DNA of 64,000 bases from Antarctobacter albus (GTDB taxonomy: Bacteria > Pseudomonadota > Alphaproteobacteria > Rhodobacterales > Rhodobacteraceae): the NCBI RefSeq assembly GCF_900101505.1, contig NZ_FMZI01000003.1, positions 310,001 to 374,000 of the forward strand, given 5' to 3'. The translations under genes and the position numbers were made by a program. This document shows positions 1-64,000 of this stretch, piece by piece. Positions within the stretch are counted from its first letter, which is position 1. Each line of letters begins with the position of its first letter. The notes beneath the pieces were generated by a model. The model was not told where the DNA came from. It was given only the letters and a program-made list of their open reading frames with translations, and did not search any database.

Positions 1-1
1 C

Positions 2-481
2 CTGCGCTCACCCGCGCTGGAAGCGGACGGGCGTCATCTTATGACCGACGTGGTCTCCTCTGCCGGGGTCGCGATCGGCGTGGTGGCCGCCGTGTTGACC
101 GGGGCGCTCTGGCTGGATGCCCTGCTGGCGGCGCTGGTGGCGGTCAACATCCTGTGGTCGGGCTGGCAGGTGTTGCGCGGTTCCGTCGGCGGGCTGATGG
201 ACGAAAGCGTGCCCGAGGACGACCTCGAGGCCATGCGCGAACTGATCTCGGCCAATGCCGATGGCGCGGTCGAGGCGCATGACCTGCGGGCCCGCCACGC
301 GGGGCAGGCGACATTTGTCGAGTTTCACCTGGTGGTGCCGGGGGAGATGTCGGTCGATACGGCGCATGACATCTGCGACCGGATCGAGGCGGCCATGATG
401 GCCGCCTTCGACGGGTGCCGCGTCACGATCCACGTCGAGCCCGAACACAAGGCCAAGCACAGCGGGATCGTGGTTCTCTAG
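2..481 (+). CDS. Cation diffusion facilitator transporter, C-terminal part
   Basis: This is the 3' part of a CDF-family metal/proton antiporter; the 5' end lies outside the window. The frame is already open at base 2 and reads through residues SPALEADGRHLMTDVVSS, which carry the transmembrane HxxxD metal-binding motif (H-L-M-T-D). Two hydrophobic segments follow, then the cytoplasmic C-terminal domain, which in this family folds like a metallochaperone and has here HDLRARHAG and a late HVEPEH. The family exports Zn, Co, Fe or Mn; the metal cannot be told from this fragment. It converges on alanine dehydrogenase with a 13-base gap. Confidence 0.85.
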   Translation: MRSPALEADGRHLMTDVVSSAGVAIGVVAAVLTGALWLDALLAALVAVNILWSGWQVLRGSVGGLMDESVPEDDLEAMRELISANADGAVEAHDLRARHAGQATFVEFHLVVPGEMSVDTAHDICDRIEAAMMAAFDGCRVTIHVEPEHKAKHSGIVVL

Positions 482-494
482 CAGCGGCGCCTGG

Positions 495-1613
495 TCAGCC
501 CTTGATGACCAGTTGCGGAGAGGTCACGTCGATCCCCTGCGCCTGGCCGACCGCGAAATAGGTCAGCTTGCCCGCGTGCACGTTCAGCCCGTTCAGCAGG
601 TGCGGATCGTCCGCGCAGGCCTGTTTCCACCCCTTGTCCGCCAGCGCCAGCATGTAGGGCATGGTGGCATTGCCAAGCGCGATGGTCGAGGTGCGCGCCA
701 CGGCGCCGGGCATGTTGGCGACGCAGTAGTGCATGATGCCGTCCACATCGTAGATCGGATCCGCATGGGTCGTGGCGCGCGAGGTCTCGAAGCAACCGCC
801 CTGGTCGATGGCCACGTCGACCAGGGCCGCACCCGGTTTCATGGATCCGAAATCGGCACGTTTCACCAGTTTGGGCGCCTCGGCGCCGGGGATCAGAACC
901 GCGCCGATCACCATGTCGGCCTGTTCCAGGTGTTCGGCCAGGAGGCCGGCGCTGGAATAGCCGGTGCCGAAGGTGCCGCCAAAGACATCGTCGAGATAGC
1001 GCAACCGGGGCAGCGAGCGGTCCAGCACGGTGACATCCGCGCCCATGCCGGCGGCAATGCGCGCCGCGTGGGTGCCGACGACGCCGCCGCCGATCACCAG
1101 CACGCGGGCCGGACCGACGCCGGGCACACCGCCCATCAGCACGCCACGCCCGCCATTGGCCTTTTGCAGCGTCCAGGCGCCCATCTGCGGTGCAAGCCGT
1201 CCGGCGACCTCGGACATCGGGGCCAGCAGCGGCAGCCCGCCGCGTTCGTCGGTGACGGTCTCATAGGCGATGGCGGTGCAGCCGGAGGCCAGCAGGTCCT
1301 GCGTCTGCGCCGGGTCGGGCGCCAGGTGGAGATAGGTGAACAGCAACTGCCCCTCGCGCAGCATGGCGCGTTCGACGGCCTGGGGCTCTTTGACCTTCAC
1401 GATCATCTCGGCCTCGGCAAAGATCTCGGCCGCGGTCTCGGCCAGCCTTGCGCCTGCTGCGGTGTAATCCTCGTCGACAAATCCGGCGCCGGTGCCGGCG
1501 CCTTTCTGCACGATGACCTCGTGACCATGTCCCACCGCCTCGCGGGCGGCATTCGGGGTCAGGCCGACGCGGAATTCCTGGGGTTTGATCTCGGTGGGGC
1601 AACCGATCTTCAT
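495..1613 (-). CDS. ald: Alanine dehydrogenase
   Basis: NAD-dependent alanine dehydrogenase (L-alanine to pyruvate and ammonia), 372 aa, the normal family length. The N-terminus MKIGCPTEIKPQEFRVGLTP is typical and fixes the start; the open frame continues upstream but without family similarity. Expected catalytic residues are present (K75 in VKVKEPQ, H96 in YLHLAPD), as is the nucleotide-binding loop VIGGGVVG near residue 175. It is divergent from an Lrp-type regulator, the usual arrangement for alanine-responsive control of ald. The product would let the cell use alanine as a carbon and nitrogen source. Confidence 0.95.
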   Translation of the reverse strand: MKIGCPTEIKPQEFRVGLTPNAAREAVGHGHEVIVQKGAGTGAGFVDEDYTAAGARLAETAAEIFAEAEMIVKVKEPQAVERAMLREGQLLFTYLHLAPDPAQTQDLLASGCTAIAYETVTDERGGLPLLAPMSEVAGRLAPQMGAWTLQKANGGRGVLMGGVPGVGPARVLVIGGGVVGTHAARIAAGMGADVTVLDRSLPRLRYLDDVFGGTFGTGYSSAGLLAEHLEQADMVIGAVLIPGAEAPKLVKRADFGSMKPGAALVDVAIDQGGCFETSRATTHADPIYDVDGIMHYCVANMPGAVARTSTIALGNATMPYMLALADKGWKQACADDPHLLNGLNVHAGKLTYFAVGQAQGIDVTSPQLVIKG

Positions 1614-1748
1614 GTGTTCTCCTCCTCGGGTGTGCACAACAGTATGCCAGCGAAGCCTTGCAAAGGGGTCGCAAGCTCGCGCATTCTGGCGGGGCATGGC
1701 GCACGAATTTTCGATGAATGATCGTTTGGGGTGGAGGATCTTGCGTAT

Positions 1749-2207
1749 ATGACGCTGGATGAGACAGACAGGCGCATCCTGCGCGTATTGCAGCGCAAGG
1801 GGCGCATCTCGAACGCCGACCTTTCCGAAGAGGTACATCTGTCGGCCTCGGCCTGTCACCGAAGGGTCCAGCGCCTGGAAACCGAAGGTTACGTGCGCGA
1901 CTACGTGGCGCTGCTGGATGCGCGACGGATGGGGTTTCCGTCGACCGTCTTCGTGGAAATCACCCTGACCGCCCAGGCCGACGAGGTGCTGGAGGCCTTT
2001 GAAAAGGCGGTGTCACGGGTGCCGGCGATCCTGGAATGCCACCTGATGGCCGGGACGGCGGACTATATTCTCAAGGTCGTGGCCGAGGATACCGAGGATT
2101 TCGCCCGCATCCATCGCCAATATCTCAGCCGGCTGCCGGGCGTGGCGCAGATGCAAAGCTCATTTGCCCTGCGCACCGTGTTCCGGACCACGGCCCTGCC
2201 GGTGTGA
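1749..2207 (+). CDS. Lrp/AsnC-family transcriptional regulator, probable ald regulator
   Basis: A 152-aa Lrp/AsnC protein: an N-terminal helix-turn-helix (about residues 4-60, starting LDETDRRILRVLQRKGRISN) and a C-terminal ligand-binding domain (residues 70-150). I chose the ATG at 1749 over an in-frame GTG at 1731 because family members begin with M-x-LD-x-TDRRIL and a GGAGG lies 11 bases upstream. The gene starts 135 bp from the divergent ald start, so it is probably the alanine-sensing activator of ald; that role is inferred from position. The 3' side carries a hairpin-containing repeat. Confidence 0.9.
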   Translation: MTLDETDRRILRVLQRKGRISNADLSEEVHLSASACHRRVQRLETEGYVRDYVALLDARRMGFPSTVFVEITLTAQADEVLEAFEKAVSRVPAILECHLMAGTADYILKVVAEDTEDFARIHRQYLSRLPGVAQMQSSFALRTVFRTTALPV

Positions 2208-2280
2208 GGGGGCAGGGGGCGCTGCCCCCGTCTCCCTCCGGTCGACTCCCCCGGGTGTATTTTGGCCAAGAAGAAGCCGG
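2208..2280 (+). repeat. Hairpin plus GGTATTT-GGCC dispersed repeat, copy 1
   Basis: Directly after the lrp stop codon comes a GGGGGC-GCT-GCCCCC hairpin, then GTCTCCCTCCGGTCGACTCC and a tail with GTATTTTGGCCAAGAAG. The same order of parts recurs at 40341-40405 and, inverted, at 31154-31203 and 40422-40489. In three of four copies the hairpin is next to a gene's 3' end with the element read in the same direction, so it may act as a 3'-end or termination element. Confidence 0.75.
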
Positions 2281-2364
2281 AATGGGGCTGGAGAGGACTG
2301 GAGCGTCCGTGTCCCAAGAGGTCTGTTCCGATCCGCCAGGCTGTCCGCGCGCGGACTGGACCTG

Positions 2365-2526
2365 TCAGTCTTGCTTTGGCCGGTCGTCGTATTCGCCCGA
2401 CAGGATGCGCTGAGCGTCGCCCTCGGGGTCGTCGTACTGGTTCGAGCGCAGGGTAAAGACGAAAAAGGCCAGACCCGCGCCGCCCAGCACCAACGAGATC
2501 GGAATCAGGTAGGTCAGGATGTTCAT
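2365..2526 (-). CDS. ccoS: Cytochrome oxidase maturation protein CcoS
   Basis: A 53-aa protein in the expected place after ccoI. It has one transmembrane helix (MNILTYLIPISLVLGGAGLA and onward to about residue 26) and a short acidic tail with YDDPEGDAQRIL, the CcoS signature. It starts 10 bases after the ccoI stop, with AGGAGG in between. CcoS is needed to load cofactors into cbb3 oxidase. It is the last gene of the ccoGHIS operon. Confidence 0.92.
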   Translation of the reverse strand: MNILTYLIPISLVLGGAGLAFFVFTLRSNQYDDPEGDAQRILSGEYDDRPKQD

Positions 2527-2536
2527 GACGGGCCTC

Positions 2537-4723
2537 CTATCGCAGTCTCAGCGCGTTCAGCGACACGGTAATCGAGCTGGCCGACATGGCCAATGCGGCA
2601 ATCAGCGGCGAGCAGAGCCCGGCTACTGCCAGGGGGACCGCGATGATGTTGTACCAGGTTGCCACGGTGAAATTCTCTCGGATGCGGCGAGTGGCCTTGC
2701 GGGCGGTCTGCACCGCCTCGGGGATCGGCGCCAGCGAACCGCCCAGAAGGACGATGTCCGAGGCGACGCGCGCGGCATCCAGCGCCGAGGCGGGCGAGAT
2801 CGAGGCATGGGCGGCGGTCAGCGCCGCCGTGTCGTTCAGCCCGTCACCCACCATCAGCACATGCGCGCCGTCGCGGCTCATCATGGCGATGCGGGTGGAT
2901 TTGTCCTGCGGCAGGGCCTCTGCCATCCACTGCGTGATGCCCAGCCGTTCCGCCAGCGACTCGACCGCCGGGGTGGTGTCGCCGGAAATCAGGATGACCT
3001 TGAGTCCGGCCTCCCGCAGGGCGGTGACGGCCTCTTCGGCCCCCTCGCGCAGGCGGTCGGTAAAGAGGAAGGCCTGTGCCGGTCCGTCCCCCACCCGCAG
3101 CCAGGCGGCGGTCTTGTCGGTCTGGCCGCCGCCGACCCAGGTTGCCCGGCCCAGCCGGACCTCCTGCCCGCGCCAGATGCCCGTGGTGCCGTGGCCCGGG
3201 ATCTCGGTCACGTCGGTCAGGGGCTCGGGTTTAATCCCGGCCTCGCGCGCGGCGGCGGCCAAGGATTGCGACAGTGGGTGACTGGAGCCTTCGGCCAGCG
3301 CCAGCGCGAGTTCCAGGTCGCGACGGGTGAAATCGCCTAGGTTGGTCAGTTCCGGCGTGCCGGAGGTCAGCGTGCCCGTCTTGTCAAAGACGACCGTGTC
3401 GACCTGCGCCAGCCGTTCCAGGGCGGTCGAATCCTTGATCAGCAGCCCGCGCTTGAACAACCTTCCAGAGGCGGCGGTTGTGACCGCGGGCACGGCAAGG
3501 CCAAGGGCGCAGGGGCAGGTGATGATCAGCACGGCGGCGGCGATGTTCAGGGCCACGCGCAGGTCGCCTGCGTAGATCAGCCAGCCGACGAAAGCCAGCG
3601 CAGAGAGGATGTGCACGCCGGGGGCGTAGAGTTTCGCGGCCCGGTCGGCCAGCGAGGTATAGCGCGAGCGGCCGGACTCGGCCACGGCGACCAGATCGGC
3701 CATGCGGTGCAACGAGGTGTCGCGGCCCACGGCGCTGGCACGGATGGTCAGCGGACCGGTCAGGTTGACCTCACCGGCACTGACCGTCCGTCCCGGTTCC
3801 GCGAAGACGGGCAGCGTCTCGCCGGTCAGCAGGGAACGGTCCAGCTCGGAGGTGCCCGAGACGATTTCGCCATCCACCGGCATCCGCCCGCCGGGGCGCA
3901 CGCGGATCAGGTCACCGACGGCCAGTTCGCCCACCGGGACCTGCGTTTCGCCCGCGTCGGTGACGCGCCAGGCGCGGGGCACCTCGAGCGCGGCCAGTTC
4001 CTCGGCCGCCGACCGGGCCACCGAGCGCGTGCGGTGATCGAGATAACGGCCTGTCAGCAAAAAGAAGGTCAGCGCGATGGCGGCATCGAAATAGGCGTGC
4101 TCGCCCGACAGCGAGGTTTCCCAGAGCGAGGTGCCAACCGCCAGCAGGATGGCCAGCGAAATCGGCACGTCCATGTTCAGGCTGCGCGCGGACAGCGCCG
4201 TCCAGGCGTTGCGGAAGAATGGCATGGCCGAGAAACCGACCGCCGGCAGGACAATCGCCGCCGAGATCCAGTGGAACAGGTCGCGCGTCGGCCCCTCTGC
4301 CCCGGACCAGACCGCGATCGACAGCAGCATGACGTTCATCGCCGCGAAGCCGGCCACCGCCAACCGCATGAGGAGGTCTCGCCCGGCCTTGTCCGTGGCC
4401 GTGGCCGAAATCGCCGTGTTGTCGAGTTCATGCGCCTCGTAGCCCGCGCCCTGGACCACCGGGATCACGTCGGCGGCGGTCAGGTCCGGGTCGGCCTCGA
4501 TGCTGACCCGTTTCAGGGTCAGGTTGACACGGGCCGAACGGACCTGGGGTACCTTGTCCAGCGCGCGTTCCACGGCGGACATGCAGGCGGCGCAATGGAT
4601 CGTCGGCAGGGACAGGACGATATGCGCCTCCTGCGGCGCCTCATGGTGTGCAAGCGCCTCTGCCGCCGGGGCGGCGGCGCAGGCCGGGCAGGCCGAGGCG
4701 GGGGGGCGCAGGGTGGCGGTCAT
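2537..4723 (-). CDS. ccoI: Copper-translocating P1B-type ATPase CcoI (FixI)
   Basis: 728-aa copper-exporting P-type ATPase for cbb3 oxidase assembly, in the inner membrane. Seen in order: a cysteine-pair N-terminal stretch (C12, C15), a heavy-metal domain with C44-A-A-C47, transmembrane segments, the CPC metal-channel motif (CPCALGLAVP), the phosphorylation loop DKTGTLT and the hinge GDGLNDTAAL. Family knowledge: CcoI supplies copper to the CcoN active site. It lies between ccoH (1-bp gap) and ccoS, clearly one operon with ccoG. Confidence 0.95.
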   Translation of the reverse strand: MTATLRPPASACPACAAAPAAEALAHHEAPQEAHIVLSLPTIHCAACMSAVERALDKVPQVRSARVNLTLKRVSIEADPDLTAADVIPVVQGAGYEAHELDNTAISATATDKAGRDLLMRLAVAGFAAMNVMLLSIAVWSGAEGPTRDLFHWISAAIVLPAVGFSAMPFFRNAWTALSARSLNMDVPISLAILLAVGTSLWETSLSGEHAYFDAAIALTFFLLTGRYLDHRTRSVARSAAEELAALEVPRAWRVTDAGETQVPVGELAVGDLIRVRPGGRMPVDGEIVSGTSELDRSLLTGETLPVFAEPGRTVSAGEVNLTGPLTIRASAVGRDTSLHRMADLVAVAESGRSRYTSLADRAAKLYAPGVHILSALAFVGWLIYAGDLRVALNIAAAVLIITCPCALGLAVPAVTTAASGRLFKRGLLIKDSTALERLAQVDTVVFDKTGTLTSGTPELTNLGDFTRRDLELALALAEGSSHPLSQSLAAAAREAGIKPEPLTDVTEIPGHGTTGIWRGQEVRLGRATWVGGGQTDKTAAWLRVGDGPAQAFLFTDRLREGAEEAVTALREAGLKVILISGDTTPAVESLAERLGITQWMAEALPQDKSTRIAMMSRDGAHVLMVGDGLNDTAALTAAHASISPASALDAARVASDIVLLGGSLAPIPEAVQTARKATRRIRENFTVATWYNIIAVPLAVAGLCSPLIAALAMSASSITVSLNALRLR

Positions 4724-4724
4724 C

Positions 4725-5189
4725 TCAGTTTGTCACCGTCATTTCCAGCCGCTGTTCGAAAGGCGTGCCATCGAGCGCGGTGGCCTTCAGCCAGACGTCC
4801 CAGTTGCCGGGGCGCAGGTCCTCGTAGGCGATGTAGGCGTGGCCGTTGAAGGCGAATTCGGGCTCGCGGTCCTCGCTGACGTTGGTCGGGCGGCCAACCG
4901 TCGCGGTCAGCTTGCCCGCCTGGACCGGGCGCCCGTCCTCGTCGGTGATCGAGAGGATCAGCATGTCTTCTTCCAGCCGGGCCTCGACGGTCCAGCCCAA
5001 GGCCTCCTGCGCCTCGCGGCGCTTGTCGAAGGTCTGGCTGGCCACGTAGGAGTTCGCCACCTCGAGCCCGGGGAAGGTGCTGACGGCATTGACGGCCAGC
5101 GCGATGTTCACCCCGATGATGATGCCGAAGGCGCCGCCGAAGATGCCCAGCACATGCCAGCCGGTCAGCTTGAACTCTTTCCTGGCCAT
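4725..5189 (-). CDS. ccoH: Cbb3 oxidase assembly protein CcoH (FixH)
   Basis: 154-aa FixH family protein: one N-terminal transmembrane helix (about residues 10-34, GWHVLGIFGGAFGIIIGVN), then a periplasmic domain with NSYVASQTFDK, typical of FixH. It shares a base with the end of ccoG and is followed at once by ccoI. CcoH is a small integral assembly factor of the cbb3 complex. Confidence 0.93.
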   Translation of the reverse strand: MARKEFKLTGWHVLGIFGGAFGIIIGVNIALAVNAVSTFPGLEVANSYVASQTFDKRREAQEALGWTVEARLEEDMLILSITDEDGRPVQAGKLTATVGRPTNVSEDREPEFAFNGHAYIAYEDLRPGNWDVWLKATALDGTPFEQRLEMTVTN

Positions 5190-6616
5190 CAGTTCGCCGC
5201 TCCGTTGAAGATCGTGTCGCTATGGGCCCGGTCGCCGTTGGTCAGATCCTCGACCCAGAACCGGAATTCGGTGCGTTCTGCCTCTGCCGGCCCGGAGTCG
5301 GGCGGCGCGATGACGTAGACCCTTTGGAGGTAGGTCTCGTTGGCGGGCACGTCCACGGTTTCATAGGGCGTGCCTTCCAGCTGGACCCGCAGGTATTCGT
5401 TTCCGATCAGGGAGATCCGGAACGGACGGTCCTCGCCGTGCTTGTTCAGGAGACGCACGTCGTAGGTGTTCCGGATCGAGCCGTCCGACAGGGTCACGAA
5501 TGTCGGGTTGCGGACCGGTGCGACCGTCATCTCGATGTCCGGCCGGATGAAGAGCGCAAAGACAAGCCCGATGCCGACGAGAGACCACAGCGCCGTGTAC
5601 ATCATCGTCCGGACGCGAAAGACGTGCTGCCAGACCGGGCGCGGCGTGTTGCCCTCGCGCTCGCGCGGCTCGTCCGACAGGGCGAGGTAGTCGATCAGAC
5701 CGCGGGGCTTGCCGATCTTGGCCATCATGTCGTCGCAGGCGTCGATACAAAGCGCGCAGGTGATGCATTCCAGCTGTTGCCCGTCGCGGATGTCGATCCC
5801 CATCGGACAGACGTTGACGCAGGCCATGCAGTCGATGCAGTCGCCCAGGTTCTCGGCGCCCTCGGCCTTGCGGTGCTTGCCGCGCGGTTCACCGCGCCAT
5901 TCGCGATAGCCGACGGTCAGCGTGTCCTCGTCCATCATGGCGGCCTGGATGCGCGGCCAGGGGCAGGCATAGATGCAGATCTGTTCGCGTGCGAAGCCGC
6001 CAAAGAAAAAGGTGGTCGCCGTCAGGATCAGCATGGTGGTGTAGGCCACGGGATGCGCCTGCCCGGTCACGAGGTCGACAAGCAGCGTTGGCGCGTCGGT
6101 AAAGTAGAACACCCAGGCGCCGCCGGTGGCGAGGCCGATCAGGAACCAGATCGTCCATTTCGTCAGCCGCAGCCGCACCTTGCGAAAATCCAGCTTTTCC
6201 TGGCGGTGCAGGCGCAGGCGCGCGTTGCGGTCGCCCTCGACCCAGCGTTCCACGAGGATATAGAGATCGGTCCAGACGGTCTGCGGGCAGGCATAGCCGC
6301 ACCAGACCCGGCCCAGCGCCGAGGTGAACAGGAACAGTCCCAGCCCGGCCATGATCAACAGGCCCGCGACAAAGTAGAACTCATGCGGCCAGATCTCGAT
6401 CCAGAAGAAGAAGAAACGGCGGTTGGCAAGGTCGATCAGCACCGCCTGGTCCGGCAGCTGCGGTCCGCGGTCCCAACGAAGCCAGGGCGTGATGTAATAG
6501 ATGCCCAGCGTGATGATCATGATCACCCACTTGAGGTTGCGGAACTTGCCGCTGACCCGCCTGGGGAAGATCGGTTCGCGCGCTGCGTAAAGGGACGGTG
6601 GGGTACTGTCGGACAC
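5189..6616 (-). CDS. ccoG: Cbb3 oxidase accessory protein CcoG (FixG/RdxA), polyferredoxin-like
   Basis: 475-aa membrane iron-sulfur protein, first gene of ccoGHIS. It has several membrane helices in the first half, cysteine motifs GYACPQTVW and CIYACPWPRIQ, and a two-cluster ferredoxin segment (CIDCMACVNVCPMGID, then CITCALCIDACDD). The C-terminal 130 residues form a periplasmic immunoglobulin-like domain. Known role: CcoG reduces copper for cbb3 assembly. An FnrL box at 6680-6693 lies 64 bases upstream, so the operon has its own low-oxygen promoter, separate from ccoNOQP. Confidence 0.95.
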   Translation of the reverse strand: MSDSTPPSLYAAREPIFPRRVSGKFRNLKWVIMIITLGIYYITPWLRWDRGPQLPDQAVLIDLANRRFFFFWIEIWPHEFYFVAGLLIMAGLGLFLFTSALGRVWCGYACPQTVWTDLYILVERWVEGDRNARLRLHRQEKLDFRKVRLRLTKWTIWFLIGLATGGAWVFYFTDAPTLLVDLVTGQAHPVAYTTMLILTATTFFFGGFAREQICIYACPWPRIQAAMMDEDTLTVGYREWRGEPRGKHRKAEGAENLGDCIDCMACVNVCPMGIDIRDGQQLECITCALCIDACDDMMAKIGKPRGLIDYLALSDEPREREGNTPRPVWQHVFRVRTMMYTALWSLVGIGLVFALFIRPDIEMTVAPVRNPTFVTLSDGSIRNTYDVRLLNKHGEDRPFRISLIGNEYLRVQLEGTPYETVDVPANETYLQRVYVIAPPDSGPAEAERTEFRFWVEDLTNGDRAHSDTIFNGAAN

Positions 6617-6679
6617 GGGGAATCGCTCCGTTGGACTCGGGTTCGCGAGGGGTTTACCCAGTGCGGCAGGACAACAGCT

Positions 6680-6693
6680 TTGACCTGTATCAA
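6680..6693. promoter_or_regulatory. FnrL box upstream of ccoG
   Basis: TTGAC-CTGT-ATCAA, matching the TTGAT-N4-ATCAA FNR consensus at 9 of 10 defined bases. It lies in the 93-base gap between the lysR stop and the ccoG start, and most likely activates ccoGHIS under low oxygen. Confidence 0.85.
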
Positions 6694-6709
6694 TTTTTGA
6701 GTTTGTGAC

Positions 6710-7585
6710 TCAGCTTTTGCCCGCCTCGCGGCGCAGCCAGGTCAGGAAGGCCTTGAGCGGGGGACGCGGCACGCCGGGGCGCGTGACGATGTGATACCCC
6801 TTTTTTCGCTTGTCTTCGAAGAGCTTGCGCAGACGCCCGGCGCGGACGTCGTTTTCCACGAAAACCCCTGCGACAATGGCGACGCCCTGTCCTGCGCGGG
6901 CGGCCTCCAGCATGTGGTTGCCCGGAAGGGCGGTGAAACCGCGCCCGGCGTCGCGGTCGACGCCGTGCTGGGCAAACCACTCCGTCGCCTCGTTGGTACC
7001 GAGCTCCTGGAGCCAGTGATAATCGCGCAGGTCGGCGGGTGACGTGATGTCGCGGGTGCCGACAAGGTCGGGCGCGGCGACCACCACGATGGGCGACCGG
7101 ATCAGCAGATCCGATTCCAGCCCGGGCCAGTTGCCGTCGCCATAGCGCAGCGCCATGTCGATGCCGCCGGGTTCCAGCGGTTGCACCAGCGCCGAAGGGT
7201 CGATCATCAGGTTGATGTCCGGGTGCTTTTCCCGGAACCCGTTCAGCCGCGGCATCAGCCAGGCGGCGGCAAAGGTCGGCGTGACCGAGATCTGCAAGGG
7301 ACGCGAGGCATCGGCGCCGGTCAGTGCCTCGACGGTCTGGGTGATCGACCCGAAGGCCTCGATCAGGCTGCGGCCCAGGGTCTCTCCCTCGTGGGTCAGG
7401 GCCAGCTTGCGCCCGGACCGGTCCAGCAAGGCAACGCCCAGGTGGCTTTCCAGCGCCCGCATCTGCTGGCTTATGGCAGCGTGGCTAACATTTAGCAAAC
7501 CCCCGGCCGCGTTGACAGATCGCGTTTCCGTGTAGGCTGCAAAGGCGCGCAGGGCGGCCAGCGGGGGCAGGGAGGACCAGTTCAT
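6710..7585 (-). CDS. LysR-family regulator (GcvA-like)
   Basis: 291-aa LysR-type transcription factor. The start at 7585 gives MNWSSLPPLAALRAFAAYTE, the standard beginning of GcvA-like members; the open frame extends further upstream without similarity. The winged helix-turn-helix covers residues 6-65 (VSHAAISQQMRALESHLG) and a periplasmic-binding-protein-like effector domain covers about 95-290. It sits between ccoGHIS and ccoNOQP and is divergent from two tiny ORFs. Its target is unknown; nothing ties it to respiration except position. Confidence 0.9.
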   Translation of the reverse strand: MNWSSLPPLAALRAFAAYTETRSVNAAGGLLNVSHAAISQQMRALESHLGVALLDRSGRKLALTHEGETLGRSLIEAFGSITQTVEALTGADASRPLQISVTPTFAAAWLMPRLNGFREKHPDINLMIDPSALVQPLEPGGIDMALRYGDGNWPGLESDLLIRSPIVVVAAPDLVGTRDITSPADLRDYHWLQELGTNEATEWFAQHGVDRDAGRGFTALPGNHMLEAARAGQGVAIVAGVFVENDVRAGRLRKLFEDKRKKGYHIVTRPGVPRPPLKAFLTWLRREAGKS

Positions 7586-7684
7586 ATGTAAGCCAGGATT
7601 ACACTGCGGATTTATTCCTGAGTCGCATGAGGCGGTCCCTTCCGTCAAGTTGAGGGCAGAACAGGACACGCAAAGGAGACCGAG

Positions 7685-7840
7685 ATGTTCGGAATTTTCG
7701 CCAAGAGTTTTCTCACCGCCACCCGGAACGAGCCGCGGGCACCGCACCGCAACGCGCAGGACCTGCCCAAGCTGGGCTGGCTCGACGAGGACATGCCCTT
7801 CCGCAATCATGCCGGACGCCGGAGCGGGCGCGATGATTGA
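7685..7840 (+). CDS. Small hypothetical protein divergent from lysR
   Basis: A 51-aa ORF (MFGIFAKSFLTATRNEPRAP...) starting 100 bp from the lysR start, with a good AAGGAG eight bases or so before ATG. No signal peptide or membrane helix; charged and basic overall, ending NHAGRRSGRDD. I do not recognise a family. The divergent position suggests it could be the target of the LysR regulator, but it could also be the remnant of a longer gene. Confidence 0.45.
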   Translation: MFGIFAKSFLTATRNEPRAPHRNAQDLPKLGWLDEDMPFRNHAGRRSGRDD

Positions 7841-7955
7841 CCCGATCGTCTATCGCCCCGACCTTTGGCGGGTGGTCACATTGCCGACCGGATGCAGCGC
7901 ACCGCGCCCGGCTGGTGGAGCGCCTGCGGGAACCTTGCCGGTGGATCGTCGGTGA
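7833..7955 (+). CDS. Possible second small ORF coupled to the first
   Basis: A 40-aa frame beginning MIDPIVYRPDLWRVVTLPTG whose ATG overlaps the end of the preceding small ORF (ATGATTGA), an arrangement compatible with translational coupling. The first 20 residues look protein-like; the rest is proline/alanine rich. It may instead be the continuation of one frameshifted gene. No family recognised. Confidence 0.25.
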   Translation: MIDPIVYRPDLWRVVTLPTGCSAPRPAGGAPAGTLPVDRR

Positions 7956-7968
7956 GGGGAATGAAAAG

Positions 7969-8016
7969 GGCGCTGGTGTCCCAGGAAACGCGCGAACAGG
8001 ACAGGACACCAGCGCC
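7969..8016. repeat. 13-bp perfect inverted repeat
   Basis: GGCGCTGGTGTCC at 7969-7981 and GGACACCAGCGCC at 8004-8016 are exact complements separated by 22 bases. It could fold into a strong hairpin on either strand. No T-tract follows, so it is not a standard terminator. Function unknown. Confidence 0.7.
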
Positions 8017-8105
8017 ATGCCCGACCTATCAGGCCGGGAAGACTGCGTCGGGTTGGTGTTCCCGACGACCTTGACCCGACAATAACAGGCCGTCGCACGG
8101 CAGCC

Positions 8106-8119
8106 TTGACTTGCATCAA
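8106..8119. promoter_or_regulatory. Orphan FnrL box
   Basis: TTGAC-TTGC-ATCAA, as good a match as the ccoG box, but not upstream of any clear gene start. On the plus strand the expected start site would fall near 8154, giving a short transcript ahead of ccoP's 3' end; on the minus strand it would run toward lysR. Confidence 0.65.
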
Positions 8120-8147
8120 ACCGCCGGGCCTCCGCGCGGTTTTTTTG
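8119..8147 (+). terminator. Rho-independent terminator-like hairpin
   Basis: AACCGC and GCGGTT arms (six pairs, 11-base loop) followed by a run of seven T. It would end transcripts coming from the small ORFs after lysR. Confidence 0.45.
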
Positions 8148-8205
8148 ATGTCCAACAATGTTTTTTCGACATGCGGCGAGGGCGGAATAGCCAGACCCTG
8201 TGCAT

Positions 8206-8237
8206 GAAAAAATCCCCCCGCCTTTCGGCGAGGGGAT
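8206..8237 (-). terminator. Terminator of ccoNOQP
   Basis: On the minus strand, ATCCCC-x-CGCC and its complement form a GC stem with a GAAA-type loop, followed by a run of T. It lies 27 bases after the ccoP stop and ends the ccoNOQP operon. Confidence 0.85.
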
Positions 8238-8263
8238 CGCTTTGTTTCACCTTGTGCGGGCGA

Positions 8264-9151
8264 TCACTCTTCCGAGGCTTCGCCCCCGCCCAGGCCGTGC
8301 ACATAGACCGACACGGCGCGGATTTCTGCCTCGGTCAGGTCGGCGCCACCCATCGGGGGCATCACGCCGAACCGCGAGTTGTAGACCGTCTGGTAAAGCG
8401 AGTCGAAGTCGCCGCCGTAGAGCCAGATCCGGTCGGTCAGGTTGGGCGCACCCTGGAACCGGTCGCCAGTGCCGTCTTCCATGTGGCAGCCCGAGCAGTT
8501 GATGTCGTAGACCTCGGCGCCCGCTTCTGCGGCAGCGGGATCACGCGGCTCCTGCCCCGACAGCTGCATGACGTAGTTGACGACCTGCACGACCTCTTCC
8601 TCGACCAGCAGTTCGTCCCGGCCAAAGGCGGGCATCTGCGACCAGCGGGCCATGTCGTCCACCTCGTTGCGGATGCCGTGGCTGACGGTCTCGTGGATCG
8701 CCTCGATGGAGCCGCCCCAAAGCCAGTCGTCGTCCAGCAGGTTGGGATAGCCCTTGGCGCCCGCTGCGCCAGAGCCGTGGCACTGTGCGCACCAGGTGCG
8801 GAAGACCGCGCCGCCGGCGTTGTTGGCGTATTGCAGCAGTTCCTGGTCATCCGCGATGGCGGTCAACTCGACCGAGGCGAGCTTGTCGTTGATCGGACCC
8901 AGTTCCGCCTCGTGGTCGGTGATGGCCTTTTCCACGTTGCCCCGCGTCGAGAAGCCCAAGAGCCCCGGGGTCGCCCCCGAAATGCCGGGCCAGGCGGGGT
9001 AAGCGATGGTATAGCCGATCGCCCAGACGATGCAGGCATAGAAGGTCCACAGCCACCACTTGGGAAGGGGCTTGTTGTATTCCTGGATGCCGTCCCACTC
9101 GTGGCCCGTCGTCTCGTAGTCGAGATCGTCGTTCTTCTTGTTGTTGCTCAT
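8264..9151 (-). CDS. ccoP: Cbb3 oxidase subunit III, diheme cytochrome c CcoP
   Basis: 295-aa membrane-anchored diheme cytochrome c that passes electrons to the CcoN/CcoO core. An N-terminal transmembrane helix covers about residues 31-55 (KWWLWTFYACIVWAIGY), followed by two cytochrome c domains with heme sites C121-AQC-H125 and C219-SGC-H223. Length and layout match the family. It is the last gene of ccoNOQP, 13 bases after ccoQ, and is followed by a terminator. Confidence 0.96.
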   Translation of the reverse strand: MSNNKKNDDLDYETTGHEWDGIQEYNKPLPKWWLWTFYACIVWAIGYTIAYPAWPGISGATPGLLGFSTRGNVEKAITDHEAELGPINDKLASVELTAIADDQELLQYANNAGGAVFRTWCAQCHGSGAAGAKGYPNLLDDDWLWGGSIEAIHETVSHGIRNEVDDMARWSQMPAFGRDELLVEEEVVQVVNYVMQLSGQEPRDPAAAEAGAEVYDINCSGCHMEDGTGDRFQGAPNLTDRIWLYGGDFDSLYQTVYNSRFGVMPPMGGADLTEAEIRAVSVYVHGLGGGEASEE

Positions 9152-9164
9152 TTTCCCGGCCTCC

Positions 9165-9362
9165 TCAGTTTGCGGCGGGTGTGTCGTCGCCCGAAGCGGG
9201 CGCGGGGCGGTTCTCGTGGCGGAACGGGATGTTGGCCGTGTCCGAGTGGACCTTTCCCGATCCGGGCCGGAAGGCCCAGATCACGATCCCCACGAAGAAG
9301 GCGAACATCGCCAGAAGTGCCCAGCTGTCGGCCAGTTGCCGAAGGAAGGAATAGGTTTCCAT
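9165..9362 (-). CDS. ccoQ: Cbb3 oxidase small subunit CcoQ
   Basis: 65-aa protein with one transmembrane helix (about residues 12-31, DSWALLAMFAFFVGIVIWAF) and a polar tail with FRHENRP, as in CcoQ of related bacteria. CcoQ stabilises the oxidase and, in Rhodobacter, has been linked to oxygen signalling. It lies between ccoO and ccoP with gaps of 12-13 bases. Confidence 0.93.
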   Translation of the reverse strand: METYSFLRQLADSWALLAMFAFFVGIVIWAFRPGSGKVHSDTANIPFRHENRPAPASGDDTPAAN

Positions 9363-9374
9363 GTAGGTTCCTCC

Positions 9375-10103
9375 TCAGCGGCTTGCGTCGGGCGTGAAGG
9401 TCGAGAAGTCGACCAGCGTGCCCAGCATCTGGAGATAGGCGATCAGCGCGTCCGCCTCCGAGACGCCTGGGGCGCCGTCAAAGTTCCGCACGTTCACGTT
9501 CTCGCCGTAGCGCTCCAGCAGGCCATCGTAGTCGCTGTCCGGATCGGCCTGCGCCAGGAAGTCGGCCTGCGCAGCTTCGATCATCTCGTCGCTGTAGGGC
9601 ACGCCCACCATGCGGTTGGTGCTCATCAGGTCGCCGATATAGGTTCCTTCGATCAGCTTGGCCTCGAGGAAGCCGTACTTGGGCATGACCGATTCCGGCA
9701 CCACCGACTGCGGGTTGCGCAGGTGGTCGACGTGCCACTCGTCCGAGTAGCGGCCACCGACGCGCGCCAGGTCGGGCCCGGTCCGCTTCGATCCCCACTG
9801 GAACGGGTGGTCGTACTTGCTCTCGACCGCAAGGCTGTAGTGGCCATAGCGTTCGACCTCGTCCCGCATCGGGCGGATCATCTGGCTGTGACAGACGTAG
9901 CAACCCTCACGCAGGTAGACCTCGCGGCCCGCCAGTTCGAGCGGCGTGTAGGGGCGCATGCCTTCGACGTCCTCGATGGTGTTTTCGAGGTAGAAGAGCG
10001 GCACGATCTGCACCAGGCCCCCGATCGTCACCACGAGAAAGGCGAAGATGGCCAGCAGGGTGACGTTCTTTTCAAGGACGGCGTGTTTCTGAAGAATGCT
10101 CAT
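9375..10103 (-). CDS. ccoO: Cbb3 oxidase subunit II, monoheme cytochrome c CcoO
   Basis: 242-aa membrane-anchored monoheme cytochrome c. One N-terminal helix (about residues 14-36) is followed by the heme site C68-YVC-H72 in [15 protein letters not shown], a very conserved CcoO segment. It accepts electrons from CcoP and gives them to CcoN. Cotranscribed with ccoN (12-base gap). Confidence 0.96.
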
Positions 10104-10115
10104 GTCCGGTCCTCC

Positions 10116-11726
<1,611 letters not shown>

Positions 11727-11818
11727 TTTTCGTCCCTTCGTCTGACCCGCGCGATTCGTTGTCCGCAGGGGCGGTTTTAGACTGGGGACGTGTTAGCTAT
11801 GTTCGCCGAAAGGCATCC

Positions 11819-11832
11819 TTGATCTGCATCAA
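11819..11832. promoter_or_regulatory. FnrL box in the ccoN/uspA gap, ccoN-proximal
   Basis: TTGAT-CTGC-ATCAA, a perfect match to the FNR consensus, 93 bases from the ccoN start and 87 from the uspA start. Most likely drives ccoNOQP. Confidence 0.9.
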
Positions 11833-11850
11833 TGGATGGCCACGCTAACC

Positions 11851-11864
11851 TTGACGCGGGTCAA
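11851..11864. promoter_or_regulatory. FnrL box in the ccoN/uspA gap, uspA-proximal
   Basis: TTGAC-GCGG-GTCAA, a symmetrical FNR half-site pair, 55 bases before the uspA start. The spacing suits FNR activation of uspA, or a second site for ccoN. Confidence 0.85.
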
Positions 11865-11918
11865 GGTGCGACGAAAGGCGCGGGGTTAGCCTCGGGCCAC
11901 GCAGCGACGGAGACGCAA

Positions 11919-12758
11919 ATGTCCTTCAAATCCATACTGACCGTGGTCACCGACCATGATCTCATGACCTCGACCCTTTCCCATGCCGCCACGGTGGCCA
12001 AGATCCATGACGCGCATCTTGGCGCCTTGTGTCTTGGCGTGGATCGCACCCAGACGGGGTACTACTACGCCGGGGCCAACGCGATGGTCCTGCAGGAAAC
12101 CCTGGAACGGGCCACCGCCGAGGCCGAGGCGCTGGCAAAAGCTGCCCGCGGCGAGCTGGAAAAAACCGACACGCTGTGGAGCGTCGATCACGGCGTGGCA
12201 CAGCTGGCCGACATCGGCCGGCATGTGGCCTCGCGGGCACGCTTCACCGACCTCGTGGTGCTGCCGCAGCCCTATGGCGAGGGCAAGGGCGTGGAACTGG
12301 AACCCGTCCTCGAAGGCGCGCTGTTCGAGGGCCAGGTGCCGGTCATGGTCGTGCCCGAGGATGTCGAGCCAGCGGCCAAGCCCAAGCGTATCGTGCTCGG
12401 CTGGAACGAAAGCAACGAGGCCCTGCGCGCGGTACGGTCCGCCATGCCCCTGCTGAAGCAGGCAGATACGGTGCATGTGGTGGTGATTGACCCGCCGAAA
12501 CACGGTCCGAACCGGTCGGACCCGGGGGGGATGGTGTCGGAATTCCTTGCCCGCCACGGCGTCAAGGCAGAGGTCGACGTGCTGGCCAAGACGATGCCGC
12601 GCGTGTCCGATGTCCTGCTGCGGCATGTGTCGGACATCAGCGCCGACATGGTCGTGATGGGCGCCTATGGCCACTCGCGCTTCCGCGAGGCCATCCTGGG
12701 CGGCGCCACACGCAACATGCTGGAACAGGCGGGTGTGTCGGTCTTCATGGCCCATTGA
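11919..12758 (+). CDS. Universal stress protein, tandem UspA domains
   Basis: 279-aa cytoplasmic protein made of two Usp domains. The second domain (about residues 145-279) keeps the ATP-binding pattern G-2x-G-9x-G in MGAYGHSRFREAILGGAT; the first is more diverged. I chose ATG 11919 (MSFKSILTVVTDHD); an upstream in-frame ATG at 11832 lies inside an FnrL box and is unlikely. The position between the cbb3 operon and fnrL matches the uspA of Rhodobacter. Probably expressed under low oxygen; exact function unknown. Confidence 0.92.
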   Translation: MSFKSILTVVTDHDLMTSTLSHAATVAKIHDAHLGALCLGVDRTQTGYYYAGANAMVLQETLERATAEAEALAKAARGELEKTDTLWSVDHGVAQLADIGRHVASRARFTDLVVLPQPYGEGKGVELEPVLEGALFEGQVPVMVVPEDVEPAAKPKRIVLGWNESNEALRAVRSAMPLLKQADTVHVVVIDPPKHGPNRSDPGGMVSEFLARHGVKAEVDVLAKTMPRVSDVLLRHVSDISADMVVMGAYGHSRFREAILGGATRNMLEQAGVSVFMAH

Positions 12759-12779
12759 TGCGGATGCCATGACCGGATC

Positions 12780-12816
12780 GGGGCCGTTCGTGTCGGGAGC
12801 ACGGGCGGCCCCTTTT
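12780..12816 (+). terminator. Terminator of uspA
   Basis: A GGGGCCG..CGTG arm pairs with CACG..CGGCCCC (two internal mismatches), followed by TTTT, starting 21 bases after the uspA stop. Confidence 0.75.
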
Positions 12817-12827
12817 CGTGAGGGGGC

Positions 12828-13763
12828 TCAGGCGGCGGGCGACACAAGTCGTCCCGAACTGACCGGCACCGCAGAGCCCTGGACATGGATGCTGTCCAGG
12901 GCGCCGCCGGTGGCCTGGATACGCAACCCGATTCGGCTGGGGCGGCCCATGTCGACCCCCTGTTCCAGCACCAACCGTGTTTCGCCTTCCGACAGCGCGC
13001 CCGAAGCCAGCAGTTGTGCCGCGAGGATGGCAGAGGCCGATCCGGTGGCCGGGTCCTCCGGGATGCCTTCTCCGGGGGCGAACATGCGTGCGGAGAAATC
13101 CGTCTCTTGCCCCGGCGCATAAAGGTAATGCGAGCCAAGGCCGGTCGCGGCGCATAGCGCCTCCCATGCGGCGCCATTGGGCCGCGCGGCGGCCAGGGCG
13201 GCGCGGTCGCGCACCGGGACGTACCCAAAGGCCGGTCCACCCTGCCAAAGGGCGGGGCGGTGCCCTTCAAATCCAATCTGCTCTGCCGAGAGGCCAAGCG
13301 CGGCGGCGATCGCTTTCCTGCTGGGCATCTCGCCGGTGTTGGCCGCGTGTGGCAGGACCGGCGCGCGGAACTCTGCGCCCAGGCGTCCGTCCCGGCGCCA
13401 GACTTGGACCGGAACCAGCCCGGCCACTTCTTGCAGCGTGATGCGGATCTCGAAATCGCCTTCGGGTGCATCCTTCAGTGCAAGGTGGATGGCACAGCCA
13501 ATGGTCGGATGCCCCGCAAAGGGGATCTCTGCCGTGGGAAAGAAGATCCGGACGCTGGCGGTGTGCGCCGGATCGGCGGGAGACCGGACAAAGATCGTCT
13601 CGGACAGGTTGAACTCGCGCGCGATGGTCTGCATCGCGGCATCGCTCAACCCATCCGCATCCTCGACAATGGCCAGCGGATTGCCGGCATAGGCGGTTTC
13701 CGTGAAGACGTCGCAGGTGAAAAAGGGCAGTCCCTCAGACAAGCAGACCCCCGTCCGCGTCAT
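12828..13763 (-). CDS. PhzF-family isomerase/epimerase
   Basis: 311-aa PhzF-fold protein (diaminopimelate-epimerase-like, two similar halves). The conserved start GLPFFTCDVFTETAYAGNPLA, the catalytic glutamate E55 in REFNLSETIF, and the FPTAEIPFAGHPTIG motif are all present. Known members isomerise small acids; the substrate here is unknown. The listed ATG overlaps the end of fnrL by 29 bases; a TTG at 13742, overlapping by 8, is a reasonable alternative start. Probably cotranscribed with fnrL. Confidence 0.88.
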   Translation of the reverse strand: MTRTGVCLSEGLPFFTCDVFTETAYAGNPLAIVEDADGLSDAAMQTIAREFNLSETIFVRSPADPAHTASVRIFFPTAEIPFAGHPTIGCAIHLALKDAPEGDFEIRITLQEVAGLVPVQVWRRDGRLGAEFRAPVLPHAANTGEMPSRKAIAAALGLSAEQIGFEGHRPALWQGGPAFGYVPVRDRAALAAARPNGAAWEALCAATGLGSHYLYAPGQETDFSARMFAPGEGIPEDPATGSASAILAAQLLASGALSEGETRLVLEQGVDMGRPSRIGLRIQATGGALDSIHVQGSAVPVSSGRLVSPAA

Positions 13764-14484
13764 CCCCGGCTTCGTCCATCAGGCGGGACATGTCCGGCAC
13801 GGTGACGTGGCGCTTGCCTTCCAGGTGGATCACGCCGTCCTTTTTCAGGGCCGAGATCTGCCGGCTCACGGTTTCCAGCGTCAGGCCCAGGTAGTCGGCC
13901 ATCGCCTCACGGGTCAGCGGCAGGTCAAAGACGATCGGGCCGGCGGCGGCACCGCGCTTGTTCAGGGTGGCGTCGCGGCGGGCAATGATCGACAACAGCG
14001 AGGCGATCTTCTCGCGCGCGGTCTTGCGCCCCAGAACCAGCATCCATTCGCGCGCGGCATCCAGTTCGTCCAGCGTCATCTCCAACAGGCGCTGGGCGAT
14101 ATGCGGCGTGCGTGTCATCAGGTCCTCGAAAGGGGACCGGCGGAAACAGCACATGACGACATCGGTCGTGGCCACCACGTCGTAGGCGGCGGTGTTGCGC
14201 CCGGGGCGGCCAACGAAATCGCTGGGCAGCAGTAGGCCCACCATCTGCGTGCGACCGTCTTCCATCGCCTGGCTCAGGGTTGCGATTCCGGACACGACGG
14301 ACCCCACGAAATCCATGCGGTCGCCGGCCCAGATGATCGACTGTCCGGCCTCGAACTTGCGGTAATACTTGATCTGCTCAAGGCGCTCGAGTTCGTCGCT
14401 TTCGCATCGTGCACAGACCGCCCGGTGGCGGATCGGGCAATCGCCACAGTCGGGCGCGACACTCAAGCTTCGTTCATTCAGCAT
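13735..14484 (-). CDS. fnrL: Oxygen-sensing Crp/FNR-family regulator FnrL
   Basis: 249-aa global anaerobic regulator. Cysteines C13, C16, C24 and C27 in CGDCPIRHRAVCARC, plus C112/C113 in VVMCCFRR, provide the ligands of an oxygen-labile [4Fe-4S] cluster; which four are used cannot be decided here. A cyclic-nucleotide-like domain covers about residues 35-150 and a helix-turn-helix lies near 190-230 (MADYLGLTLETVSRQIS), whose E-xx-SR pattern reads TTGAT. A box in its own promoter suggests autoregulation. It controls the cco operons, uspA and hemN in this window. Confidence 0.95.
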   Translation of the reverse strand: MLNERSLSVAPDCGDCPIRHRAVCARCESDELERLEQIKYYRKFEAGQSIIWAGDRMDFVGSVVSGIATLSQAMEDGRTQMVGLLLPSDFVGRPGRNTAAYDVVATTDVVMCCFRRSPFEDLMTRTPHIAQRLLEMTLDELDAAREWMLVLGRKTAREKIASLLSIIARRDATLNKRGAAAGPIVFDLPLTREAMADYLGLTLETVSRQISALKKDGVIHLEGKRHVTVPDMSRLMDEAGDDADGGLLV

Positions 14485-14499
14485 ATCGCTTGCCTTATG

Positions 14500-14513
14500 T
14501 TGATCTGCGTCAA
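14500..14513. promoter_or_regulatory. FnrL box between fnrL and hemN
   Basis: TTGAT-CTGC-GTCAA, 16 bases upstream of the fnrL start and 36 bases upstream of hemN. It suits activation of hemN; so close to the fnrL start it would more likely repress fnrL. Confidence 0.88.
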
Positions 14514-14548
14514 AGCCCGGCGCTTTTCCGTGCCCTAACCGTACGCTT

Positions 14549-15904
14549 ATGGCGAACCGAACTCAACTCGCGCGGCTTGGACTCTTTGACGCCAAAGTGC
14601 CGCGATACACGTCTTATCCGACCTCACCGCATTTCGATGGCGACGTGGGGCCGGCGCGATTCGAAGAGTGGATTCGCTCTGTTCCTGTAGATGGTAACAT
14701 ATCCCTATATTTGCATGTACCTTTTTGCCGCAGGTTGTGCTGGTTCTGCGCCTGTCGAACGCAGGGAACGTCGACATTAGGCCCAGTCGAAAGCTATGTG
14801 ACCGTTCTGGAACAGGAGCTGGGGCTCTTGCGCGGTGCCTTGCCGCAGGGGGTGCGCCTGTCGCGACTGCACTGGGGTGGTGGCACGCCGACCCTGCTGT
14901 CACCTGACCTGATGAAACGCCTGATCGCGGCGACCCGACGGGTCGCCGATTTTGCGGAGGGCTACGAGTTTTCCGTCGAAATCGACCCGAACGAGATCGA
15001 CGCGGCGCGGCTGGACGCCCTTGCCGAAGGCGGCATGAACCGCGCCTCGATCGGGGTGCAGGATTTCGACCCGCAGATCCAGGGCGCGATCGGTCGCGAA
15101 CAGGGCTATGACGTGACCCGTGCGGCGGTCGAGCTGATCCGTGCGCGTGGCGTTGCAAGCCTGAATGCCGACATCCTGTTCGGCCTGCCGCACCAGACCC
15201 GTGCCCGCATCACCGAAACCGTGCAAAAGCTGCTCAGCTTCGCGCCGGACCGCGTGGCGCTTTACGGCTATGCGCATGTGCCCTGGATGGCCAAGCGGCA
15301 GCAGATGCTGCCCTCGGACGCGCTGCCCACGCCACAAGAGCGGCTGGAGCTTTTCGATACGGCGCGGCGGCTTTTCGTCTGGGATGGCTATGCCGAGATC
15401 GGCATCGACCATTTCGCCACCCGCGACGACGGGCTGGCCGTGGCACAGCGCAACGGCAACCTGCGGCGGAATTTCCAAGGCTACACCGATGACACCTCGG
15501 ATGTGCTGATCGGGCTGGGGGCGTCGTCGATCTCGAAGTTTCCGCAGGGGTTCGCCCAGAACGCGCCTGGTACGTCGAAATACATCGCCGCGGTGAGGGA
15601 CGGCCAATTCGCCACCGCGCGCGGCCATACCTTCAAGGGCGACGACCGTCTGCGCGCCCGCCTGATCGAGGCGTTGATGTGCGATTTCCGCATCAATGCC
15701 GCCGAGATCCTGCGCGATTTCGCCATCTCGCGCGAGGCGCTGTTCACCCTGTTCCGTGAGGCCAACGCCCGGTTCGAGAACATGCTGGTCATCAGCGACG
15801 ACGGGCTGTTCATCCCGCAGGAAGTGCGGCCGCTCACCCGTATCATCGCGCGCGCCTTTGACGCCTATGACCTGTCAAAGGCAGGCCATTCCAGCGCGAT
15901 CTGA
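14549..15904 (+). CDS. hemN: Oxygen-independent coproporphyrinogen III oxidase
   Basis: 451-aa radical-SAM enzyme that turns coproporphyrinogen III into protoporphyrinogen IX when oxygen is low, so heme for the cbb3 oxidase can be made. The cluster motif C60-xxx-C64-xx-C67-x-C69 (FCRRLCWFCAC) is intact, followed by GGGTPTLL and the long HemN C-terminal region with the IGLGASSIS segment. Family length. The 5' region carries an FnrL box shared with fnrL. It is convergent with yejF. Confidence 0.95.
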   Translation: MANRTQLARLGLFDAKVPRYTSYPTSPHFDGDVGPARFEEWIRSVPVDGNISLYLHVPFCRRLCWFCACRTQGTSTLGPVESYVTVLEQELGLLRGALPQGVRLSRLHWGGGTPTLLSPDLMKRLIAATRRVADFAEGYEFSVEIDPNEIDAARLDALAEGGMNRASIGVQDFDPQIQGAIGREQGYDVTRAAVELIRARGVASLNADILFGLPHQTRARITETVQKLLSFAPDRVALYGYAHVPWMAKRQQMLPSDALPTPQERLELFDTARRLFVWDGYAEIGIDHFATRDDGLAVAQRNGNLRRNFQGYTDDTSDVLIGLGASSISKFPQGFAQNAPGTSKYIAAVRDGQFATARGHTFKGDDRLRARLIEALMCDFRINAAEILRDFAISREALFTLFREANARFENMLVISDDGLFIPQEVRPLTRIIARAFDAYDLSKAGHSSAI

Positions 15905-15910
15905 CGCGGC

Positions 15911-17496
<1,586 letters not shown>

Positions 17497-17500
<4 letters not shown>

Positions 17501-18684
17501 GAGAAGGTTTTCCTGGGGTCGAATGCGTCGCGGACACCTTCGAAGATGAAGACCAGCAGTGACAGCATGATCGCGAAGACCGTGAAGGCGGTGAAGGCCA
17601 GCCAGGGCGCCTGCAGGTTCTGTTTCGCCTGCAGGGTCATTTCGCCCAGCGACGGCGCCGAGGAGGGCAGGCCGAAGCCGAGGAAGTCGAGCCCCGCCAG
17701 CGTCGAGATCGTGCCGGTGACGATGAAGGGCATGAAGGTCAGCGTCGCCACCATCGCGTTGGGCAGCATGTGCCGGAACATGATGGTCCAGTTAGAGACT
17801 CCCAGGGCCTTGGCCGCGCGGACGTATTCCAGGTTGCGCGCACGCAGGAATTCCGCCCGCACCACGCCCACCAGCGCCGTCCAGCCAAAGAGGATGGTGA
17901 GAAAGACCAGCAACCAGAAACTTCGCCCCAGGATCGCGAAGAGGATGATGATGATATAAAGCGACGGTGTCGCCCCCCATATCTCGATCACCCGCTGAAA
18001 GATCAGGTCCAGCCAGCCGCCGAAATAGCCCTGTAGCGCCCCGGCCACGATGCCGATGACAGAGGCGCAAGCGGTGACGATCAGCGTGAACAGGATCGAC
18101 AGGCGGAACCCGTAGATGACCCGTGCCAGCAGGTCGCGCTTGCCCTTGTCGGTGCCCAGCCAGTTCTGCTCGTTCGGCGGCAGAGGCGCGGCGCCGCGCC
18201 GGTCCACGGGCGTGTCATAGCTGTAGGGAATCAGCGGCCAGAGGATCATCCCCTTGTGGAAATTGTCATCCGTCAGCACGCCGGCCTCGGCGTTCTCGAT
18301 CAACCCGTCGGGATCGTCGAAACAGGCATCCAGCCCGCCGGTGATAATGAGGCAGCGCACCTCGGGGTCGCGATAGGCGGCCTCTGTCCGGAAATCGCCG
18401 CCGAACTGGGTTTCGGGGTAGAAGTTGAAGATCGGGGTAAAGGTCTCACCGCGATAGCGCACCATGATCGGCTTGTCGTTGGCGATGAACTCGGCAAAGA
18501 GCGACAGGCCGAAGAGGATCACGAAGATCCACAGCGACCAGAGGGCGCGGCGGTTGCGCTTGAAGTTGTTCCAGCGCCGCTGGTTCAGCGGCGACAGGGA
18601 AAACAAGCCCTTTTTCGGCTCCGGCGGCACGGTGACGGCGAGCTGCGTGTCCGGGGTGGTCTCGGGCTGGGGATTCGCGACCAT
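17497..18684 (-). CDS. yejE: Peptide ABC transporter permease YejE
   Basis: 395-aa inner-membrane permease of the DppC/YejE type. A long N-terminal segment precedes the first helix; the permease domain is in the C-terminal half, with an EYVRAAKALGVSNW loop that contacts the ATPase. The large periplasmic insertion before the permease domain is usual for YejE. Starts 3 bases after the yejB stop; overlaps yejF. Confidence 0.92.
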
Positions 18685-18687
18685 GTC

Positions 18688-19776
18688 TCAGCCCTCCCGC
18701 TTTTCAAAGTCGATGCGCGGATCGACGACCACGTACATCAGGTCAGAGATCAGCCCGACGACAAGCCCGATCATCGAGGTGATGAAAAGCGTGCCGAAGA
18801 TCACCGGGTAATCGCGTGCCACCGCCGCCTCGAAGCCAAGGCGCCCAAGGCCGTCGAGCGAAAAGATCGTCTCGATGATGATGGAGCCGCCGAAGAAGAC
18901 GCCGATGAAGACGCCCGGCAGACCGGCAATGACGATCAGCATGGCGTTGCGGAAGACATGGCCATACAGAACGCGATCCTCCGACAGGCCCTTGGCGCGG
19001 GCGGTCATGACATAGTGCTTCTTGATCTCGTCCAGAAAGCTGTTCTTGGTCAGCAGAGTCAGCGTCGCAAAGGCAGAGATGGTCGAGGCGGTGATCGGCA
19101 GGGCGATGTGCCAGAAGTAGTCCGCGACCTTCATGAAGATGTTCAGGTCTTCCCAGTTGTCGGAGACCAGCCCGCGGATCGGGAAGATCTGCCAGTAGGA
19201 GCCCCCGGCAAAAAGCACCAGCAGCAGGATCGCAAAGAGAAACCCGGGAATGGCATAGGCGACGATGATGATGCTGGAGGTCCAGGTGTCAAAGCTGGTG
19301 CCGTCGCGGACGGCCTTGCGGATGCCCAGCGGGATCGAGATCAGGTAGGCCAGCAGGGTCGACCACAGCCCCAGCGAGATCGAGACCGGCATCTTTTCCA
19401 GCACCAGGTCGATCACGCCGATCGAACGGAAATAGCTCTCGCCGAAATCGAGGCGGATGTAATTCCACATCATGTTCAGGAAGCGTTCCAGCGGCGGTTT
19501 GTCGAAGCCGAACTGCCGTTCCAGGTCTGCGATGTATTCCGGTGGCAGGCCCCGGGCGCCCGCATAGGTTTCATCGCCCGGGGTCATGCTGCCAGCATCG
19601 GGGGAGTCCGAGCCGCCGGCAAAGCCGCCGAACACGTCGCCCTGGCCCTCGATCTGGGCAATGATCTGCTCGATCGGGCCGCCTGGCACGAATTGGACCA
19701 GCACGAAGTTGATGATCATGATCCCCAGCAGCGTGGGGATGATCAGCAGTATGCGTCGGAGAATGTAGGCTCCCAT
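18688..19776 (-). CDS. yejB: Peptide ABC transporter permease YejB
   Basis: 362-aa permease of the DppB/YejB type, starting MGAYILRRILLIIPTLLGIM. It has about six membrane helices and the EEI-like coupling loop ITARAKGLSEDRVLYGHVFRN region (ends with the family's RNAML). A periplasmic insertion rich in G, S and D sits after the first helix. It starts 1 base after the yejA stop; one operon with yejA, yejE and yejF. Confidence 0.92.
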   Translation of the reverse strand: MGAYILRRILLIIPTLLGIMIINFVLVQFVPGGPIEQIIAQIEGQGDVFGGFAGGSDSPDAGSMTPGDETYAGARGLPPEYIADLERQFGFDKPPLERFLNMMWNYIRLDFGESYFRSIGVIDLVLEKMPVSISLGLWSTLLAYLISIPLGIRKAVRDGTSFDTWTSSIIIVAYAIPGFLFAILLLVLFAGGSYWQIFPIRGLVSDNWEDLNIFMKVADYFWHIALPITASTISAFATLTLLTKNSFLDEIKKHYVMTARAKGLSEDRVLYGHVFRNAMLIVIAGLPGVFIGVFFGGSIIIETIFSLDGLGRLGFEAAVARDYPVIFGTLFITSMIGLVVGLISDLMYVVVDPRIDFEKREG

Positions 19777-19777
19777 G

Positions 19778-21724
19778 TCAGTCCAGCTGACCTTCCGCCT
19801 TGAGCGCCGCTTCCTTCTCGGGGTTCACCCACCAGAAGCTCAGATAGCCCAGTCCGTAGGGCGGGATCTGTTCGGGGCGTTCGTACATGTCGTAGTAGGC
19901 GACCCAGTGGTCGGCGATATACCCGGTCGGGATCACGAAGAACTCGTAGCGCAGCGCGCGGTCCAGCGCCATCAGCGCGACGTCGGTATCCGCCTGGCTC
20001 TGGGCGTCGAAACTGGCCTCGATGATCGCGTCGACCAGCGGGCTGGCAAGGCCCGCGGGGTTGAACAGGCTGAACTCGGCCTCGCGCGATCCGTACATCT
20101 GCGTCAACCCGCCGCCGGTGGACAGGAAGGCGCCATAGCGGGTGGAGTAAAGCACGTCGTAATCGCGTTCACGGCGGCGCAGCGTGTATTGCGAGGGGTC
20201 GATCCGTTCAAAGGTTGCATCGACACCGATCTGGACGAGGTTGCGGACAAAGGACTCGTGCATCGCCTCGACCGAGGGTTCGATATTGGTCGGGATCAGC
20301 ATGTTGACCTTCAGCGTGTCGCCATCCGCATTGCGGCGGATGCCGTCGTCGCCCACTTCCCAGCCGGCCTCGGACAAGAGCCGCGAGGCCGCGCGCAGGT
20401 TGCCACGGTCGGGCAGGCGGGCAGGGTCGGAAGAGTGCATCACCCGCACCGGTTCTTCCAGAAGGTCCGCGGGCACGATGTCACCCAGGCTCTTGAGGAA
20501 TTTCAGTTCCGCGCCCTCGGGCACGTCCTTGGCCTCGACCGGGGTGCCCTCGACGAATGAGCTGCGCGGGGAATACAGCCCGTAGAGCAGCGACTCGTTC
20601 GACCACTCGAAGTTGTAGGCAAGGGCAATCGCCTCGCGCACGCGCTTGTCCTGCAACTGCGGCTTGGCCAGGTTGAAGACGAACCCGGTCGGGTTCGGCG
20701 GGCTGCCGTCGGGGATTTCCTCCAGCTTGACGACGCCTTCATCGACCTTGGGGAAGTTATAGGCGGTCGCCCATTGCTTGGGATCGCTTTCCACCTTGAA
20801 GGTATAGGTCCCGGCCTTGAACGCCTCGAAAGACGCGGTCTGGTCGGCGAAATACTCGACCCGGATGCTGTCGTAATTGTAGCGGCCGGCGTTGTAGGGC
20901 AGGTCCTTGCCCCAGTACTCGGTATCGCGTTCATAGACGATGTGACGGTTCACCTCGTAGGTTTCCAGCTTGTAGGGGCCGGACCCCAGCGCCACCTCCA
21001 GCCGCGGCTCGTCCAGGCGGCGGTTTTCCGGGTCGGCTTCGAACCATGCCTTTGAAAACACCGGGGTCGAGCCCACGGTCTCGATCCGCGACCGTTTGGT
21101 CAGCTCGGGGTTGAAGGTGAATTTCACTGTGTAAGTGTCCAGCGCCTCGGCGCTGGTGACCATGCGACCGACCGCCTGCGCGTAGGACGGCAGGCCCTGG
21201 GTGATGAACAGCTTGTGCGAATAGACCACGTCCTCGGCTGTGACAGGGGTGCCGTCCCAAAACTTGGCGTCCTCACGCATGTGAAAGATCACCCAGTCGC
21301 GGCTTTCGGGGTATTCGATGCTCTCGCAGAGGATGCAGTAGTACTGGCCAACCGAATCCTCGACCGACTCGATCAGCTGGTCATACATCACCGTGGTCAG
21401 GGTGCCGGGGCGGCCCTTGCGCGAATAGGGGTTGAGGCTGTCGAAGGTGCCGGTGGCGCCGATCACCAGTTCGCCGCCCTTGGGGGCGTCCGGGTTGACG
21501 AAATCGAAATGCGCATAGTCCGCCGGGTAGTCCAGGTTGCCGAAATAGGAATAGCCATGCGAGGTGACGATCTTTTCGTCTCCGTCCTGAGCCAGAGCGG
21601 CCACGCCCAGCAACGCCACGCCGATGGCAAGGGCCCCGGTGGCGACGAACCGAAGGTCCGGCAGGGCGCGGGCCCGGGTCGTGCTGCGGCGATGTGGTCG
21701 TTTGGCCTGGATCGTCATGGTCAT
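19778..21724 (-). CDS. yejA: Peptide-binding periplasmic protein YejA
   Basis: 648-aa SBP_bac_5 family protein, long as is typical for YejA. The N-terminus is basic and then hydrophobic (about residues 27-48, ending GVAALAQ), an export signal. The mature part has HGYSYFGNLDYPADYAHFDFVNPDAPKGG, split here as the family's GNL-Y and PDAPKGG segments. YejABEF takes up peptides, including microcin C-like compounds in other bacteria; the natural substrate here is unknown. First gene of the operon. Confidence 0.92.
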   Translation of the reverse strand: MTMTIQAKRPHRRSTTRARALPDLRFVATGALAIGVALLGVAALAQDGDEKIVTSHGYSYFGNLDYPADYAHFDFVNPDAPKGGELVIGATGTFDSLNPYSRKGRPGTLTTVMYDQLIESVEDSVGQYYCILCESIEYPESRDWVIFHMREDAKFWDGTPVTAEDVVYSHKLFITQGLPSYAQAVGRMVTSAEALDTYTVKFTFNPELTKRSRIETVGSTPVFSKAWFEADPENRRLDEPRLEVALGSGPYKLETYEVNRHIVYERDTEYWGKDLPYNAGRYNYDSIRVEYFADQTASFEAFKAGTYTFKVESDPKQWATAYNFPKVDEGVVKLEEIPDGSPPNPTGFVFNLAKPQLQDKRVREAIALAYNFEWSNESLLYGLYSPRSSFVEGTPVEAKDVPEGAELKFLKSLGDIVPADLLEEPVRVMHSSDPARLPDRGNLRAASRLLSEAGWEVGDDGIRRNADGDTLKVNMLIPTNIEPSVEAMHESFVRNLVQIGVDATFERIDPSQYTLRRRERDYDVLYSTRYGAFLSTGGGLTQMYGSREAEFSLFNPAGLASPLVDAIIEASFDAQSQADTDVALMALDRALRYEFFVIPTGYIADHWVAYYDMYERPEQIPPYGLGYLSFWWVNPEKEAALKAEGQLD

Positions 21725-21889
21725 CTCCCTGTCAACCGGCGGTTCGGCCCGGTAATTGAGCGGTATTCTTTGTTAATTCTAAGCTAAGTTTTCCGCGCGA
21801 CCACATTCAAGACGAGATTACGGAAACGTCAACGCCTTAAGGGGGCTCCGCCACCGTGTCTGCGGCAGCCTGCGCGGCAATTGCGCATG

Positions 21890-21915
21890 AAAAAGGCCGC
21901 CCGGTCGGGGCGGCC
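21890..21915 (-). terminator. Terminator of the cytochrome c gene
   Basis: On the minus strand, GGCCGCCC and GGGCGGCC arms with a short loop are followed by a T-run, 27 bases after the stop codon at 21942. Confidence 0.85.
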
Positions 21916-21941
21916 CTTTGAAAGCGCGCGATGCGGTCGGA

Positions 21942-22454
21942 TCAGCCGCCGGTCGTCTGCAGGTAGGCGATCAGGTTCACGCGATCCTCGGCCTTGGGCA
22001 GGCCGGCAAAACCCATCGCGGTGCCGGGTGCGAAGCCGCGCGGGTTTTCGAGGAAGTGGAACAGGTTTTCCGGCGTCCACACGTCCGCCGCCTGTTCCAG
22101 GGCGCCCGAATAGCCAAAGCCTTCCACGGCATCCACAGCGCGTCCAACCACACCGTCGAGGTGCGGGCCGACGGCGTCGGAGCCGTCCAGCTTGTGGCAG
22201 GCGCGGCACTTGCCCCAGACGCGTTCGCCCTTGCCGGCATCGGCCGAGGCCATCAGCGCGGCGAAATCAACCTCTTCCTCTTCGACGGGTTCGCCGTCTT
22301 CCACCTGGATCGCAAAGCCTGCGGCATGTTCCTCGCCGCCGTGGCCGCCGCCGGTGTGGTACAGGCTCTCCGCAGCCCATTTGCCCATCAGGAAGATCAG
22401 CAAGGCGCCGCACAGGCCGCCGACGATCTTGGTAAAGGTCATGGTATCGAACAT
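21942..22454 (-). CDS. Membrane-anchored cytochrome c (c552/cytochrome cy type)
   Basis: 170-aa protein with an uncleaved N-terminal membrane helix (about residues 8-26), an acidic linker (VEDGEPVEEEEVDF) and a class I cytochrome c domain with heme site C83-RAC-H87 and likely methionine ligand M147 in GTAMGFAGL. Such anchored cytochromes carry electrons from the bc1 complex to terminal oxidases, so it may feed the cbb3 oxidase. It is divergent from pheA, a pairing common in Rhodobacteraceae. Confidence 0.92.
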   Translation of the reverse strand: MFDTMTFTKIVGGLCGALLIFLMGKWAAESLYHTGGGHGGEEHAAGFAIQVEDGEPVEEEEVDFAALMASADAGKGERVWGKCRACHKLDGSDAVGPHLDGVVGRAVDAVEGFGYSGALEQAADVWTPENLFHFLENPRGFAPGTAMGFAGLPKAEDRVNLIAYLQTTGG

Positions 22455-22577
22455 GGGAAGCCCTGTCTGCTTGGATCTCTGTCGGGCGCGTATCTATTGC
22501 TTTCCATCCCCTTGGGCAAGCGGTAGAAGGCGCGACCAATCGCCCGCGTGCGGCGGGATTTGCGACGAGGGCCACAG

Positions 22578-23411
22578 ATGACACAGCGGATCGCCTTCCA
22601 GGGAGAGCTTGGCGCCTATTCCCACCAGGCCTGCACCGAGGCCCGTCCGGGCGCCGAGGTGCTGCCCTGCCGGAACTTCGAGGACGTAATTTCCGCGGTG
22701 CGCGAGGGCCGGGCGGACCTTGCCATGTTGCCGGTCGAGAATTCCACCTACGGGCGCGTCGCGGACATTCACCGGCTGCTGCCGGAATCGGGCCTGCGCA
22801 TTGTCGACGAGGCCTTTGTGCGCGTGCACATCAGCCTAATGGCACTGCCCGGCGTGCAGATCGAGGAGCTGGAGCGGGTGCGCGCGCACCTGGTGCTCTT
22901 GCCGCAGGCGCAGAGTTTCCTGTCGAAATACGGCATCCAGGGAATCGCCGCGGCGGACAGCGCCGGGGCAGCCGCCGAGCTGGCCAAGGCGGAACTGCGC
23001 GATGAGGGCGTGCTGGCATCGGACCTCGCGGCCGAGATCTACGGGCTGCACATCCTGGCCCGCCACATCGAGGATCACGCCCACAACACCACGCGTTTCC
23101 TGTTGATGGCGCCGGAACCCGACATCTCGCGCCGGGGCAGCCACGGGATGATGACCACCTTCATCTTCCAGGTGCGCAACATCCCGGCCGCGCTCTACAA
23201 GGCGATGGGCGGTTTCGCGACCAACGGTGTCAACATGACCAAGCTGGAAAGCTACATGGTCAACGGCTCCTTCACCGCGACGCAATTCTATGCCGACATC
23301 GAGGGCCACCCCGAAGATCCCGGCGTCAAGCGCGCGCTCGAAGAGCTGGATTACTTCACCGACATGCTGGACATCCTGGGCGTCTATCCGCGCGATCCCA
23401 AGCGCGACTGA
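22578..23411 (+). CDS. pheA: Prephenate dehydratase
   Basis: 277-aa monofunctional enzyme of phenylalanine synthesis (prephenate to phenylpyruvate). I chose ATG 22578 (MTQRIAFQGELGAYSHQAC); the frame is open ten codons further upstream. The catalytic T172-R173-F174 motif (NTTRF) is present and residues 195-270 form an ACT regulatory domain (FQVRNIPAALYKAM), the usual site of feedback inhibition by phenylalanine. No chorismate mutase domain is present. The 266 bases after it hold no gene I can support. Confidence 0.94.
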   Translation: MTQRIAFQGELGAYSHQACTEARPGAEVLPCRNFEDVISAVREGRADLAMLPVENSTYGRVADIHRLLPESGLRIVDEAFVRVHISLMALPGVQIEELERVRAHLVLLPQAQSFLSKYGIQGIAAADSAGAAAELAKAELRDEGVLASDLAAEIYGLHILARHIEDHAHNTTRFLLMAPEPDISRRGSHGMMTTFIFQVRNIPAALYKAMGGFATNGVNMTKLESYMVNGSFTATQFYADIEGHPEDPGVKRALEELDYFTDMLDILGVYPRDPKRD

Positions 23412-23677
23412 TCCCGGCCCGTGGCTCAGACCGCGTGGGGCCGGTCGATGCTGGGGGCGGTTGCCGAGGGCTGGGCTGGATCACAAGCAGGATGACCCCG
23501 TCTCCCCGTTTCCAAGGGCAGACACCGTGTGCCGTGAGGACATTCCGACCAGGCCGGATCGGGGGCAGCGGCTACACTCAAACCCGGGCCTATGCCGGGT
23601 TGGGTAACCAAAAGCGTGACGATCAGCATGGAAAGAGAGCAGTCACCAATTCTTTGGCGACCGATGGGGCTGCCCCG

Positions 23678-24133
23678 TCAGATCAGCAATCCGCCCGCCC
23701 CCTCGTGACGCAGCAGCCAGACCTTGGTCTCGACCCCGGTGCCGCCGGAAAACCCGCCCAGCCCGTCGCGGCCCAGCACGCGGTGGCAGGGGATGATCAG
23801 GGCAATCGGATTGCCGCCACAGCCGCGCCCCACTGCCTGTGGCGGCGCGCCAAGGGTGCGGGCGATGTCGCCATAGGTCAGGGTCTCGCCAAAGGGGATC
23901 GCGGCGATCTGTGCGCAAACCTGTTGCTGAAAGGGGCTTGCCGCCACCCGCAGGGGCAGGTCGAAGGTGGTCAGGCGCCCGGCGAAATAGGCGGCCACCT
24001 GGTCCGCCGCGCGTCGCAGCAAGGGTGTCGCGTCGCTTGCATCGCTCCGGGTCCAGGTGGCCCGGGTTATGGCGCCTTCGGTTTCGGTGATCTCGAAGGG
24101 GCCGGTAGGGGTGTCGATGCAGGTCCGCGGCAT
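23678..24133 (-). CDS. ogt: Methylated-DNA-protein cysteine methyltransferase
   Basis: 151-aa Ogt/MGMT family DNA repair protein that removes alkyl groups from O6-alkylguanine by transferring them to its own cysteine. The active site PCHRV is at 115-119 (C116), preceded by the helix-turn-helix segment FGETLTYGDIARTLG. The N-terminal domain is short but typical. It converges on pheA from the other side of a gene-free 266-base gap. Confidence 0.92.
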   Translation of the reverse strand: MPRTCIDTPTGPFEITETEGAITRATWTRSDASDATPLLRRAADQVAAYFAGRLTTFDLPLRVAASPFQQQVCAQIAAIPFGETLTYGDIARTLGAPPQAVGRGCGGNPIALIIPCHRVLGRDGLGGFSGGTGVETKVWLLRHEGAGGLLI

Positions 24134-24340
24134 CAGTCAGCCCAAACCCGGATCGCGGCGTGCCGCCGGCGCTGTGCCAAGGGGGCGAGGCCAGTCAGTG
24201 GGTTCTGCCGGGGGCTATTGCTGGGCCATGTCATGCCGAAACGCTAGGGGCCTGCGACGCGGCGCACAAGTTTCATGTCGCAAACGGTGCGGACCGGGCA
24301 CAGGGTGTCGTCGCAGGCTGGCCACAAACAGGAGGTACGG

Positions 24341-25285
24341 ATGCAGACGGGATTCATCGGACTGGGCGCGGTGGGCGCCAAGCTGGCAGGCAATCTGCTG
24401 CGCAACGACGTCGGGCTGACGGTCTTCGACCTTGACGAAACGCGGCTGGCCGGGATGGCCGCGGCGGGCGCCGAGGCGGCGGCATCGGCGGCAGAGGTCA
24501 TGGCCCGCTGCGACGTGGTCATCACTTCCTTGCCCAGTCCCGCCGCCTCGGAGGCGGTTCTGGCCGAGATGCTGCCCGAGATGGGGCCGGGCAAGACCTG
24601 GGTCGAGATGTCGACCACCGACCCGGCGGTGATCGTGGCCCAGGCGGCGCGGGTGGCCGAAACCGGCGCCGTCGCCATCGAGGCACCGGTCTCGGGCGGG
24701 TGCCACCGGGCGGCGACGGGCAATATCTCGGTCTTTTGCGGCGCGCCGCGCGACAGTTTCGAGGCGGTTCTGCCGCTGTTGACGATCCTCGGGCGACAGG
24801 TGCTGCACACCGGCGAGGTCGGCACCGCCTCGCGCCTGAAGGTCATGACCAACTACCTGGCCACCGCCAACCTGCTGACGCTGTGCGAGGCCCTGGCGAC
24901 GATGCAGGCGGCGGGGCTGGACATGGCCACGACCTATGAAGCGATCCGCATTTCCTCGGGCAATTCCTTTGTCCATGAGACCGAAAGCCAGTTGATCCTG
25001 TCCGGCAGCCGCGACGTGGACTTCGCGCTGGACCTGGTGATGAAGGATATCGGCCTGTTCCAGGCGCTGGCAGATGAGCATGGCGTGCCGCTGGAACTCT
25101 CGCCTCTGGTGATCTCGATGATCCGCGACGGCCAGCAGCGGATGGGCGACCGGGCCCAGTCCGACCGGATGATCGAACGTCTGGAGGACGCGGCGGGCCT
25201 GTCCGTGCGGGCGCCTGGTTTTCCCAAGGTGCTGGTGGACGAAGAACCTTCCGCGCGCGGCGCGGAGGTGGTGGTGCGGCGCTAG
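24341..25285 (+). CDS. NAD(P)-dependent beta-hydroxyacid dehydrogenase
   Basis: 314-aa member of the 3-hydroxyisobutyrate dehydrogenase family. Start ATG 24341 follows GGAGG by five bases. Seen: Rossmann motif GFIGLGAVGAKLAG (residues 4-17), substrate segment APVSGG (115-120) and catalytic lysine K167 in SRLKVMTNYL. Known substrates include 3-hydroxyisobutyrate, tartronate semialdehyde and succinic semialdehyde; the true one cannot be read from the sequence. Upstream is the divergent ogt gene; downstream is rfbD, converging. Confidence 0.9.
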   Translation: MQTGFIGLGAVGAKLAGNLLRNDVGLTVFDLDETRLAGMAAAGAEAAASAAEVMARCDVVITSLPSPAASEAVLAEMLPEMGPGKTWVEMSTTDPAVIVAQAARVAETGAVAIEAPVSGGCHRAATGNISVFCGAPRDSFEAVLPLLTILGRQVLHTGEVGTASRLKVMTNYLATANLLTLCEALATMQAAGLDMATTYEAIRISSGNSFVHETESQLILSGSRDVDFALDLVMKDIGLFQALADEHGVPLELSPLVISMIRDGQQRMGDRAQSDRMIERLEDAAGLSVRAPGFPKVLVDEEPSARGAEVVVRR

Positions 25286-25315
25286 CCCGGGCGCAATGCG
25301 CGCGGCGGACGCGGC

Positions 25316-26161
25316 CTAGAGACGATCGAGGTCCCGCAATACCTCGTCGAGATCCGCCTGCCAGTCCGGACGGCCCAGGTTGAAGGCCCGCGTAAGCGCC
25401 GTGTTGTCCAGACGCGAGTTGTGCGGGCGGGCCGCCGGGGTGGGGTAGGCGCTGCTGGGAATATCCGCCACCTCGGGCGTCCGTCCCGTACGGGCAAAGA
25501 CCGCGCGGGCGAAATCGGCCCAGCTGACATCCGGCCCGCCGGACAGGTGATAGGTGCCGGTCCTGTCCGGATGCAGACACAGCGCCTCTGCCACGGTCAG
25601 GCAGACCCGCGCGATGGCGGCGGCAGAGGTGGGGCCGCCCACCTGGTCGGCGACGATACTCAGCCGGTCGCAATCTTTGCCCAGTCGCAGCATCGTCTTG
25701 ACGAAGTTGTTGCCGTGCGCGGAAAAAACCCATGAAGTCCGCAGGATGGCATGGGAGCCGCCCGCCGCGCGGATGCCGGTTTCGCCGGCCAGTTTCGACC
25801 GGCCATAGGCATTGATCGGACGGGTGGGATCGTCCGGCGACCAGGGGCGGGTGCCCGACCCGTCAAAGACATAGTCGGTCGAGATATGGACCAGTGGGGT
25901 CCCGATCGCCGCGCAGGCGCGGGCCATCGCGGCTGGGGACGCGCCGTTGATCGTGGTGGCCAGCGGCTCTTCGTCTTCGGCCCGATCGACCGCCGTGTAG
26001 GCGGCGGCGTTGATGACGACCCGGGGCTGGCGGGTGCGGATGGCCTCGGCGCAGGCCCCGGGGTCCGCCAGATCGGCCTGGTCGCGCCCCAAGGCGGTGA
26101 CATCGCCCAGGCGTTGCAACTCTGTCGCGACCTGTCCGGTCCGGCCGAAGACCAGGATCAT
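25316..26161 (-). CDS. rfbD: dTDP-4-dehydrorhamnose reductase
   Basis: 281-aa NAD(P)H-dependent reductase that makes dTDP-L-rhamnose, last step of the pathway. Start at 26161 gives [19 protein letters not shown] with its nucleotide-binding loop; YGRSKLAGE carries the Tyr-xxx-Lys pair. The ATG overlaps the rfbB stop by 4 bases (ATGA). Part of the rfbC-rfbB-rfbD operon. Confidence 0.95.
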
Positions 26162-27201
26162 GCGCCCACCCCCAGCCGTTCTCCCACGCCCTGGCGGGCC
26201 TGCAGGGCGCGCCACCACGGCTCGTTCGCAAGATACCAGTCGACGGTCTTTTCCAGCCCTTCCTCCACCGTCACCGAGGGCCGCCAGCCCAGTTCCTCGC
26301 GGATGCGTGCCGGGTCGATGGCATAGCGGGCGTCATGGCCGGGCCGGTCGGTGACGAAGGTGATCAGGTCGGCATGGGACCCGCTGTCTCGCGGGCGCTT
26401 CCGGTCGAGGATCGCGCAGAGCGTCCGCACCAAGTCGAGGTTCGCGCGCTCGTTCTCGCCACCGATGTTGTAGCTGCGCCCCACCGCGCCCCTTTGCACC
26501 ACCAAGAGCAGCGCCTCTGCGTGGTCCTCGACATAAAGCCAGTCGCGCACGTTCGAGCCGTCCCCGTAGATCGGCAGCGGCTTGCCCGCCAGCGCGTTCA
26601 GGATCACCACGGGGATCAGTTTCTCGGGGAAATGGAAGGGGCCGTAGTTGTTCGAGCAATTGGTCAGGACGACGGGCAGGCCGTAGGTTTCGTGCCAGGC
26701 GCGCACCAGGTGGTCCGACCCGGCCTTGGACGCCGAATAGGGCGAGCGCGGATCATAGGGCGTCTCCTCGGTGAACTGTCCCTCCGCGCCCAGCGAGCCA
26801 AAGACCTCGTCGGTGGAAATATGGTGAAAGCGGAAGCCCTCGGGCCGGCCCTCGCGGGTCCAGTAGGTGCGCGCCGCCTCCAGCAGGTGGAAGGTGCCCA
26901 TGACATTGGTGTCGATGAAGGTGCCCGGCCCGTCGATCGAGCGGTCGACATGGCTTTCGGCCGCCAGGTGCATCACCGCGTCCGGGCGATGCTGCGCGAA
27001 GATCCGGTCCAGCGCGGCGCGGTCACGGATGTCCGCATGTTCAAAGGCATAGCCGGGATCGTCCGCGACCGAGGCCAGGTTGTCGAGACAGGCGGCATAG
27101 GTCAGCGCATCCAGGTTCACCACCTCGTGCCCTGCGGCAATCGCCTGCCGCACCACCGCCGAACCGATGAACCCGGCGCCGCCCGTGACCAGCAGTTTCA
27201 T
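26158..27201 (-). CDS. rfbB: dTDP-glucose 4,6-dehydratase
   Basis: 347-aa extended SDR that converts dTDP-glucose to the 4-keto-6-deoxy sugar. Start at 27201 ([14 protein letters not shown]). The TDE catalytic group is at 130-132 ([10 protein letters not shown]) and Y155-xxx-K159 in YSASKAGSD. It overlaps rfbC and rfbD by 4 bases on each side, so the three are translationally coupled. Confidence 0.96.
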
Positions 27202-27767
27202 GACGTGCCTTCCCAGGTGAAAGGGCTGTTCAGCTTGTCGAACAGCGGTGCCGCAGCGTCCTTTTCGCTCAGGATCGGAAACCCCTCCAGGCCCCAGTCG
27301 ATGCCGATGGCGGGATCGTCGAAACGCACCGCGCCTTCGCAGTCGGGGGCGTAGTAATCCGAGCACTTGTAGATCACTTCGGTGTCGGGCGCGCGCGTGA
27401 CGAACCCGTGCAGGAACCCGCGTGGCACCAGCATTTGCTTGCCATTCTCGGCGCTCAACTCGACCCCGATCCAGTTGCCATAGGTCGGAGAGCCCATCCG
27501 GATGTCCACCGCCACGTCGAAAAGCCGCCCGCGCCCGCAGCGCACCAGCTTGTCCTGGGCATAGGGGGGCGCCTGGAAATGCAGCCCGCGCAGGGTGCCG
27601 GCCTCGGCCGAGAGCGAGTGGTTGTCCTGCACGAAATCCAGGTCGATCCCGTGTTCGGCCATGCGCTTGCGGTTCCAGCTTTCGCTGAAATAGCCGCGCG
27701 CATCGCCGAACCGGCGCGGCGTCAGGATGAGCACACCGGGCAAGGCGGTGGCTTGAACGTCGAGCAT
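27198..27767 (-). CDS. rfbC: dTDP-4-dehydrorhamnose 3,5-epimerase
   Basis: 189-aa RmlC cupin-fold epimerase. The conserved segments [21 protein letters not shown] and GTLRGLHFQ are present, as is the C-terminal [10 protein letters not shown]. First gene of the rfbCBD operon and divergent from rfbA across 162 bp, so both transcripts start in that gap. Confidence 0.95.
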
Positions 27768-27929
27768 AGGGCCCCCATCGGTCCAGAGTTCGGCGCCCTT
27801 TTAACCAAGTCAGGCGGCAACAGTAAGGCGCAAGCGGGGCGTCAGCGTACGGATTGTTTCCCCTTTCGCCAAACTCTTGACAGAGTAGGGGGGCACTAGG
27901 GGCGGAACACGGGGATTTCAGGGGGTCGC

Positions 27930-28805
27930 ATGACCAGGCGCAAGGGCATCATTCTGGCGGGGGGATCGGGCACGCGGCTGTACCCGATCACGATGGGCAT
28001 CTCGAAACAGCTGGTGCCGATCTACGACAAGCCGATGATCTTCTACCCTCTCTCGGTGCTGATGCTGACCGGCATCCGCGAGATCTGCATCATCACCACG
28101 CCACAGGACCAGGAACAGTTCCGCCGCACGCTGGGCGATGGCAGCCAGTGGGGACTGTCGCTGGACTATGTGGTGCAGCCCTCTCCGGACGGGCTGGCGC
28201 AGGCCTATCTGCTGGCCGAATCCTTTCTCAATGGCGCGCCCTCGGCTATGGTGCTGGGGGACAACATCTTTTTCGGCCACGGGCTGCCGGAACAGCTGCG
28301 CACTGCCGATGCGCAAGAGGCGGGCGGCACGGTCTTCGGCTACCGGGTCGCCGATCCGGAACGCTACGGCGTGGTGGACTTCGGCCCCGATGGCACGGTG
28401 CGCTCGATTATCGAGAAGCCGACAAAGGCACCGTCACCCTACGCGGTCACCGGGCTCTATTTCCTCGACGGCAGCGCGCCGGACCGGGCGCGCGCGGTTG
28501 CCCCCTCGGCACGTGGAGAGCTGGAAATCACGTCGCTCCTGGAGATGTACCTGCACGAAGGGCTGCTCAACGTGCAGCAGATGGGGCGCGGCTATGCCTG
28601 GCTGGACACCGGCACGCATGGCTCGCTTCTGGATGCGGGCAATTTCGTCCGCACCCTGTCGGAACGGCAGGGCCAGCAGGTTGGCTGCCCCGAAGAGATC
28701 GCTTATCAACAGGGCTGGATAGATGCGGATGCCTTGATGGAACGCGCCCGCATGTTCGGAAAATCCGGCTACGGCGCCTACCTGGCGCGACTGGTAGAGA
28801 CATGA
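27930..28805 (+). CDS. rfbA: Glucose-1-phosphate thymidylyltransferase
   Basis: 291-aa RmlA enzyme that makes dTDP-glucose from glucose-1-phosphate and dTTP, first step toward dTDP-rhamnose for surface polysaccharide. Nucleotide loop [12 protein letters not shown] is at about 10-21; KPMIFYPLS and the C-terminal [11 protein letters not shown] are typical. It is split from rfbCBD and instead overlaps the next gene, a CaiD-like hydratase, by 4 bases (ATGA). Confidence 0.95.
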
Positions 28806-29584
28806 GCGATGTAGCGACAGAGCGGCGCGGGCGCGTGCTGCTGGTGACTTTGGACCGGCCCAAGGCCAACGCGATCGACGCCGCCACCAGCATCGCGCTG
28901 GGTGAGGCGTTTCGCTGCCTGCAAGAGGACGACACGCTCTCCGTCGGCATCGTGACCGGGGGCGGTGAACGCTTCTTTTCCGCCGGCTGGGACCTCAAGG
29001 CCGCCGCCGAAGGCGAGGCGGCGGATGCGTACCAGGGCGTCGGCGGCTTCGCCGGACTGACCGAATACTGGGACCTGACCAAACCCGTCATCGCCGCCGT
29101 CAACGGGCTGGCGCTGGGCGGCGGGTTCGAGCTGGCGCTGGCGGCGGACATGATCGTCGCCGCCGACCACGCCGAGTTTGCCCTGCCCGAGGCCACCATC
29201 GGCGTCGTGCCCGACAGCGGCGGGGTGATCCGCCTGCCGCGCCGCCTGCCGCGCGCGGTGGCGATGGAAATGCTGATGACCGGCCGCCGCGCCGGGGCCG
29301 AAGAGCTGCACCGCTGGGGCGTCGTCAATACCGTGGTGCCCGCGGATCGGCTTATGGACGCCGCGCTGGAGCTGGCAAACCGTGTCGCCGCCTCCGCGCC
29401 TCTCTCGCTGCAGGCGATCAAGGAAATCGACCGCGCCACCGACGGGCTGGGCGAGTGCGCAGCCTTTGACCGCATGCGCGCCGGCAACCTCTGCGCCTAC
29501 GGGCGCGTCTACGCCAGCGAGGACGCCGTAGAGGGCATCGCCTCGGTTTCCGAAAAGCGCGACCCGGTCTGGAAGGGCCGCTGA
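28802..29584 (+). CDS. Enoyl-CoA hydratase/isomerase, carnitinyl-CoA dehydratase (CaiD) type
   Basis: 260-aa crotonase-fold enzyme. The sequence follows CaiD closely: [30 protein letters not shown] (oxyanion hole), the [13 protein letters not shown] and [13 protein letters not shown] segments, and the C-terminus [10 protein letters not shown]. CaiD dehydrates carnitinyl-CoA to crotonobetainyl-CoA. No caiA, caiB or carnitine transporter is nearby, so carnitine use is an inference from similarity. Start ATG overlaps the rfbA stop; its stop overlaps the thioesterase start (TGATG). Confidence 0.85.
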
Positions 29585-30102
29585 TGCTGGAGACCGAAAC
29601 CTTCCTGCACGATTGGACAGGAGAGATCGCGGCCCCTCTGACCCTTGTCCGCAATAGGGTCAAACCCGAGTGGGTGGACGAATACCGCCACCTGAACATG
29701 GCCCACTACCTGACCATCTGCGACCAGGCAAACTGGGCCTTCTGGAACTGGATCAACGCGCCCGTCCAGACGATCGAGGCCCGCGCGGGCCATGAATACG
29801 CCATCGTCGAGAACCACGTCACCTATACCGGCGAACTGGCGGAAGGCGCGGCGTTTTCCATCCAGACGCAGCTTCTGGACCTGGACGCCAAGCGGTTCGT
29901 CCTCTTTCACCGCGTGCTGGACGCCGATGGCAGGCCAAGCGCCACCAACGAGACCAAGATGCTGGGCTTCAACCTCGACACCCGCCGCGCCGAGGCCTGG
30001 CAGCCGCAGGTCGCCGAAAGGCTGGCGAAGGTGCTGGCGGCACATCGCGCGCTGGGCACCCCGCCCGAGGCCGGGCAGGGGATCGCGCTGAAGCATCGCT
30101 GA
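29584..30102 (+). CDS. Hotdog-fold acyl-CoA thioesterase
   Basis: 172-aa 4-HBT family thioesterase, single hotdog domain at about residues 20-145. The active-site region reads PEWVDEYRHLNMAHYLTICD, a variant of the usual D-x-x-G/N-H-x-N pattern. Coupling with the CaiD-like gene (stop and start share one base) suggests it releases the acyl group made by, or related to, that enzyme; betainyl-CoA thioesterases of carnitine breakdown are of this type. The substrate is inferred only. Confidence 0.8.
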   Translation: MLETETFLHDWTGEIAAPLTLVRNRVKPEWVDEYRHLNMAHYLTICDQANWAFWNWINAPVQTIEARAGHEYAIVENHVTYTGELAEGAAFSIQTQLLDLDAKRFVLFHRVLDADGRPSATNETKMLGFNLDTRRAEAWQPQVAERLAKVLAAHRALGTPPEAGQGIALKHR

Positions 30103-30164
30103 GCCTTTACAATCGCGCGGCCACGCCCGAGTTTCGTCTCCACGTCAGCAGGAGGAGACGACAG

Positions 30165-31133
30165 GTGAGCGACAAGGACCTATTCCCGAACGGCTGGGCG
30201 CCGACGACGCGCTATCCCGACCCGGCGGTGCAATCGCTCGATCCCGCCTTCGACAAGTACCGCCTGCCGCTGGCGGGGATCGAACGGCTGGCGACGGGCC
30301 TGCGCTGGGCCGAAGGCCCGGTCTGGTTCGGCGACGCCCGCCACCTCCTGTGGAGCGACATCCCCAACAACCGCATCATGCGCTGGACCGAGGAAACGGG
30401 CGCCGTCAGCGAATACCGCGCGCCGTCGAACTACGCCAACGGCCACACGCGCGACCGGCAGGGCAGGCTGATCTCCTGCGAACATGGAACGCGGCGCATC
30501 ACCCGCACCGAACATGATGGCACGATCACGGTGCTGATGGACAGGTTCGACGGCAAGCGCCTGAACTCGCCCAACGACATCATCGTGAAATCAGACGGCT
30601 CGATCTGGTTCTCCGACCCGGTGTTCGGCATTCTCGGAAACTACGAGGGCTACCGTTCTGACCCCGAACTGCCCGAGGCGGTCTACCGGCTGGACCCGGA
30701 AACGGGGCAGGCCTCCCTGGTGGCCGACGGCATCCTTGGGCCCAACGGCCTGTGCTTTTCGCCGGACGAAAGCCTCCTCTACATCGTCGAGTCCCGCGGC
30801 ACGCCCAACCGCAAGATCCTGGCCTATGACGTCGGCGCGGACGGGCAGAGCCTGTCGAACCGGCACGTGCAGATCGACGCCGGGCCGGGCACGCCGGACG
30901 GGATGCGCTGTGATGTGGACGGCAACCTCTGGTGCGGCTGGGGCATGGGCGATCCCGGTCTCGACGGGGTCATGGTCTTCGCGCCCGACGGGCGCCCCAT
31001 CGGGCGCATCGCCCTGCCGGAACGCTGCGCCAATGTCTGCTTCGGCGGGCGCGCCAACAGCCGCCTGTTCATGGCCGCCTCGCAATCTCTCTACGCGCTC
31101 TACGTCAACGTCGCGGGCGTCAAGGGCGGCTAG
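30165..31133 (+). CDS. SMP-30/gluconolactonase-family protein
   Basis: 322-aa six-bladed beta-propeller lactonase. Metal-binding features: E in LRWAEGPVWF, N in RLNSPNDIIV and the PDG segment GTPDGMRCDVDGNLW. The GTG start follows GGAGGAG closely. Family members hydrolyse sugar lactones or similar esters. It follows the CaiD/thioesterase pair after 62 bases and may be in the same transcript, but no sugar pathway is nearby. Confidence 0.88.
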   Translation: MSDKDLFPNGWAPTTRYPDPAVQSLDPAFDKYRLPLAGIERLATGLRWAEGPVWFGDARHLLWSDIPNNRIMRWTEETGAVSEYRAPSNYANGHTRDRQGRLISCEHGTRRITRTEHDGTITVLMDRFDGKRLNSPNDIIVKSDGSIWFSDPVFGILGNYEGYRSDPELPEAVYRLDPETGQASLVADGILGPNGLCFSPDESLLYIVESRGTPNRKILAYDVGADGQSLSNRHVQIDAGPGTPDGMRCDVDGNLWCGWGMGDPGLDGVMVFAPDGRPIGRIALPERCANVCFGGRANSRLFMAASQSLYALYVNVAGVKGG

Positions 31134-31153
31134 GCCACACCGGGACTACGCAA

Positions 31154-31203
31154 GTTTCTTTGGGCCGAAAATACCTCCGGGGGTTTGGGGGCAGAGCCCC
31201 CAA
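31154..31203 (-). repeat. Hairpin plus GGTATTT-GGCC dispersed repeat, copy 2
   Basis: Minus-strand copy: a TTGGGGGC-AGA-GCCCCCAA hairpin, then CCCCCGGAGGTATTTTCGGCCCAAAG on the complement (positions 31155-31180), same parts as copies 1, 3 and 4. It lies between the lactonase and the ABC binding-protein gene. Confidence 0.75.
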
Positions 31204-31217
31204 CGCGCCCAAAAGCG

Positions 31218-31241
31218 AAAAGCCGCGTTTCCGCGGCTTTT
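31218..31241. terminator. Two-way terminator between lactonase and ABC genes
   Basis: AAAAGCCGCG-TTTC-CGCGGCTTTT: GC stem flanked by an A-run and a T-run, so it can end both converging transcripts. Confidence 0.88.
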
Positions 31242-31269
31242 CTCAACTCTTCAACGCAGGGGCCGGGAC

Positions 31270-32256
31270 TCAGTCCAGCGCCGCATCCGTGATGACATGG
31301 GTCCAGGCGCCTTCCGGCTCCTTGGTGATCACCGGGTCGGACCCGCCGGCCAAAAGCGTATCCACGGTCCGCTGGTAATCCGCCGGGTCCAGCGCGCCGT
31401 TCGATCCGGCCGTCAGCTTGGCGACCTCGCCCATCATGCGGATCTGGTGGCCCTCGGTCTGGGCGCCGGTCTCGTCATAGTCCAGCACGATCATCGCCGC
31501 GTCCTCAGGGTTCTCTTCGGCCCATTTCCAGCCTTTCATCGAGGCGGCCACGAACCGCGCCATCTTGTCGACGTACTCGGGATCCTCGAGGTTCTCCTCC
31601 AGCACATAAAGGCCGTCTTCCAGCATGGCGACGCCCTGGTCCTCGTACTTGAAGGTGATCAGCTCTTCGGGCGACACGCCCGCGTCGATGACCTGCCAGT
31701 ACTCATTATAGGTCATGGTGCTGATGCAATCCGCCTGCCGCTGCAGCAGCGGGTCGACGTTGAAGCCCTGTTTCAGCACCTCGACCGAGCCTTCGGCCTT
31801 GCCGTCGGTGGCGATGTCCAGCTGGCTCATCCAGGCGAGGAAGGGGAATTCGTTGCCGAAGAACCAGACCCCCAGCGTGCGGTTGTCCAGGTCGGCGGGC
31901 GCGGAAATCCCGGCGTCCTTCCAACAGGTCAGCATCATGCCCGAGGATTTGAACGGCTGGGCGATATTGACCAGCGGCAGGCCGTTTTCGCGGGCCGAGA
32001 GCGCCGCCGGCATCCACTCCACGATCACGTCGGCGCCGCCGCCGGCGATCACCTGCGTCGGCGCGATGTCCGGCCCGCCGGGCAGGATCGTCACGTCAAG
32101 GTCGGCCTCTTCGTAATAGCCGTTTTCCAGCGCCACGTAATAGCCCGCGAACTGCGCCTGCGTGACCCATTTCAGCTGCAGCGTGACCTCGTCCGCCGCC
32201 AGCGCGGGGCTGGCCAGCCCCAGGGCCGCAACGGCGGCGATCCATGTCTGTTTCAT
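31270..32256 (-). CDS. ABC transporter substrate-binding protein, NMT1/THI5-like (probable pyrimidine uptake)
   Basis: 328-aa periplasmic binding protein. The signal peptide is residues 1-20 (MKQTWIAAVAALGLASPALA) with cleavage before ADE. The mature start VTLQLKWVTQAQFAGYYVA is the hallmark of the NMT1/THI5 group, which binds thiamine pyrimidine precursors, riboflavin or pyrimidines. Its place in a pyrimidine-degradation island points to uracil, thymine or a related ring. Last gene of its operon, after two permeases and an ATPase. Confidence 0.88.
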   Translation of the reverse strand: MKQTWIAAVAALGLASPALAADEVTLQLKWVTQAQFAGYYVALENGYYEEADLDVTILPGGPDIAPTQVIAGGGADVIVEWMPAALSARENGLPLVNIAQPFKSSGMMLTCWKDAGISAPADLDNRTLGVWFFGNEFPFLAWMSQLDIATDGKAEGSVEVLKQGFNVDPLLQRQADCISTMTYNEYWQVIDAGVSPEELITFKYEDQGVAMLEDGLYVLEENLEDPEYVDKMARFVAASMKGWKWAEENPEDAAMIVLDYDETGAQTEGHQIRMMGEVAKLTAGSNGALDPADYQRTVDTLLAGGSDPVITKEPEGAWTHVITDAALD

Positions 32257-32309
32257 CTTCAGTACCTCCTTGGTGCCTAGTGTCTTGTGGCCGGTTTTGT
32301 CCGGTCCGG

Positions 32310-33161
32310 TTATCGGCCGCCCCGGTGCGAGGCGTGCCAGAATGTCGTGCGGCGTTCGGCCAGGGCCACGAGCCCGTAGAACACCGTCCCCGAGAGCGCC
32401 GACACGAGGATGGCCGACCAGACCATCCCGAGGTCAAGCTGGCCGATGCTGGTCGAGATGCGGAATCCAAGGCCCAGCGTCGGGCTGCCGAAGAACTCGG
32501 CAACGATGGCCCCGATCAGCGCCAGCGTCGAGCAGATCTTGAGCCCGTTGAAGACAAAGGGCAGGGCGGCGGGCAGGCGCAAGGTCCACAGCGTTTGACC
32601 CCAGGTCGCGGCATAAGTCCGCATCAGGTCGCGCTGCATCGAGGTGGTTTCCGACAGGCCGGCGACCGTGTTCACCAGCATCGGGAAATAGACCATCAGA
32701 ACGACCACCGCCGCCTTGGACTGCCAGCCAAAGCCGAACCACATCACCAGGATCGGCGCCGTGCCAACGATGGGCAGGGCCGCCATGAAGTTGCCCAGCG
32801 GCAGCAACCCGCGCCGCAGGTAGTCCGAGCGGTCCACCAGCAGCGCGGTCACAAAGGCCGCGCCGCATCCGAAGATATAGCCTGACAGCGCCCCCTTGAG
32901 GATCGTCTGCACGAAATCGCCCCAAAGCGTCCCGAGGTTTTCGGCAAAGCTGGCCGCGATCAGCGAGGGTGGCGGCAGGATCACGGTCGAGACCTGCATG
33001 CCCCGCACGATCAGCTCCCACATGCCCAGGATGGTCAGGCCAAAGATCAGCGGCACCGCAAGGCGCACAGCGCCGGTATCTCGCGCAGGCCCGTTCGCCA
33101 GCACGACGTTCACGCCAAAGCCCACCGCCCAGAGCAGGACTGCGAAAATCACCAGCGTCAT
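32310..33161 (-). CDS. ABC transporter permease
   Basis: 283-aa inner-membrane permease of the SsuC/TauC type, with about six helices and the ATPase-coupling loop RTYAATWGQTLWTLRLPAALPF (in family terms the EAA loop). The start overlaps the upstream permease stop by 4 bases (ATGA). It would form a heterodimer channel with the other permease for the NMT1-like binding protein. Confidence 0.9.
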   Translation of the reverse strand: MTLVIFAVLLWAVGFGVNVVLANGPARDTGAVRLAVPLIFGLTILGMWELIVRGMQVSTVILPPPSLIAASFAENLGTLWGDFVQTILKGALSGYIFGCGAAFVTALLVDRSDYLRRGLLPLGNFMAALPIVGTAPILVMWFGFGWQSKAAVVVLMVYFPMLVNTVAGLSETTSMQRDLMRTYAATWGQTLWTLRLPAALPFVFNGLKICSTLALIGAIVAEFFGSPTLGLGFRISTSIGQLDLGMVWSAILVSALSGTVFYGLVALAERRTTFWHASHRGGR

Positions 33162-34162
33162 GGCATCATCCCCATCCTGCGCAGCGTGCGCCTTTCCAGG
33201 GCCGCGATGGCATAGACCAGCAGCGCCGCCAGCGCCGCCGCCACCAGGAGCGCGGCCCAGATCTGCGCGGTCTGCCCGTAGTAGCTGCCCGCCAGCATCC
33301 GCGCGCCAAGCCCGCCTTTCTGCACCGGCAGTTCCCCGACGATGGCGCCCACAAGGCTGGCCGCGATGGCGATCTTGAGCGAGGCAAAGAGGTAGGGAAT
33401 GGACGAGGGCAGGCGTAGCTTCGTCAGCACCGAGGCAGTCGGCGCGCTATAGGTGCGCATCAGGTCCATCTGCATGGCGTCCGGGCTGCGCAGCCCCTTC
33501 ACCATGCCCACGACCACCGGGAAGAAGGAGAGATAGGCCGAGATCACCGCTTTGGGGATCAGCCCCTGCACCCCGATGGAATAAAGCACCACGATGATCA
33601 TCGGCGCCAGCGCCACGATGGGGATGGTCTGGCTGACGATGGCCCAGGGCATCACGCTCATGTCCATGACGCGGGAATGCACGATCCCCACCGCCAGGCC
33701 CACGCCCAGCAGGGCGCCGATCAGGAACCCCAGGAAAGTGGCGTTCAGCGTCACCAGCGCGTGGTAGACTAGGCTGCGGTTCGACAGCGTCCCCGACCGC
33801 ACGATCCCGCGCCGCCCGTTCAGCTCCTCGTCGATGGTCGAGTCGTAAAGCTCCACCAGCACCTGATGCGGCGCGGGCAGTTTCGGACGGTCCGAGCTCC
33901 AGCTGTCCCCAAGCGCATGGGGGTTGCGAAGGACCAGAGCCCAGTTGCCCATGTCGCGCCGGTCCACGGCGGAGGGCGGGGACACCTCGACGCCCGCACG
34001 TTCCGCCGCCGTCAGCACCTCCTTGACGTTCATCGGGACGACGGCAACGTACCAGATCGCCAGGAGGGCCAGCACCATGCCCAGCACCGGCGGCAGTCGC
34101 AGCCAGCGGGGCCAACCCGTCCCGGCGGTGGCTCCGGCCTTCGGATCGCTCGCCTCAGCCAT
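33158..34162 (-). CDS. ABC transporter permease
   Basis: 334-aa permease like its neighbour but with a longer N-terminal region: one helix at about residues 21-45 and then about 90 periplasmic residues before the permease domain. The coupling loop is RTYSAPTASVLTKLRLPSSIPY. It is followed by the second permease with a 4-base overlap and preceded by the ATPase gene across 69 bases that contain a GC palindrome. Confidence 0.9.
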   Translation of the reverse strand: MAEASDPKAGATAGTGWPRWLRLPPVLGMVLALLAIWYVAVVPMNVKEVLTAAERAGVEVSPPSAVDRRDMGNWALVLRNPHALGDSWSSDRPKLPAPHQVLVELYDSTIDEELNGRRGIVRSGTLSNRSLVYHALVTLNATFLGFLIGALLGVGLAVGIVHSRVMDMSVMPWAIVSQTIPIVALAPMIIVVLYSIGVQGLIPKAVISAYLSFFPVVVGMVKGLRSPDAMQMDLMRTYSAPTASVLTKLRLPSSIPYLFASLKIAIAASLVGAIVGELPVQKGGLGARMLAGSYYGQTAQIWAALLVAAALAALLVYAIAALERRTLRRMGMMP

Positions 34163-34190
34163 GCGTTCCCTCCCGGCGCGGGGCGAGCTT

Positions 34191-34211
34191 GTTCCGGGTC
34201 AGGCCCGGGAC
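34191..34211. repeat. GC palindrome family, member in ABC operon spacer
   Basis: GTTCCGGG-TCAGG-CCCGGGAC: 8-base arms (one wobble) and 5-base loop, between the ATPase stop and permease start. Same design as 37818-37838, 38176-38242, 41825-41884 and 50487-50509. Confidence 0.7.
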
Positions 34212-34231
34212 GGGAATGCGCTGCGTGACCC

Positions 34232-35056
34232 TCATTCCTCGTACCCCGCGCGCAGCCCCTCGCGCACGCGGTGCGCGATCTCGATGAATTCCGGCGTGTC
34301 GCGGATGTCCAGCGGGCGCTCCTTGGGCAGGGGGCTTTCGATCACGTCGGTGATCCGGCCCGGACGCGGGCTCATCACGACGATATGGGTCGACAGGTAG
34401 ACCGCCTCGGGGATCGAGTGGGTCACGAACCCGATGGTCTTTTCCGTCTTGTCCCAGAGCTTCAGCAATTCCTCGTTCAGCCGGTCGCGCACGATCTCAT
34501 CGAGCGCGCCAAAGGGTTCGTCCATCAAGAGGATGTCTGCATCGAATGCCAGAGCCCTTGCAATGGACGCACGTTGCTGCATGCCTCCGGACAGTTGCCA
34601 GGGGAATTTCTTTTCAAAACCCGATAACTCCACAAGCTCCAGCACCCGCGCCACGCGTTCGGCCTGTTCGGCCCTGGAATAGCCCATGATCTCCAGCGGC
34701 AGCGCGATGTTGCGCCCGATGGTCCGCCAGGGGTACAGACCGGCGGCCTGAAAGACATAGCCATAGGCCCGGGCGCGCCGCGCCTCGTCGGGCGTCATGC
34801 CGTTCACCGTCAGGCTGCCCCCGGTGGGATGCTCCAGCGCCGCGATACAGCGCAGGAAGGTCGTCTTGCCACAGCCCGAGGGGCCGATGAAGCTGACGAA
34901 ACTGCCCTTGGCGATGTCCAGGCTGACGTCTTTCAGCGCATGCACCGGCCCGTCATTCGTCTGAAAGGTCAGGTCGAGGTGGTCCGCCCGGATGACGGGG
35001 GCAGTGGTGGCGGTTCCCGCCTCCGGCCAGTTCTTTATTTCTTCATCGCTCAACAC
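34232..35056 (-). CDS. ABC transporter ATPase (SsuB/TauB type)
   Basis: 274-aa nucleotide-binding subunit. Walker A GPSGCGKTT, signature LSGGMQQR and Walker B ILLMDEPFGALDE are all present. I chose the GTG at 35056 (VLSDEEIKNW) because AAGGA lies six bases upstream; an ATG at 35104 would add 16 residues without support. It is divergent from the cupin gene and is first in the operon that encodes two permeases and the NMT1-like binding protein. Confidence 0.9.
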   Translation of the reverse strand: MLSDEEIKNWPEAGTATTAPVIRADHLDLTFQTNDGPVHALKDVSLDIAKGSFVSFIGPSGCGKTTFLRCIAALEHPTGGSLTVNGMTPDEARRARAYGYVFQAAGLYPWRTIGRNIALPLEIMGYSRAEQAERVARVLELVELSGFEKKFPWQLSGGMQQRASIARALAFDADILLMDEPFGALDEIVRDRLNEELLKLWDKTEKTIGFVTHSIPEAVYLSTHIVVMSPRPGRITDVIESPLPKERPLDIRDTPEFIEIAHRVREGLRAGYEE

Positions 35057-35132
35057 GCGTGATCCTTGTTTGGCGAAGCGGCAGGGCCGCTGTAAGCTGG
35101 ACATTCAGGATGTTGGATACCGGGGATCTACC

Positions 35133-35531
35133 ATGACCGACTGCAAAAAGCTGCGCCCGGGGGGCACATATGACGGCAAGCAGGGTTTTTCCTATTTCGA
35201 GGGCATCGCGAAGGAGACCGCCGGCGCGCAGGGGATCTGCATGCACCTGCTGACGGTCCCGCCGGGCGGGCGGGCCAGGGCGCATAAACATGCGACCCAT
35301 GAGACCGCGATCTATGTCATTTCCGGCAGGGCGAAAATGTACTGGGGCGAGCGGCTGGAACATTGCATGGAGACGGGGCCGGGCGACATGATCTACATCC
35401 CGGCGGATGTGCCGCATCTGCCGCTGAACGACGGTGACGAACCCGCCGTGGCGGTGATCGCCCGCACCGACCCGCATGAACAGGAATCCGTGGTCCTGCT
35501 GCCCGAGCTGGAGGCGCTGGTTCCGGCCTGA
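35133..35531 (+). CDS. Cupin-domain protein
   Basis: 132-aa single-domain cupin. Metal-binding cupin motif 1 is seen as HKHATHETAIYVISGRAKMYWG and, further on, motif 2 as GDMIYIPADVPHLPLN. Starts at ATG 35133, divergent from the ABC ATPase. Cupins of this size can be small dioxygenases, isomerases or binding proteins. Position in the pyrimidine island suggests a linked but unknown job. Confidence 0.85.
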   Translation: MTDCKKLRPGGTYDGKQGFSYFEGIAKETAGAQGICMHLLTVPPGGRARAHKHATHETAIYVISGRAKMYWGERLEHCMETGPGDMIYIPADVPHLPLNDGDEPAVAVIARTDPHEQESVVLLPELEALVPA

Positions 35532-35542
35532 CGCGGGCACGC

Positions 35543-35965
35543 TCATTCCGGCATCTCCCAAAGCGCGGGGTCCGCGAATTCCACGCTGTTGCCCGCCGGA
35601 TCCCGCACATAGACGGATCGCGGCCCGTGCGGCCAGTTGAAATCGCTTTCGATCCCGATGCCGTTTTCCGTCAAGTGTGCGACCATCGCGTCCAGGTCCG
35701 TCCCCGGCACAGAGAAACACAAGTGCCCCGGTCCGCGCGCCCCATGCGGCGGCACGGGCAGGGCGCCCGGCTTGGGCGGCTGCTCCGTGGCCTCCGCGAT
35801 GAAGGCCAGCACGACCGATGCGCCGCAGCGAAAGAAGACATGCCGCCCCTCGACCCGGATGATCTTTTCCAACCCCAGAATGCCGCCATAGAAGTCCTCG
35901 GTGGCGTCGAGGTCATCGACGTAGACGGCGGCCTCGAGGACGCCGGAGAGGGTAGGGGCGGTCAT
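35543..35965 (-). CDS. VOC-family (glyoxalase-like) protein
   Basis: 140-aa protein with two betaalphabetabetabeta modules of the vicinal-oxygen-chelate fold (EAAVYVDDLDATEDFYGGILG; GHLCFSVPGTDLDAMVAHL; VRDPAGNSVEFADP). Start at 35965 has GGAGG upstream and overlaps the previous gene's stop by 4 bases. Metal ligands of the family (H, E) appear at GPGHLCF and NSVEFAD. Substrate unknown. Last gene of the hydantoinase transcript; it converges with the cupin gene, 11 bases away. Confidence 0.85.
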   Translation of the reverse strand: MTAPTLSGVLEAAVYVDDLDATEDFYGGILGLEKIIRVEGRHVFFRCGASVVLAFIAEATEQPPKPGALPVPPHGARGPGHLCFSVPGTDLDAMVAHLTENGIGIESDFNWPHGPRSVYVRDPAGNSVEFADPALWEMPE

Positions 35966-36336
35966 CGGGCCTCCCTCGGCGAAAGGAGATCTCGGCGTGC
36001 CCAAAACCGCCAAGCCAGCCAGATAATGGCCGCGACGGCCACTGGTCCAAGAAAGTACAGGTAAAACCTGTCAATCATGCCCCCCGGAGCGTCACAATTG
36101 AAAACCATTTGTCCTTCACCACCCGAACCAAGTTCCGGCGGGACGAACGTTGGCGGTTGGCTGCAGTGGATCAAGCCGGAAATGATGTTCTGAACAAGGG
36201 AACCCGCAGCCAGAACGGCAAGGCCAATCGACACCCAGACATGCAACCAGCGACGCGATGCCCACATCAAGGCCCATGCCAAGCCGACATATAGCGCCAG
36301 CGTGACCACCAAGGATATGAGCATCGCACCAAGCAT
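35962..36336 (-). CDS. Small membrane protein of unknown function
   Basis: 124 aa with membrane helices at about residues 5-26, 30-52 and 93-110, and a periplasmic-looking loop containing two cysteines (HCSQPP, VFNCDAPGG). Starts on the last base of the dihydropyrimidinase stop codon (TGATG), so it is translationally coupled to it. Base composition and codon use look less GC-rich than the neighbours, which may mean later acquisition. No family recognised. Confidence 0.7.
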   Translation of the reverse strand: MLGAMLISLVVTLALYVGLAWALMWASRRWLHVWVSIGLAVLAAGSLVQNIISGLIHCSQPPTFVPPELGSGGEGQMVFNCDAPGGMIDRFYLYFLGPVAVAAIIWLAWRFWARRDLLSPREAR

Positions 36337-37793
36337 CACACCCCGCTCGCCGGGATGCCGGTGCGCGTCACCGGGCGCGGCGCGGTCAGTTCCTTCCACT
36401 TCGACAGCGCCTTGTTCGTGGGCGTGCCCGGCGTGCGCTTGACGAACTGCCCGTGACCTTCGCGCGACCGCAGCTCGCCGTCGTGCACCGCCACATGGCC
36501 CCGCGTCAGGGTAAAGCGCGGCAGGCCCTTGACCTGTTTGCCCTCGAAGACGTTGTAATCGATCGAAGACACCTGGCTGGCGGCACTGATGGTTTTTTCC
36601 TTTTCCGGGTCCCAGACCACGATATCCGCATCAGACCCCACCCGGATCGCCCCCTTGCGGGGGTAGCAGTTCAGGATCTTGGCGATATTGGTCGAGGTCA
36701 TGGCGACGAATTCCTCGGGCGTCAGCCGCCCGGTGCCCACGCCATGCGTCCAGAGCATCGGCAGCCGGTCCTCAAGCCCGCCGGTGCCGTTGGGGATCTT
36801 GGTGAAATCGCCCACGCCATAGCGTTTCTGATCGGTGGTGAAGGCGCAGTGGTCCGTCGCCACGACCGAGAGAGAGCCGGACATCAGCCCGTGCCACAGG
36901 CTTTCCTGGTGTTTCTGGTTGCGGAAGGGCGGCGACATCACGCGGCGCGCGGCATGGTCCCAGTCCTTGTTGAAATACTCGCTTTCGTCCAGCGTCAGGT
37001 GCTGGATCAGCGGCTCTCCCCAGACGCGCTTGCCCTGCTGGCGCGCGCGCCGGATCGCCTCATGCGCCTCTTCGCAGGAGACATGCACGATATAAAGCGG
37101 CACACCGGCCATGTCGGCGATCATGATCGCGCGGTTGGCGGCCTCGCCCTCGACCTGCGGCGGGCGCGAATAGGCATGTGCCTCGGGTCCGGTGTTGCCC
37201 TCCGCCAGCAGCTTTTGCGACAGGTCCGCCACCACGTCACCGTTCTCGGCGTGGACAAGGGCGATCCCGCCCAGCTCACCGACGCGCTGGAAGCTGGCGA
37301 ACATCTCGTCGTCCTGCACCATCAGCGCGCCCTTGTAGGCCATGAAGTGCTTGAAGGTGGTGATGCCGCGGTCCTCGACGACGGTCTTCATCTCGTTGAA
37401 GATCTGCTCGCCCCACCAGGTCACCGCCATGTGGTAAGAGTAATCGCAATGCGCGCGACCGGACTTGTTGTCCCACATCTGCAGCGCGTCCAGCAGGCCC
37501 TGGCCGTCGGGCGAGGGCAGGGCGAAATCCACCACCATCGTCGTCCCGCCGGCCAGTGCCGCCCGGGTGCCGCTGTCGAAATCATCGCTGGAATAGGTGC
37601 CCATGAAGGGCATCTCCAGGTGCGTATGCGGGTCGATCCCGCCCGGCATGACGTAACAGCCGGTGGCGTCCAGCTCCTCGTCGCCCTTCAGGTTCTCGCC
37701 GATCTCGGTGATGATCCCGTTCTCGACCAGCACGTCGCCCTTGTAGCTGAGATCCGCCGTGACGATGGTGCCGTTCTTGATGACTGTGCTCAT
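36336..37793 (-). CDS. Dihydropyrimidinase (D-hydantoinase)
   Basis: 485-aa zinc amidohydrolase that opens dihydrouracil or dihydrothymine to the N-carbamoyl-beta-amino acid, second step of reductive pyrimidine breakdown. Zinc ligands H56 and H58 (GGIDPHTHLEMPFMGT) and the carboxylated lysine K154 (HFMAYKGALM) are present, as are later histidines in VHAENGD and YIVHVSCEEA. Length fits the family. It is followed by a coupled membrane-protein gene. Confidence 0.95.
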   Translation of the reverse strand: MSTVIKNGTIVTADLSYKGDVLVENGIITEIGENLKGDEELDATGCYVMPGGIDPHTHLEMPFMGTYSSDDFDSGTRAALAGGTTMVVDFALPSPDGQGLLDALQMWDNKSGRAHCDYSYHMAVTWWGEQIFNEMKTVVEDRGITTFKHFMAYKGALMVQDDEMFASFQRVGELGGIALVHAENGDVVADLSQKLLAEGNTGPEAHAYSRPPQVEGEAANRAIMIADMAGVPLYIVHVSCEEAHEAIRRARQQGKRVWGEPLIQHLTLDESEYFNKDWDHAARRVMSPPFRNQKHQESLWHGLMSGSLSVVATDHCAFTTDQKRYGVGDFTKIPNGTGGLEDRLPMLWTHGVGTGRLTPEEFVAMTSTNIAKILNCYPRKGAIRVGSDADIVVWDPEKEKTISAASQVSSIDYNVFEGKQVKGLPRFTLTRGHVAVHDGELRSREGHGQFVKRTPGTPTNKALSKWKELTAPRPVTRTGIPASGV

Positions 37794-37817
37794 GTGTTTG
37801 TCTCCCTGGTGTATCCC

Positions 37818-37838
37818 GCCCCGGCCCTGAGCCGGGGC
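37818..37838. repeat. GC palindrome family, downstream of the GIY-YIG gene
   Basis: GCCCCGGC-CCTGA-GCCGGGGC: perfect 8-base arms, 5-base loop, between the GIY-YIG stop and the dihydropyrimidinase start; GCGCCCCGGACATCAAGG follows, resembling half of another copy. Confidence 0.7.
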
Positions 37839-37851
37839 CGCGCCCCGGACA

Positions 37852-38163
37852 TCAAGGGATGGCGTGTATCATGTCCTGCCAGTTCGGGTTGAACTCGGTG
37901 ATCAACTGGTCTTTCCACGCGCGTCGCCACCGTTTCAGGCGGCGTTCCCGGCGCAAGGAACTCTCGAATTCCGCGTGTTCCTCGAACCAGACCAGTGTGT
38001 GGATACCATATCGTGCCGTATGTACCGAAAGCCCGGCGCGATGTGCCGCGACGCGGTCGCGCAGGTTGGTGCTGCGGCCGATGTAGAGTGCGCCCCCCGG
38101 ACGAGCGGCCATGATGTAGACGAAATGAGCCACCGGTCCTGAGTGCCGAATTTCGGTAAACAA
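37852..38163 (-). CDS. GIY-YIG nuclease-domain protein
   Basis: 103-aa single-domain protein of the UPF0213/GIY-YIG type. The signature is FVYIMAARPGGALYIGRSTNL, with the conserved R in NLRDRVAAHRAG and a later E in FEEHAEFESSL. The ATG gives MFTEIRHSGPVAHFVYIM. Stand-alone GIY-YIG proteins are of unknown cellular role. It sits in the middle of the pyrimidine operon with GC palindromes on both sides, which suggests a separate insertion. Confidence 0.85.
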   Translation of the reverse strand: MFTEIRHSGPVAHFVYIMAARPGGALYIGRSTNLRDRVAAHRAGLSVHTARYGIHTLVWFEEHAEFESSLRRERRLKRWRRAWKDQLITEFNPNWQDMIHAIP

Positions 38164-38175
38164 AGTGTAAACCCC

Positions 38176-38248
38176 GCCCCGGCCTCCGCGCCGGGGCCTC
38201 GCCGGCTCGGAACGGCAGGAGGTCCCGGATCAAGTCCGGGACGGGGTC
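38176..38248. repeat. Paired GC palindromes upstream of the GIY-YIG gene
   Basis: Two hairpins: GCCCCGGC-CTCCGC-GCCGGGGC (38176-38197) and GTCCCGGA-TCAAG-TCCGGGAC (38222-38242), the second followed by GGGGTC. The pair, with the same order of parts, recurs at 41825-41890. Confidence 0.8.
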
Positions 38249-38262
38249 TCCGGTCCGCGGTG

Positions 38263-39513
38263 TCACTCCACAATCTCCGCCGTCTCCACCACCGCGTGGA
38301 ACAGCACATCCGCCCCCGCCTTGGCCCAGTCCTTGGAAATCTCCTCGGCCTCGTTGTGGCTCAGCCCGTCCACACAGGGGCACATCACCATCGCCGTCGG
38401 CGCCACCCGGTTGATCCAGCAGGCGTCATGCCCGGCGCCAGAGATGATATTGCGGTGCGAATAGCCCAGCCGCTCCGCCGCGTTCCGGATCGCCGCAACA
38501 CAGCCCTCGTCGAAATCCACAGGGTCGAAGCCACCAACCTTCTCGAAGTCCACCTCAAGCCCCATGTGGGTGCAGATCTCCTCTGCCGCCGCCTTCAGCC
38601 GCGCCTCCATGTCCCGGATCACCGCCAGTTCGGGAGAGCGGAAATCGACGGTGAATACCGCCTTGCCGGGGATCACGTTGCGCGAGTTCGGGTAGACGTC
38701 GATATGCCCCGCCGCGCCTACCGCGTGCGGGGCGTGCGACAGCGCAATTTCCTCAACCTTCTCCAGGATGCGCGCCATTGCCAGCCCTGCGTTCTTGCGC
38801 ATCGGCATCGGGGTCGAGCCGGTGTGCGCATCCTTACCCGTCACCGTCACCTGCGTCCACGACAGCCCCTGGCCATGCGTGACCACGCCCACGTCCACGC
38901 CCTCGGCCTCGAGGATCGGACCCTGTTCGATGTGCAGTTCGAAAAAGGCATGCATCTTGCGCGCGCCCACCTCCTCGTCGCCCTTCCAGCCGATCCGTAC
39001 CAGTTCGTCGCCGAAGGACTTGCCCTCGGCATCCTCGCGCGCATAGGCCCAGTCCTGCTCATGCACCCCGGCAAAGACACCCGAGGACAGCATGGCCGGG
39101 GCAAACCGCGTGCCTTCCTCGTTGGTCCAGTTGGTCACGACGATCGGGTGTTTCGTCTTGATGTCCAGGTCATTCAGCGTCCGGATCAGTTCCAGCCCGC
39201 CCAGCACACCCAGCACCCCATCGTACTTGCCGCCCGTCGGCTGGGTGTCGAGGTGAGAGCCCACATAGACCGGCAGCGCGTCCGGGTCGGTGCCCTCGCG
39301 CCGGGCGAACATGTTGCCCATCGTGTCCAGCCCCATGGTGCAGCCCGCCTCTTCGCACCAGCGCTGGAACAGGGCGCGCCCTTCGCCATCCGCGTCGGTC
39401 AGCGTCTGGCGGTTGTTGCCCCCGGCGACACCGGGGCCGATCTTCGCCATTTCCATCAGGCTGTCCCACAGCCGGTCGGCATTGATGGTCATGTTTGCAG
39501 CAGGTGCGGCCAT
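38263..39513 (-). CDS. Beta-ureidopropionase / N-carbamoyl-beta-alanine amidohydrolase
   Basis: 416-aa M20-type zinc amidohydrolase, third step of reductive pyrimidine breakdown (N-carbamoyl-beta-alanine to beta-alanine, ammonia and CO2). Metal ligands: H87 in GSHLDTQPTGGKYDG, D98 and E132/E133 in TNEEGTRFAPAM. I chose ATG 39513 because GGGGAG lies seven bases upstream; the open frame reaches further and overlaps the RutR-like operator. Related enzymes act on allantoate or hydantoins, but the neighbours fix the role. Confidence 0.92.
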   Translation of the reverse strand: MAAPAANMTINADRLWDSLMEMAKIGPGVAGGNNRQTLTDADGEGRALFQRWCEEAGCTMGLDTMGNMFARREGTDPDALPVYVGSHLDTQPTGGKYDGVLGVLGGLELIRTLNDLDIKTKHPIVVTNWTNEEGTRFAPAMLSSGVFAGVHEQDWAYAREDAEGKSFGDELVRIGWKGDEEVGARKMHAFFELHIEQGPILEAEGVDVGVVTHGQGLSWTQVTVTGKDAHTGSTPMPMRKNAGLAMARILEKVEEIALSHAPHAVGAAGHIDVYPNSRNVIPGKAVFTVDFRSPELAVIRDMEARLKAAAEEICTHMGLEVDFEKVGGFDPVDFDEGCVAAIRNAAERLGYSHRNIISGAGHDACWINRVAPTAMVMCPCVDGLSHNEAEEISKDWAKAGADVLFHAVVETAEIVE

Positions 39514-39556
39514 GTCGTATCTCCCCGTGAAATTCCCCGTCTCTCGCGGGTGTTCC

Positions 39557-39578
39557 GATTTGACCAACCGGTCAAATC
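39557..39578. promoter_or_regulatory. Probable RutR operator
   Basis: Perfect 9-base inverted repeat GATTTGACC / GGTCAAATC with spacer AACC. The core matches the E. coli RutR consensus TTGACCA-N2-TGGTCAA at all but one of the defined bases. It lies between the start codons of the ureidopropionase (39513) and rutR (39663), so it may control both. Confidence 0.88.
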
Positions 39579-39662
39579 AACGCTACCAGAGGGAAGGAGT
39601 CAGTCAAGCGTCCTGCCGTCAATTCCGGCAGATGCTGTTAAATAGGGCAGGGGCGCGTGGCC

Positions 39663-40298
39663 ATGATCGGAAAATCGGCATCGGGACAAAGTGGAAAAGC
39701 CGCGCCGCAGACCCGTATCCAACGGGCCAAGCGCGAGGCGATCCTCGAGGCCGGGCTGACGGTCTTTTCCGAGGCCGGGTTCCGCGGCGCCACGCTGGAT
39801 CGGATCGCCAGCGAGGCGGGCCTGTCGAAACCCAACCTGCTCTACTACTACCCTTCCAAGGAGGCGATCTACGAGGCGCTTCTGCGCGGTCTTCTGGAAA
39901 CCTGGCTGGACCCCCTGCAGGCCATCGACCCAATGGGCGAGCCGGTCGAGGAATTGCTTGGCTACGTGCGCCGCAAGCTGCAGATGTCGCGGGATTTCCC
40001 GCGCCAAAGCCGGCTCTTCGCCAACGAAATCGTGCAGGGCGCGCCCCGGATCATGCCCGTGCTCGAGGGCGAGCTGCGCGGCATGGTCGACAGGCTGGCG
40101 ATGGTGATCGAGGGCTGGATTGCCGAGGGGCGGCTGGCGCCGGTCGACCCGCGCCACCTGATGTTCTCCGTCTGGTCGCTGACCCAGCACTATGCGGATT
40201 TCGACGTGCAGGTGCGTGCCGTGCTGAACGCGGACGACCCCTATCCCGGGGCCGAGACGCATCTCGAACTGTTGTTCCGGCGTTTGCTGACGCCCTGA
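39663..40298 (+). CDS. rutR: RutR-type TetR-family repressor of pyrimidine genes
   Basis: 211-aa TetR regulator. Helix-turn-helix at about residues 25-70 (FRGATLDRIASEAGLSKPNLLYYYPSKEAIY). The C-terminal half follows E. coli RutR in detail: RRKLQMSRDFPRQSRLF, APRIMPVLEGEL, APVDPRHLMF and TQHYADFDVQV. RutR senses uracil or thymine and lets go of its operator. I chose ATG 39663, nine bases after AGGGG, over a GTG at 39657. It is oriented opposite to the catabolic genes it sits among. Confidence 0.93.
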   Translation: MIGKSASGQSGKAAPQTRIQRAKREAILEAGLTVFSEAGFRGATLDRIASEAGLSKPNLLYYYPSKEAIYEALLRGLLETWLDPLQAIDPMGEPVEELLGYVRRKLQMSRDFPRQSRLFANEIVQGAPRIMPVLEGELRGMVDRLAMVIEGWIAEGRLAPVDPRHLMFSVWSLTQHYADFDVQVRAVLNADDPYPGAETHLELLFRRLLTP

Positions 40299-40340
40299 CG
40301 GCCCCCGAAGACCGGACAACGCATTCCGGGCCGGGCCGTT

Positions 40341-40405
40341 GAGGGGGCGCTGCCCCCGTCTCCCTACGGTCGACTCCCCTGGAGGTATTTGAGGCCCAAA
40401 GAAAC
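40341..40405 (+). repeat. Hairpin plus GGTATTT-GGCC dispersed repeat, copy 3
   Basis: GGGGGC-GCT-GCCCCC hairpin, then GTCTCCCTACGGTCGACTCC, then GGAGGTATTTGAGGCCCAAAG (40381-40401) and AAAC. It starts 42 bases after the rutR stop, in the same direction. Copy 4 faces it from the other side. Confidence 0.8.
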
Positions 40406-40421
40406 ACCGGTCCGCGCCCAT

Positions 40422-40489
40422 GTTTCTTTGGGCCAAAAATACCTCCGGGGTGAATGGCGCCGCAGGCGACAGAGGGGCAGCGCCCCTCC
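40422..40489 (-). repeat. Hairpin plus GGTATTT-GGCC dispersed repeat, copy 4
   Basis: Minus-strand copy after the preA stop: GAGGGGC-GCT-GCCCCTC hairpin, a variable middle, then CCGGAGGTATTTTTGGCCCA and AAGAAAC. It faces copy 3 tail to tail, with 16 bases between, so the AAAGAAAC ends form an inverted repeat. Confidence 0.8.
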
Positions 40490-40493
40490 TGCC

Positions 40494-41798
40494 TTACTCC
40501 GCCGCCTTGGCCATCGGGTTGTTCGGATGCGTCGTCCAGTTGGCATAGTCGTCCGACACGGTCTTGCCCGTGCGCGGGTCGGTGCTGCCCGCCGCCATCC
40601 GCTCCATGGTGATGCAGTCCTCGACCGGGCAGACATCGATGCACAGGTTGCAGGCCACGCATTCCGCGTCGTTGACCTCGAAGACACGGCCTTCCTTCAT
40701 CCAGATCGCCTGGTGGCTGGTGTCCTCGCAGGCGGCATAGCAGCGGCCGCACTTGATGCAGGCGTCCTGGTCGATCTTGGCCTTGGTGACGTAGTTCAGG
40801 TTCAGGTACTGCCAGTCGGTGACATTGGGCACCGCCTTGCCGATGAATTCGGAGGTCGAACGATAGCCCTTCTCGTCCATCCACTGGCTCAGCCCGCGCT
40901 TCATCTCTTCGACGATCCTGAAGCCATAGGTCATGGCCGCCGTGCAGACCTGCACGTTGCCGCAGCCCAGCGCCATGAACTCTGCCGCGTCGCGCCAGGT
41001 GGTCACGCCACCGATGCCGCTGATCGGCAGGCCATGCGTTTCCGGGTTGCGCGCGATTTCCGAGACCATCGACAGCGCGATGGGTTTCACCGCCGGGCCG
41101 CAATAGCCGCCGTGCGATCCTTTGCCGTCTATCGTCGGCTCGGGGGCGAAATTGTCGAGGTCGACCGAGGTGATGGAGTTGATCGTGTTGATCAGGCTCA
41201 CTGCGTCGGCGCCGCCGTTCTTCGCCGCCGCGGCAGGCTTGCGGATGTCGGTGATGTTGGGCGTCAGCTTCACGATCACCGGCTTGTCGTAGTATTGCTT
41301 GCACCAGCGGGTGACCATCTCGATGTATTCCGGCACCTGGCCCACAGCCGAGCCCATGCCGCGTTCGGACATGCCGTGCGGACAGCCGAAGTTCAGCTCG
41401 ATCCCGTCACAGCCCGTCTCCGCCACGCGCGGCAGGATCGCCTTCCACGACGCCTCGTCGCAGGGCACCATGATCGAGGCGATCAGCGCCCGGTCGGGGT
41501 AGTCCGCCTTCACCCGCGCCATTTCCTCGAGGTTGGTTTCCAGGGGGCGATCGGTGATCAGCTCGATGTTGTTGATGCCCAGAACCCGCCGGTCGGCGCC
41601 GTAGACGACGCCATAGCGCGGGCCGTTCACGTTCACGACGGGCGGGCCCTCTTCGCCGAGGGTCTTCCAGACCACGCCGCCCCAGCCCGCCTCGAAGGCG
41701 CGGCGGACGTTGTATTCCTTGTCGGTCGGCGGCGCCGAGGCCAGCCAGAAGGGGTTGGGCGAGGTGATGCCCAGGAAATCGGTTGTCAGATCAGCCAT
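40494..41798 (-). CDS. preA: NAD-dependent dihydropyrimidine dehydrogenase subunit PreA
   Basis: 434-aa flavoprotein subunit that reduces uracil and thymine, first step of the reductive pathway. The N-terminal 340 residues form a DHOD-like FMN barrel (ITSPNPFWLASAPPT; LNFGCPHGMSERGMG with the active-site cysteine loop further on). The C-terminus has two [4Fe-4S] motifs, CIKCGRCYAACEDTSH and CVACNLCIDVCPVEDCI. It follows preT after a 90-base spacer with paired palindromes. Confidence 0.95.
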   Translation of the reverse strand: MADLTTDFLGITSPNPFWLASAPPTDKEYNVRRAFEAGWGGVVWKTLGEEGPPVVNVNGPRYGVVYGADRRVLGINNIELITDRPLETNLEEMARVKADYPDRALIASIMVPCDEASWKAILPRVAETGCDGIELNFGCPHGMSERGMGSAVGQVPEYIEMVTRWCKQYYDKPVIVKLTPNITDIRKPAAAAKNGGADAVSLINTINSITSVDLDNFAPEPTIDGKGSHGGYCGPAVKPIALSMVSEIARNPETHGLPISGIGGVTTWRDAAEFMALGCGNVQVCTAAMTYGFRIVEEMKRGLSQWMDEKGYRSTSEFIGKAVPNVTDWQYLNLNYVTKAKIDQDACIKCGRCYAACEDTSHQAIWMKEGRVFEVNDAECVACNLCIDVCPVEDCITMERMAAGSTDPRTGKTVSDDYANWTTHPNNPMAKAAE

Positions 41799-41824
41799 CT
41801 CAACGTCTCCATTTGATCCGTCGC

Positions 41825-41890
41825 GCCCCGGACTTGATCCGGGGCCTCTTGCTTGGGTCGGAGGTCCCGGGGCAGGCCCGGGACGGGGTC
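41825..41890. repeat. Paired GC palindromes between preT and preA
   Basis: GCCCCGGA-CTTGA-TCCGGGGC (41825-41845) and GTCCCGGG-GCAGG-CCCGGGAC (41864-41884), then GGGGTC. Same architecture and flanks (GGGGCCTC; GGAGGTCCCGG) as 38176-38248. Confidence 0.8.
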
Positions 41891-43217
41891 ACTGCGCCAT
41901 CAGCGTCGCGTGAATGTCCTCTGCGGCGTCGCGGCCTTCGGCCACGGCGACAACGGTCAGGTCCTCGCCGGGCGTGCAGTCGCCCCCGGCCCAGACTCCC
42001 GCGACCGAGGTCCGCCCGGCGCCGTTCACCTTGACCTTGCGGCCCTCCAGGTCCAGCCCGTCGACCGGCGCCAGGGTCTGGCCGATGGCGCGGAACACCT
42101 GGTCGGCGGGCAGGCGGATGGTTTCGCCCGTGCCCTGCAGCTTGCCGTCCACCAGTTCGGTGTATTCCAGCTCGATCTCGCGCACCGCGCCGTTGCCGTG
42201 CATGGCGACAGGCATCACGTTGAACATCAGCCGCACGCCTTTGGACGCCGCCAGGTCCTGTTCAAATCCGCTGGCGGGCATTTCCTCGCGCGAGCGGCGA
42301 TAGGCCAGCGTCACTGTCTCGGCGCCCAGCAGTTTCGACTGCACGGCGGCATCCACGGCGGTCATGCCGCCGCCGATCACCACCACGTTGCGGCCCACCG
42401 GCAGGGCGGCCAGGTCGTCGCTCTGCCGCAGGTCGGAGATAAAGCGCACCGCGTCCTCGACCCCGGCCTTTTCGCCGCCCTCGATTTCCAGCAGGTTCAC
42501 CCCGGCCAGGCCGACGCCCAGGAACACCGCGTCGAAATTCTCGCGCAGCCCGTCCAGGGACACTTCGACCCCCAACGCGTTGCGGTACTCGATGGTGATG
42601 CCGCCGATGCCCAGCAGCCAGTCGACCTCGCGCGCGGCATAGCCGTCCACGGTCTTGTAGGCGGCGATGCCGTATTCGTTCAGCCCGCCGGGCCGGGGCC
42701 GCGCCTCGTAGATGGTGACCGCGTGGCCCTTCATCGCCAGCCGGTGCGCGCAGGCCAGTCCCGCGGGGCCGGCGCCCACAACCGCCACGCGCTTGCCGGT
42801 CTCGGGGGCGCGGTCAAAGGGGTGGCCCTGCCGCGCCATCAGTGCATCGGTGGAATAGCGTTGCAGCCGCCCGATCTCGACCGGCTTGCCCTCGGCGGTC
42901 TCGCGGACGCAGGCCTCTTCGCACAGCGTTTCCGTGGGGCAGACCCGGGCGCACATGCCGCCCAGGATGTTCTGTTCGAAGATCGTCTTGGCCGCCGCCT
43001 CCGGCTGGCCGGTGGCGATCTGCCGGATGAACAGCGGGATGTCGATTTCGGTGGGGCAGGCGGTCACGCAGGGCGCGTCGTGGCAGAAATAGCAACGGTC
43101 CGCCGCCACCGCCGCCTCGTGCGGGTCGTAAGGCGCGTGAAGATCCTCGAAGTTCCGAGCCAACTGATCCTGGCTGAGGCGCCCGGACTGGATGCCGGGG
43201 GTCTGCGGGCTGGTCAT
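41889..43217 (-). CDS. preT: NAD-dependent dihydropyrimidine dehydrogenase subunit PreT
   Basis: 442-aa partner of PreA, of the glutamate synthase small-subunit type. N-terminal Fe-S domain with cysteine groups CYFCHDAPCVTACP and MCARVCPTETLCEEAC, then an FAD site (AVVGAGPAGLACAHRL) and an NAD site (VVVIGGGMTAVDAA). It passes electrons from NADH to PreA. A RutR-like palindrome lies 52 bases upstream of its start. Confidence 0.95.
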   Translation of the reverse strand: MTSPQTPGIQSGRLSQDQLARNFEDLHAPYDPHEAAVAADRCYFCHDAPCVTACPTEIDIPLFIRQIATGQPEAAAKTIFEQNILGGMCARVCPTETLCEEACVRETAEGKPVEIGRLQRYSTDALMARQGHPFDRAPETGKRVAVVGAGPAGLACAHRLAMKGHAVTIYEARPRPGGLNEYGIAAYKTVDGYAAREVDWLLGIGGITIEYRNALGVEVSLDGLRENFDAVFLGVGLAGVNLLEIEGGEKAGVEDAVRFISDLRQSDDLAALPVGRNVVVIGGGMTAVDAAVQSKLLGAETVTLAYRRSREEMPASGFEQDLAASKGVRLMFNVMPVAMHGNGAVREIELEYTELVDGKLQGTGETIRLPADQVFRAIGQTLAPVDGLDLEGRKVKVNGAGRTSVAGVWAGGDCTPGEDLTVVAVAEGRDAAEDIHATLMAQ

Positions 43218-43268
43218 GGCCTCTCCCTGTTTTTTTCCTGTTCTGTGGACTCAGCCTGCCACAGGTCG

Positions 43269-43292
43269 GAATTTTATCAAACGGTAAAATTC
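43269..43292. promoter_or_regulatory. Second RutR-like palindrome, upstream of preT
   Basis: GAATTTTA / TAAAATTC arms around TCAAACGG. Aligned by its centre with the 39557-39578 operator, 16 of 22 bases agree, including the central CAA and CGGT. It is probably the operator of preTA. Confidence 0.65.
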
Positions 43293-43343
43293 TGCCCCGG
43301 CCAGAAACCCGCTGTTTTTCCGCCCTCTGCCCACCCGCGCAGC

Positions 43344-43367
43344 AAAAAGGGGGCCGCCGGCCCCCTT
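43344..43367 (-). terminator. Terminator of the OmpA-like gene
   Basis: On the minus strand, AAGGGGGCC and GGCCCCCTT arms followed by TTTT, 25 bases after the stop at 43392. Confidence 0.88.
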
Positions 43368-43391
43368 GTCTTCGGCAGGTCGCCCGGCTGG

Positions 43392-44060
43392 TCAGGCGCC
43401 GGGCACCAGCACCAGCTGAACACGGCGGTTCTCGGCGGCATCCGGCGCGCGCGTGTTCTTGAGATAGTCAAAGCCCACGCCCACCGCCTCGATCTGGCCG
43501 GTGCCCAGGCGCATGGTGCCCTGGACATAACGCGCGACGGCATTGGCCCGGCGCTGCGACAGCGCCTTGTTGTAGGCCGCGCCCCCCACCGCGTCGGTGT
43601 GGCCGATGAAGATCAGCTTGCTGTCCTTCAGCCGCGGATCGCTGAGCGCATTGGCCAGGGTCGACAGTTTCGCCATCGCCTGCGGCGTCAGCGCGTCCGA
43701 ATCGTAGGCAAAGAGCACCTCGAGGTCGATGGTCGGCAGCGGTTCGGGCTTTTTCGTGCGGTCCTCGATGGCGATGGCCACGCCGGCCCGGGCCGGCGTG
43801 GCCGAGGCCGGCGGCTTGGGCTTGCGCTCGACCACGCCCAGGTTGACCACGTCGTCCAGCGTGAACTTGGCCCCGCCGCCGAATTCGGCGTTGTCGCAGG
43901 CCGTCGGATCGACAAGGCAATCGCGCATCTCCGCGGCGGCGGCATCCGGCTTGGGCGGATCCCCGAGAGAGAAACTGTCCAGCGTCACGGTCGACTGGGC
44001 GAAGGCCACGCCGGGCAGGACCAGCGCGGCGGCGAAAAGGGGAAGGATCGTCTTGGTCAT
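43392..44060 (-). CDS. OmpA-family periplasmic protein
   Basis: 222 aa. Signal peptide residues 1-21 (MTKTILPLFAAALVLPGVAF, cleaved near AQS). A middle segment with two cysteines (DCLVDPTACDNAEFG) and prolines leads to an OmpA-like peptidoglycan-binding domain at about 118-220 (LEVLFAYDSDALTPQ; FIGHTDAVGGAAYNKALSQRR). No lipobox, so it is probably periplasmic or loosely attached to the outer membrane. It is divergent from the secreted protease gene across 252 bases. Confidence 0.9.
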   Translation of the reverse strand: MTKTILPLFAAALVLPGVAFAQSTVTLDSFSLGDPPKPDAAAAEMRDCLVDPTACDNAEFGGGAKFTLDDVVNLGVVERKPKPPASATPARAGVAIAIEDRTKKPEPLPTIDLEVLFAYDSDALTPQAMAKLSTLANALSDPRLKDSKLIFIGHTDAVGGAAYNKALSQRRANAVARYVQGTMRLGTGQIEAVGVGFDYLKNTRAPDAAENRRVQLVLVPGA

Positions 44061-44272
44061 GGCAATATCCAGCGTTGGTCAGAAGGAAAGCAGGTATTTC
44101 GGCACGATTGCCAGCTGCACCCGGCTGAGTGTCGTGCCTGGGCCAGGGCGGCAAGGATCAGAATGGGAAATGAACGGTGCATCGCGGCCCCCGGAAAATA
44201 TGGGGACAAGATACCCGAAATCCCCTGCTTTTTCCACTTACCGCATTTTTTCCAAGCGCGCAGGTAGGGATT

Positions 44273-44281
44273 TGCTATGCT
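44273..44281 (+). promoter_or_regulatory. Possible extended -10 promoter of the protease operon
   Basis: TTGCTATGCT contains a TG-x-TATGCT extended -10 element 31 bases before the protease ATG. No convincing -35 hexamer is seen. Confidence 0.3.
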
Positions 44282-44312
44282 TCCCCCGGATTTGTCTGAC
44301 CAGAGGATTGCC

Positions 44313-45530
44313 ATGCCCCGCGTTGTCCGCCCGTTTGCCGCTGCCTCTGCCGTGGCGCTCTGCCTCCTGCCCGCACAGGCCCCGGCCCAGGACGGGATCC
44401 AGAAGGAACTGGCCATCGAGGGCTACAACAACGAGGCGATCTATACCTACGCCGAAAGCTCGGACTTCCGAAGGCTGGGCCGGGGCGTCGGCAAGCTGCA
44501 GATCCGGACCGACGCGGGCGAAAACCCCTGCACTGCCTTCCTGGTTGATGCCACCCATATCCTGACCAACTACCATTGCATTCCCGGCGTGCTGGAAGAC
44601 CCGCGCATCGGCGCCACGGAAATCACCTCGGTCACCTGGATCGCCGGGTTCGTCGAGCCGGGCCGGGACGAGGAAACCGCGCGTTTCACCGTCAACCCGG
44701 TCCCGGTCGAAAGCTCGGCAGAGCTGGACTATTCCGTGCTCGAGGTGACGGGCGTGCCGACCGACCGCTTTCCGCCCTTGCCGCTGTCCGATGCCCCGCC
44801 GGTCGAGGGGATGCCCTTCTGGATCATCGGCCACCCGATGGGCAAGTCGCAGCACATCAGCCGCGAGGGCTGCCGCGCCGCGCGTCCACCGCTGGAAAAG
44901 GCGCCCGAGGCCCAGTCGGGGCAGCGGGTGCGCCATACCTGCGATACGCTGGGCGGCAATTCCGGCTCTCCGATCATCGACAGTTCCGCCCGCCGGGTGA
45001 TTGCCCTGCACAACTCCGGCAACCGCAATGTGGGCATCAACTACGGCATCCCGATGGCCGAGATCCTGGCGCAGTCAAAGGTGCTGCTTAAACCGGGCCC
45101 CGTGGCAAAACCCAAGGCGCTGCCGATGCTCATGTCGGCCTTTCCCGCCAGTCTTGGCGTAGGTGGGGAACTGTCGCTGGTGGCCGACATGCCTGCCGAC
45201 TGCACACCGGCTTTTGTCGACATCTCGCCCAGCCTGCAACTGACGCCGATCCCGCTGGAAGTCTTCGAGAAGGTCGATCTTGGTCCCGGCCAGACCCGCT
45301 ACCAGGTCACCCCGACCAGCCGCTATGCCGTCGTGGTGCAGGAACAGGACGAAAAGGGCGAACATCGCATCGGCTATCTCTGCAGCAGTAGCGGCGTCAG
45401 CGATGCCGAACAGTTGAAATCGGCCCTGCGGCTGGTGGTGGCCGACCTGAACAAGGGGCAGCTTTCGGGCAAGGTCACACTCGATGGCGGTACCGTCGAC
45501 TACGCCTTCAAGAGCTACGTGATCGAGTAA
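44313..45530 (+). CDS. Secreted trypsin-like serine protease
   Basis: 405 aa. Signal peptide residues 1-26 (ends PAQAPAQ). A trypsin-like domain covers about 55-250 with a full triad: H88 in ILTNYHC, D139 in AELDYSVLEV and S217 in GGNSGSP. Cysteines C73, C89, C187 and C210 may form disulfides. Residues 280-405 are a separate, unrecognised domain with two further cysteines. Start chosen at ATG 44313 after AGAGGA. Its stop codon overlaps the start of the ClpP-like gene by one base, so the two are made together. Confidence 0.85.
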   Translation: MPRVVRPFAAASAVALCLLPAQAPAQDGIQKELAIEGYNNEAIYTYAESSDFRRLGRGVGKLQIRTDAGENPCTAFLVDATHILTNYHCIPGVLEDPRIGATEITSVTWIAGFVEPGRDEETARFTVNPVPVESSAELDYSVLEVTGVPTDRFPPLPLSDAPPVEGMPFWIIGHPMGKSQHISREGCRAARPPLEKAPEAQSGQRVRHTCDTLGGNSGSPIIDSSARRVIALHNSGNRNVGINYGIPMAEILAQSKVLLKPGPVAKPKALPMLMSAFPASLGVGGELSLVADMPADCTPAFVDISPSLQLTPIPLEVFEKVDLGPGQTRYQVTPTSRYAVVVQEQDEKGEHRIGYLCSSSGVSDAEQLKSALRLVVADLNKGQLSGKVTLDGGTVDYAFKSYVIE

Positions 45531-47041
45531 TGTGCCTGATCCGCGCGGTCCTCGCCGCGACCCTGACCCTGATTGGCAGCGCCGCCCTTTCAGCCGAGAT
45601 CTCCCTGCGCGACGACCTGCGCCCGCGGCTGTCACAGCTCTGGCCGATCTACGGCGAGGAAACGAACACTGGCCGCAACCGTCCCGTGGTCCTTCCGGCG
45701 GGTGAAGAAGATGGATACTATCCCAACGGCCTGCGGATCATCTCGGTCTCGGGTGTGATTGAACCCGGCGATGCCGAGCGGCTTGCCGCGATGATCCGGG
45801 TAGCGGTCCCTGTTCCAGCATTTGTCATCGTCTTCGACAGCCCAGGCGGCAATTTCGCGGAAGGGGTCAAGATCGGTCGCCTGCTGAGCCACTATCGTGA
45901 GGGAAATGCTGCTCCGAAGCTGCATGGCGTGATCGTCCTTGACGACGCGGAGTGCATGTCCGCCTGCGCCGTGGCATTCACCTTGGCGGCCAAGCTACGC
46001 GATTCCGGTCGGTCGGTGCGCTATGTCGAACAGGGGGCGCAGCTGGGCTTTCACATGCCGTACGTCCCGGTGGACCAGCAAGATCGCCAGACTGAAATCG
46101 TTGCCGCGATGGACCTCACCTATCAGATCATGTCGGAATACATTCGTTTGATCGGCAACGGCATCGCGCCCTCGGCGTTGGTGCAAAATGCGCTTCACTA
46201 CCGCCGCCCCGACGCGTTCTTTCTGTTGCGTGGGGGGCTGGTGACGCGGTTCATGGACTTTGTCCCGGTCGCGGGGCCGAAGGGCAGTACGCCATTGGCT
46301 CTCTCTGGCCTAACCCAGCGCGACGCGCTCAACATGTGCCAGTATCTGACCTATTCGCAGGGGCGCGACATGATCGCCGCCGAATACGAGTTCTGGCCGG
46401 TCGACATAGGCAGCGAATTTCCCGATGACACCCCGCTCAAGACCCTTTTCGAAAGATACGGCGATCGCCGGCTGGCCAATGACGGGTGCAGTATCGAGTG
46501 GCAGCAGGGCGATATACTGGGCATTGCCGCCTTCGGTGACTGTGGCCGCCGGTCCACCGGCAGCGGATGGTGTGCGGCGCCGCGAAACAACAACGGTTAC
46601 ACCCAGCACCGGGGCGACCTTCCGCGCGCCACTGGCGCCCTGCTTGGGGACAGCCTCGGCTGTCACGGCGGAAACCTGACCACCCGCTATTACCGCTGGG
46701 ACGCGGGCAACCGGTTCTTCGAAGAGGAAGACCCCGAGGCCTACAGCTGGGTCGGAGAACGCCATGACGCGCCCGAAGCGCCGATCCTGTCGATGGACTG
46801 GTCCGGCGCGCGGCTCGAAACCAATCTCAACATTCGCAGCGCGCCCGGCGGCGACCGTCTCGCCCGCTGGTCCGAGGGCACCCCGGTCGAGGTGCTGGAC
46901 TGCACCCTTTCTGCGGACGGGCAGGGGGTCTGGTACCAGGTCCGCGGCGAGGGGCAGACCGGCTGGGCCAGCGCCCGCTACCTCGAGGTGCCGGCGTTTG
47001 CGGGATGGGATCTGATGATCCGGCCGGGCGGTTTCGAATAG
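45530..47041 (+). CDS. Secreted ClpP/SppA-fold protein with C-terminal SH3-like domain
   Basis: 503 aa. Signal peptide at residues 1-22 (ends GSAALSA). The ClpP/crotonase-like domain (about 65-240, COG3904-like) has DSPGGN at 103-108, a probable nucleophile S144 between two cysteines (ECMSACAVAF) and H175 in QLGFHMPY. A cysteine-containing middle region follows, then an SH3b-type domain at about 440-495 (ETNLNIRSAPGGDRLARW; WYQVRGEGQTGWASARYL), usually a cell-wall-binding module. Function of the family is unknown; a periplasmic peptidase is plausible. Coupled to the trypsin-like gene. Confidence 0.8.
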   Translation: MCLIRAVLAATLTLIGSAALSAEISLRDDLRPRLSQLWPIYGEETNTGRNRPVVLPAGEEDGYYPNGLRIISVSGVIEPGDAERLAAMIRVAVPVPAFVIVFDSPGGNFAEGVKIGRLLSHYREGNAAPKLHGVIVLDDAECMSACAVAFTLAAKLRDSGRSVRYVEQGAQLGFHMPYVPVDQQDRQTEIVAAMDLTYQIMSEYIRLIGNGIAPSALVQNALHYRRPDAFFLLRGGLVTRFMDFVPVAGPKGSTPLALSGLTQRDALNMCQYLTYSQGRDMIAAEYEFWPVDIGSEFPDDTPLKTLFERYGDRRLANDGCSIEWQQGDILGIAAFGDCGRRSTGSGWCAAPRNNNGYTQHRGDLPRATGALLGDSLGCHGGNLTTRYYRWDAGNRFFEEEDPEAYSWVGERHDAPEAPILSMDWSGARLETNLNIRSAPGGDRLARWSEGTPVEVLDCTLSADGQGVWYQVRGEGQTGWASARYLEVPAFAGWDLMIRPGGFE

Positions 47042-47099
47042 GCGGGCAGGAGGCGGGTTAACGAAACCTGACCGCTTTGTACGAAATGCTGGAATCGCC

Positions 47100-47121
47100 G
47101 TACGTTTTGTACAAAACGTAC
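47100..47121. repeat. Perfect 22-bp AT-centred palindrome in a convergent gap
   Basis: The half-site GTACGTTTTGT is followed at once by its exact complement. Further TTTGTAC (47086-47092) and GTACAAA (47118-47124) words sit beside it. The gap lies between two converging gene ends, so it is not an ordinary promoter operator, and with no GC stem it is not a terminator. Confidence 0.75.
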
Positions 47122-47136
47122 AAACCGCGACGGGGG

Positions 47137-47826
47137 TCAGACGCCCAGGTAGCGGTGCGCCAGTTCCGGGTCCAAGCCATCCAGCGCCCCGGTCCAGGCC
47201 GTGCGCCCCCGGTTCAGGATCACCGCCCGGTCAGAGACCTGCGTCAGTTCCTTCAGGCTCTTGTCGATGATCAGAATGGCCATGCCCGTCTCTCGCTTAA
47301 GCTGGCTGATGGCCTCCCAGATTTCCTGCCGGATCAGCGGTGCCAGCCCCTCTGTCGCCTCGTCCAGGATCAGCAGGCGCGGGTTCGTCATCAGCGCCCG
47401 GCCGATCGCCAGCATCTGCTGTTCCCCTCCCGACAGCGACCGCGCCACCTGTGTCCGGCGTTCGCCCAGGCGCGGAAACAACATGCCCACCTTGCCCATG
47501 TCCCAGGGGCCGGGACGGGCGGCGGCGGTCAGGTTCTCCTGCACCGTCAGGTCCGCGAAACAGCGCCGCCCCTCGGGCACCAGACCAATCCCCAGCCGCG
47601 CGGCGCGGTGCGCGGGAAGACGGCGCAAGTCCTTGCCGTCAAAAGAAATATCCCCCTCGGCGCGCAGCAGGCGGCAGATGCATTTCACCGTGGTCGTCTT
47701 GCCCATGCCGTTGCGCCCCATCAGCGCCACGACCTCGCCCGAGGCGACCTGAAGGTCGACCCCGAACAGCGCCTGGCTGGCGCCGTAGGTGGCTTTCAGC
47801 CCTTCGACCTGCAAGAGCGCGCTCAT
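47137..47826 (-). CDS. livF: Branched-chain amino-acid ABC transporter ATPase LivF
   Basis: 229-aa ATP-binding subunit. Walker A GRNGMGKTT, signature LSGGEQQM and Walker B LLILDEATEGLAP, the last typical of LivF. It overlaps livG by 4 bases and is the last gene of the operon. Confidence 0.93.
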   Translation of the reverse strand: MSALLQVEGLKATYGASQALFGVDLQVASGEVVALMGRNGMGKTTTVKCICRLLRAEGDISFDGKDLRRLPAHRAARLGIGLVPEGRRCFADLTVQENLTAAARPGPWDMGKVGMLFPRLGERRTQVARSLSGGEQQMLAIGRALMTNPRLLILDEATEGLAPLIRQEIWEAISQLKRETGMAILIIDKSLKELTQVSDRAVILNRGRTAWTGALDGLDPELAHRYLGV

Positions 47827-48572
47827 GCTTCGTCCCCCAGGTAGGCTTCGCGCACGGCCTTGTCGCGGCGGATTTCCCCGACCGTTCCACTGGCGATCAC
47901 GCGGCCATAGACCAGCACGCTGACCCGGTCGGCCAGCGCAAAGACCGCGTCCATGTCATGCTCCACCAGCAGGATCGGCGCCTGCGCCCGCAGCCCGTCC
48001 AGAAAGCCGGTCAGTTGCGCCGAGCCCTCGGTGCCCAGGCCCGCCATCGGCTCGTCCATGACAAAGGCGCGCGGTTCCAGCGTCAGCGCCACCGCCACCT
48101 CCAGCTTGCGCCGCTCGCCATGCGACAGCTCTGCCGCCCGCATCGCCCGTTGCCCGGCCAGTCCGACCCGCTCCAGCGCCGCCTCGGCCCGGTCCCGGAT
48201 CGCCCGGTCGCGCAGCACCGGGCGGAACATGCCAAAGGGGCGGCCCTGCGCGCCAAGCGCCCCCAGCGCGACGTTCTGAAGAACCGTGTCCTCCATTGCC
48301 AACTGACTGATCTGAAAGGTTCTTGCCAACCCGGCGCGGGCGCGGGCCTGCACCGGCAGGCCGGTGACATCCCGGCCATCCAGCACCACCTGCCCGGCAT
48401 CCGGGGCCAGCGCACCGCTGATCTGCGCGATCAGCGTCGACTTTCCGGCGCCGTTCGGACCGATGATGGCATGGATCTCTCCGGCGCGCAGCGAGATCGA
48501 GACGTCATCCGTCGCCTGCAGGGCGCCGAACGCCTTGCGCAGGTCCCTGGTTTCCAGAACCGCCTCAGCCAT
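47823..48572 (-). CDS. livG: Branched-chain amino-acid ABC transporter ATPase LivG
   Basis: 249-aa second ATP-binding subunit. Walker A GPNGAGKST, signature LSHGERRKLEVA (the LivG form) and Walker B AFVMDEPMAGLG. It overlaps livM by 8 bases. The signature LSHGERR rather than LSGGQ is normal for LivG. Confidence 0.93.
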   Translation of the reverse strand: MAEAVLETRDLRKAFGALQATDDVSISLRAGEIHAIIGPNGAGKSTLIAQISGALAPDAGQVVLDGRDVTGLPVQARARAGLARTFQISQLAMEDTVLQNVALGALGAQGRPFGMFRPVLRDRAIRDRAEAALERVGLAGQRAMRAAELSHGERRKLEVAVALTLEPRAFVMDEPMAGLGTEGSAQLTGFLDGLRAQAPILLVEHDMDAVFALADRVSVLVYGRVIASGTVGEIRRDKAVREAYLGDEA

Positions 48573-49548
48573 GCGCCCGCGCCTTTCCGGCGATCAACCC
48601 GATGACGCCGCCGCGTCCGAACAGAACGATGACCAGCAACAGCAGGCCGAACCAGATGTGCCAATAGTCGGACCAGCCGCCGATGTAATGTTCCAGAACC
48701 ACGAAGAGGCAGGCGCCGACGACTGGGCCGAACAGGCGCGCTGTGCCGCCGATGATGATGAAGACGATGAACTCTCCGGACAGTTGCCAGCTGAACATGG
48801 TGGGCGAGACAAAGCGGTTGAGGTCTGCGAACAGCGCTCCTGCCAGCCCGGTGATCGCCCCCGAGATCGTGAAGGCCACAAGGCGCAGGCGGAACGGGTC
48901 CAGCCCCACGGCGCGCACCCGGTCGGGCACCTGACGCGCCGCGTTCAGCGCAAGGCCGAAGCGCGAGCGCGCCAGCGCACCGTTGAACCCCAGCGCCAGC
49001 ACAAGTGCCGCAAGGCAAAGGCCGTAAAACTGGATCGGGATCAAGGTGTTGAGGCCGGGAAACCCGTTGCGGACATAGATCGACATGCCGTCCTCGCCGC
49101 CGTAGGCGGACCAGGAAATCGCGAAATAGTAGAACATCTGCCCGAAGGCGAGCGTGATCATGATGAAATAGACGCCGCTGGTGCGCAGCGACAGCAGGCC
49201 GATGACCAGTGCCGCCAGCGCTGAGGCGATCACTGCCACCAGCCAGATCACCGGCATGGATTTGGTGCCCTCGATCAGGAAGGGCGCCTCCATCAGCGGC
49301 ATGTAATTCTGCGCGTGAAAGGCGAGAATGCCCATCGCATAGCCCCCGATGCCGAAAAACACCGCGTGGCCAAGGCTGACGAGCCCGCCGATCCCCAGGG
49401 CGATGTTCAGCCCCACCGCCGCCAGCGACAGGATCACGGCGCGGGTGGCCAGCGTGATGGTAAAGGGCTCATCCGCCAGATGTGCGTAGATTGGCAGCGC
49501 GACGAGGCCTGCCAGAACGGCGAGATTGAACAGGGTCTCGCGGGTCAT
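48565..49548 (-). CDS. livM: Branched-chain amino-acid ABC transporter permease LivM
   Basis: 327-aa inner-membrane permease with about nine helices. The conserved LGIGGLVSLGHAVFFGIGGYA segment is present and SGEFIVFIIIGG lies near the C-terminus. The start overlaps livH by 4 bases. Confidence 0.93.
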   Translation of the reverse strand: MTRETLFNLAVLAGLVALPIYAHLADEPFTITLATRAVILSLAAVGLNIALGIGGLVSLGHAVFFGIGGYAMGILAFHAQNYMPLMEAPFLIEGTKSMPVIWLVAVIASALAALVIGLLSLRTSGVYFIMITLAFGQMFYYFAISWSAYGGEDGMSIYVRNGFPGLNTLIPIQFYGLCLAALVLALGFNGALARSRFGLALNAARQVPDRVRAVGLDPFRLRLVAFTISGAITGLAGALFADLNRFVSPTMFSWQLSGEFIVFIIIGGTARLFGPVVGACLFVVLEHYIGGWSDYWHIWFGLLLLVIVLFGRGGVIGLIAGKARAHG

Positions 49549-50465
49549 GCGCGTGCTCCGAACAGGCCCGTCGGGCGCCAGACCAGGACCACGGCCATCA
49601 GGATGTAGATCGCCATCGAGGAGAGCGAGGCGCCGGTCTGGGTGGCGGCGGCGGGGGCCATGAAGAGCTTGAAGAGTTCGGGCAGGAAAACCGAGCCCAG
49701 CGTGTCCGTCAGTCCCACCAGCAGGGCGCCTACAAGCGCGCCCTTGATCGAGCCGATACCGCCGATCACGATGGTGACAAAGGCCAGGATCAGAACGGGT
49801 TCGCCCATGCCCACCTGCACCGACTGGATCGCGCCCACCAGCGCACCGGCCAGTCCCGCCAGCGCCGCGCCGAGCGCAAAGATGAAGGTATAGAGCCGGT
49901 CGATATCGACACCCAGCGCGGCGATCATCTCGCGGTCGTTTTCGCCGGCGCGGATCTGCACGCCGATCCGGGTCCGGGCGATCAGCCAGAAGAGACCCGC
50001 CGCCACGGCAAGACCGGCGAGGATCAGCGTCAGCCGGTACAGCGGATACTCGATGCCGCCGGGCAGGGTCACGGGGCCGGACAGCGCATCCGGCACGTCG
50101 AGGTAGAGCGGAAATGAGCCAAAGACCCAGCGGGTGCCTTCCGAAAAGACGAGGATCAGCGCAAAGGTGGCCAGCACCTGGTCAAGGTGGTCGCGATCGT
50201 AGAGCCGCCGGATCACCACCAATTCGATCAATGCGCCGGCCGCCGAGGCGCCCGCCAGCGCGGCCACCAGTCCCAGCGCGAAGGACCCGGTTGCCGCCGC
50301 CGCCGCCGCCGCACAAAAGGCGCCCACCATGTAGAGCGAGCCATGCGCCAGGTTGATCAACCCCATGACGCCGAAGATCAGCGTCAGCCCGGCCGCCATG
50401 AGGAAAAGCATGATGCCGGATTGCAGACCGTTCAGGATCTGCTCGAGGATCAGGGTGGTTGTCAT
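49545..50465 (-). CDS. livH: Branched-chain amino-acid ABC transporter permease LivH
   Basis: 306-aa permease with about eight helices. LIFGVMGLINLAHGSLYMVG is the family's diagnostic N-terminal segment, and IVIGGIGSIKGALVGALLVG lies near residue 235. It is separated from livK by 54 bases that contain a GC palindrome. Confidence 0.93.
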   Translation of the reverse strand: MTTTLILEQILNGLQSGIMLFLMAAGLTLIFGVMGLINLAHGSLYMVGAFCAAAAAAATGSFALGLVAALAGASAAGALIELVVIRRLYDRDHLDQVLATFALILVFSEGTRWVFGSFPLYLDVPDALSGPVTLPGGIEYPLYRLTLILAGLAVAAGLFWLIARTRIGVQIRAGENDREMIAALGVDIDRLYTFIFALGAALAGLAGALVGAIQSVQVGMGEPVLILAFVTIVIGGIGSIKGALVGALLVGLTDTLGSVFLPELFKLFMAPAAATQTGASLSSMAIYILMAVVLVWRPTGLFGARA

Positions 50466-50486
50466 GGGGAATGTCGTTGGGTCGGA

Positions 50487-50509
50487 CGCCCCGGGACGGC
50501 CCCGGGGCG
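50487..50509. repeat. GC palindrome between livK and livH
   Basis: CGCCCCGGG-ACGGC-CCCGGGGCG: perfect 9-base arms, in the spacer between the livK stop and livH start; same design as the palindromes of the pyrimidine island. Confidence 0.7.
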
Positions 50510-50519
50510 TACAGGTGTG

Positions 50520-51656
50520 TTACATCTTGCAGTCGTCGACGTAGGCGTTTGCGCGGTCTTCCATCGCGGTGGCGACGATCTTGTTGGTATAGATGTCGCC
50601 TTCCTTGATGACCTCGCGAACGTAGACGTTCTGGATCGGGTGGTTGTTGGCCGCGAAGGAGAATTCACCCCGCACGCTGTCGAACTCTGCCGCCTTGAGA
50701 GCTGCACCGAAACCGGCCTCGTCCGAGATATCGGCCTTGTCCAGCGCCGAGAGCATCAGGTTGGCTGTGTCATAGCCCTGCGCCGCGTAGATCGACGGAA
50801 GGCGGTCGTATTTCGCCTGGAATGCCTCGACGAAGGCGGCATTGGCGGCGTTGTCCAGATCCTTGGACCAGGTCGAGGAGTTCTTGACCCCCAGTGCCGC
50901 GTCGCCCACCGCCTGCAGGATGCCCTGGTCAAAACTGAACGCCGGACCGACCAGCGGCAGGTCCACGCCCGAGTCCGCGTATTGCTTGAGGAAGGAGATG
51001 CCCATGCCGCCGGGCAGGAAGAAGAAGACGGAATCCGCGCCGCTGGCCCGGATCTGGGCGATTTCTGCGGCATAGTCGGTCTGGCCCAGCTTGGTATAGA
51101 CCTCGCCCGCCAGGTCACCCTCGTAGAAGCGCTTGAAGCCGGTCAGGCTGTCCTGGCCCGCCGGATAGTTGGGCGCAAGGATGAAGGTGTTCTTGAACCC
51201 GGCCTGCGTCGCATAGGCGCCCGCGCCCTCGTGCAGGTTGTCGTTCTGGTAGGAGACCGAGAAATACCTGGCATTGCAGCCCCGCCCAGCCAGTTGCGCC
51301 GGCGCGGCGTTGGTCGAGAGATAGAACTTGCCCTGAGCCGTGGCCGAGGGCACCACCGCCATCGCGAGGTTGGACCAGACGATGCCGGTCAGCAGGTCGA
51401 CCTTTTCCGACTGGATCATCTTGTCGGCCAGCTGCACCGCCACGTCGGGTTTGCGCTGGTCGTCCTCGATGACCACCTCGATGTCGGTCCGCCCCGATTG
51501 TTCGATGGCCAGCATGAAGCCGTCGCGCGTGTCGATGCCCAGGCTTGCGCCACCGCCGGACAGCGTGGTGATCATGCCCACCTTGACCTCGGCCGCGGCC
51601 GGCAGGGCCAGGGCGGCGCAGAGCAGCCCGCCCATCGTCAATGTCTTGAGACTCAT
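50520..51656 (-). CDS. livK: Amino-acid/amide ABC transporter substrate-binding protein LivK type
   Basis: 378-aa periplasmic binding protein (Peripla_BP_6). Signal peptide residues 1-22 (ends AALALPAAAEV). EVKVGMITTLSGGGASLGIDTRDGF is the ligand-domain start, shown here in part as VGMITTLSGGGASLG. The pair of cysteines in RGCNARYF and VDDCKM may form a disulfide. The ligand could be branched-chain amino acids, amides or aromatic acids. Directly follows the small Lrp-like gene. Confidence 0.92.
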   Translation of the reverse strand: MSLKTLTMGGLLCAALALPAAAEVKVGMITTLSGGGASLGIDTRDGFMLAIEQSGRTDIEVVIEDDQRKPDVAVQLADKMIQSEKVDLLTGIVWSNLAMAVVPSATAQGKFYLSTNAAPAQLAGRGCNARYFSVSYQNDNLHEGAGAYATQAGFKNTFILAPNYPAGQDSLTGFKRFYEGDLAGEVYTKLGQTDYAAEIAQIRASGADSVFFFLPGGMGISFLKQYADSGVDLPLVGPAFSFDQGILQAVGDAALGVKNSSTWSKDLDNAANAAFVEAFQAKYDRLPSIYAAQGYDTANLMLSALDKADISDEAGFGAALKAAEFDSVRGEFSFAANNHPIQNVYVREVIKEGDIYTNKIVATAMEDRANAYVDDCKM

Positions 51657-51679
51657 GGAATTCTCCCGGTTGTCAGATG

Positions 51680-51916
51680 TCAGAACGCGCGGAACGTCAG
51701 CGTCGTCAGCGTGCGTTCGATCCCGTCGATGTCCAGCAGGTTGTCGTTGATGAATTTGCCCGTGTCCTCTTCCTTTGGGATGTAGATCTTGAGGAGCAGG
51801 TCATACTCGCCGCTGGTCGAGTAGAGCTCGGAATGGATTTCGCGCAGGGCGATGTCGCCGGCCACGCGATAGGCGGTGCCGGGGCGGCATCGGATCTGGA
51901 CGAATACGCAGTTCAT
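51680..51916 (-). CDS. Stand-alone Lrp/AsnC ligand-binding (RAM) domain protein
   Basis: 78 aa corresponding to only the C-terminal RAM domain of Lrp regulators: MNCVFVQIRCRPGTAYRVA, the SGEYDLLLKIYIP strand and a C-terminal TLTTLTFRAF. No DNA-binding helix-turn-helix. GGAGGG lies just before the ATG. It is the first gene of the liv operon (23 bases before livK) and may sense the transported amino acid or pair with a full-length Lrp protein; that is inference. Confidence 0.85.
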   Translation of the reverse strand: MNCVFVQIRCRPGTAYRVAGDIALREIHSELYSTSGEYDLLLKIYIPKEEDTGKFINDNLLDIDGIERTLTTLTFRAF

Positions 51917-52046
51917 GGAACCCTCCTTTCCGGTCGTGCGCCGACTAGACCCGATATCGCGCCATGATTCCAGCCCTTTGACAGGCTCTTGCGCGGAACG
52001 GTCTGCGCGGCGAGAGTGACAGGGATGTCTGCAGGGGAGAAAGCCA

Positions 52047-52832
52047 GTGACCGAACAACTTGCAGGGGGTGCGGCGTTCCCGGACCTGCGCGGCACGTCG
52101 GTCTTCATCACCGGCGGCGGCGCGGGGATCGGGGCCGCGCTGACCGAGGCTTTTCTTGAACAGGGGGCCCGGGTTGCCTTTTGCCAGCGGTCGGACGTGA
52201 CGGTGTTCTGCGACCGGATGGAAACACGGCACGGCAACCGACCGCTGTTCCTGCAATGCGACGTCACGGATGAACCCGCTCTGCGCGCCGCGATGGCCGA
52301 GGCCGCCAGCGAACACGGCCCGATTACCGTGCTGGTCAACAACGCCGCCAACGACACCCGCCATGACACGCTGGATATCAGTTCCGACGAATGGGACGAT
52401 CTGATCGCGGTCAACCTGAAAAGCTATTTCCTGACCACGCAGATCGCCGTGCCCGGTATGATGGAGGCGGGCGGCGGCGCCATCGTCAATTTCAGTTCGA
52501 TCAGCTACATGCTGGGCATGGCAGAGATGACGGCCTATACCACCGCCAACGGCGGGATCACCGCCATGACGCGGGGCCACGCGCGCGAATTCGGCCGCGA
52601 TGGCATCCGCGTCAATGCGGTTGCGCCCGGATGGGTGCTGACGGAACGCCAGTTGCGGCTCTGGGCTTCGCCCGAGGCGCTGGACGACTTCCTGACCAAG
52701 CAGTGTCTTGGCCGTCACCTGGAACCGGCGGATCTTGCCGGACCCGTGCTGTTCCTGGCCTCGCAGGCCAGCGCCATGATCACCGGACAATGCCTTGCCG
52801 TCGATGGCGGGGTTGTCACCACCGCCGCCTGA
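52047..52832 (+). CDS. Short-chain dehydrogenase/reductase-like protein with altered active site
   Basis: 261-aa SDR fold. Nucleotide loop TGGGAGIG (residues 22-29), NNAAN at 98-102 and the usual S151/Y164 pair are present, but the Y-xxx-K motif reads Y164-TTA-N168: the catalytic lysine is an asparagine. GTG start follows a purine-rich GGGGAGAAAG. It is followed after 10 bases by an SMP-30 lactonase; such pairs oxidise sugars to lactones and hydrolyse them. With N168 the oxidation step may be slow or lost. Confidence 0.85.
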   Translation: MTEQLAGGAAFPDLRGTSVFITGGGAGIGAALTEAFLEQGARVAFCQRSDVTVFCDRMETRHGNRPLFLQCDVTDEPALRAAMAEAASEHGPITVLVNNAANDTRHDTLDISSDEWDDLIAVNLKSYFLTTQIAVPGMMEAGGGAIVNFSSISYMLGMAEMTAYTTANGGITAMTRGHAREFGRDGIRVNAVAPGWVLTERQLRLWASPEALDDFLTKQCLGRHLEPADLAGPVLFLASQASAMITGQCLAVDGGVVTTAA

Positions 52833-52842
52833 AGGATCGAAG

Positions 52843-53694
52843 ATGACCCAACCCGCCACGCTTTCCGCCACCCGCTGCACCCTTGGCGAAGGGGCGTTGT
52901 GGCACCCGGACCGGAACAGCTTTCTGTGGTTCGACATCCTGGGTCACCGGCTGTACGAGCACGACGGGCAACAGGAACGTCACTGGCAGTTCGACCGGGC
53001 GGTGTCGGCGGCGGGTATTGTGGACGCCAAGCGCCTGCTGATCGCCTCCGAGCGGGACCTGTTCCTGTTCGATCTCGACGTCGCCACCGAATCCCGTCTT
53101 TGCGATCTCGAAGCCGACAATCCCGTCACGCGGTCCAACGATGGCCGTGCTGATCCGCTGGGTGGGTTCTGGATCGGGACGATGGGCTACGCGGGGGAAA
53201 CCGGCGCCGGGGCGATCTATCGCTGGTACAAGGGAGAGCTGCGCAGGCTCTTTGCCCCGATCAGCATTCCCAACGCGATCTGTTTCGCCCCTGATGGTGG
53301 GCAGGCCTATTTCACGGACACGCCGACCGGGGTGATCCGCCGCGTCGCGCTGGATGCCGAGGGCTGGCCCACGGGCGATCCTGAGGACTGGCTGGACCTG
53401 CGGCCCGAGGGGCTGAACCCCGACGGTGCCGTGACGGATGCCGAGGGCAACTTCTGGAATGCGCAATGGGAGGCAAGCCGCGTCGCCTGTTATGCGCCGG
53501 ACGGGCGTTTCCTGCGCGCACTGGACCTGCCGACGCCGCAGACGACCTGCCCGGCCTTCGGCGGACCGGAGTTCACCCGGCTGATGGTCACCTCTGCCGC
53601 CGAAGGCCGCCCGGATGAGGACAGGGTGGCAGGGAACACCTTTGTTTTTGAAACGGACGCGCAGGGCAGGGCAGAACCGCGCGTTCTTGTCTGA
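52843..53694 (+). CDS. SMP-30/gluconolactonase-family lactonase
   Basis: 283-aa beta-propeller lactonase. Metal ligands by family: E in CTLGEGALWHP, N in SIPNAICFAPDG and the NPDGAVTDAEG segment. Start ATG 52843. The order SDR then SMP-30 resembles sugar-oxidation operons (L-arabinose or galactose type). It is unlike the other SMP-30 gene at 30165 in length and sequence. Confidence 0.88.
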   Translation: MTQPATLSATRCTLGEGALWHPDRNSFLWFDILGHRLYEHDGQQERHWQFDRAVSAAGIVDAKRLLIASERDLFLFDLDVATESRLCDLEADNPVTRSNDGRADPLGGFWIGTMGYAGETGAGAIYRWYKGELRRLFAPISIPNAICFAPDGGQAYFTDTPTGVIRRVALDAEGWPTGDPEDWLDLRPEGLNPDGAVTDAEGNFWNAQWEASRVACYAPDGRFLRALDLPTPQTTCPAFGGPEFTRLMVTSAAEGRPDEDRVAGNTFVFETDAQGRAEPRVLV

Positions 53695-53726
53695 CCCCGT
53701 CCCCGATGACCTACAGGGATTTGACA

Positions 53727-54224
53727 ATGTCCACATCCATCCATCGCGACCAGCTGCGCCCCGGAGAAACCCTTGCCGAGTTTCCGCCCGCCACCGACGC
53801 GGGCTTGCGTTTCATCGGCCGGATCGAGACGCCTTTCAGGGTGCGCGCCGATTGCCCCCGGCAGGGCGACCCCGAGACTGGCCCGGACTGCACCGTGACC
53901 CTCGATCCGGTCTATGCGCCCGCGCTGGACGGGATCGAACAATTCGAGTTCATCGAACTGCTCTACTGGCTGCATGAGGCCCGGCGCGACCTGCTCACCC
54001 AAAGCCCCAAGGCCGATGGCCGGACACGCGGCACCTTTTCGCTGCGCAGCCCGCTGCGTCCCAACCCCATCGGAACAAGTATCGTCCGGCTGATCGAACG
54101 CGACGGTCCCCGGCTGATCGTGCGCGGGCTGGATTGCCTGTCCGGAACGCCGCTGCTCGACGTGAAACCCTATCGCTGCGATTTTGCCGTGCAGGCCCGC
54201 GCCAAGCCGGGCGTCTCAACTTGA
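53727..54224 (+). CDS. trmO: tRNA (N6-threonylcarbamoyladenosine37-N6)-methyltransferase TrmO (TsaA family)
   Basis: 165-aa single-domain enzyme of the TsaA/YaeB beta-barrel family. Conserved segments FIGRIETPF, RGTFSLRSPLRPNPIGTS and GLDCLSGTPLLDVKPY are present. It methylates t6A at position 37 of some tRNAs using SAM. I chose ATG 53727, preceded by CAGGGA, over ATG 53706. Its 3' end overlaps the convergent acyl-CoA synthetase gene by 9 bases. Confidence 0.88.
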   Translation: MSTSIHRDQLRPGETLAEFPPATDAGLRFIGRIETPFRVRADCPRQGDPETGPDCTVTLDPVYAPALDGIEQFEFIELLYWLHEARRDLLTQSPKADGRTRGTFSLRSPLRPNPIGTSIVRLIERDGPRLIVRGLDCLSGTPLLDVKPYRCDFAVQARAKPGVST

Positions 54225-55727
54225 GAATAGCCCCGCGAAACGCTCGCGCAGGGCGGCTTTCTGAACCTTGCCCATCGTGTTGCGCGGCAGGGCGTCGATG
54301 ACCTCCATGTGGCGGGGATGCTTGAACCGGGCCAGTTTCGCCGAGACCTCGGCGTCGATGGCGTCAAGGTCGGGCGTCTGGCCGGGTTCAGGAACGATGA
54401 CTGCCACCGGGGTCTCTCCGAAATCCGGATGAGGCACGCCGACCACGGCGCTTTCCAGCACGCCCGGTTGGTCGTCCAGCAGTTCCTCGATCTCCTTGGG
54501 GTAGATGTTGAACCCGCCCGAGATGATCAGGTCCTTGCCGCGTCCGACGATGGTGACATAGCCATCCTCGCTCATCTGGGCGAGATCGCCGGTGATGAAA
54601 AAGCCGTTCTCGCGCAGCTCGGCGGCGGTCTTTTCCGGCATCTGCCAGTAGCCCTGAAACACGTTCGGGCCGCGTACCTCGAGCATGCCGATCTCGCCGC
54701 GCGGCAGTTCGGTGCCGGCCTCGTCGCAGACCTTGGCCTCGACCCCCGGCAGGGGCAGGCCCACGGTGCCGGCGCGCCTGTCACCGTCATAGGGGTTCGA
54801 GGTGCTCATGTTGGTTTCGGTCATGCCGTAGCGTTCCAGGATGCGGTGGCCGGTGCGGGCTTCGAACTGGCGATGCGTTTCGGCAAGCAGGGGCGCCGAG
54901 CCGGAGATGAACAGACGCATGTCGCCCGCAACCTCGACGCCAAAGCGCGGGTTGTCCAACAGGCGGGTGTAGAAGGTCGGCACCCCCATCAGGCTGGTCG
55001 CCCTGGGCATCCAGTCGATCAGCGCGTCGGTGTCCAGTTTCGGGAAAAACACCATCGTGCCGCCCGCCGCCAGCATCACGTTGGTCGCCACGAACAACCC
55101 GTGGGTGTGAAAGATCGGCAACGCGTGCAGCAGCACGTCGTCCCTGGTGAACCGCCAGAGGTCGACCAGGGTCAGAGCGTTGGACAAGAGGTTGTCCTGG
55201 CTCAGCATCGCACCCTTGGAGCGGCCCGTGGTACCCGAGGTGTAGAGAAAGGCGGCAATGTCATCGCTTGCGCGCGGTTCGACGGGGGCCTCTTCGGGGG
55301 CTGCGTCTGCCCGTTCGGCCAAGGTGCCGGCCCCATCCGGACCCAATGTTTCGCAATGGGCGCCGCAGCGCGCGGCAACCTCGCCCAGCAGGCGGGCGTC
55401 GGCCGGGTCGCAGACCAGCACTCGCGCGCCCGAGTTCTCGACGAAATAGGCGATCTCGTCCCCGGTGTAGCCGGTGTTCAGCGGCAGAAAGACAATCCCG
55501 GCCTGGATGCAGCCAAAGACCAGGGCCAGCGCGTCGGCGCATTTTTCGACCTGCAAGGCCAGCCGGTCGCCGGGTTCCAGCCCCAGTTCGCGCAGCGCCC
55601 CGGAGAACTGGGCCACGCGCGCGGTGAACCCGGCATAGCTGATCTGCCCACCGTCCGGGAGGTGCAGAAAGACAGAGCTGTTCGCGGTCTGATGACCAAG
55701 GAGCGTGTCGTAAAGCGGATTGGACAT
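54216..55727 (-). CDS. matB: Malonyl-CoA synthetase
   Basis: 503-aa AMP-forming acyl-CoA ligase that follows rhizobial MatB along its whole length: AAFLYTSGTTGRSKGAMLSQ, HALPIFHTHGLFVATNV, RYGMTETNMSTSNPYDGDR, GRGKDLIISGGFNIYPKEIE and the C-terminal RNTMGKVQK with the adenylation lysine. It activates malonate, perhaps methylmalonate. No malonyl-CoA decarboxylase or malonate transporter is nearby. Start chosen at 55727 (MSNPLYDTLL), with AGGAG upstream. Confidence 0.92.
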   Translation of the reverse strand: MSNPLYDTLLGHQTANSSVFLHLPDGGQISYAGFTARVAQFSGALRELGLEPGDRLALQVEKCADALALVFGCIQAGIVFLPLNTGYTGDEIAYFVENSGARVLVCDPADARLLGEVAARCGAHCETLGPDGAGTLAERADAAPEEAPVEPRASDDIAAFLYTSGTTGRSKGAMLSQDNLLSNALTLVDLWRFTRDDVLLHALPIFHTHGLFVATNVMLAAGGTMVFFPKLDTDALIDWMPRATSLMGVPTFYTRLLDNPRFGVEVAGDMRLFISGSAPLLAETHRQFEARTGHRILERYGMTETNMSTSNPYDGDRRAGTVGLPLPGVEAKVCDEAGTELPRGEIGMLEVRGPNVFQGYWQMPEKTAAELRENGFFITGDLAQMSEDGYVTIVGRGKDLIISGGFNIYPKEIEELLDDQPGVLESAVVGVPHPDFGETPVAVIVPEPGQTPDLDAIDAEVSAKLARFKHPRHMEVIDALPRNTMGKVQKAALRERFAGLFSS

Positions 55728-55791
55728 TGGGCTCTCCTGCTGCGCTGGCCCCTCGTGTTTAAACGCAGCGTGCACAGGGGGTAAAGCGGGC

Positions 55792-58437
55792 TCAGTGCAA
55801 CTGTTCTACCGGGCGCAACACGGCGGAAAGTGCGTCGCGCGTCGTCTGCCAGCATTCGGCCAGATCGGCCTGGCGCCCGTCCAGCTCCATTGCGTTCCCG
55901 GCCTTGGCCGCCTGCTCGATCTCCTGCAGCAGCGTCATCAGCCGGGCCGCGCCCATCATCGCGGCAGACCCGGCCATGCGGTGGGCCTCCGCGGCCAGGG
56001 TCGCCTGCCCAGTGATCCCGGCCTTGGCGAGGTCGGGCATGGCATGCTGAAAATCGGTCATCTCGAACAGGAACCTTTCGTGCAGGTGCCGCAGTCGCGC
56101 CGGGGCGAGGTCCTGGCGCATTTCCTCCAGGTGAGCCTCGTCGATCACGGTGGTCTGGTCACCGGGCGCGGGCGGGCGGGTCGCGAGAGGGCGGACCGCT
56201 GCACCTGCTGCCAAGACCTCGGTCAGGACAGTGCGGATCGCGTCAAGCGTCAACGGCTTGATCAACACCGCCTGCATCCCGGCCGCATGAAAGGCCTCGA
56301 CCTCTTGCGGCAGGGCATGGGCGGTGGTGGCGACCACGGGGGTTGCCGCGTTGATTCCGGCGCTGTGCCGCAAGGCGCGCGCCACGTCGATCCCGTCCAT
56401 GCCGGGCATCGAGATATCCATCATCACCACGTCGAAACGCCGGGTTCCGAGGGCGGAAAGCGCCGCCTCGCCACTGTTGGCTGTCTCGACCCGGTGGCCG
56501 TCGCGTTCCAGGAGGTCGCGGCCCACCAGGCGGTTGATCTCGTTGTCCTCGACCAGCAGGACATCGCAGGCCGGGGGGCGCTCGCAGGGCTCCGGGCTGG
56601 GCACCTCTGGCATGGGTTTCTCTTCCGGCGGGGCCAGCGGCACCCGCAACCAGAAAACGCTGCCGTCCCCCGGTTCGCTTTCCACGCCCAGCTCACCCCC
56701 CAGGACCGTGGCCAGCCGCAGCGAGATGCCCAGCCCCAGCCCCGTGCCCGAGGTGCTGCGTCCATAGGTGCTGTCGATGGTGACGAAATCCTCGAAGATC
56801 CGGTCGATGTCCTCTTCGGCGATGCCGATCCCGGTGTCCGTCACGCGCAGTTCGACCGACTCCAGCCCGGCGGCGCAGTCGGCCTCCAGCGTGATCCGCC
56901 CGTTCCATGTGAACTTGATCGCGTTGCCGACGAGGTTCAACAGGATCTGGCGCAACCGGTCGGGATCGCCGTAGACCCGGTGCAATTCGGGGTTTGGGGG
57001 CACCAGGATCAGCCGGTTTCCCCGGGCGCTGGCGTGCTGGCCCTGGTTGTCGACGATGTCTTCCAGCAGTCTAACCAGGTCAAAACCGCTCTTGCGCAGT
57101 GTCATCTTGCCCGCGTCCAGCCGCGAGATGTCCAGCACGTCGTTCACATGGCCCAGCAGGATACGGCCCGAGTCGCGCACGATCCGCAGGTAGCGTTGGT
57201 GACGCGCGTCCAGCGACTGGTCATCGACCAGTTCCAGCGTGCCCAGCATCCCGTTCAGCGGCGTCCGCATTTCGTGGCTCATGACGGCCAGCAGTTCGGC
57301 TTTCTGTTTTTCGCCTGCGATGGCGCGGTCGCGGGCGCGTTTCAGCTCGGCCTCGTTGCGGACCCGGTCCGAGATGTCGCGCAGGAAGGCGATGTAGATT
57401 TCGCCGGCGGGACTTTGCGCCCGGGCCAGGGAAAGGTCGACGGGAAAGACCGTGCCGTCGCTGCGGCGGGCGTCCAGCCGCACGATCCCTTTGCCGATCA
57501 CCCGCGCGTCACCGTCACGGCGGAACCGGGCCATCCCGCGCCGGTGCGCGGCGCGGTAATGATCCGGTACGATCAGGTCGGCCATGTCCGCCCCCAGCGC
57601 CTGGTTGCGATCATAGCCGAAGATGCGCTCGGCGGCGCCGTTGTAGTCCAGGATGCGCCCGGCGGCATCCGAGACCACGACCGCGTCCAGCGACGTGGAC
57701 AGGATCGTCTCGATCCGCTCGCGTGTCTCGCGGTTGGCACGGGCCTCGGCGTCGCTCTTGCGGGCCAGCCGGAACAGCATCAGCGCCAGAACCGCCAGGA
57801 GGATCACGAGGGCGACGGTCAGAAGGCCGACGCGCACCATGCTCCGGCTCAGGCTGTCGCGCTGTTCAAAGCCCTGTTGGGAAAAGAACTCGACCCCGGC
57901 CAGGGTGGTGTCGCGCACGGTGGTGCGCACCGACCTTGCATCTTCTGCCAGGTCGGGCAGGGCGGCCCTCAGGGCCTCGTCCGGCCCGTCGATCAAGGGC
58001 AGCCAGGTGCTGCGAAACGTCCGGATTTCCTCGATCCGTTCGGGCATCACGCCGATCTGCATCAGGGTTTCGAACCTGTGGCTTTCGGTCAGCGTCTCGA
58101 CCCGGCTGTAGAAGATGTCATAGCGCAGACGTACATCGCTCAGCGAGACGTCGCCCGTATCGGCGCGCAGGGCGGAAATTTCCAATGCCATCAGTTCGAC
58201 CTCGGCCTGGCCCAGGGTCCACTGCATGTTGTCCGCCGCCGACGAGGCCAGCCGGCGTGTCTGCTGTTGCAGGTCCAGGACCAGCACCGCGATGGACACC
58301 ACGATCATCACAATGACGATCCCCGTCAGCCAGTTCGGCAGGCTGGACATCCAGCCGGGCCCATCGCGGCCCGGGGTGCGTTCGGGTCCCTGGGTCACGC
58401 GGTGCTGCCGCCCGAGGACGAGGGCGGGCGACTGCAT
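55792..58437 (-). CDS. Hybrid sensor histidine kinase (PAS-HisKA-HATPase-REC-Hpt)
   Basis: 881 aa from the ATG at 58437 (MQSPALVLGR); an ATG at 58350 is an alternative. Membrane helices at 34-55 and 202-224 enclose a periplasmic sensor region. Then a PAS domain (about 240-360, IGYDRN-like RIFGYDRNQALG), HisKA with H388 in SHEMRTPLNG, a catalytic domain (NLVGNAIKF, DTGIGIAEED, GTGLGLGIS), a receiver with D674 in MMDISMPGMDG and an Hpt domain with H819 in EAHRMAGSAAM. The full phosphorelay chain is intact. Divergent from a LuxR-type response regulator, its likely partner. Confidence 0.92.
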   Translation of the reverse strand: MQSPALVLGRQHRVTQGPERTPGRDGPGWMSSLPNWLTGIVIVMIVVSIAVLVLDLQQQTRRLASSAADNMQWTLGQAEVELMALEISALRADTGDVSLSDVRLRYDIFYSRVETLTESHRFETLMQIGVMPERIEEIRTFRSTWLPLIDGPDEALRAALPDLAEDARSVRTTVRDTTLAGVEFFSQQGFEQRDSLSRSMVRVGLLTVALVILLAVLALMLFRLARKSDAEARANRETRERIETILSTSLDAVVVSDAAGRILDYNGAAERIFGYDRNQALGADMADLIVPDHYRAAHRRGMARFRRDGDARVIGKGIVRLDARRSDGTVFPVDLSLARAQSPAGEIYIAFLRDISDRVRNEAELKRARDRAIAGEKQKAELLAVMSHEMRTPLNGMLGTLELVDDQSLDARHQRYLRIVRDSGRILLGHVNDVLDISRLDAGKMTLRKSGFDLVRLLEDIVDNQGQHASARGNRLILVPPNPELHRVYGDPDRLRQILLNLVGNAIKFTWNGRITLEADCAAGLESVELRVTDTGIGIAEEDIDRIFEDFVTIDSTYGRSTSGTGLGLGISLRLATVLGGELGVESEPGDGSVFWLRVPLAPPEEKPMPEVPSPEPCERPPACDVLLVEDNEINRLVGRDLLERDGHRVETANSGEAALSALGTRRFDVVMMDISMPGMDGIDVARALRHSAGINAATPVVATTAHALPQEVEAFHAAGMQAVLIKPLTLDAIRTVLTEVLAAGAAVRPLATRPPAPGDQTTVIDEAHLEEMRQDLAPARLRHLHERFLFEMTDFQHAMPDLAKAGITGQATLAAEAHRMAGSAAMMGAARLMTLLQEIEQAAKAGNAMELDGRQADLAECWQTTRDALSAVLRPVEQLH

Positions 58438-58686
58438 CTCTGCGTGACCGGGGCGTGGGTGGCTTGGATCATCCGGATCTCCTGGCTGGCCAACGGCCCT
58501 CTCCAGAAAAACGGGGCAGAGAGGCGGGCGCAAGGGGCCAAAGCCGGTCAAAGTGTCATCTGACCGGAACTGATGTTTGTAATAGGTAGCGTTTTCTGTA
58601 TCTTTCAGGGTTCCTGAGGCGCCGTGGCGGGCTAGACTGCCACTGTGCGTGTATCCGCCATCGGCGCAGATGGGACGAGTTGAAAG

Positions 58687-59289
58687 ATGAGAATTCTGGT
58701 TGCAGACGACCACGACCTGGTGCGGGACACGATTGCGGCTTATCTGGACGGTGCGGATGTCGAAGAAGTCTGTACCGTGGCCACGCTGCAGGATGCGGTT
58801 TCGCTCGCCAAATCGAGCGGCAGTTTCGATCTCGTGCTGCTGGACTATAACATGCCTGGCATGAACGGGCTGGAGGGGTTGGAACGCATGCGCGCCGCGA
58901 ACGAGGGGCGCCCGGTGGCGATCCTGTCCGGCAGTGCCACGCGCGACGTGGCCACGGCGGCGCTGAAGGCGGGGGCACAAGGGTTCATCCCCAAGACGCT
59001 CAGCGCCCGGTCGTTGCTGACGGCAGCCCGTTTCATGGCCGCCGGAGAGGTCTACACTCCGATCGAGTTCCTGAAAACCGGCGGCAAGGGCGAGGATGAC
59101 ATTCTTACCCGCAGGGAACAGCAGGTCCTGCAGGGCATCTGCGAAGGCAAGTCAAACAAGGAAATCGCCCGCGACCTTGACCTGCAGGAGGTCACCGTAA
59201 AGCTCCACGTCAAGACGCTCTCGCGCAAGCTGGAGGCGCGCAACCGGACCCATGCCGCGATGATCGGGCGGGACCGGGGACTGATCTGA
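58687..59289 (+). CDS. LuxR/NarL-family response regulator
   Basis: 200 aa. Receiver domain at residues 1-118 with D53 as phosphate acceptor (LVLLDYNMPGMNG) and acidic pocket D7-D8; a LuxR-type helix-turn-helix at about 138-197 (LTRREQQVLQGICEGKSNKEIARDL). The start lies about 250 bases from the divergent kinase start. The kinase's Hpt domain would pass phosphate to D53. Targets unknown. Confidence 0.93.
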   Translation: MRILVADDHDLVRDTIAAYLDGADVEEVCTVATLQDAVSLAKSSGSFDLVLLDYNMPGMNGLEGLERMRAANEGRPVAILSGSATRDVATAALKAGAQGFIPKTLSARSLLTAARFMAAGEVYTPIEFLKTGGKGEDDILTRREQQVLQGICEGKSNKEIARDLDLQEVTVKLHVKTLSRKLEARNRTHAAMIGRDRGLI

Positions 59290-59310
59290 ACGCCGGTTTC
59301 GGACCCGGGG

Positions 59311-59550
59311 TCAATCCCGGTGCAAAGACAACCGGATCGGGCCGAAGGCGCCAGTCGGGTCGACCGGGCGCCCTTTCTGGGTGGCGACCAGCGGCAGGGT
59401 TGCCGCGACCTGCCGGACGCGGGGCATCAGCGGGCGCCAGTCGCTGGCCAGTGTCTTTGCCGCCTCTGACGGGCACAGACTCTTGCCGGGTCCTCTTGCG
59501 CGGGCCAGATCCATCAGAACTGCGGCGATCTCTGCGTCAGTTGGGGCCAT
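59311..59550 (-). CDS. DUF3253 family protein
   Basis: 79 aa, with the family pattern ARGPGKSLCPSEAAKTLASDWRPLMP (about 20-45; key ARGPGK and CPSEAA) and a C-terminal GPIRLSL. The family is of unknown function and looks like a small winged helix. Start ATG 59550 overlaps the end of the histidine phosphatase gene by 14 bases; a TTG at 59565 is possible. Confidence 0.75.
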   Translation of the reverse strand: MAPTDAEIAAVLMDLARARGPGKSLCPSEAAKTLASDWRPLMPRVRQVAATLPLVATQKGRPVDPTGAFGPIRLSLHRD

Positions 59551-60028
59551 AGCGGCGGCGTTCAATCGTCACCCGTCCCTGTGCATCCGCCCGAACGATG
59601 TGAAGGTCGCCGTATTCGATGGGCATTGGCTCGGACAGGCCCAGGTCCTCCCAGATCGTGGCGATATTGCCCTTGTTGCCAATCCAGATCAGCGTCTTGC
59701 CCGCGCCGCTCTGCACGAGGCCGGCGGTCGGCGCCTCTTGTGGCAGGCGGTTCACGGCCAGCCCACGGGCGCCCGCCAGCGGCGCGGCGGTGTCGAGGTT
59801 GCGCTTTATGCCGGGGCTGAAGATCAGGTCGATGTCGAAATCCTTGACCGCCTGCACCAGCGCCCGCGCGCGTTCGCGCCCCCGCGCATTCAGGTCCTCG
59901 CCGTCGCGGTCGGCATGGCGTGTGACGATCAGCGTGGAGTTGGGGGCAAGCGCCAGGGCCTGCCCGGGCATCATGCCGCAGGCGGGCACAAGCGCGGCGG
60001 CGCCCAACAGGAAGAAACGGCGGTTCAT
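59537..60028 (-). CDS. Histidine phosphatase-family protein, exported
   Basis: 163 aa. The N-terminus MNRRFFLLGAAALVPACG has a twin-arginine-like RRFFLLG and a possible lipobox ending at C17, so it is exported, perhaps as a lipoprotein. The catalytic motif is RHAD (VTRHADRDGEDLN) instead of the usual RHG. A second conserved stretch IDLIFSPGIKRNLDTAAPLA is present and a late GNKGNIATIW replaces the usual histidine motif, so activity is uncertain. Downstream gene DUF3253 overlaps. Confidence 0.78.
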   Translation of the reverse strand: MNRRFFLLGAAALVPACGMMPGQALALAPNSTLIVTRHADRDGEDLNARGRERARALVQAVKDFDIDLIFSPGIKRNLDTAAPLAGARGLAVNRLPQEAPTAGLVQSGAGKTLIWIGNKGNIATIWEDLGLSEPMPIEYGDLHIVRADAQGRVTIERRRYGPN

Positions 60029-60111
60029 GGCATCCCTCGTCTGTTTTTTGATAGCCTAACCCTACGTCACCTTTCGGGCAACGCCGGAGGGAAAGGCCCT
60101 GGACGGCCATG

Positions 60112-60145
60112 AAAAAGGCCCGAAGTCCGGCAGGACTTCGGGCCT
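60112..60145 (-). terminator. Terminator of ileS
   Basis: On the minus strand, AAGGCCCGAAGTCC pairs with GGACTTCGGGCCTT around a four-base loop and a T-run follows, 28 bases after the ileS stop. Confidence 0.9.
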
Positions 60146-60172
60146 TGCAGGCTATTCGATGCGCTCCGGGGA

Positions 60173-63121
60173 TCAGTCCAGGGCGGCGTTGCAGCGTTTG
60201 CAGGTGGCGGGGTGGGCATGGTGGCCCACGTCCGGCAGGATCTTCCAGCACCGCTGGCACTTTTCGCCGTCCGCCTTCTCAAAGACCACGCCGACGCCTT
60301 CGACCTCGGGCATCCGGTAGGCCTCGTTCGGCATCGGGTCGCCGGTCAGGAAGATGTCCGAGGTGATGCAGACATCCTCGAAGGCGACCGATTTCAGCGC
60401 CTCCAGCATGTCCGGCTCCCGCACATGCACCACCGGCGCCGCTTCCAGCGAGGCGCCGATCACCTTGTCGGTGCGCTGCACCTCCAGCGCGGCGGTGACG
60501 ACACGGCGGGCGCGGCGCACCATCTGCCACTTGGCCGCCAGCGGTTCGTCCAGCCAGTCCTTGGGCGTCTCGGGGATGTCCTGCAGGTGGATCGAGCTAT
60601 CGTCGCCCGGGAAGCGTTCCAGCCAGACCTCTTCCATCGTGAACACCAGGATCGGCGCCAGCCAGGTGGTCAGGCGGTGGAACAGCAGGTCCATGACCGT
60701 GCGCGCGGCGCGGCGGCGTGCGGTGTCGCCATCGCAATACAGCGCGTCCTTGCGGATGTCGAAGTAGAAGGCCGACAGTTCCACGGTGCAGAAGTTGAAC
60801 AGCTGCTGGTAGACACCCTGGAAGTCATAGGCGGCATAGCCTTCGCGCACCACGTGATCCAGTTCCGCAAGGCGGTGCAGGATGTAGCGTTCCAGCTCGG
60901 GCATGTCCTTGGCGTCGACGCGCTGATCCTCGGTGAAATGCGTCACCGCGCCCAGCATGTAGCGCAGGGTGTTGCGCAACCGGCGATAACCGTCGGCGGT
61001 GCCTTTCAGGATCTCCGGACCGATGCGCAGATCGGCGGTGTAATCCGCCTGTGCCACCCAAAGCCGCAGGATGTCCGCGCCGTATTGCTTGGTTACGTCC
61101 TCGGGCGCCACGGTATTGCCGAGCGACTTGGACATCTTGTTGCCCTTCTCGTCCAGCGTAAAGCCGTGAGTCAGCACGCCGCGATAGGGCGCGCGGCCCA
61201 GCGTGCCGCAGGCCTGCAGCATCGAGGAATGGAACCAGCCGCGGTGCTGGTCGGTGCCTTCGAGGTAGAGGTCCGCGATACCGTCCTCGGAGCCGTCCGG
61301 CCGGTCGCGCAGCACGAAGGCATGGGTCGAGCCACTGTCGAACCAGACATCGAGGATGTCGAAGACCTGTTCCCATTCGCTGGGGTCATAGTCATTGCCC
61401 AGGAACCGTTCCTTGGCGCCGGGTTTGTACCACGCATCCGCGCCCTCGGCCTCGAAAGCCTCGAGGATGCGGGCGTTGACGGCCTCGTCGCGCAGCAGGA
61501 AATCCGCGTCCGTCGGCATGGCCGCGCGTTTCACGAAACAGGTCAGCGGCACACCCCAGGCGCGCTGGCGCGACAGGACCCAGTCGGGCCGCGCCTCGAT
61601 CATGGAGTACAGCCGGTTGCGCCCGGTCTGCGGTGTCCATTTGACCAGCTTGTCGATGCTGGTCAGGGCGCGTTCGCGGATTGTCTTGCCATAGGTGTCC
61701 TGACCGTCGCCGACCTCGCGGTCGATGGCGGCGAACCATTGCGGCGTGTTGCGGTAGATCACCGGCGCCTTGGACCGCCAGGAATGCGGATAGCTGTGCG
61801 TCATCCGCCCGCGCGCGATCAGCCCGCCGACCTCGACCAGCTTGTCGATGACGGCGGTGTTGGCCTTGCCTTCCTTGCCCTTGGCGGTGATGACCTCCAG
61901 CCCCTTGAACAGCGGCACATGGGGCAGGAACTCGCCCGCTTCGCCGATGTTGTGGGTCATCCGGTCCATCCAGCCGCGCTTGACGAAGGCGTCATAGTCC
62001 TCCTGGCCGTGGCTGGGCGCGGTGTGGACAAAGCCGGTCCCGGCCTCGTCGGTGACGTGCTCACCATCGATCATCGGCACGTCGTAGTTCCAGAAGTCCT
62101 CGCCGCCCTCGACGCCCCGGAAGGGGTGGGCGAGGGTCAGCCCGGCCAGCTCGTCAGCGGAAACATCGCGGACACGGGTCCATTGTCCGTCGGACAGGCG
62201 GGCCTTGGTCAGCACCTCTTCGGCCAGTGCATCGGCCAGAAGATAGGTATCGCCCACCTTGACCCAGCATTCCTCGGGCGTGCCCGTGACCTCGTAGAGG
62301 CCGTAGGAGATCGCCGGGTTGTAGGCGACTGCCTTGTTCGAGGGGATGGTCCAGGGGGTGGTTGTCCAGATCACCACGCGGGCGGACAGCAGGTCCGTGT
62401 CCATGCAGGCGCCGGTATTCGGGAAGTCCGCTGCGGAGACAACATCGAACGGCACCCAGATCGTGTGCGACTTGTGATCGTGGTATTCCACCTCGGCCTC
62501 GGCCAGGGCGGTCTTTTCCACCGGCGACCACATCACCGGCTTGGACCCCTGGTAGAGCGTCCCGTTCATCAGGAACTTCTGGAACTCTTCCGCGATCACC
62601 CGCTCGGCGTGAAAGTTCATCGTCAGGTAGGGATCGACCCAGTTGCCGGTCACGCCCAGGCGCTTGAACTCTTCGCGCTGGATGTCGATCCAGCCGTCGG
62701 CGAACTTGCGGCATTCCTGGCGAAAGTCGACCACGTCGACCTCGTCCTTGTTCTGGCCTTTTTCGCGGTATTTCTGCTCGATCTTCCATTCGATCGGCAA
62801 CCCGTGGCAGTCCCAACCGGGGATGTAACGCGCGTCCTTACCCATCATCTGCTGCGAGCGGACGATGAAATCCTTGAGGACCTTGTTCAGCGCGTGGCCG
62901 ATGTGCAGGTGGCCGTTGGCATAGGGCGGACCATCGTGCAGCGTGAAGGCCGGTCGGCCCTCTTTCTCGCGCAGGCGGTCATAGACGCCGATCTTTTCCC
63001 AGCGGGCCAGCCAGTCGGGTTCGCGCTTGGGCAGGCCGGCGCGCATGGGGAAATCGGTTTTCGGCAGGGACAGTGTGGTCTTGTAGTCGGGCACTGTCGT
63101 TTCGGTCGTGTCGGCGCACAT
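60173..63121 (-). CDS. ileS: Isoleucyl-tRNA synthetase
   Basis: 982-aa class Ia synthetase that charges tRNA-Ile. Start at 63121 (MCADTTETTVPDYK), with AAGGA eight bases upstream. HIGH motif at 73-76 (GHLHIGHALNK), editing domain in the middle, KMSKSLGN motif, and a C-terminal zinc-binding segment CQRCWKILPDVG...CKRC. Length fits the bacterial type. The downstream gene is separated by a terminator. Confidence 0.97.
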   Translation of the reverse strand: MCADTTETTVPDYKTTLSLPKTDFPMRAGLPKREPDWLARWEKIGVYDRLREKEGRPAFTLHDGPPYANGHLHIGHALNKVLKDFIVRSQQMMGKDARYIPGWDCHGLPIEWKIEQKYREKGQNKDEVDVVDFRQECRKFADGWIDIQREEFKRLGVTGNWVDPYLTMNFHAERVIAEEFQKFLMNGTLYQGSKPVMWSPVEKTALAEAEVEYHDHKSHTIWVPFDVVSAADFPNTGACMDTDLLSARVVIWTTTPWTIPSNKAVAYNPAISYGLYEVTGTPEECWVKVGDTYLLADALAEEVLTKARLSDGQWTRVRDVSADELAGLTLAHPFRGVEGGEDFWNYDVPMIDGEHVTDEAGTGFVHTAPSHGQEDYDAFVKRGWMDRMTHNIGEAGEFLPHVPLFKGLEVITAKGKEGKANTAVIDKLVEVGGLIARGRMTHSYPHSWRSKAPVIYRNTPQWFAAIDREVGDGQDTYGKTIRERALTSIDKLVKWTPQTGRNRLYSMIEARPDWVLSRQRAWGVPLTCFVKRAAMPTDADFLLRDEAVNARILEAFEAEGADAWYKPGAKERFLGNDYDPSEWEQVFDILDVWFDSGSTHAFVLRDRPDGSEDGIADLYLEGTDQHRGWFHSSMLQACGTLGRAPYRGVLTHGFTLDEKGNKMSKSLGNTVAPEDVTKQYGADILRLWVAQADYTADLRIGPEILKGTADGYRRLRNTLRYMLGAVTHFTEDQRVDAKDMPELERYILHRLAELDHVVREGYAAYDFQGVYQQLFNFCTVELSAFYFDIRKDALYCDGDTARRRAARTVMDLLFHRLTTWLAPILVFTMEEVWLERFPGDDSSIHLQDIPETPKDWLDEPLAAKWQMVRRARRVVTAALEVQRTDKVIGASLEAAPVVHVREPDMLEALKSVAFEDVCITSDIFLTGDPMPNEAYRMPEVEGVGVVFEKADGEKCQRCWKILPDVGHHAHPATCKRCNAALD

Positions 63122-63532
63122 TTGTGGCGTCCTTTGAATCACTGGTGTCGGTCAGGATGTTGGGGCGGCGCGACGTCTCATACGCCTTGTCCCGGCGGCT
63201 CGTATCCTCAGAGCGCCGGGCATGTAATTCGAATGATGAACACATGGTACGTCATCTTGCGCGCCTTATAGGCCCGCCGTGCGGGCGCGTAAAGTGGGCA
63301 GGCATCGGCGGGAACCTGCGATGCCGCCCTGCAGCATGGGCGGGAAACGGCTGTCTGGTGACATCCTTGGGTTGTATCCGCCGGAACCCGCCGAGGCGAC
63401 TCTGCCGTTTCGGCGGGCCTTGACCGATCCGGTTTCGCGTCGGGATCGGCGGGTTTTCCGGGCGCGTAGCTTCCCCATCTTGGTACATGAGCGCCGGCCA
63501 CTCCCGGCGCGCCAGGAGGAAAGGAAAGCCAG
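63122..63532. other. Gap upstream of ileS without a supported gene
   Basis: 411 bases between the ileS start and the next gene. The open frames are short and have no ribosome site or recognisable content. A 7-bp hairpin (CCGATCC at 63424-63430, GGATCGG at 63443-63449) followed by CGGGTTTTCC is the only structure seen. Promoters for ileS and for the membrane-protein gene are expected here. Confidence 0.6.
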
Positions 63533-63853
63533 ATGACACATCAGACGACAGACCCGTACCTGCGACAACACGAAGCCCGCTATTCGCCCGAAGAGCGCAT
63601 CGACGATCGCCTTGCCAGTTCGCGCCGTTCCGGTGGGTCGGCACTGGGCATCCTGGTCGCTCTGTTGGTCGGCCTCGGGGTCGTGGCGCTGATCGCTTAC
63701 GGCTCGGGTTCGACCACGACGCCGGTCGATCCGGCGGCCATTGATCCTGCAGGGGCGCCGACGGCGATGGACCCGACCCTGGGCACCGCCGCGCCCGAGG
63801 CAGAGACAAACGCGCCCATCGCTCCGACGGAACCGGCGGTTCCCGCCGAATGA
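63533..63853 (+). CDS. Small membrane protein of unknown function
   Basis: 106 aa: a polar N-terminus (about 33 residues), one membrane helix at about 36-57 (SALGILVALLVGLGVVALIA) and a proline/alanine-rich tail ending EPAVPAE. A strong GGAGGAAAGG lies before the ATG. A terminator follows, so it is probably a single-gene transcript. No family recognised. Confidence 0.8.
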   Translation: MTHQTTDPYLRQHEARYSPEERIDDRLASSRRSGGSALGILVALLVGLGVVALIAYGSGSTTTPVDPAAIDPAGAPTAMDPTLGTAAPEAETNAPIAPTEPAVPAE

Positions 63854-63875
63854 ACCCGCCCGGGCGGGTGGCAGC

Positions 63876-63910
63876 GCCCGGGGCCGGCATTACCGGTCCC
63901 GGGCTTCTTT
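63876..63910 (+). terminator. Terminator after the small membrane-protein gene
   Basis: GCCCGGGGCCGG pairs with CCGGTCCCGGGC (one wobble) around loop CATTA, then TTCTTT, 22 bases after the stop. Confidence 0.8.
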
Positions 63911-63938
63911 GCGTCAGTCGCCGCGGTTTGCAGGAAAT

Positions 63939-64000
63939 TCAGGCCGCCTGCGGCAGTGCGCCGCTTGCGCTGTCGTGCCTCTCCGGGCTTCCCTGTCGGT
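63939..64000 (-). CDS. Possible 3' end of a gene running off the window
   Basis: The minus frame is open from the window edge to a TGA at 63939-63941, encoding RQGSPERHDSASGALPQAA. The length is too short to identify or be sure; a plus-strand frame from 63850 is also open, but runs through a terminator. Confidence 0.25.
   Translation of the reverse strand, partial: RQGSPERHDSASGALPQAA

Follow-up and report, generated by a model that had tools for sequence, protein, structure and literature searches.

Within the 64,000-nucleotide stretch of Antarctobacter albus DNA analysed here (the window), two genes for putatively exported proteins are coupled so tightly that the stop codon of the first (TAA, 45528-45530) and the start codon of the second (ATG, 45530-45532) have one A in common. 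The question raised by this locus is whether the encoded trypsin-like protease (P0001) and ClpP-fold protein (P0002) act together as a pair, or whether they belong to a different unit that includes the divergent OmpA-domain gene beside them (P0003). The sequence-only reading had taken the two coupled frames as the unit, and its coordinates, frames and junction at 45530 all proved right. No sigma-70-like promoter was found between 43000 and 47200, a search whose sigma-70 model may say little for this host.

P0001 (405 aa; 44313..45530, plus strand) is a predicted exported protease of the V8/trypsin fold, with a Pfam Trypsin_2 match at E 6e-19. The intact triad H88/D139/S217 that had been proposed for it is exact in its numbering and is kept in 10 of 10 aligned trypsin-headed proteins that share the C-terminal domain (CTD) discussed below. 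The predicted model (mean pLDDT 78.3, pTM 0.54) matches glutamyl endopeptidase with Z 22.4 and rmsd 2.9 over 195 residues, and DegP with Z 21.3, in a VIA comparison whose rows cover only the trypsin domain (model residues 30-262) and, for P0002, the ClpP domain (25-251), and which barely extends to the fold of the CTD. On the basis of the His-Asp-Ser triad together with the predicted chymotrypsin fold, P0001 is classed as a trypsin/V8-like serine protease of the S1 fold. Its catalytic fold and triad are the same as those of the glutamyl endopeptidases (V8, ESP) and of HtrA/DegP, although sequence identity in the VIA rows is no more than 17-19% for the V8/ESP type and 14% for DegP. An HtrA/Deg-type assignment was considered and rejected, given that the Pfam scan found no PDZ domain in P0001 at E up to 1; where HtrA/DegP carries PDZ, P0001 has its CTD instead. 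The N terminus of P0001 resembles a signal peptide when judged by eye, and trypsin-like paralogues are plentiful in the window's own genome (G000, 5.26 Mb), with 16 matches.

P0002 (503 aa; 45530..47041, plus strand) is likewise predicted to be exported, its N terminus looking by eye like a signal peptide. Its sole Pfam match is a bacterial SH3 domain (SH3_3, 2.3e-9, aa 432-486; 46823..46987, plus strand), which bears out the SH3b module that had been read from the sequence. The CLP_protease family gave no Pfam match in P0002 at E up to 1, and neither P0001 nor P0002 matched NCBIfam at E 0.01; a relative of P0002 (L074) has a sub-cut-off CLP_protease match of 0.0023. The ClpP assignment comes from the predicted model (mean pLDDT 73.5, pTM 0.77), for which the 50 rows listed by VIA are ClpP without exception, the best with Z 14.2 and rmsd 6.2 over 173 residues and a tied row with Z 14.1 and rmsd 2.9 over 161. 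The ClpP-fold domain (45719..46282, plus strand) has S144 in CMSAC and H175 in GFH. Across 18 aligned sequences of this domain, SPGG, CxSxC and GxH are invariant, and in the 13 aligned P0002-type sequences the whole of C142-x-S144-A-C146 and H175 is invariant. In the model S144 comes after a strand, at the beginning of a helix, and H175, also preceded by a strand, stands at the ClpP base position, a placement that we take to fit ClpP topology. As regards the Ser-Lys dyad of SppA (S49), the residue seen at this position is the histidine, no lysine having been mapped. The S144/H175 pair that the sequence-only reading had called plausible fits the alignment and the ClpP matches of the model, and P0002 is predicted to have the ClpP (S14) fold with a candidate serine nucleophile and histidine base. 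D228 presumably lies near the place of Asp171 of ClpP; position 228 varies among the 13 aligned sequences, so that at this place no third catalytic residue is conserved. P0002 therefore shares the fold and the S144/H175 positions with ClpP and differs from it in its apparent export, its CxSxC motif, its extra domains and the variation at the place of the catalytic aspartate. Past the presumed signal peptides there are 6 cysteines in P0001 and 8 in P0002, numbers for which the earlier label of cysteine-rich regions is only partly apt.

The third gene encodes P0003 (222 aa; 43392..44060, minus strand), a predicted exported protein divergent from P0001, as had been noted from the letters. Its OmpA domain (aa 116-211; 43428..43715, minus strand), of peptidoglycan-binding type by family, matches PF00691 at E 6.8e-17, which assigns to P0003 the C-terminal domain of OmpA-like peptidoglycan-associated proteins. 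The N-terminal segment of the protein (43731..44003, minus strand) carries the motif QSxxTLDxF ... CLxDPxxC ... DDVVNLG in an alignment of 12, from which profile A8 defines it.

The CTD that follows the protease domain of P0001 (aa 266-405; 45108..45527, plus strand) has 14 invariant columns in an alignment of 15 sequences, and none of these 15 copies matches a Pfam family below E 0.04. With up to 10 candidates scored per genome, the CTD profile matched 11 of 394 genomes of the family, spanning 10 genera; an extended profile run on a sample of the class matched one genome of 385, which is G000 itself. None of the 15 CTDs matched PF14326 (DUF4384), even at E up to 10. A profile-profile comparison of the CTD with DUF4384-bearing tails gave an hhalign P of 0.0067 but a probability of 5.7% over 85 columns, with cysteines aligned, and four control pairs gave P values of 0.12-0.35. 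The CTD may, on this comparison, be a divergent DUF4384.

What stands in front of the CTD differs among genera. The head is trypsin-like in six of the genomes with a CTD (G000, G149, G002, G020, G325 and G335) and a caspase in the remaining 5 of 11 (G100, G309, G198, G082 and G099). The window protease is thus trypsin-headed and not C14, while the five caspase-headed relatives match Peptidase_C14 at E 2e-39 to 4e-35 and carry GHG and DACR motifs, the latter seen by eye; their CTDs are 36-40% identical to that of P0001. A single head change is needed on the CTD tree (support 73/40, weak) and likewise on the tree of the OmpA proteins (support 89/88, moderate). The C14 matches, the identity of the CTDs and the single-change trees together argue for exchange of the catalytic head on a common CTD, and these comparisons show a predicted head that is exchangeable, V8/trypsin-like in the window's own genome and caspase-like in other genera, on a domain that stays constant.

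An OmpA gene adjoins the CTD protease, or lies one to two genes apart from it, in 15 of 15 genomes (the 11 with the CTD together with G150-G153), the pairs being divergent, convergent or on the same strand; the starts of genes beyond the window are rough, as a simple script called them. Profile A8, built from OmpA proteins already known as protease neighbours and therefore a test only for further copies elsewhere, matched 11 of 388 family genomes with up to 13 candidates scored in each, and these are the same 11 that the CTD profile matched. As judged from these neighbourhoods, the constant partner of the CTD protease is the OmpA-domain protein and not the ClpP-like one.

The link between protease and ClpP-like gene extends well beyond the window. 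In all six genomes of the genus the OmpA gene adjoins a P0001 orthologue, whose identity is 68-100%, and in four of them (G000, G150, G151 and G153) the ClpP-like gene follows the protease directly. The sequence-only reading had let its proposal hang on conservation of the pair outside close relatives, and such conservation is found: G325, from another genus, has all three genes in the order of the window; G020 has trypsin, OmpA and ClpP-SH3b genes rearranged in that order on one strand; and in G198 a caspase-CTD gene and the ClpP gene share 4 nt at the stop codon of the one and the start of the other. Protease and ClpP genes overlap by one or four bases in G000, G150, G151, G153 and G325, and also in G198, where the head is a caspase, so that the ClpP-like gene overlaps the protease stop codon in three of the six genera in which it lies nearby, one of them caspase-headed. 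In 6 of 10 genera (G000, G325, G020, G309, G198 and G099), a ClpP-like gene is present no more than about 6 kb from the CTD protease. The probability of this under uniform random placement is 7e-8, or 3e-5 with related lineages collapsed to eight, values that belong to a simple null with a 6 kb limit set after seeing the data, a collapse of lineages made by judgement and G100 scored as absent despite its short contig. Also encoded in the G198 cluster are a cytochrome c-DUF4384 protein and another caspase that bears an F5/8-type domain (by NCBIfam, and by Pfam on the G309 homologue).

The ClpP-like gene can nevertheless be missing while the OmpA gene is kept. With profile A7, the stretches fetched around the proteases of G149, G152, G002, G335 and G082 yielded no ClpP gene, and neither did the 8-kb contig of G100. 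The protease of G152 is followed by a gap of 292 bases, 131 of which are still 88.6% identical to the window and include the last 13 codons and the stop of the ClpP gene; we therefore infer from this remnant that the gene has been deleted in at least one genome of the same genus. In G149, some bases past the overlap resemble the start of the ClpP gene by eye. Taken as a whole, the neighbourhoods show the predicted ClpP-fold protein, with an SH3b tail here and other tails elsewhere, to be a frequent but dispensable third part. The idea of a trypsin/ClpP pair as the whole unit is accordingly rejected: the proposed link proved more than local, and the pair proved not to be the unit.

P0002-like genes also occur in other settings. 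The best relative of P0002 outside the genus, in a search of 149 genomes, is found in G082, with an SH3b tail seen in the alignment; 156 bases separate it from a caspase frame that precedes it on the same strand; this frame is without the CTD, and near the contig end no start codon could be found in it. For a further five P0002-like genes (in G002, G100, G149, G150 and G152), the profiles recognise no neighbouring protease. ClpP-like genes are numerous in G000, with at least 16 matches, and among seven others that a separate search found there, only the one on C22 has a P0001-like gene near it. The dN/dS ratio of P0002 is about 0.14-0.17 within the genus (0.174 for G000 against G153) and 0.28-0.36 against G325, and for the protease, ClpP and OmpA genes it is below 0.53 in every pair, values which indicate that all three genes evolve under constraint.

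Several explanations can be weighed against this evidence. Chance adjacency would be favoured by the sheer number of ClpP-like genes in G000; it was rejected on the random-placement probabilities, and the co-occurrence of the OmpA segment and the CTD in the same 11 genomes in both surveys also speaks against it, leaving it with a negligible share of our belief. That P0001 and P0002 alone make up a two-protease pair for envelope quality control, with the OmpA gene as a bystander, would account for the shared base at their junction, for the synteny in four of six same-genus genomes and G325, and for the catalytic residues kept in both proteins. We regard this pair as unlikely, however, in view of the deletion in G152, the missing ClpP gene near the proteases of G149, G002, G335 and G082, and the presence of OmpA in every one of the 15 genomes.

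Co-inheritance by chance of exoproteases that scavenge nutrients would agree with the signal-peptide-like N termini seen by eye and with the many trypsin-like paralogues of G000, yet the OmpA, SH3b and PG_binding modules suggest retention at the wall, and the pairing with one OmpA subfamily would stay unexplained; this is a very unlikely account. Somewhat less improbable, if still doubtful, is a device for conflict or self-killing, in which an exported protease effector would be released upon attack by phage or predator in the manner of cytosolic trypsin/caspase effectors. The patchy distribution and the gene loss would suit such a device, as would the interchange of trypsin and caspase, which the accessible part of a report on NTP-dependent conflict systems, some of them with OmpA and Sel1, also describes (PMC7159879). 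On the other hand, P0002 has no PADLOC match, and those of P0001 and P0003 fall only on the protease domain and the OmpA/MotB domain, respectively; ABC transporter subunits are the only NTPases recognised by eye among the window neighbours; and throughout the genus the genes keep their synteny with genes for metabolism and transporters.

The reading that we favour, with a probability of about 0.55, is that the products of the three genes make up a module for proteolysis that is exported and tethered to peptidoglycan, with parts comprising an exchangeable head, a docking domain, a dedicated OmpA anchor and an optional ClpP-fold peptidase. In such a module, the OmpA domain would anchor the complex on peptidoglycan, and the cysteine-bearing N-terminal segment of the OmpA protein would dock the CTD of the protease and restrain the head near the wall until an envelope signal arrives. 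The freed head would then cleave damaged or foreign periplasmic protein, and the ClpP-fold Ser-His peptidase, held at the wall through its SH3b domain, may degrade the fragments or widen the specificity. In this regard, the peptidoglycan-linked proteolysis that had been suggested from the letters looks like a fair guess. Counting against the module are the occurrence of the CTD in only about 3% of the sampled family genomes; the absence of the ClpP gene from the neighbourhood of the protease in five of the 15 genomes, with a sixth in which it was unseen on a short contig; the G082 caspase without CTD; the five P0002-like genes without protease neighbour; and the variable position 228.

Related arrangements of the same modules are found elsewhere. 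In G000 itself, the locus L023 has a trypsin-like paralogue with two SH3b matches in Pfam, followed by a cytochrome c-type protein and then by an OmpA protein; in Pacificoceanicola, Tropicibacter, Pelagimonas and others, a trypsin-like gene is accompanied by one whose long product has this same tail, and by an OmpA gene. The two middle proteins of such parallel operons that were scanned have DUF4384 and cytochrome c-type matches in Pfam. Operons of the L023 type therefore indicate that trypsin, SH3b, DUF4384 and OmpA modules recur together, divided over the genes in different ways.

A wider proposition, which we advance tentatively and consider doubtful as it stands, is that these genes represent an undescribed periplasmic protease platform of Rhodobacteraceae, in which one docking domain takes either a trypsin or a caspase head, with an obligate OmpA anchor and often a ClpP-fold Ser-His peptidase, as the envelope counterpart of cytosolic trypsin/caspase effector systems. 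To our knowledge, the function of exported bacterial caspases is largely open. That trypsin and caspase heads alike come with this CTD and this OmpA partner suggests equivalent jobs for the two heads in one device. In a small system of two to three genes from a marine bacterium, substrate, anchor and activation become testable, and exported ClpP-fold proteins without a named role, with at least 16 matches in G000, gain a concrete setting.

Parts of this arrangement recall systems already described. In nuclease-protease antiviral pairs, the available portion of the report likewise presents a trypsin-like protease as a mobile part with a partner enzyme, which in that case is a nuclease proenzyme, unlike here (PMC12799240). 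In NTP-dependent conflict systems (vWA-MoxR, iSTAND), trypsin-like and caspase-like effectors are mutually exclusive and some iSTAND systems occur with OmpA and Sel1, as far as the accessible text goes (PMC7159879); the interchange of heads and the occasional OmpA are thus common to these systems and the module. The systems of that account have NTPase cores, however, whereas the parts of the module look exported and have no such NTPase alongside by eye. Metacaspase operons come close as well: in the sections at hand, alphaproteobacteria are described as rich in caspases, and OmpA is reported in 14 of 217 metacaspase operons (PMC3501461), a pairing of caspase genes with OmpA-domain proteins in predicted operons that resembles the neighbourhoods of the caspase-headed relatives found here. 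A common C-terminal domain, a trypsin-headed counterpart and a ClpP-fold partner are not described in those sections (PMC3501461). Our literature search, which left subscription papers mostly outside, found no account of a protease that is exported, swaps its head, pairs with OmpA and has a ClpP-fold companion. Caspase-OmpA operons and the exchange of trypsin and caspase were each known separately, and what may be new at this locus is their combination.

The gene of P0002, the predicted ClpP-fold protein, is closely followed by a perfect palindrome of 22 bases, GTACGTTTTGTACAAAACGTAC (window 47100-47121), which sits between convergent genes. Allowing for at most 2 mismatches, its 18-base core is matched 28 times on one strand of the genome and 23 times on the other, as compared to 1 and 0 for the reversed control, and a copy at L024:7703-7722 lies about 150 bases upstream of another trypsin paralogue. 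The palindrome is possibly the operator of a regulator.

In two other genera, large gene clusters encode exported-looking products, including a cytochrome c-DUF4384 protein, two caspases, OmpA and either three ClpP-fold genes (G198, L136:4639-16935) or two (G309, L135:27-10831). Among the ClpP tails of these clusters there is a PAN match (5e-13), together with weaker Sel1 and PG_binding matches that fall below the cut-off. Additionally, the OmpA partner of the protease is tandemly duplicated in three genomes, namely G151 (L114:10774-12118), G149 (L111:9259-10606) and G099 (L138:6968-8914), one copy of each pair being the more divergent.

Within the Antarctobacter albus genome itself, a single-strand run (L034:6388-10080) comprises OmpA, an unknown 347-aa protein, a trypsin-like protein and a further OmpA. 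On contig C34, three trypsin paralogues stand in tandem (L021:8122-16507), all with intact triads in the alignment. Their tails differ: one paralogue is without a recognised one, another combines TPR/Sel1-like with PG_binding, and the remaining one carries a large beta-helix domain of NosD-like type. A ClpP-fold paralogue (L031:5432-7000) carries CLNAC in place of CxSAC and, therefore, probably lacks the nucleophile.

Four trypsin-like paralogues of the same genome lack the triad in an alignment of 23 rows, showing LNE, LGS, RGA and AGL at its positions (loci given for the set: L022:8425-9276 and 9335-11473; L021:6836-8032; L025:5540-8833; L035:6846-9470). Half of these four immediately adjoin predicted active paralogues, and such triad-less and triad-bearing neighbours look as if they were pseudoprotease/protease pairs.
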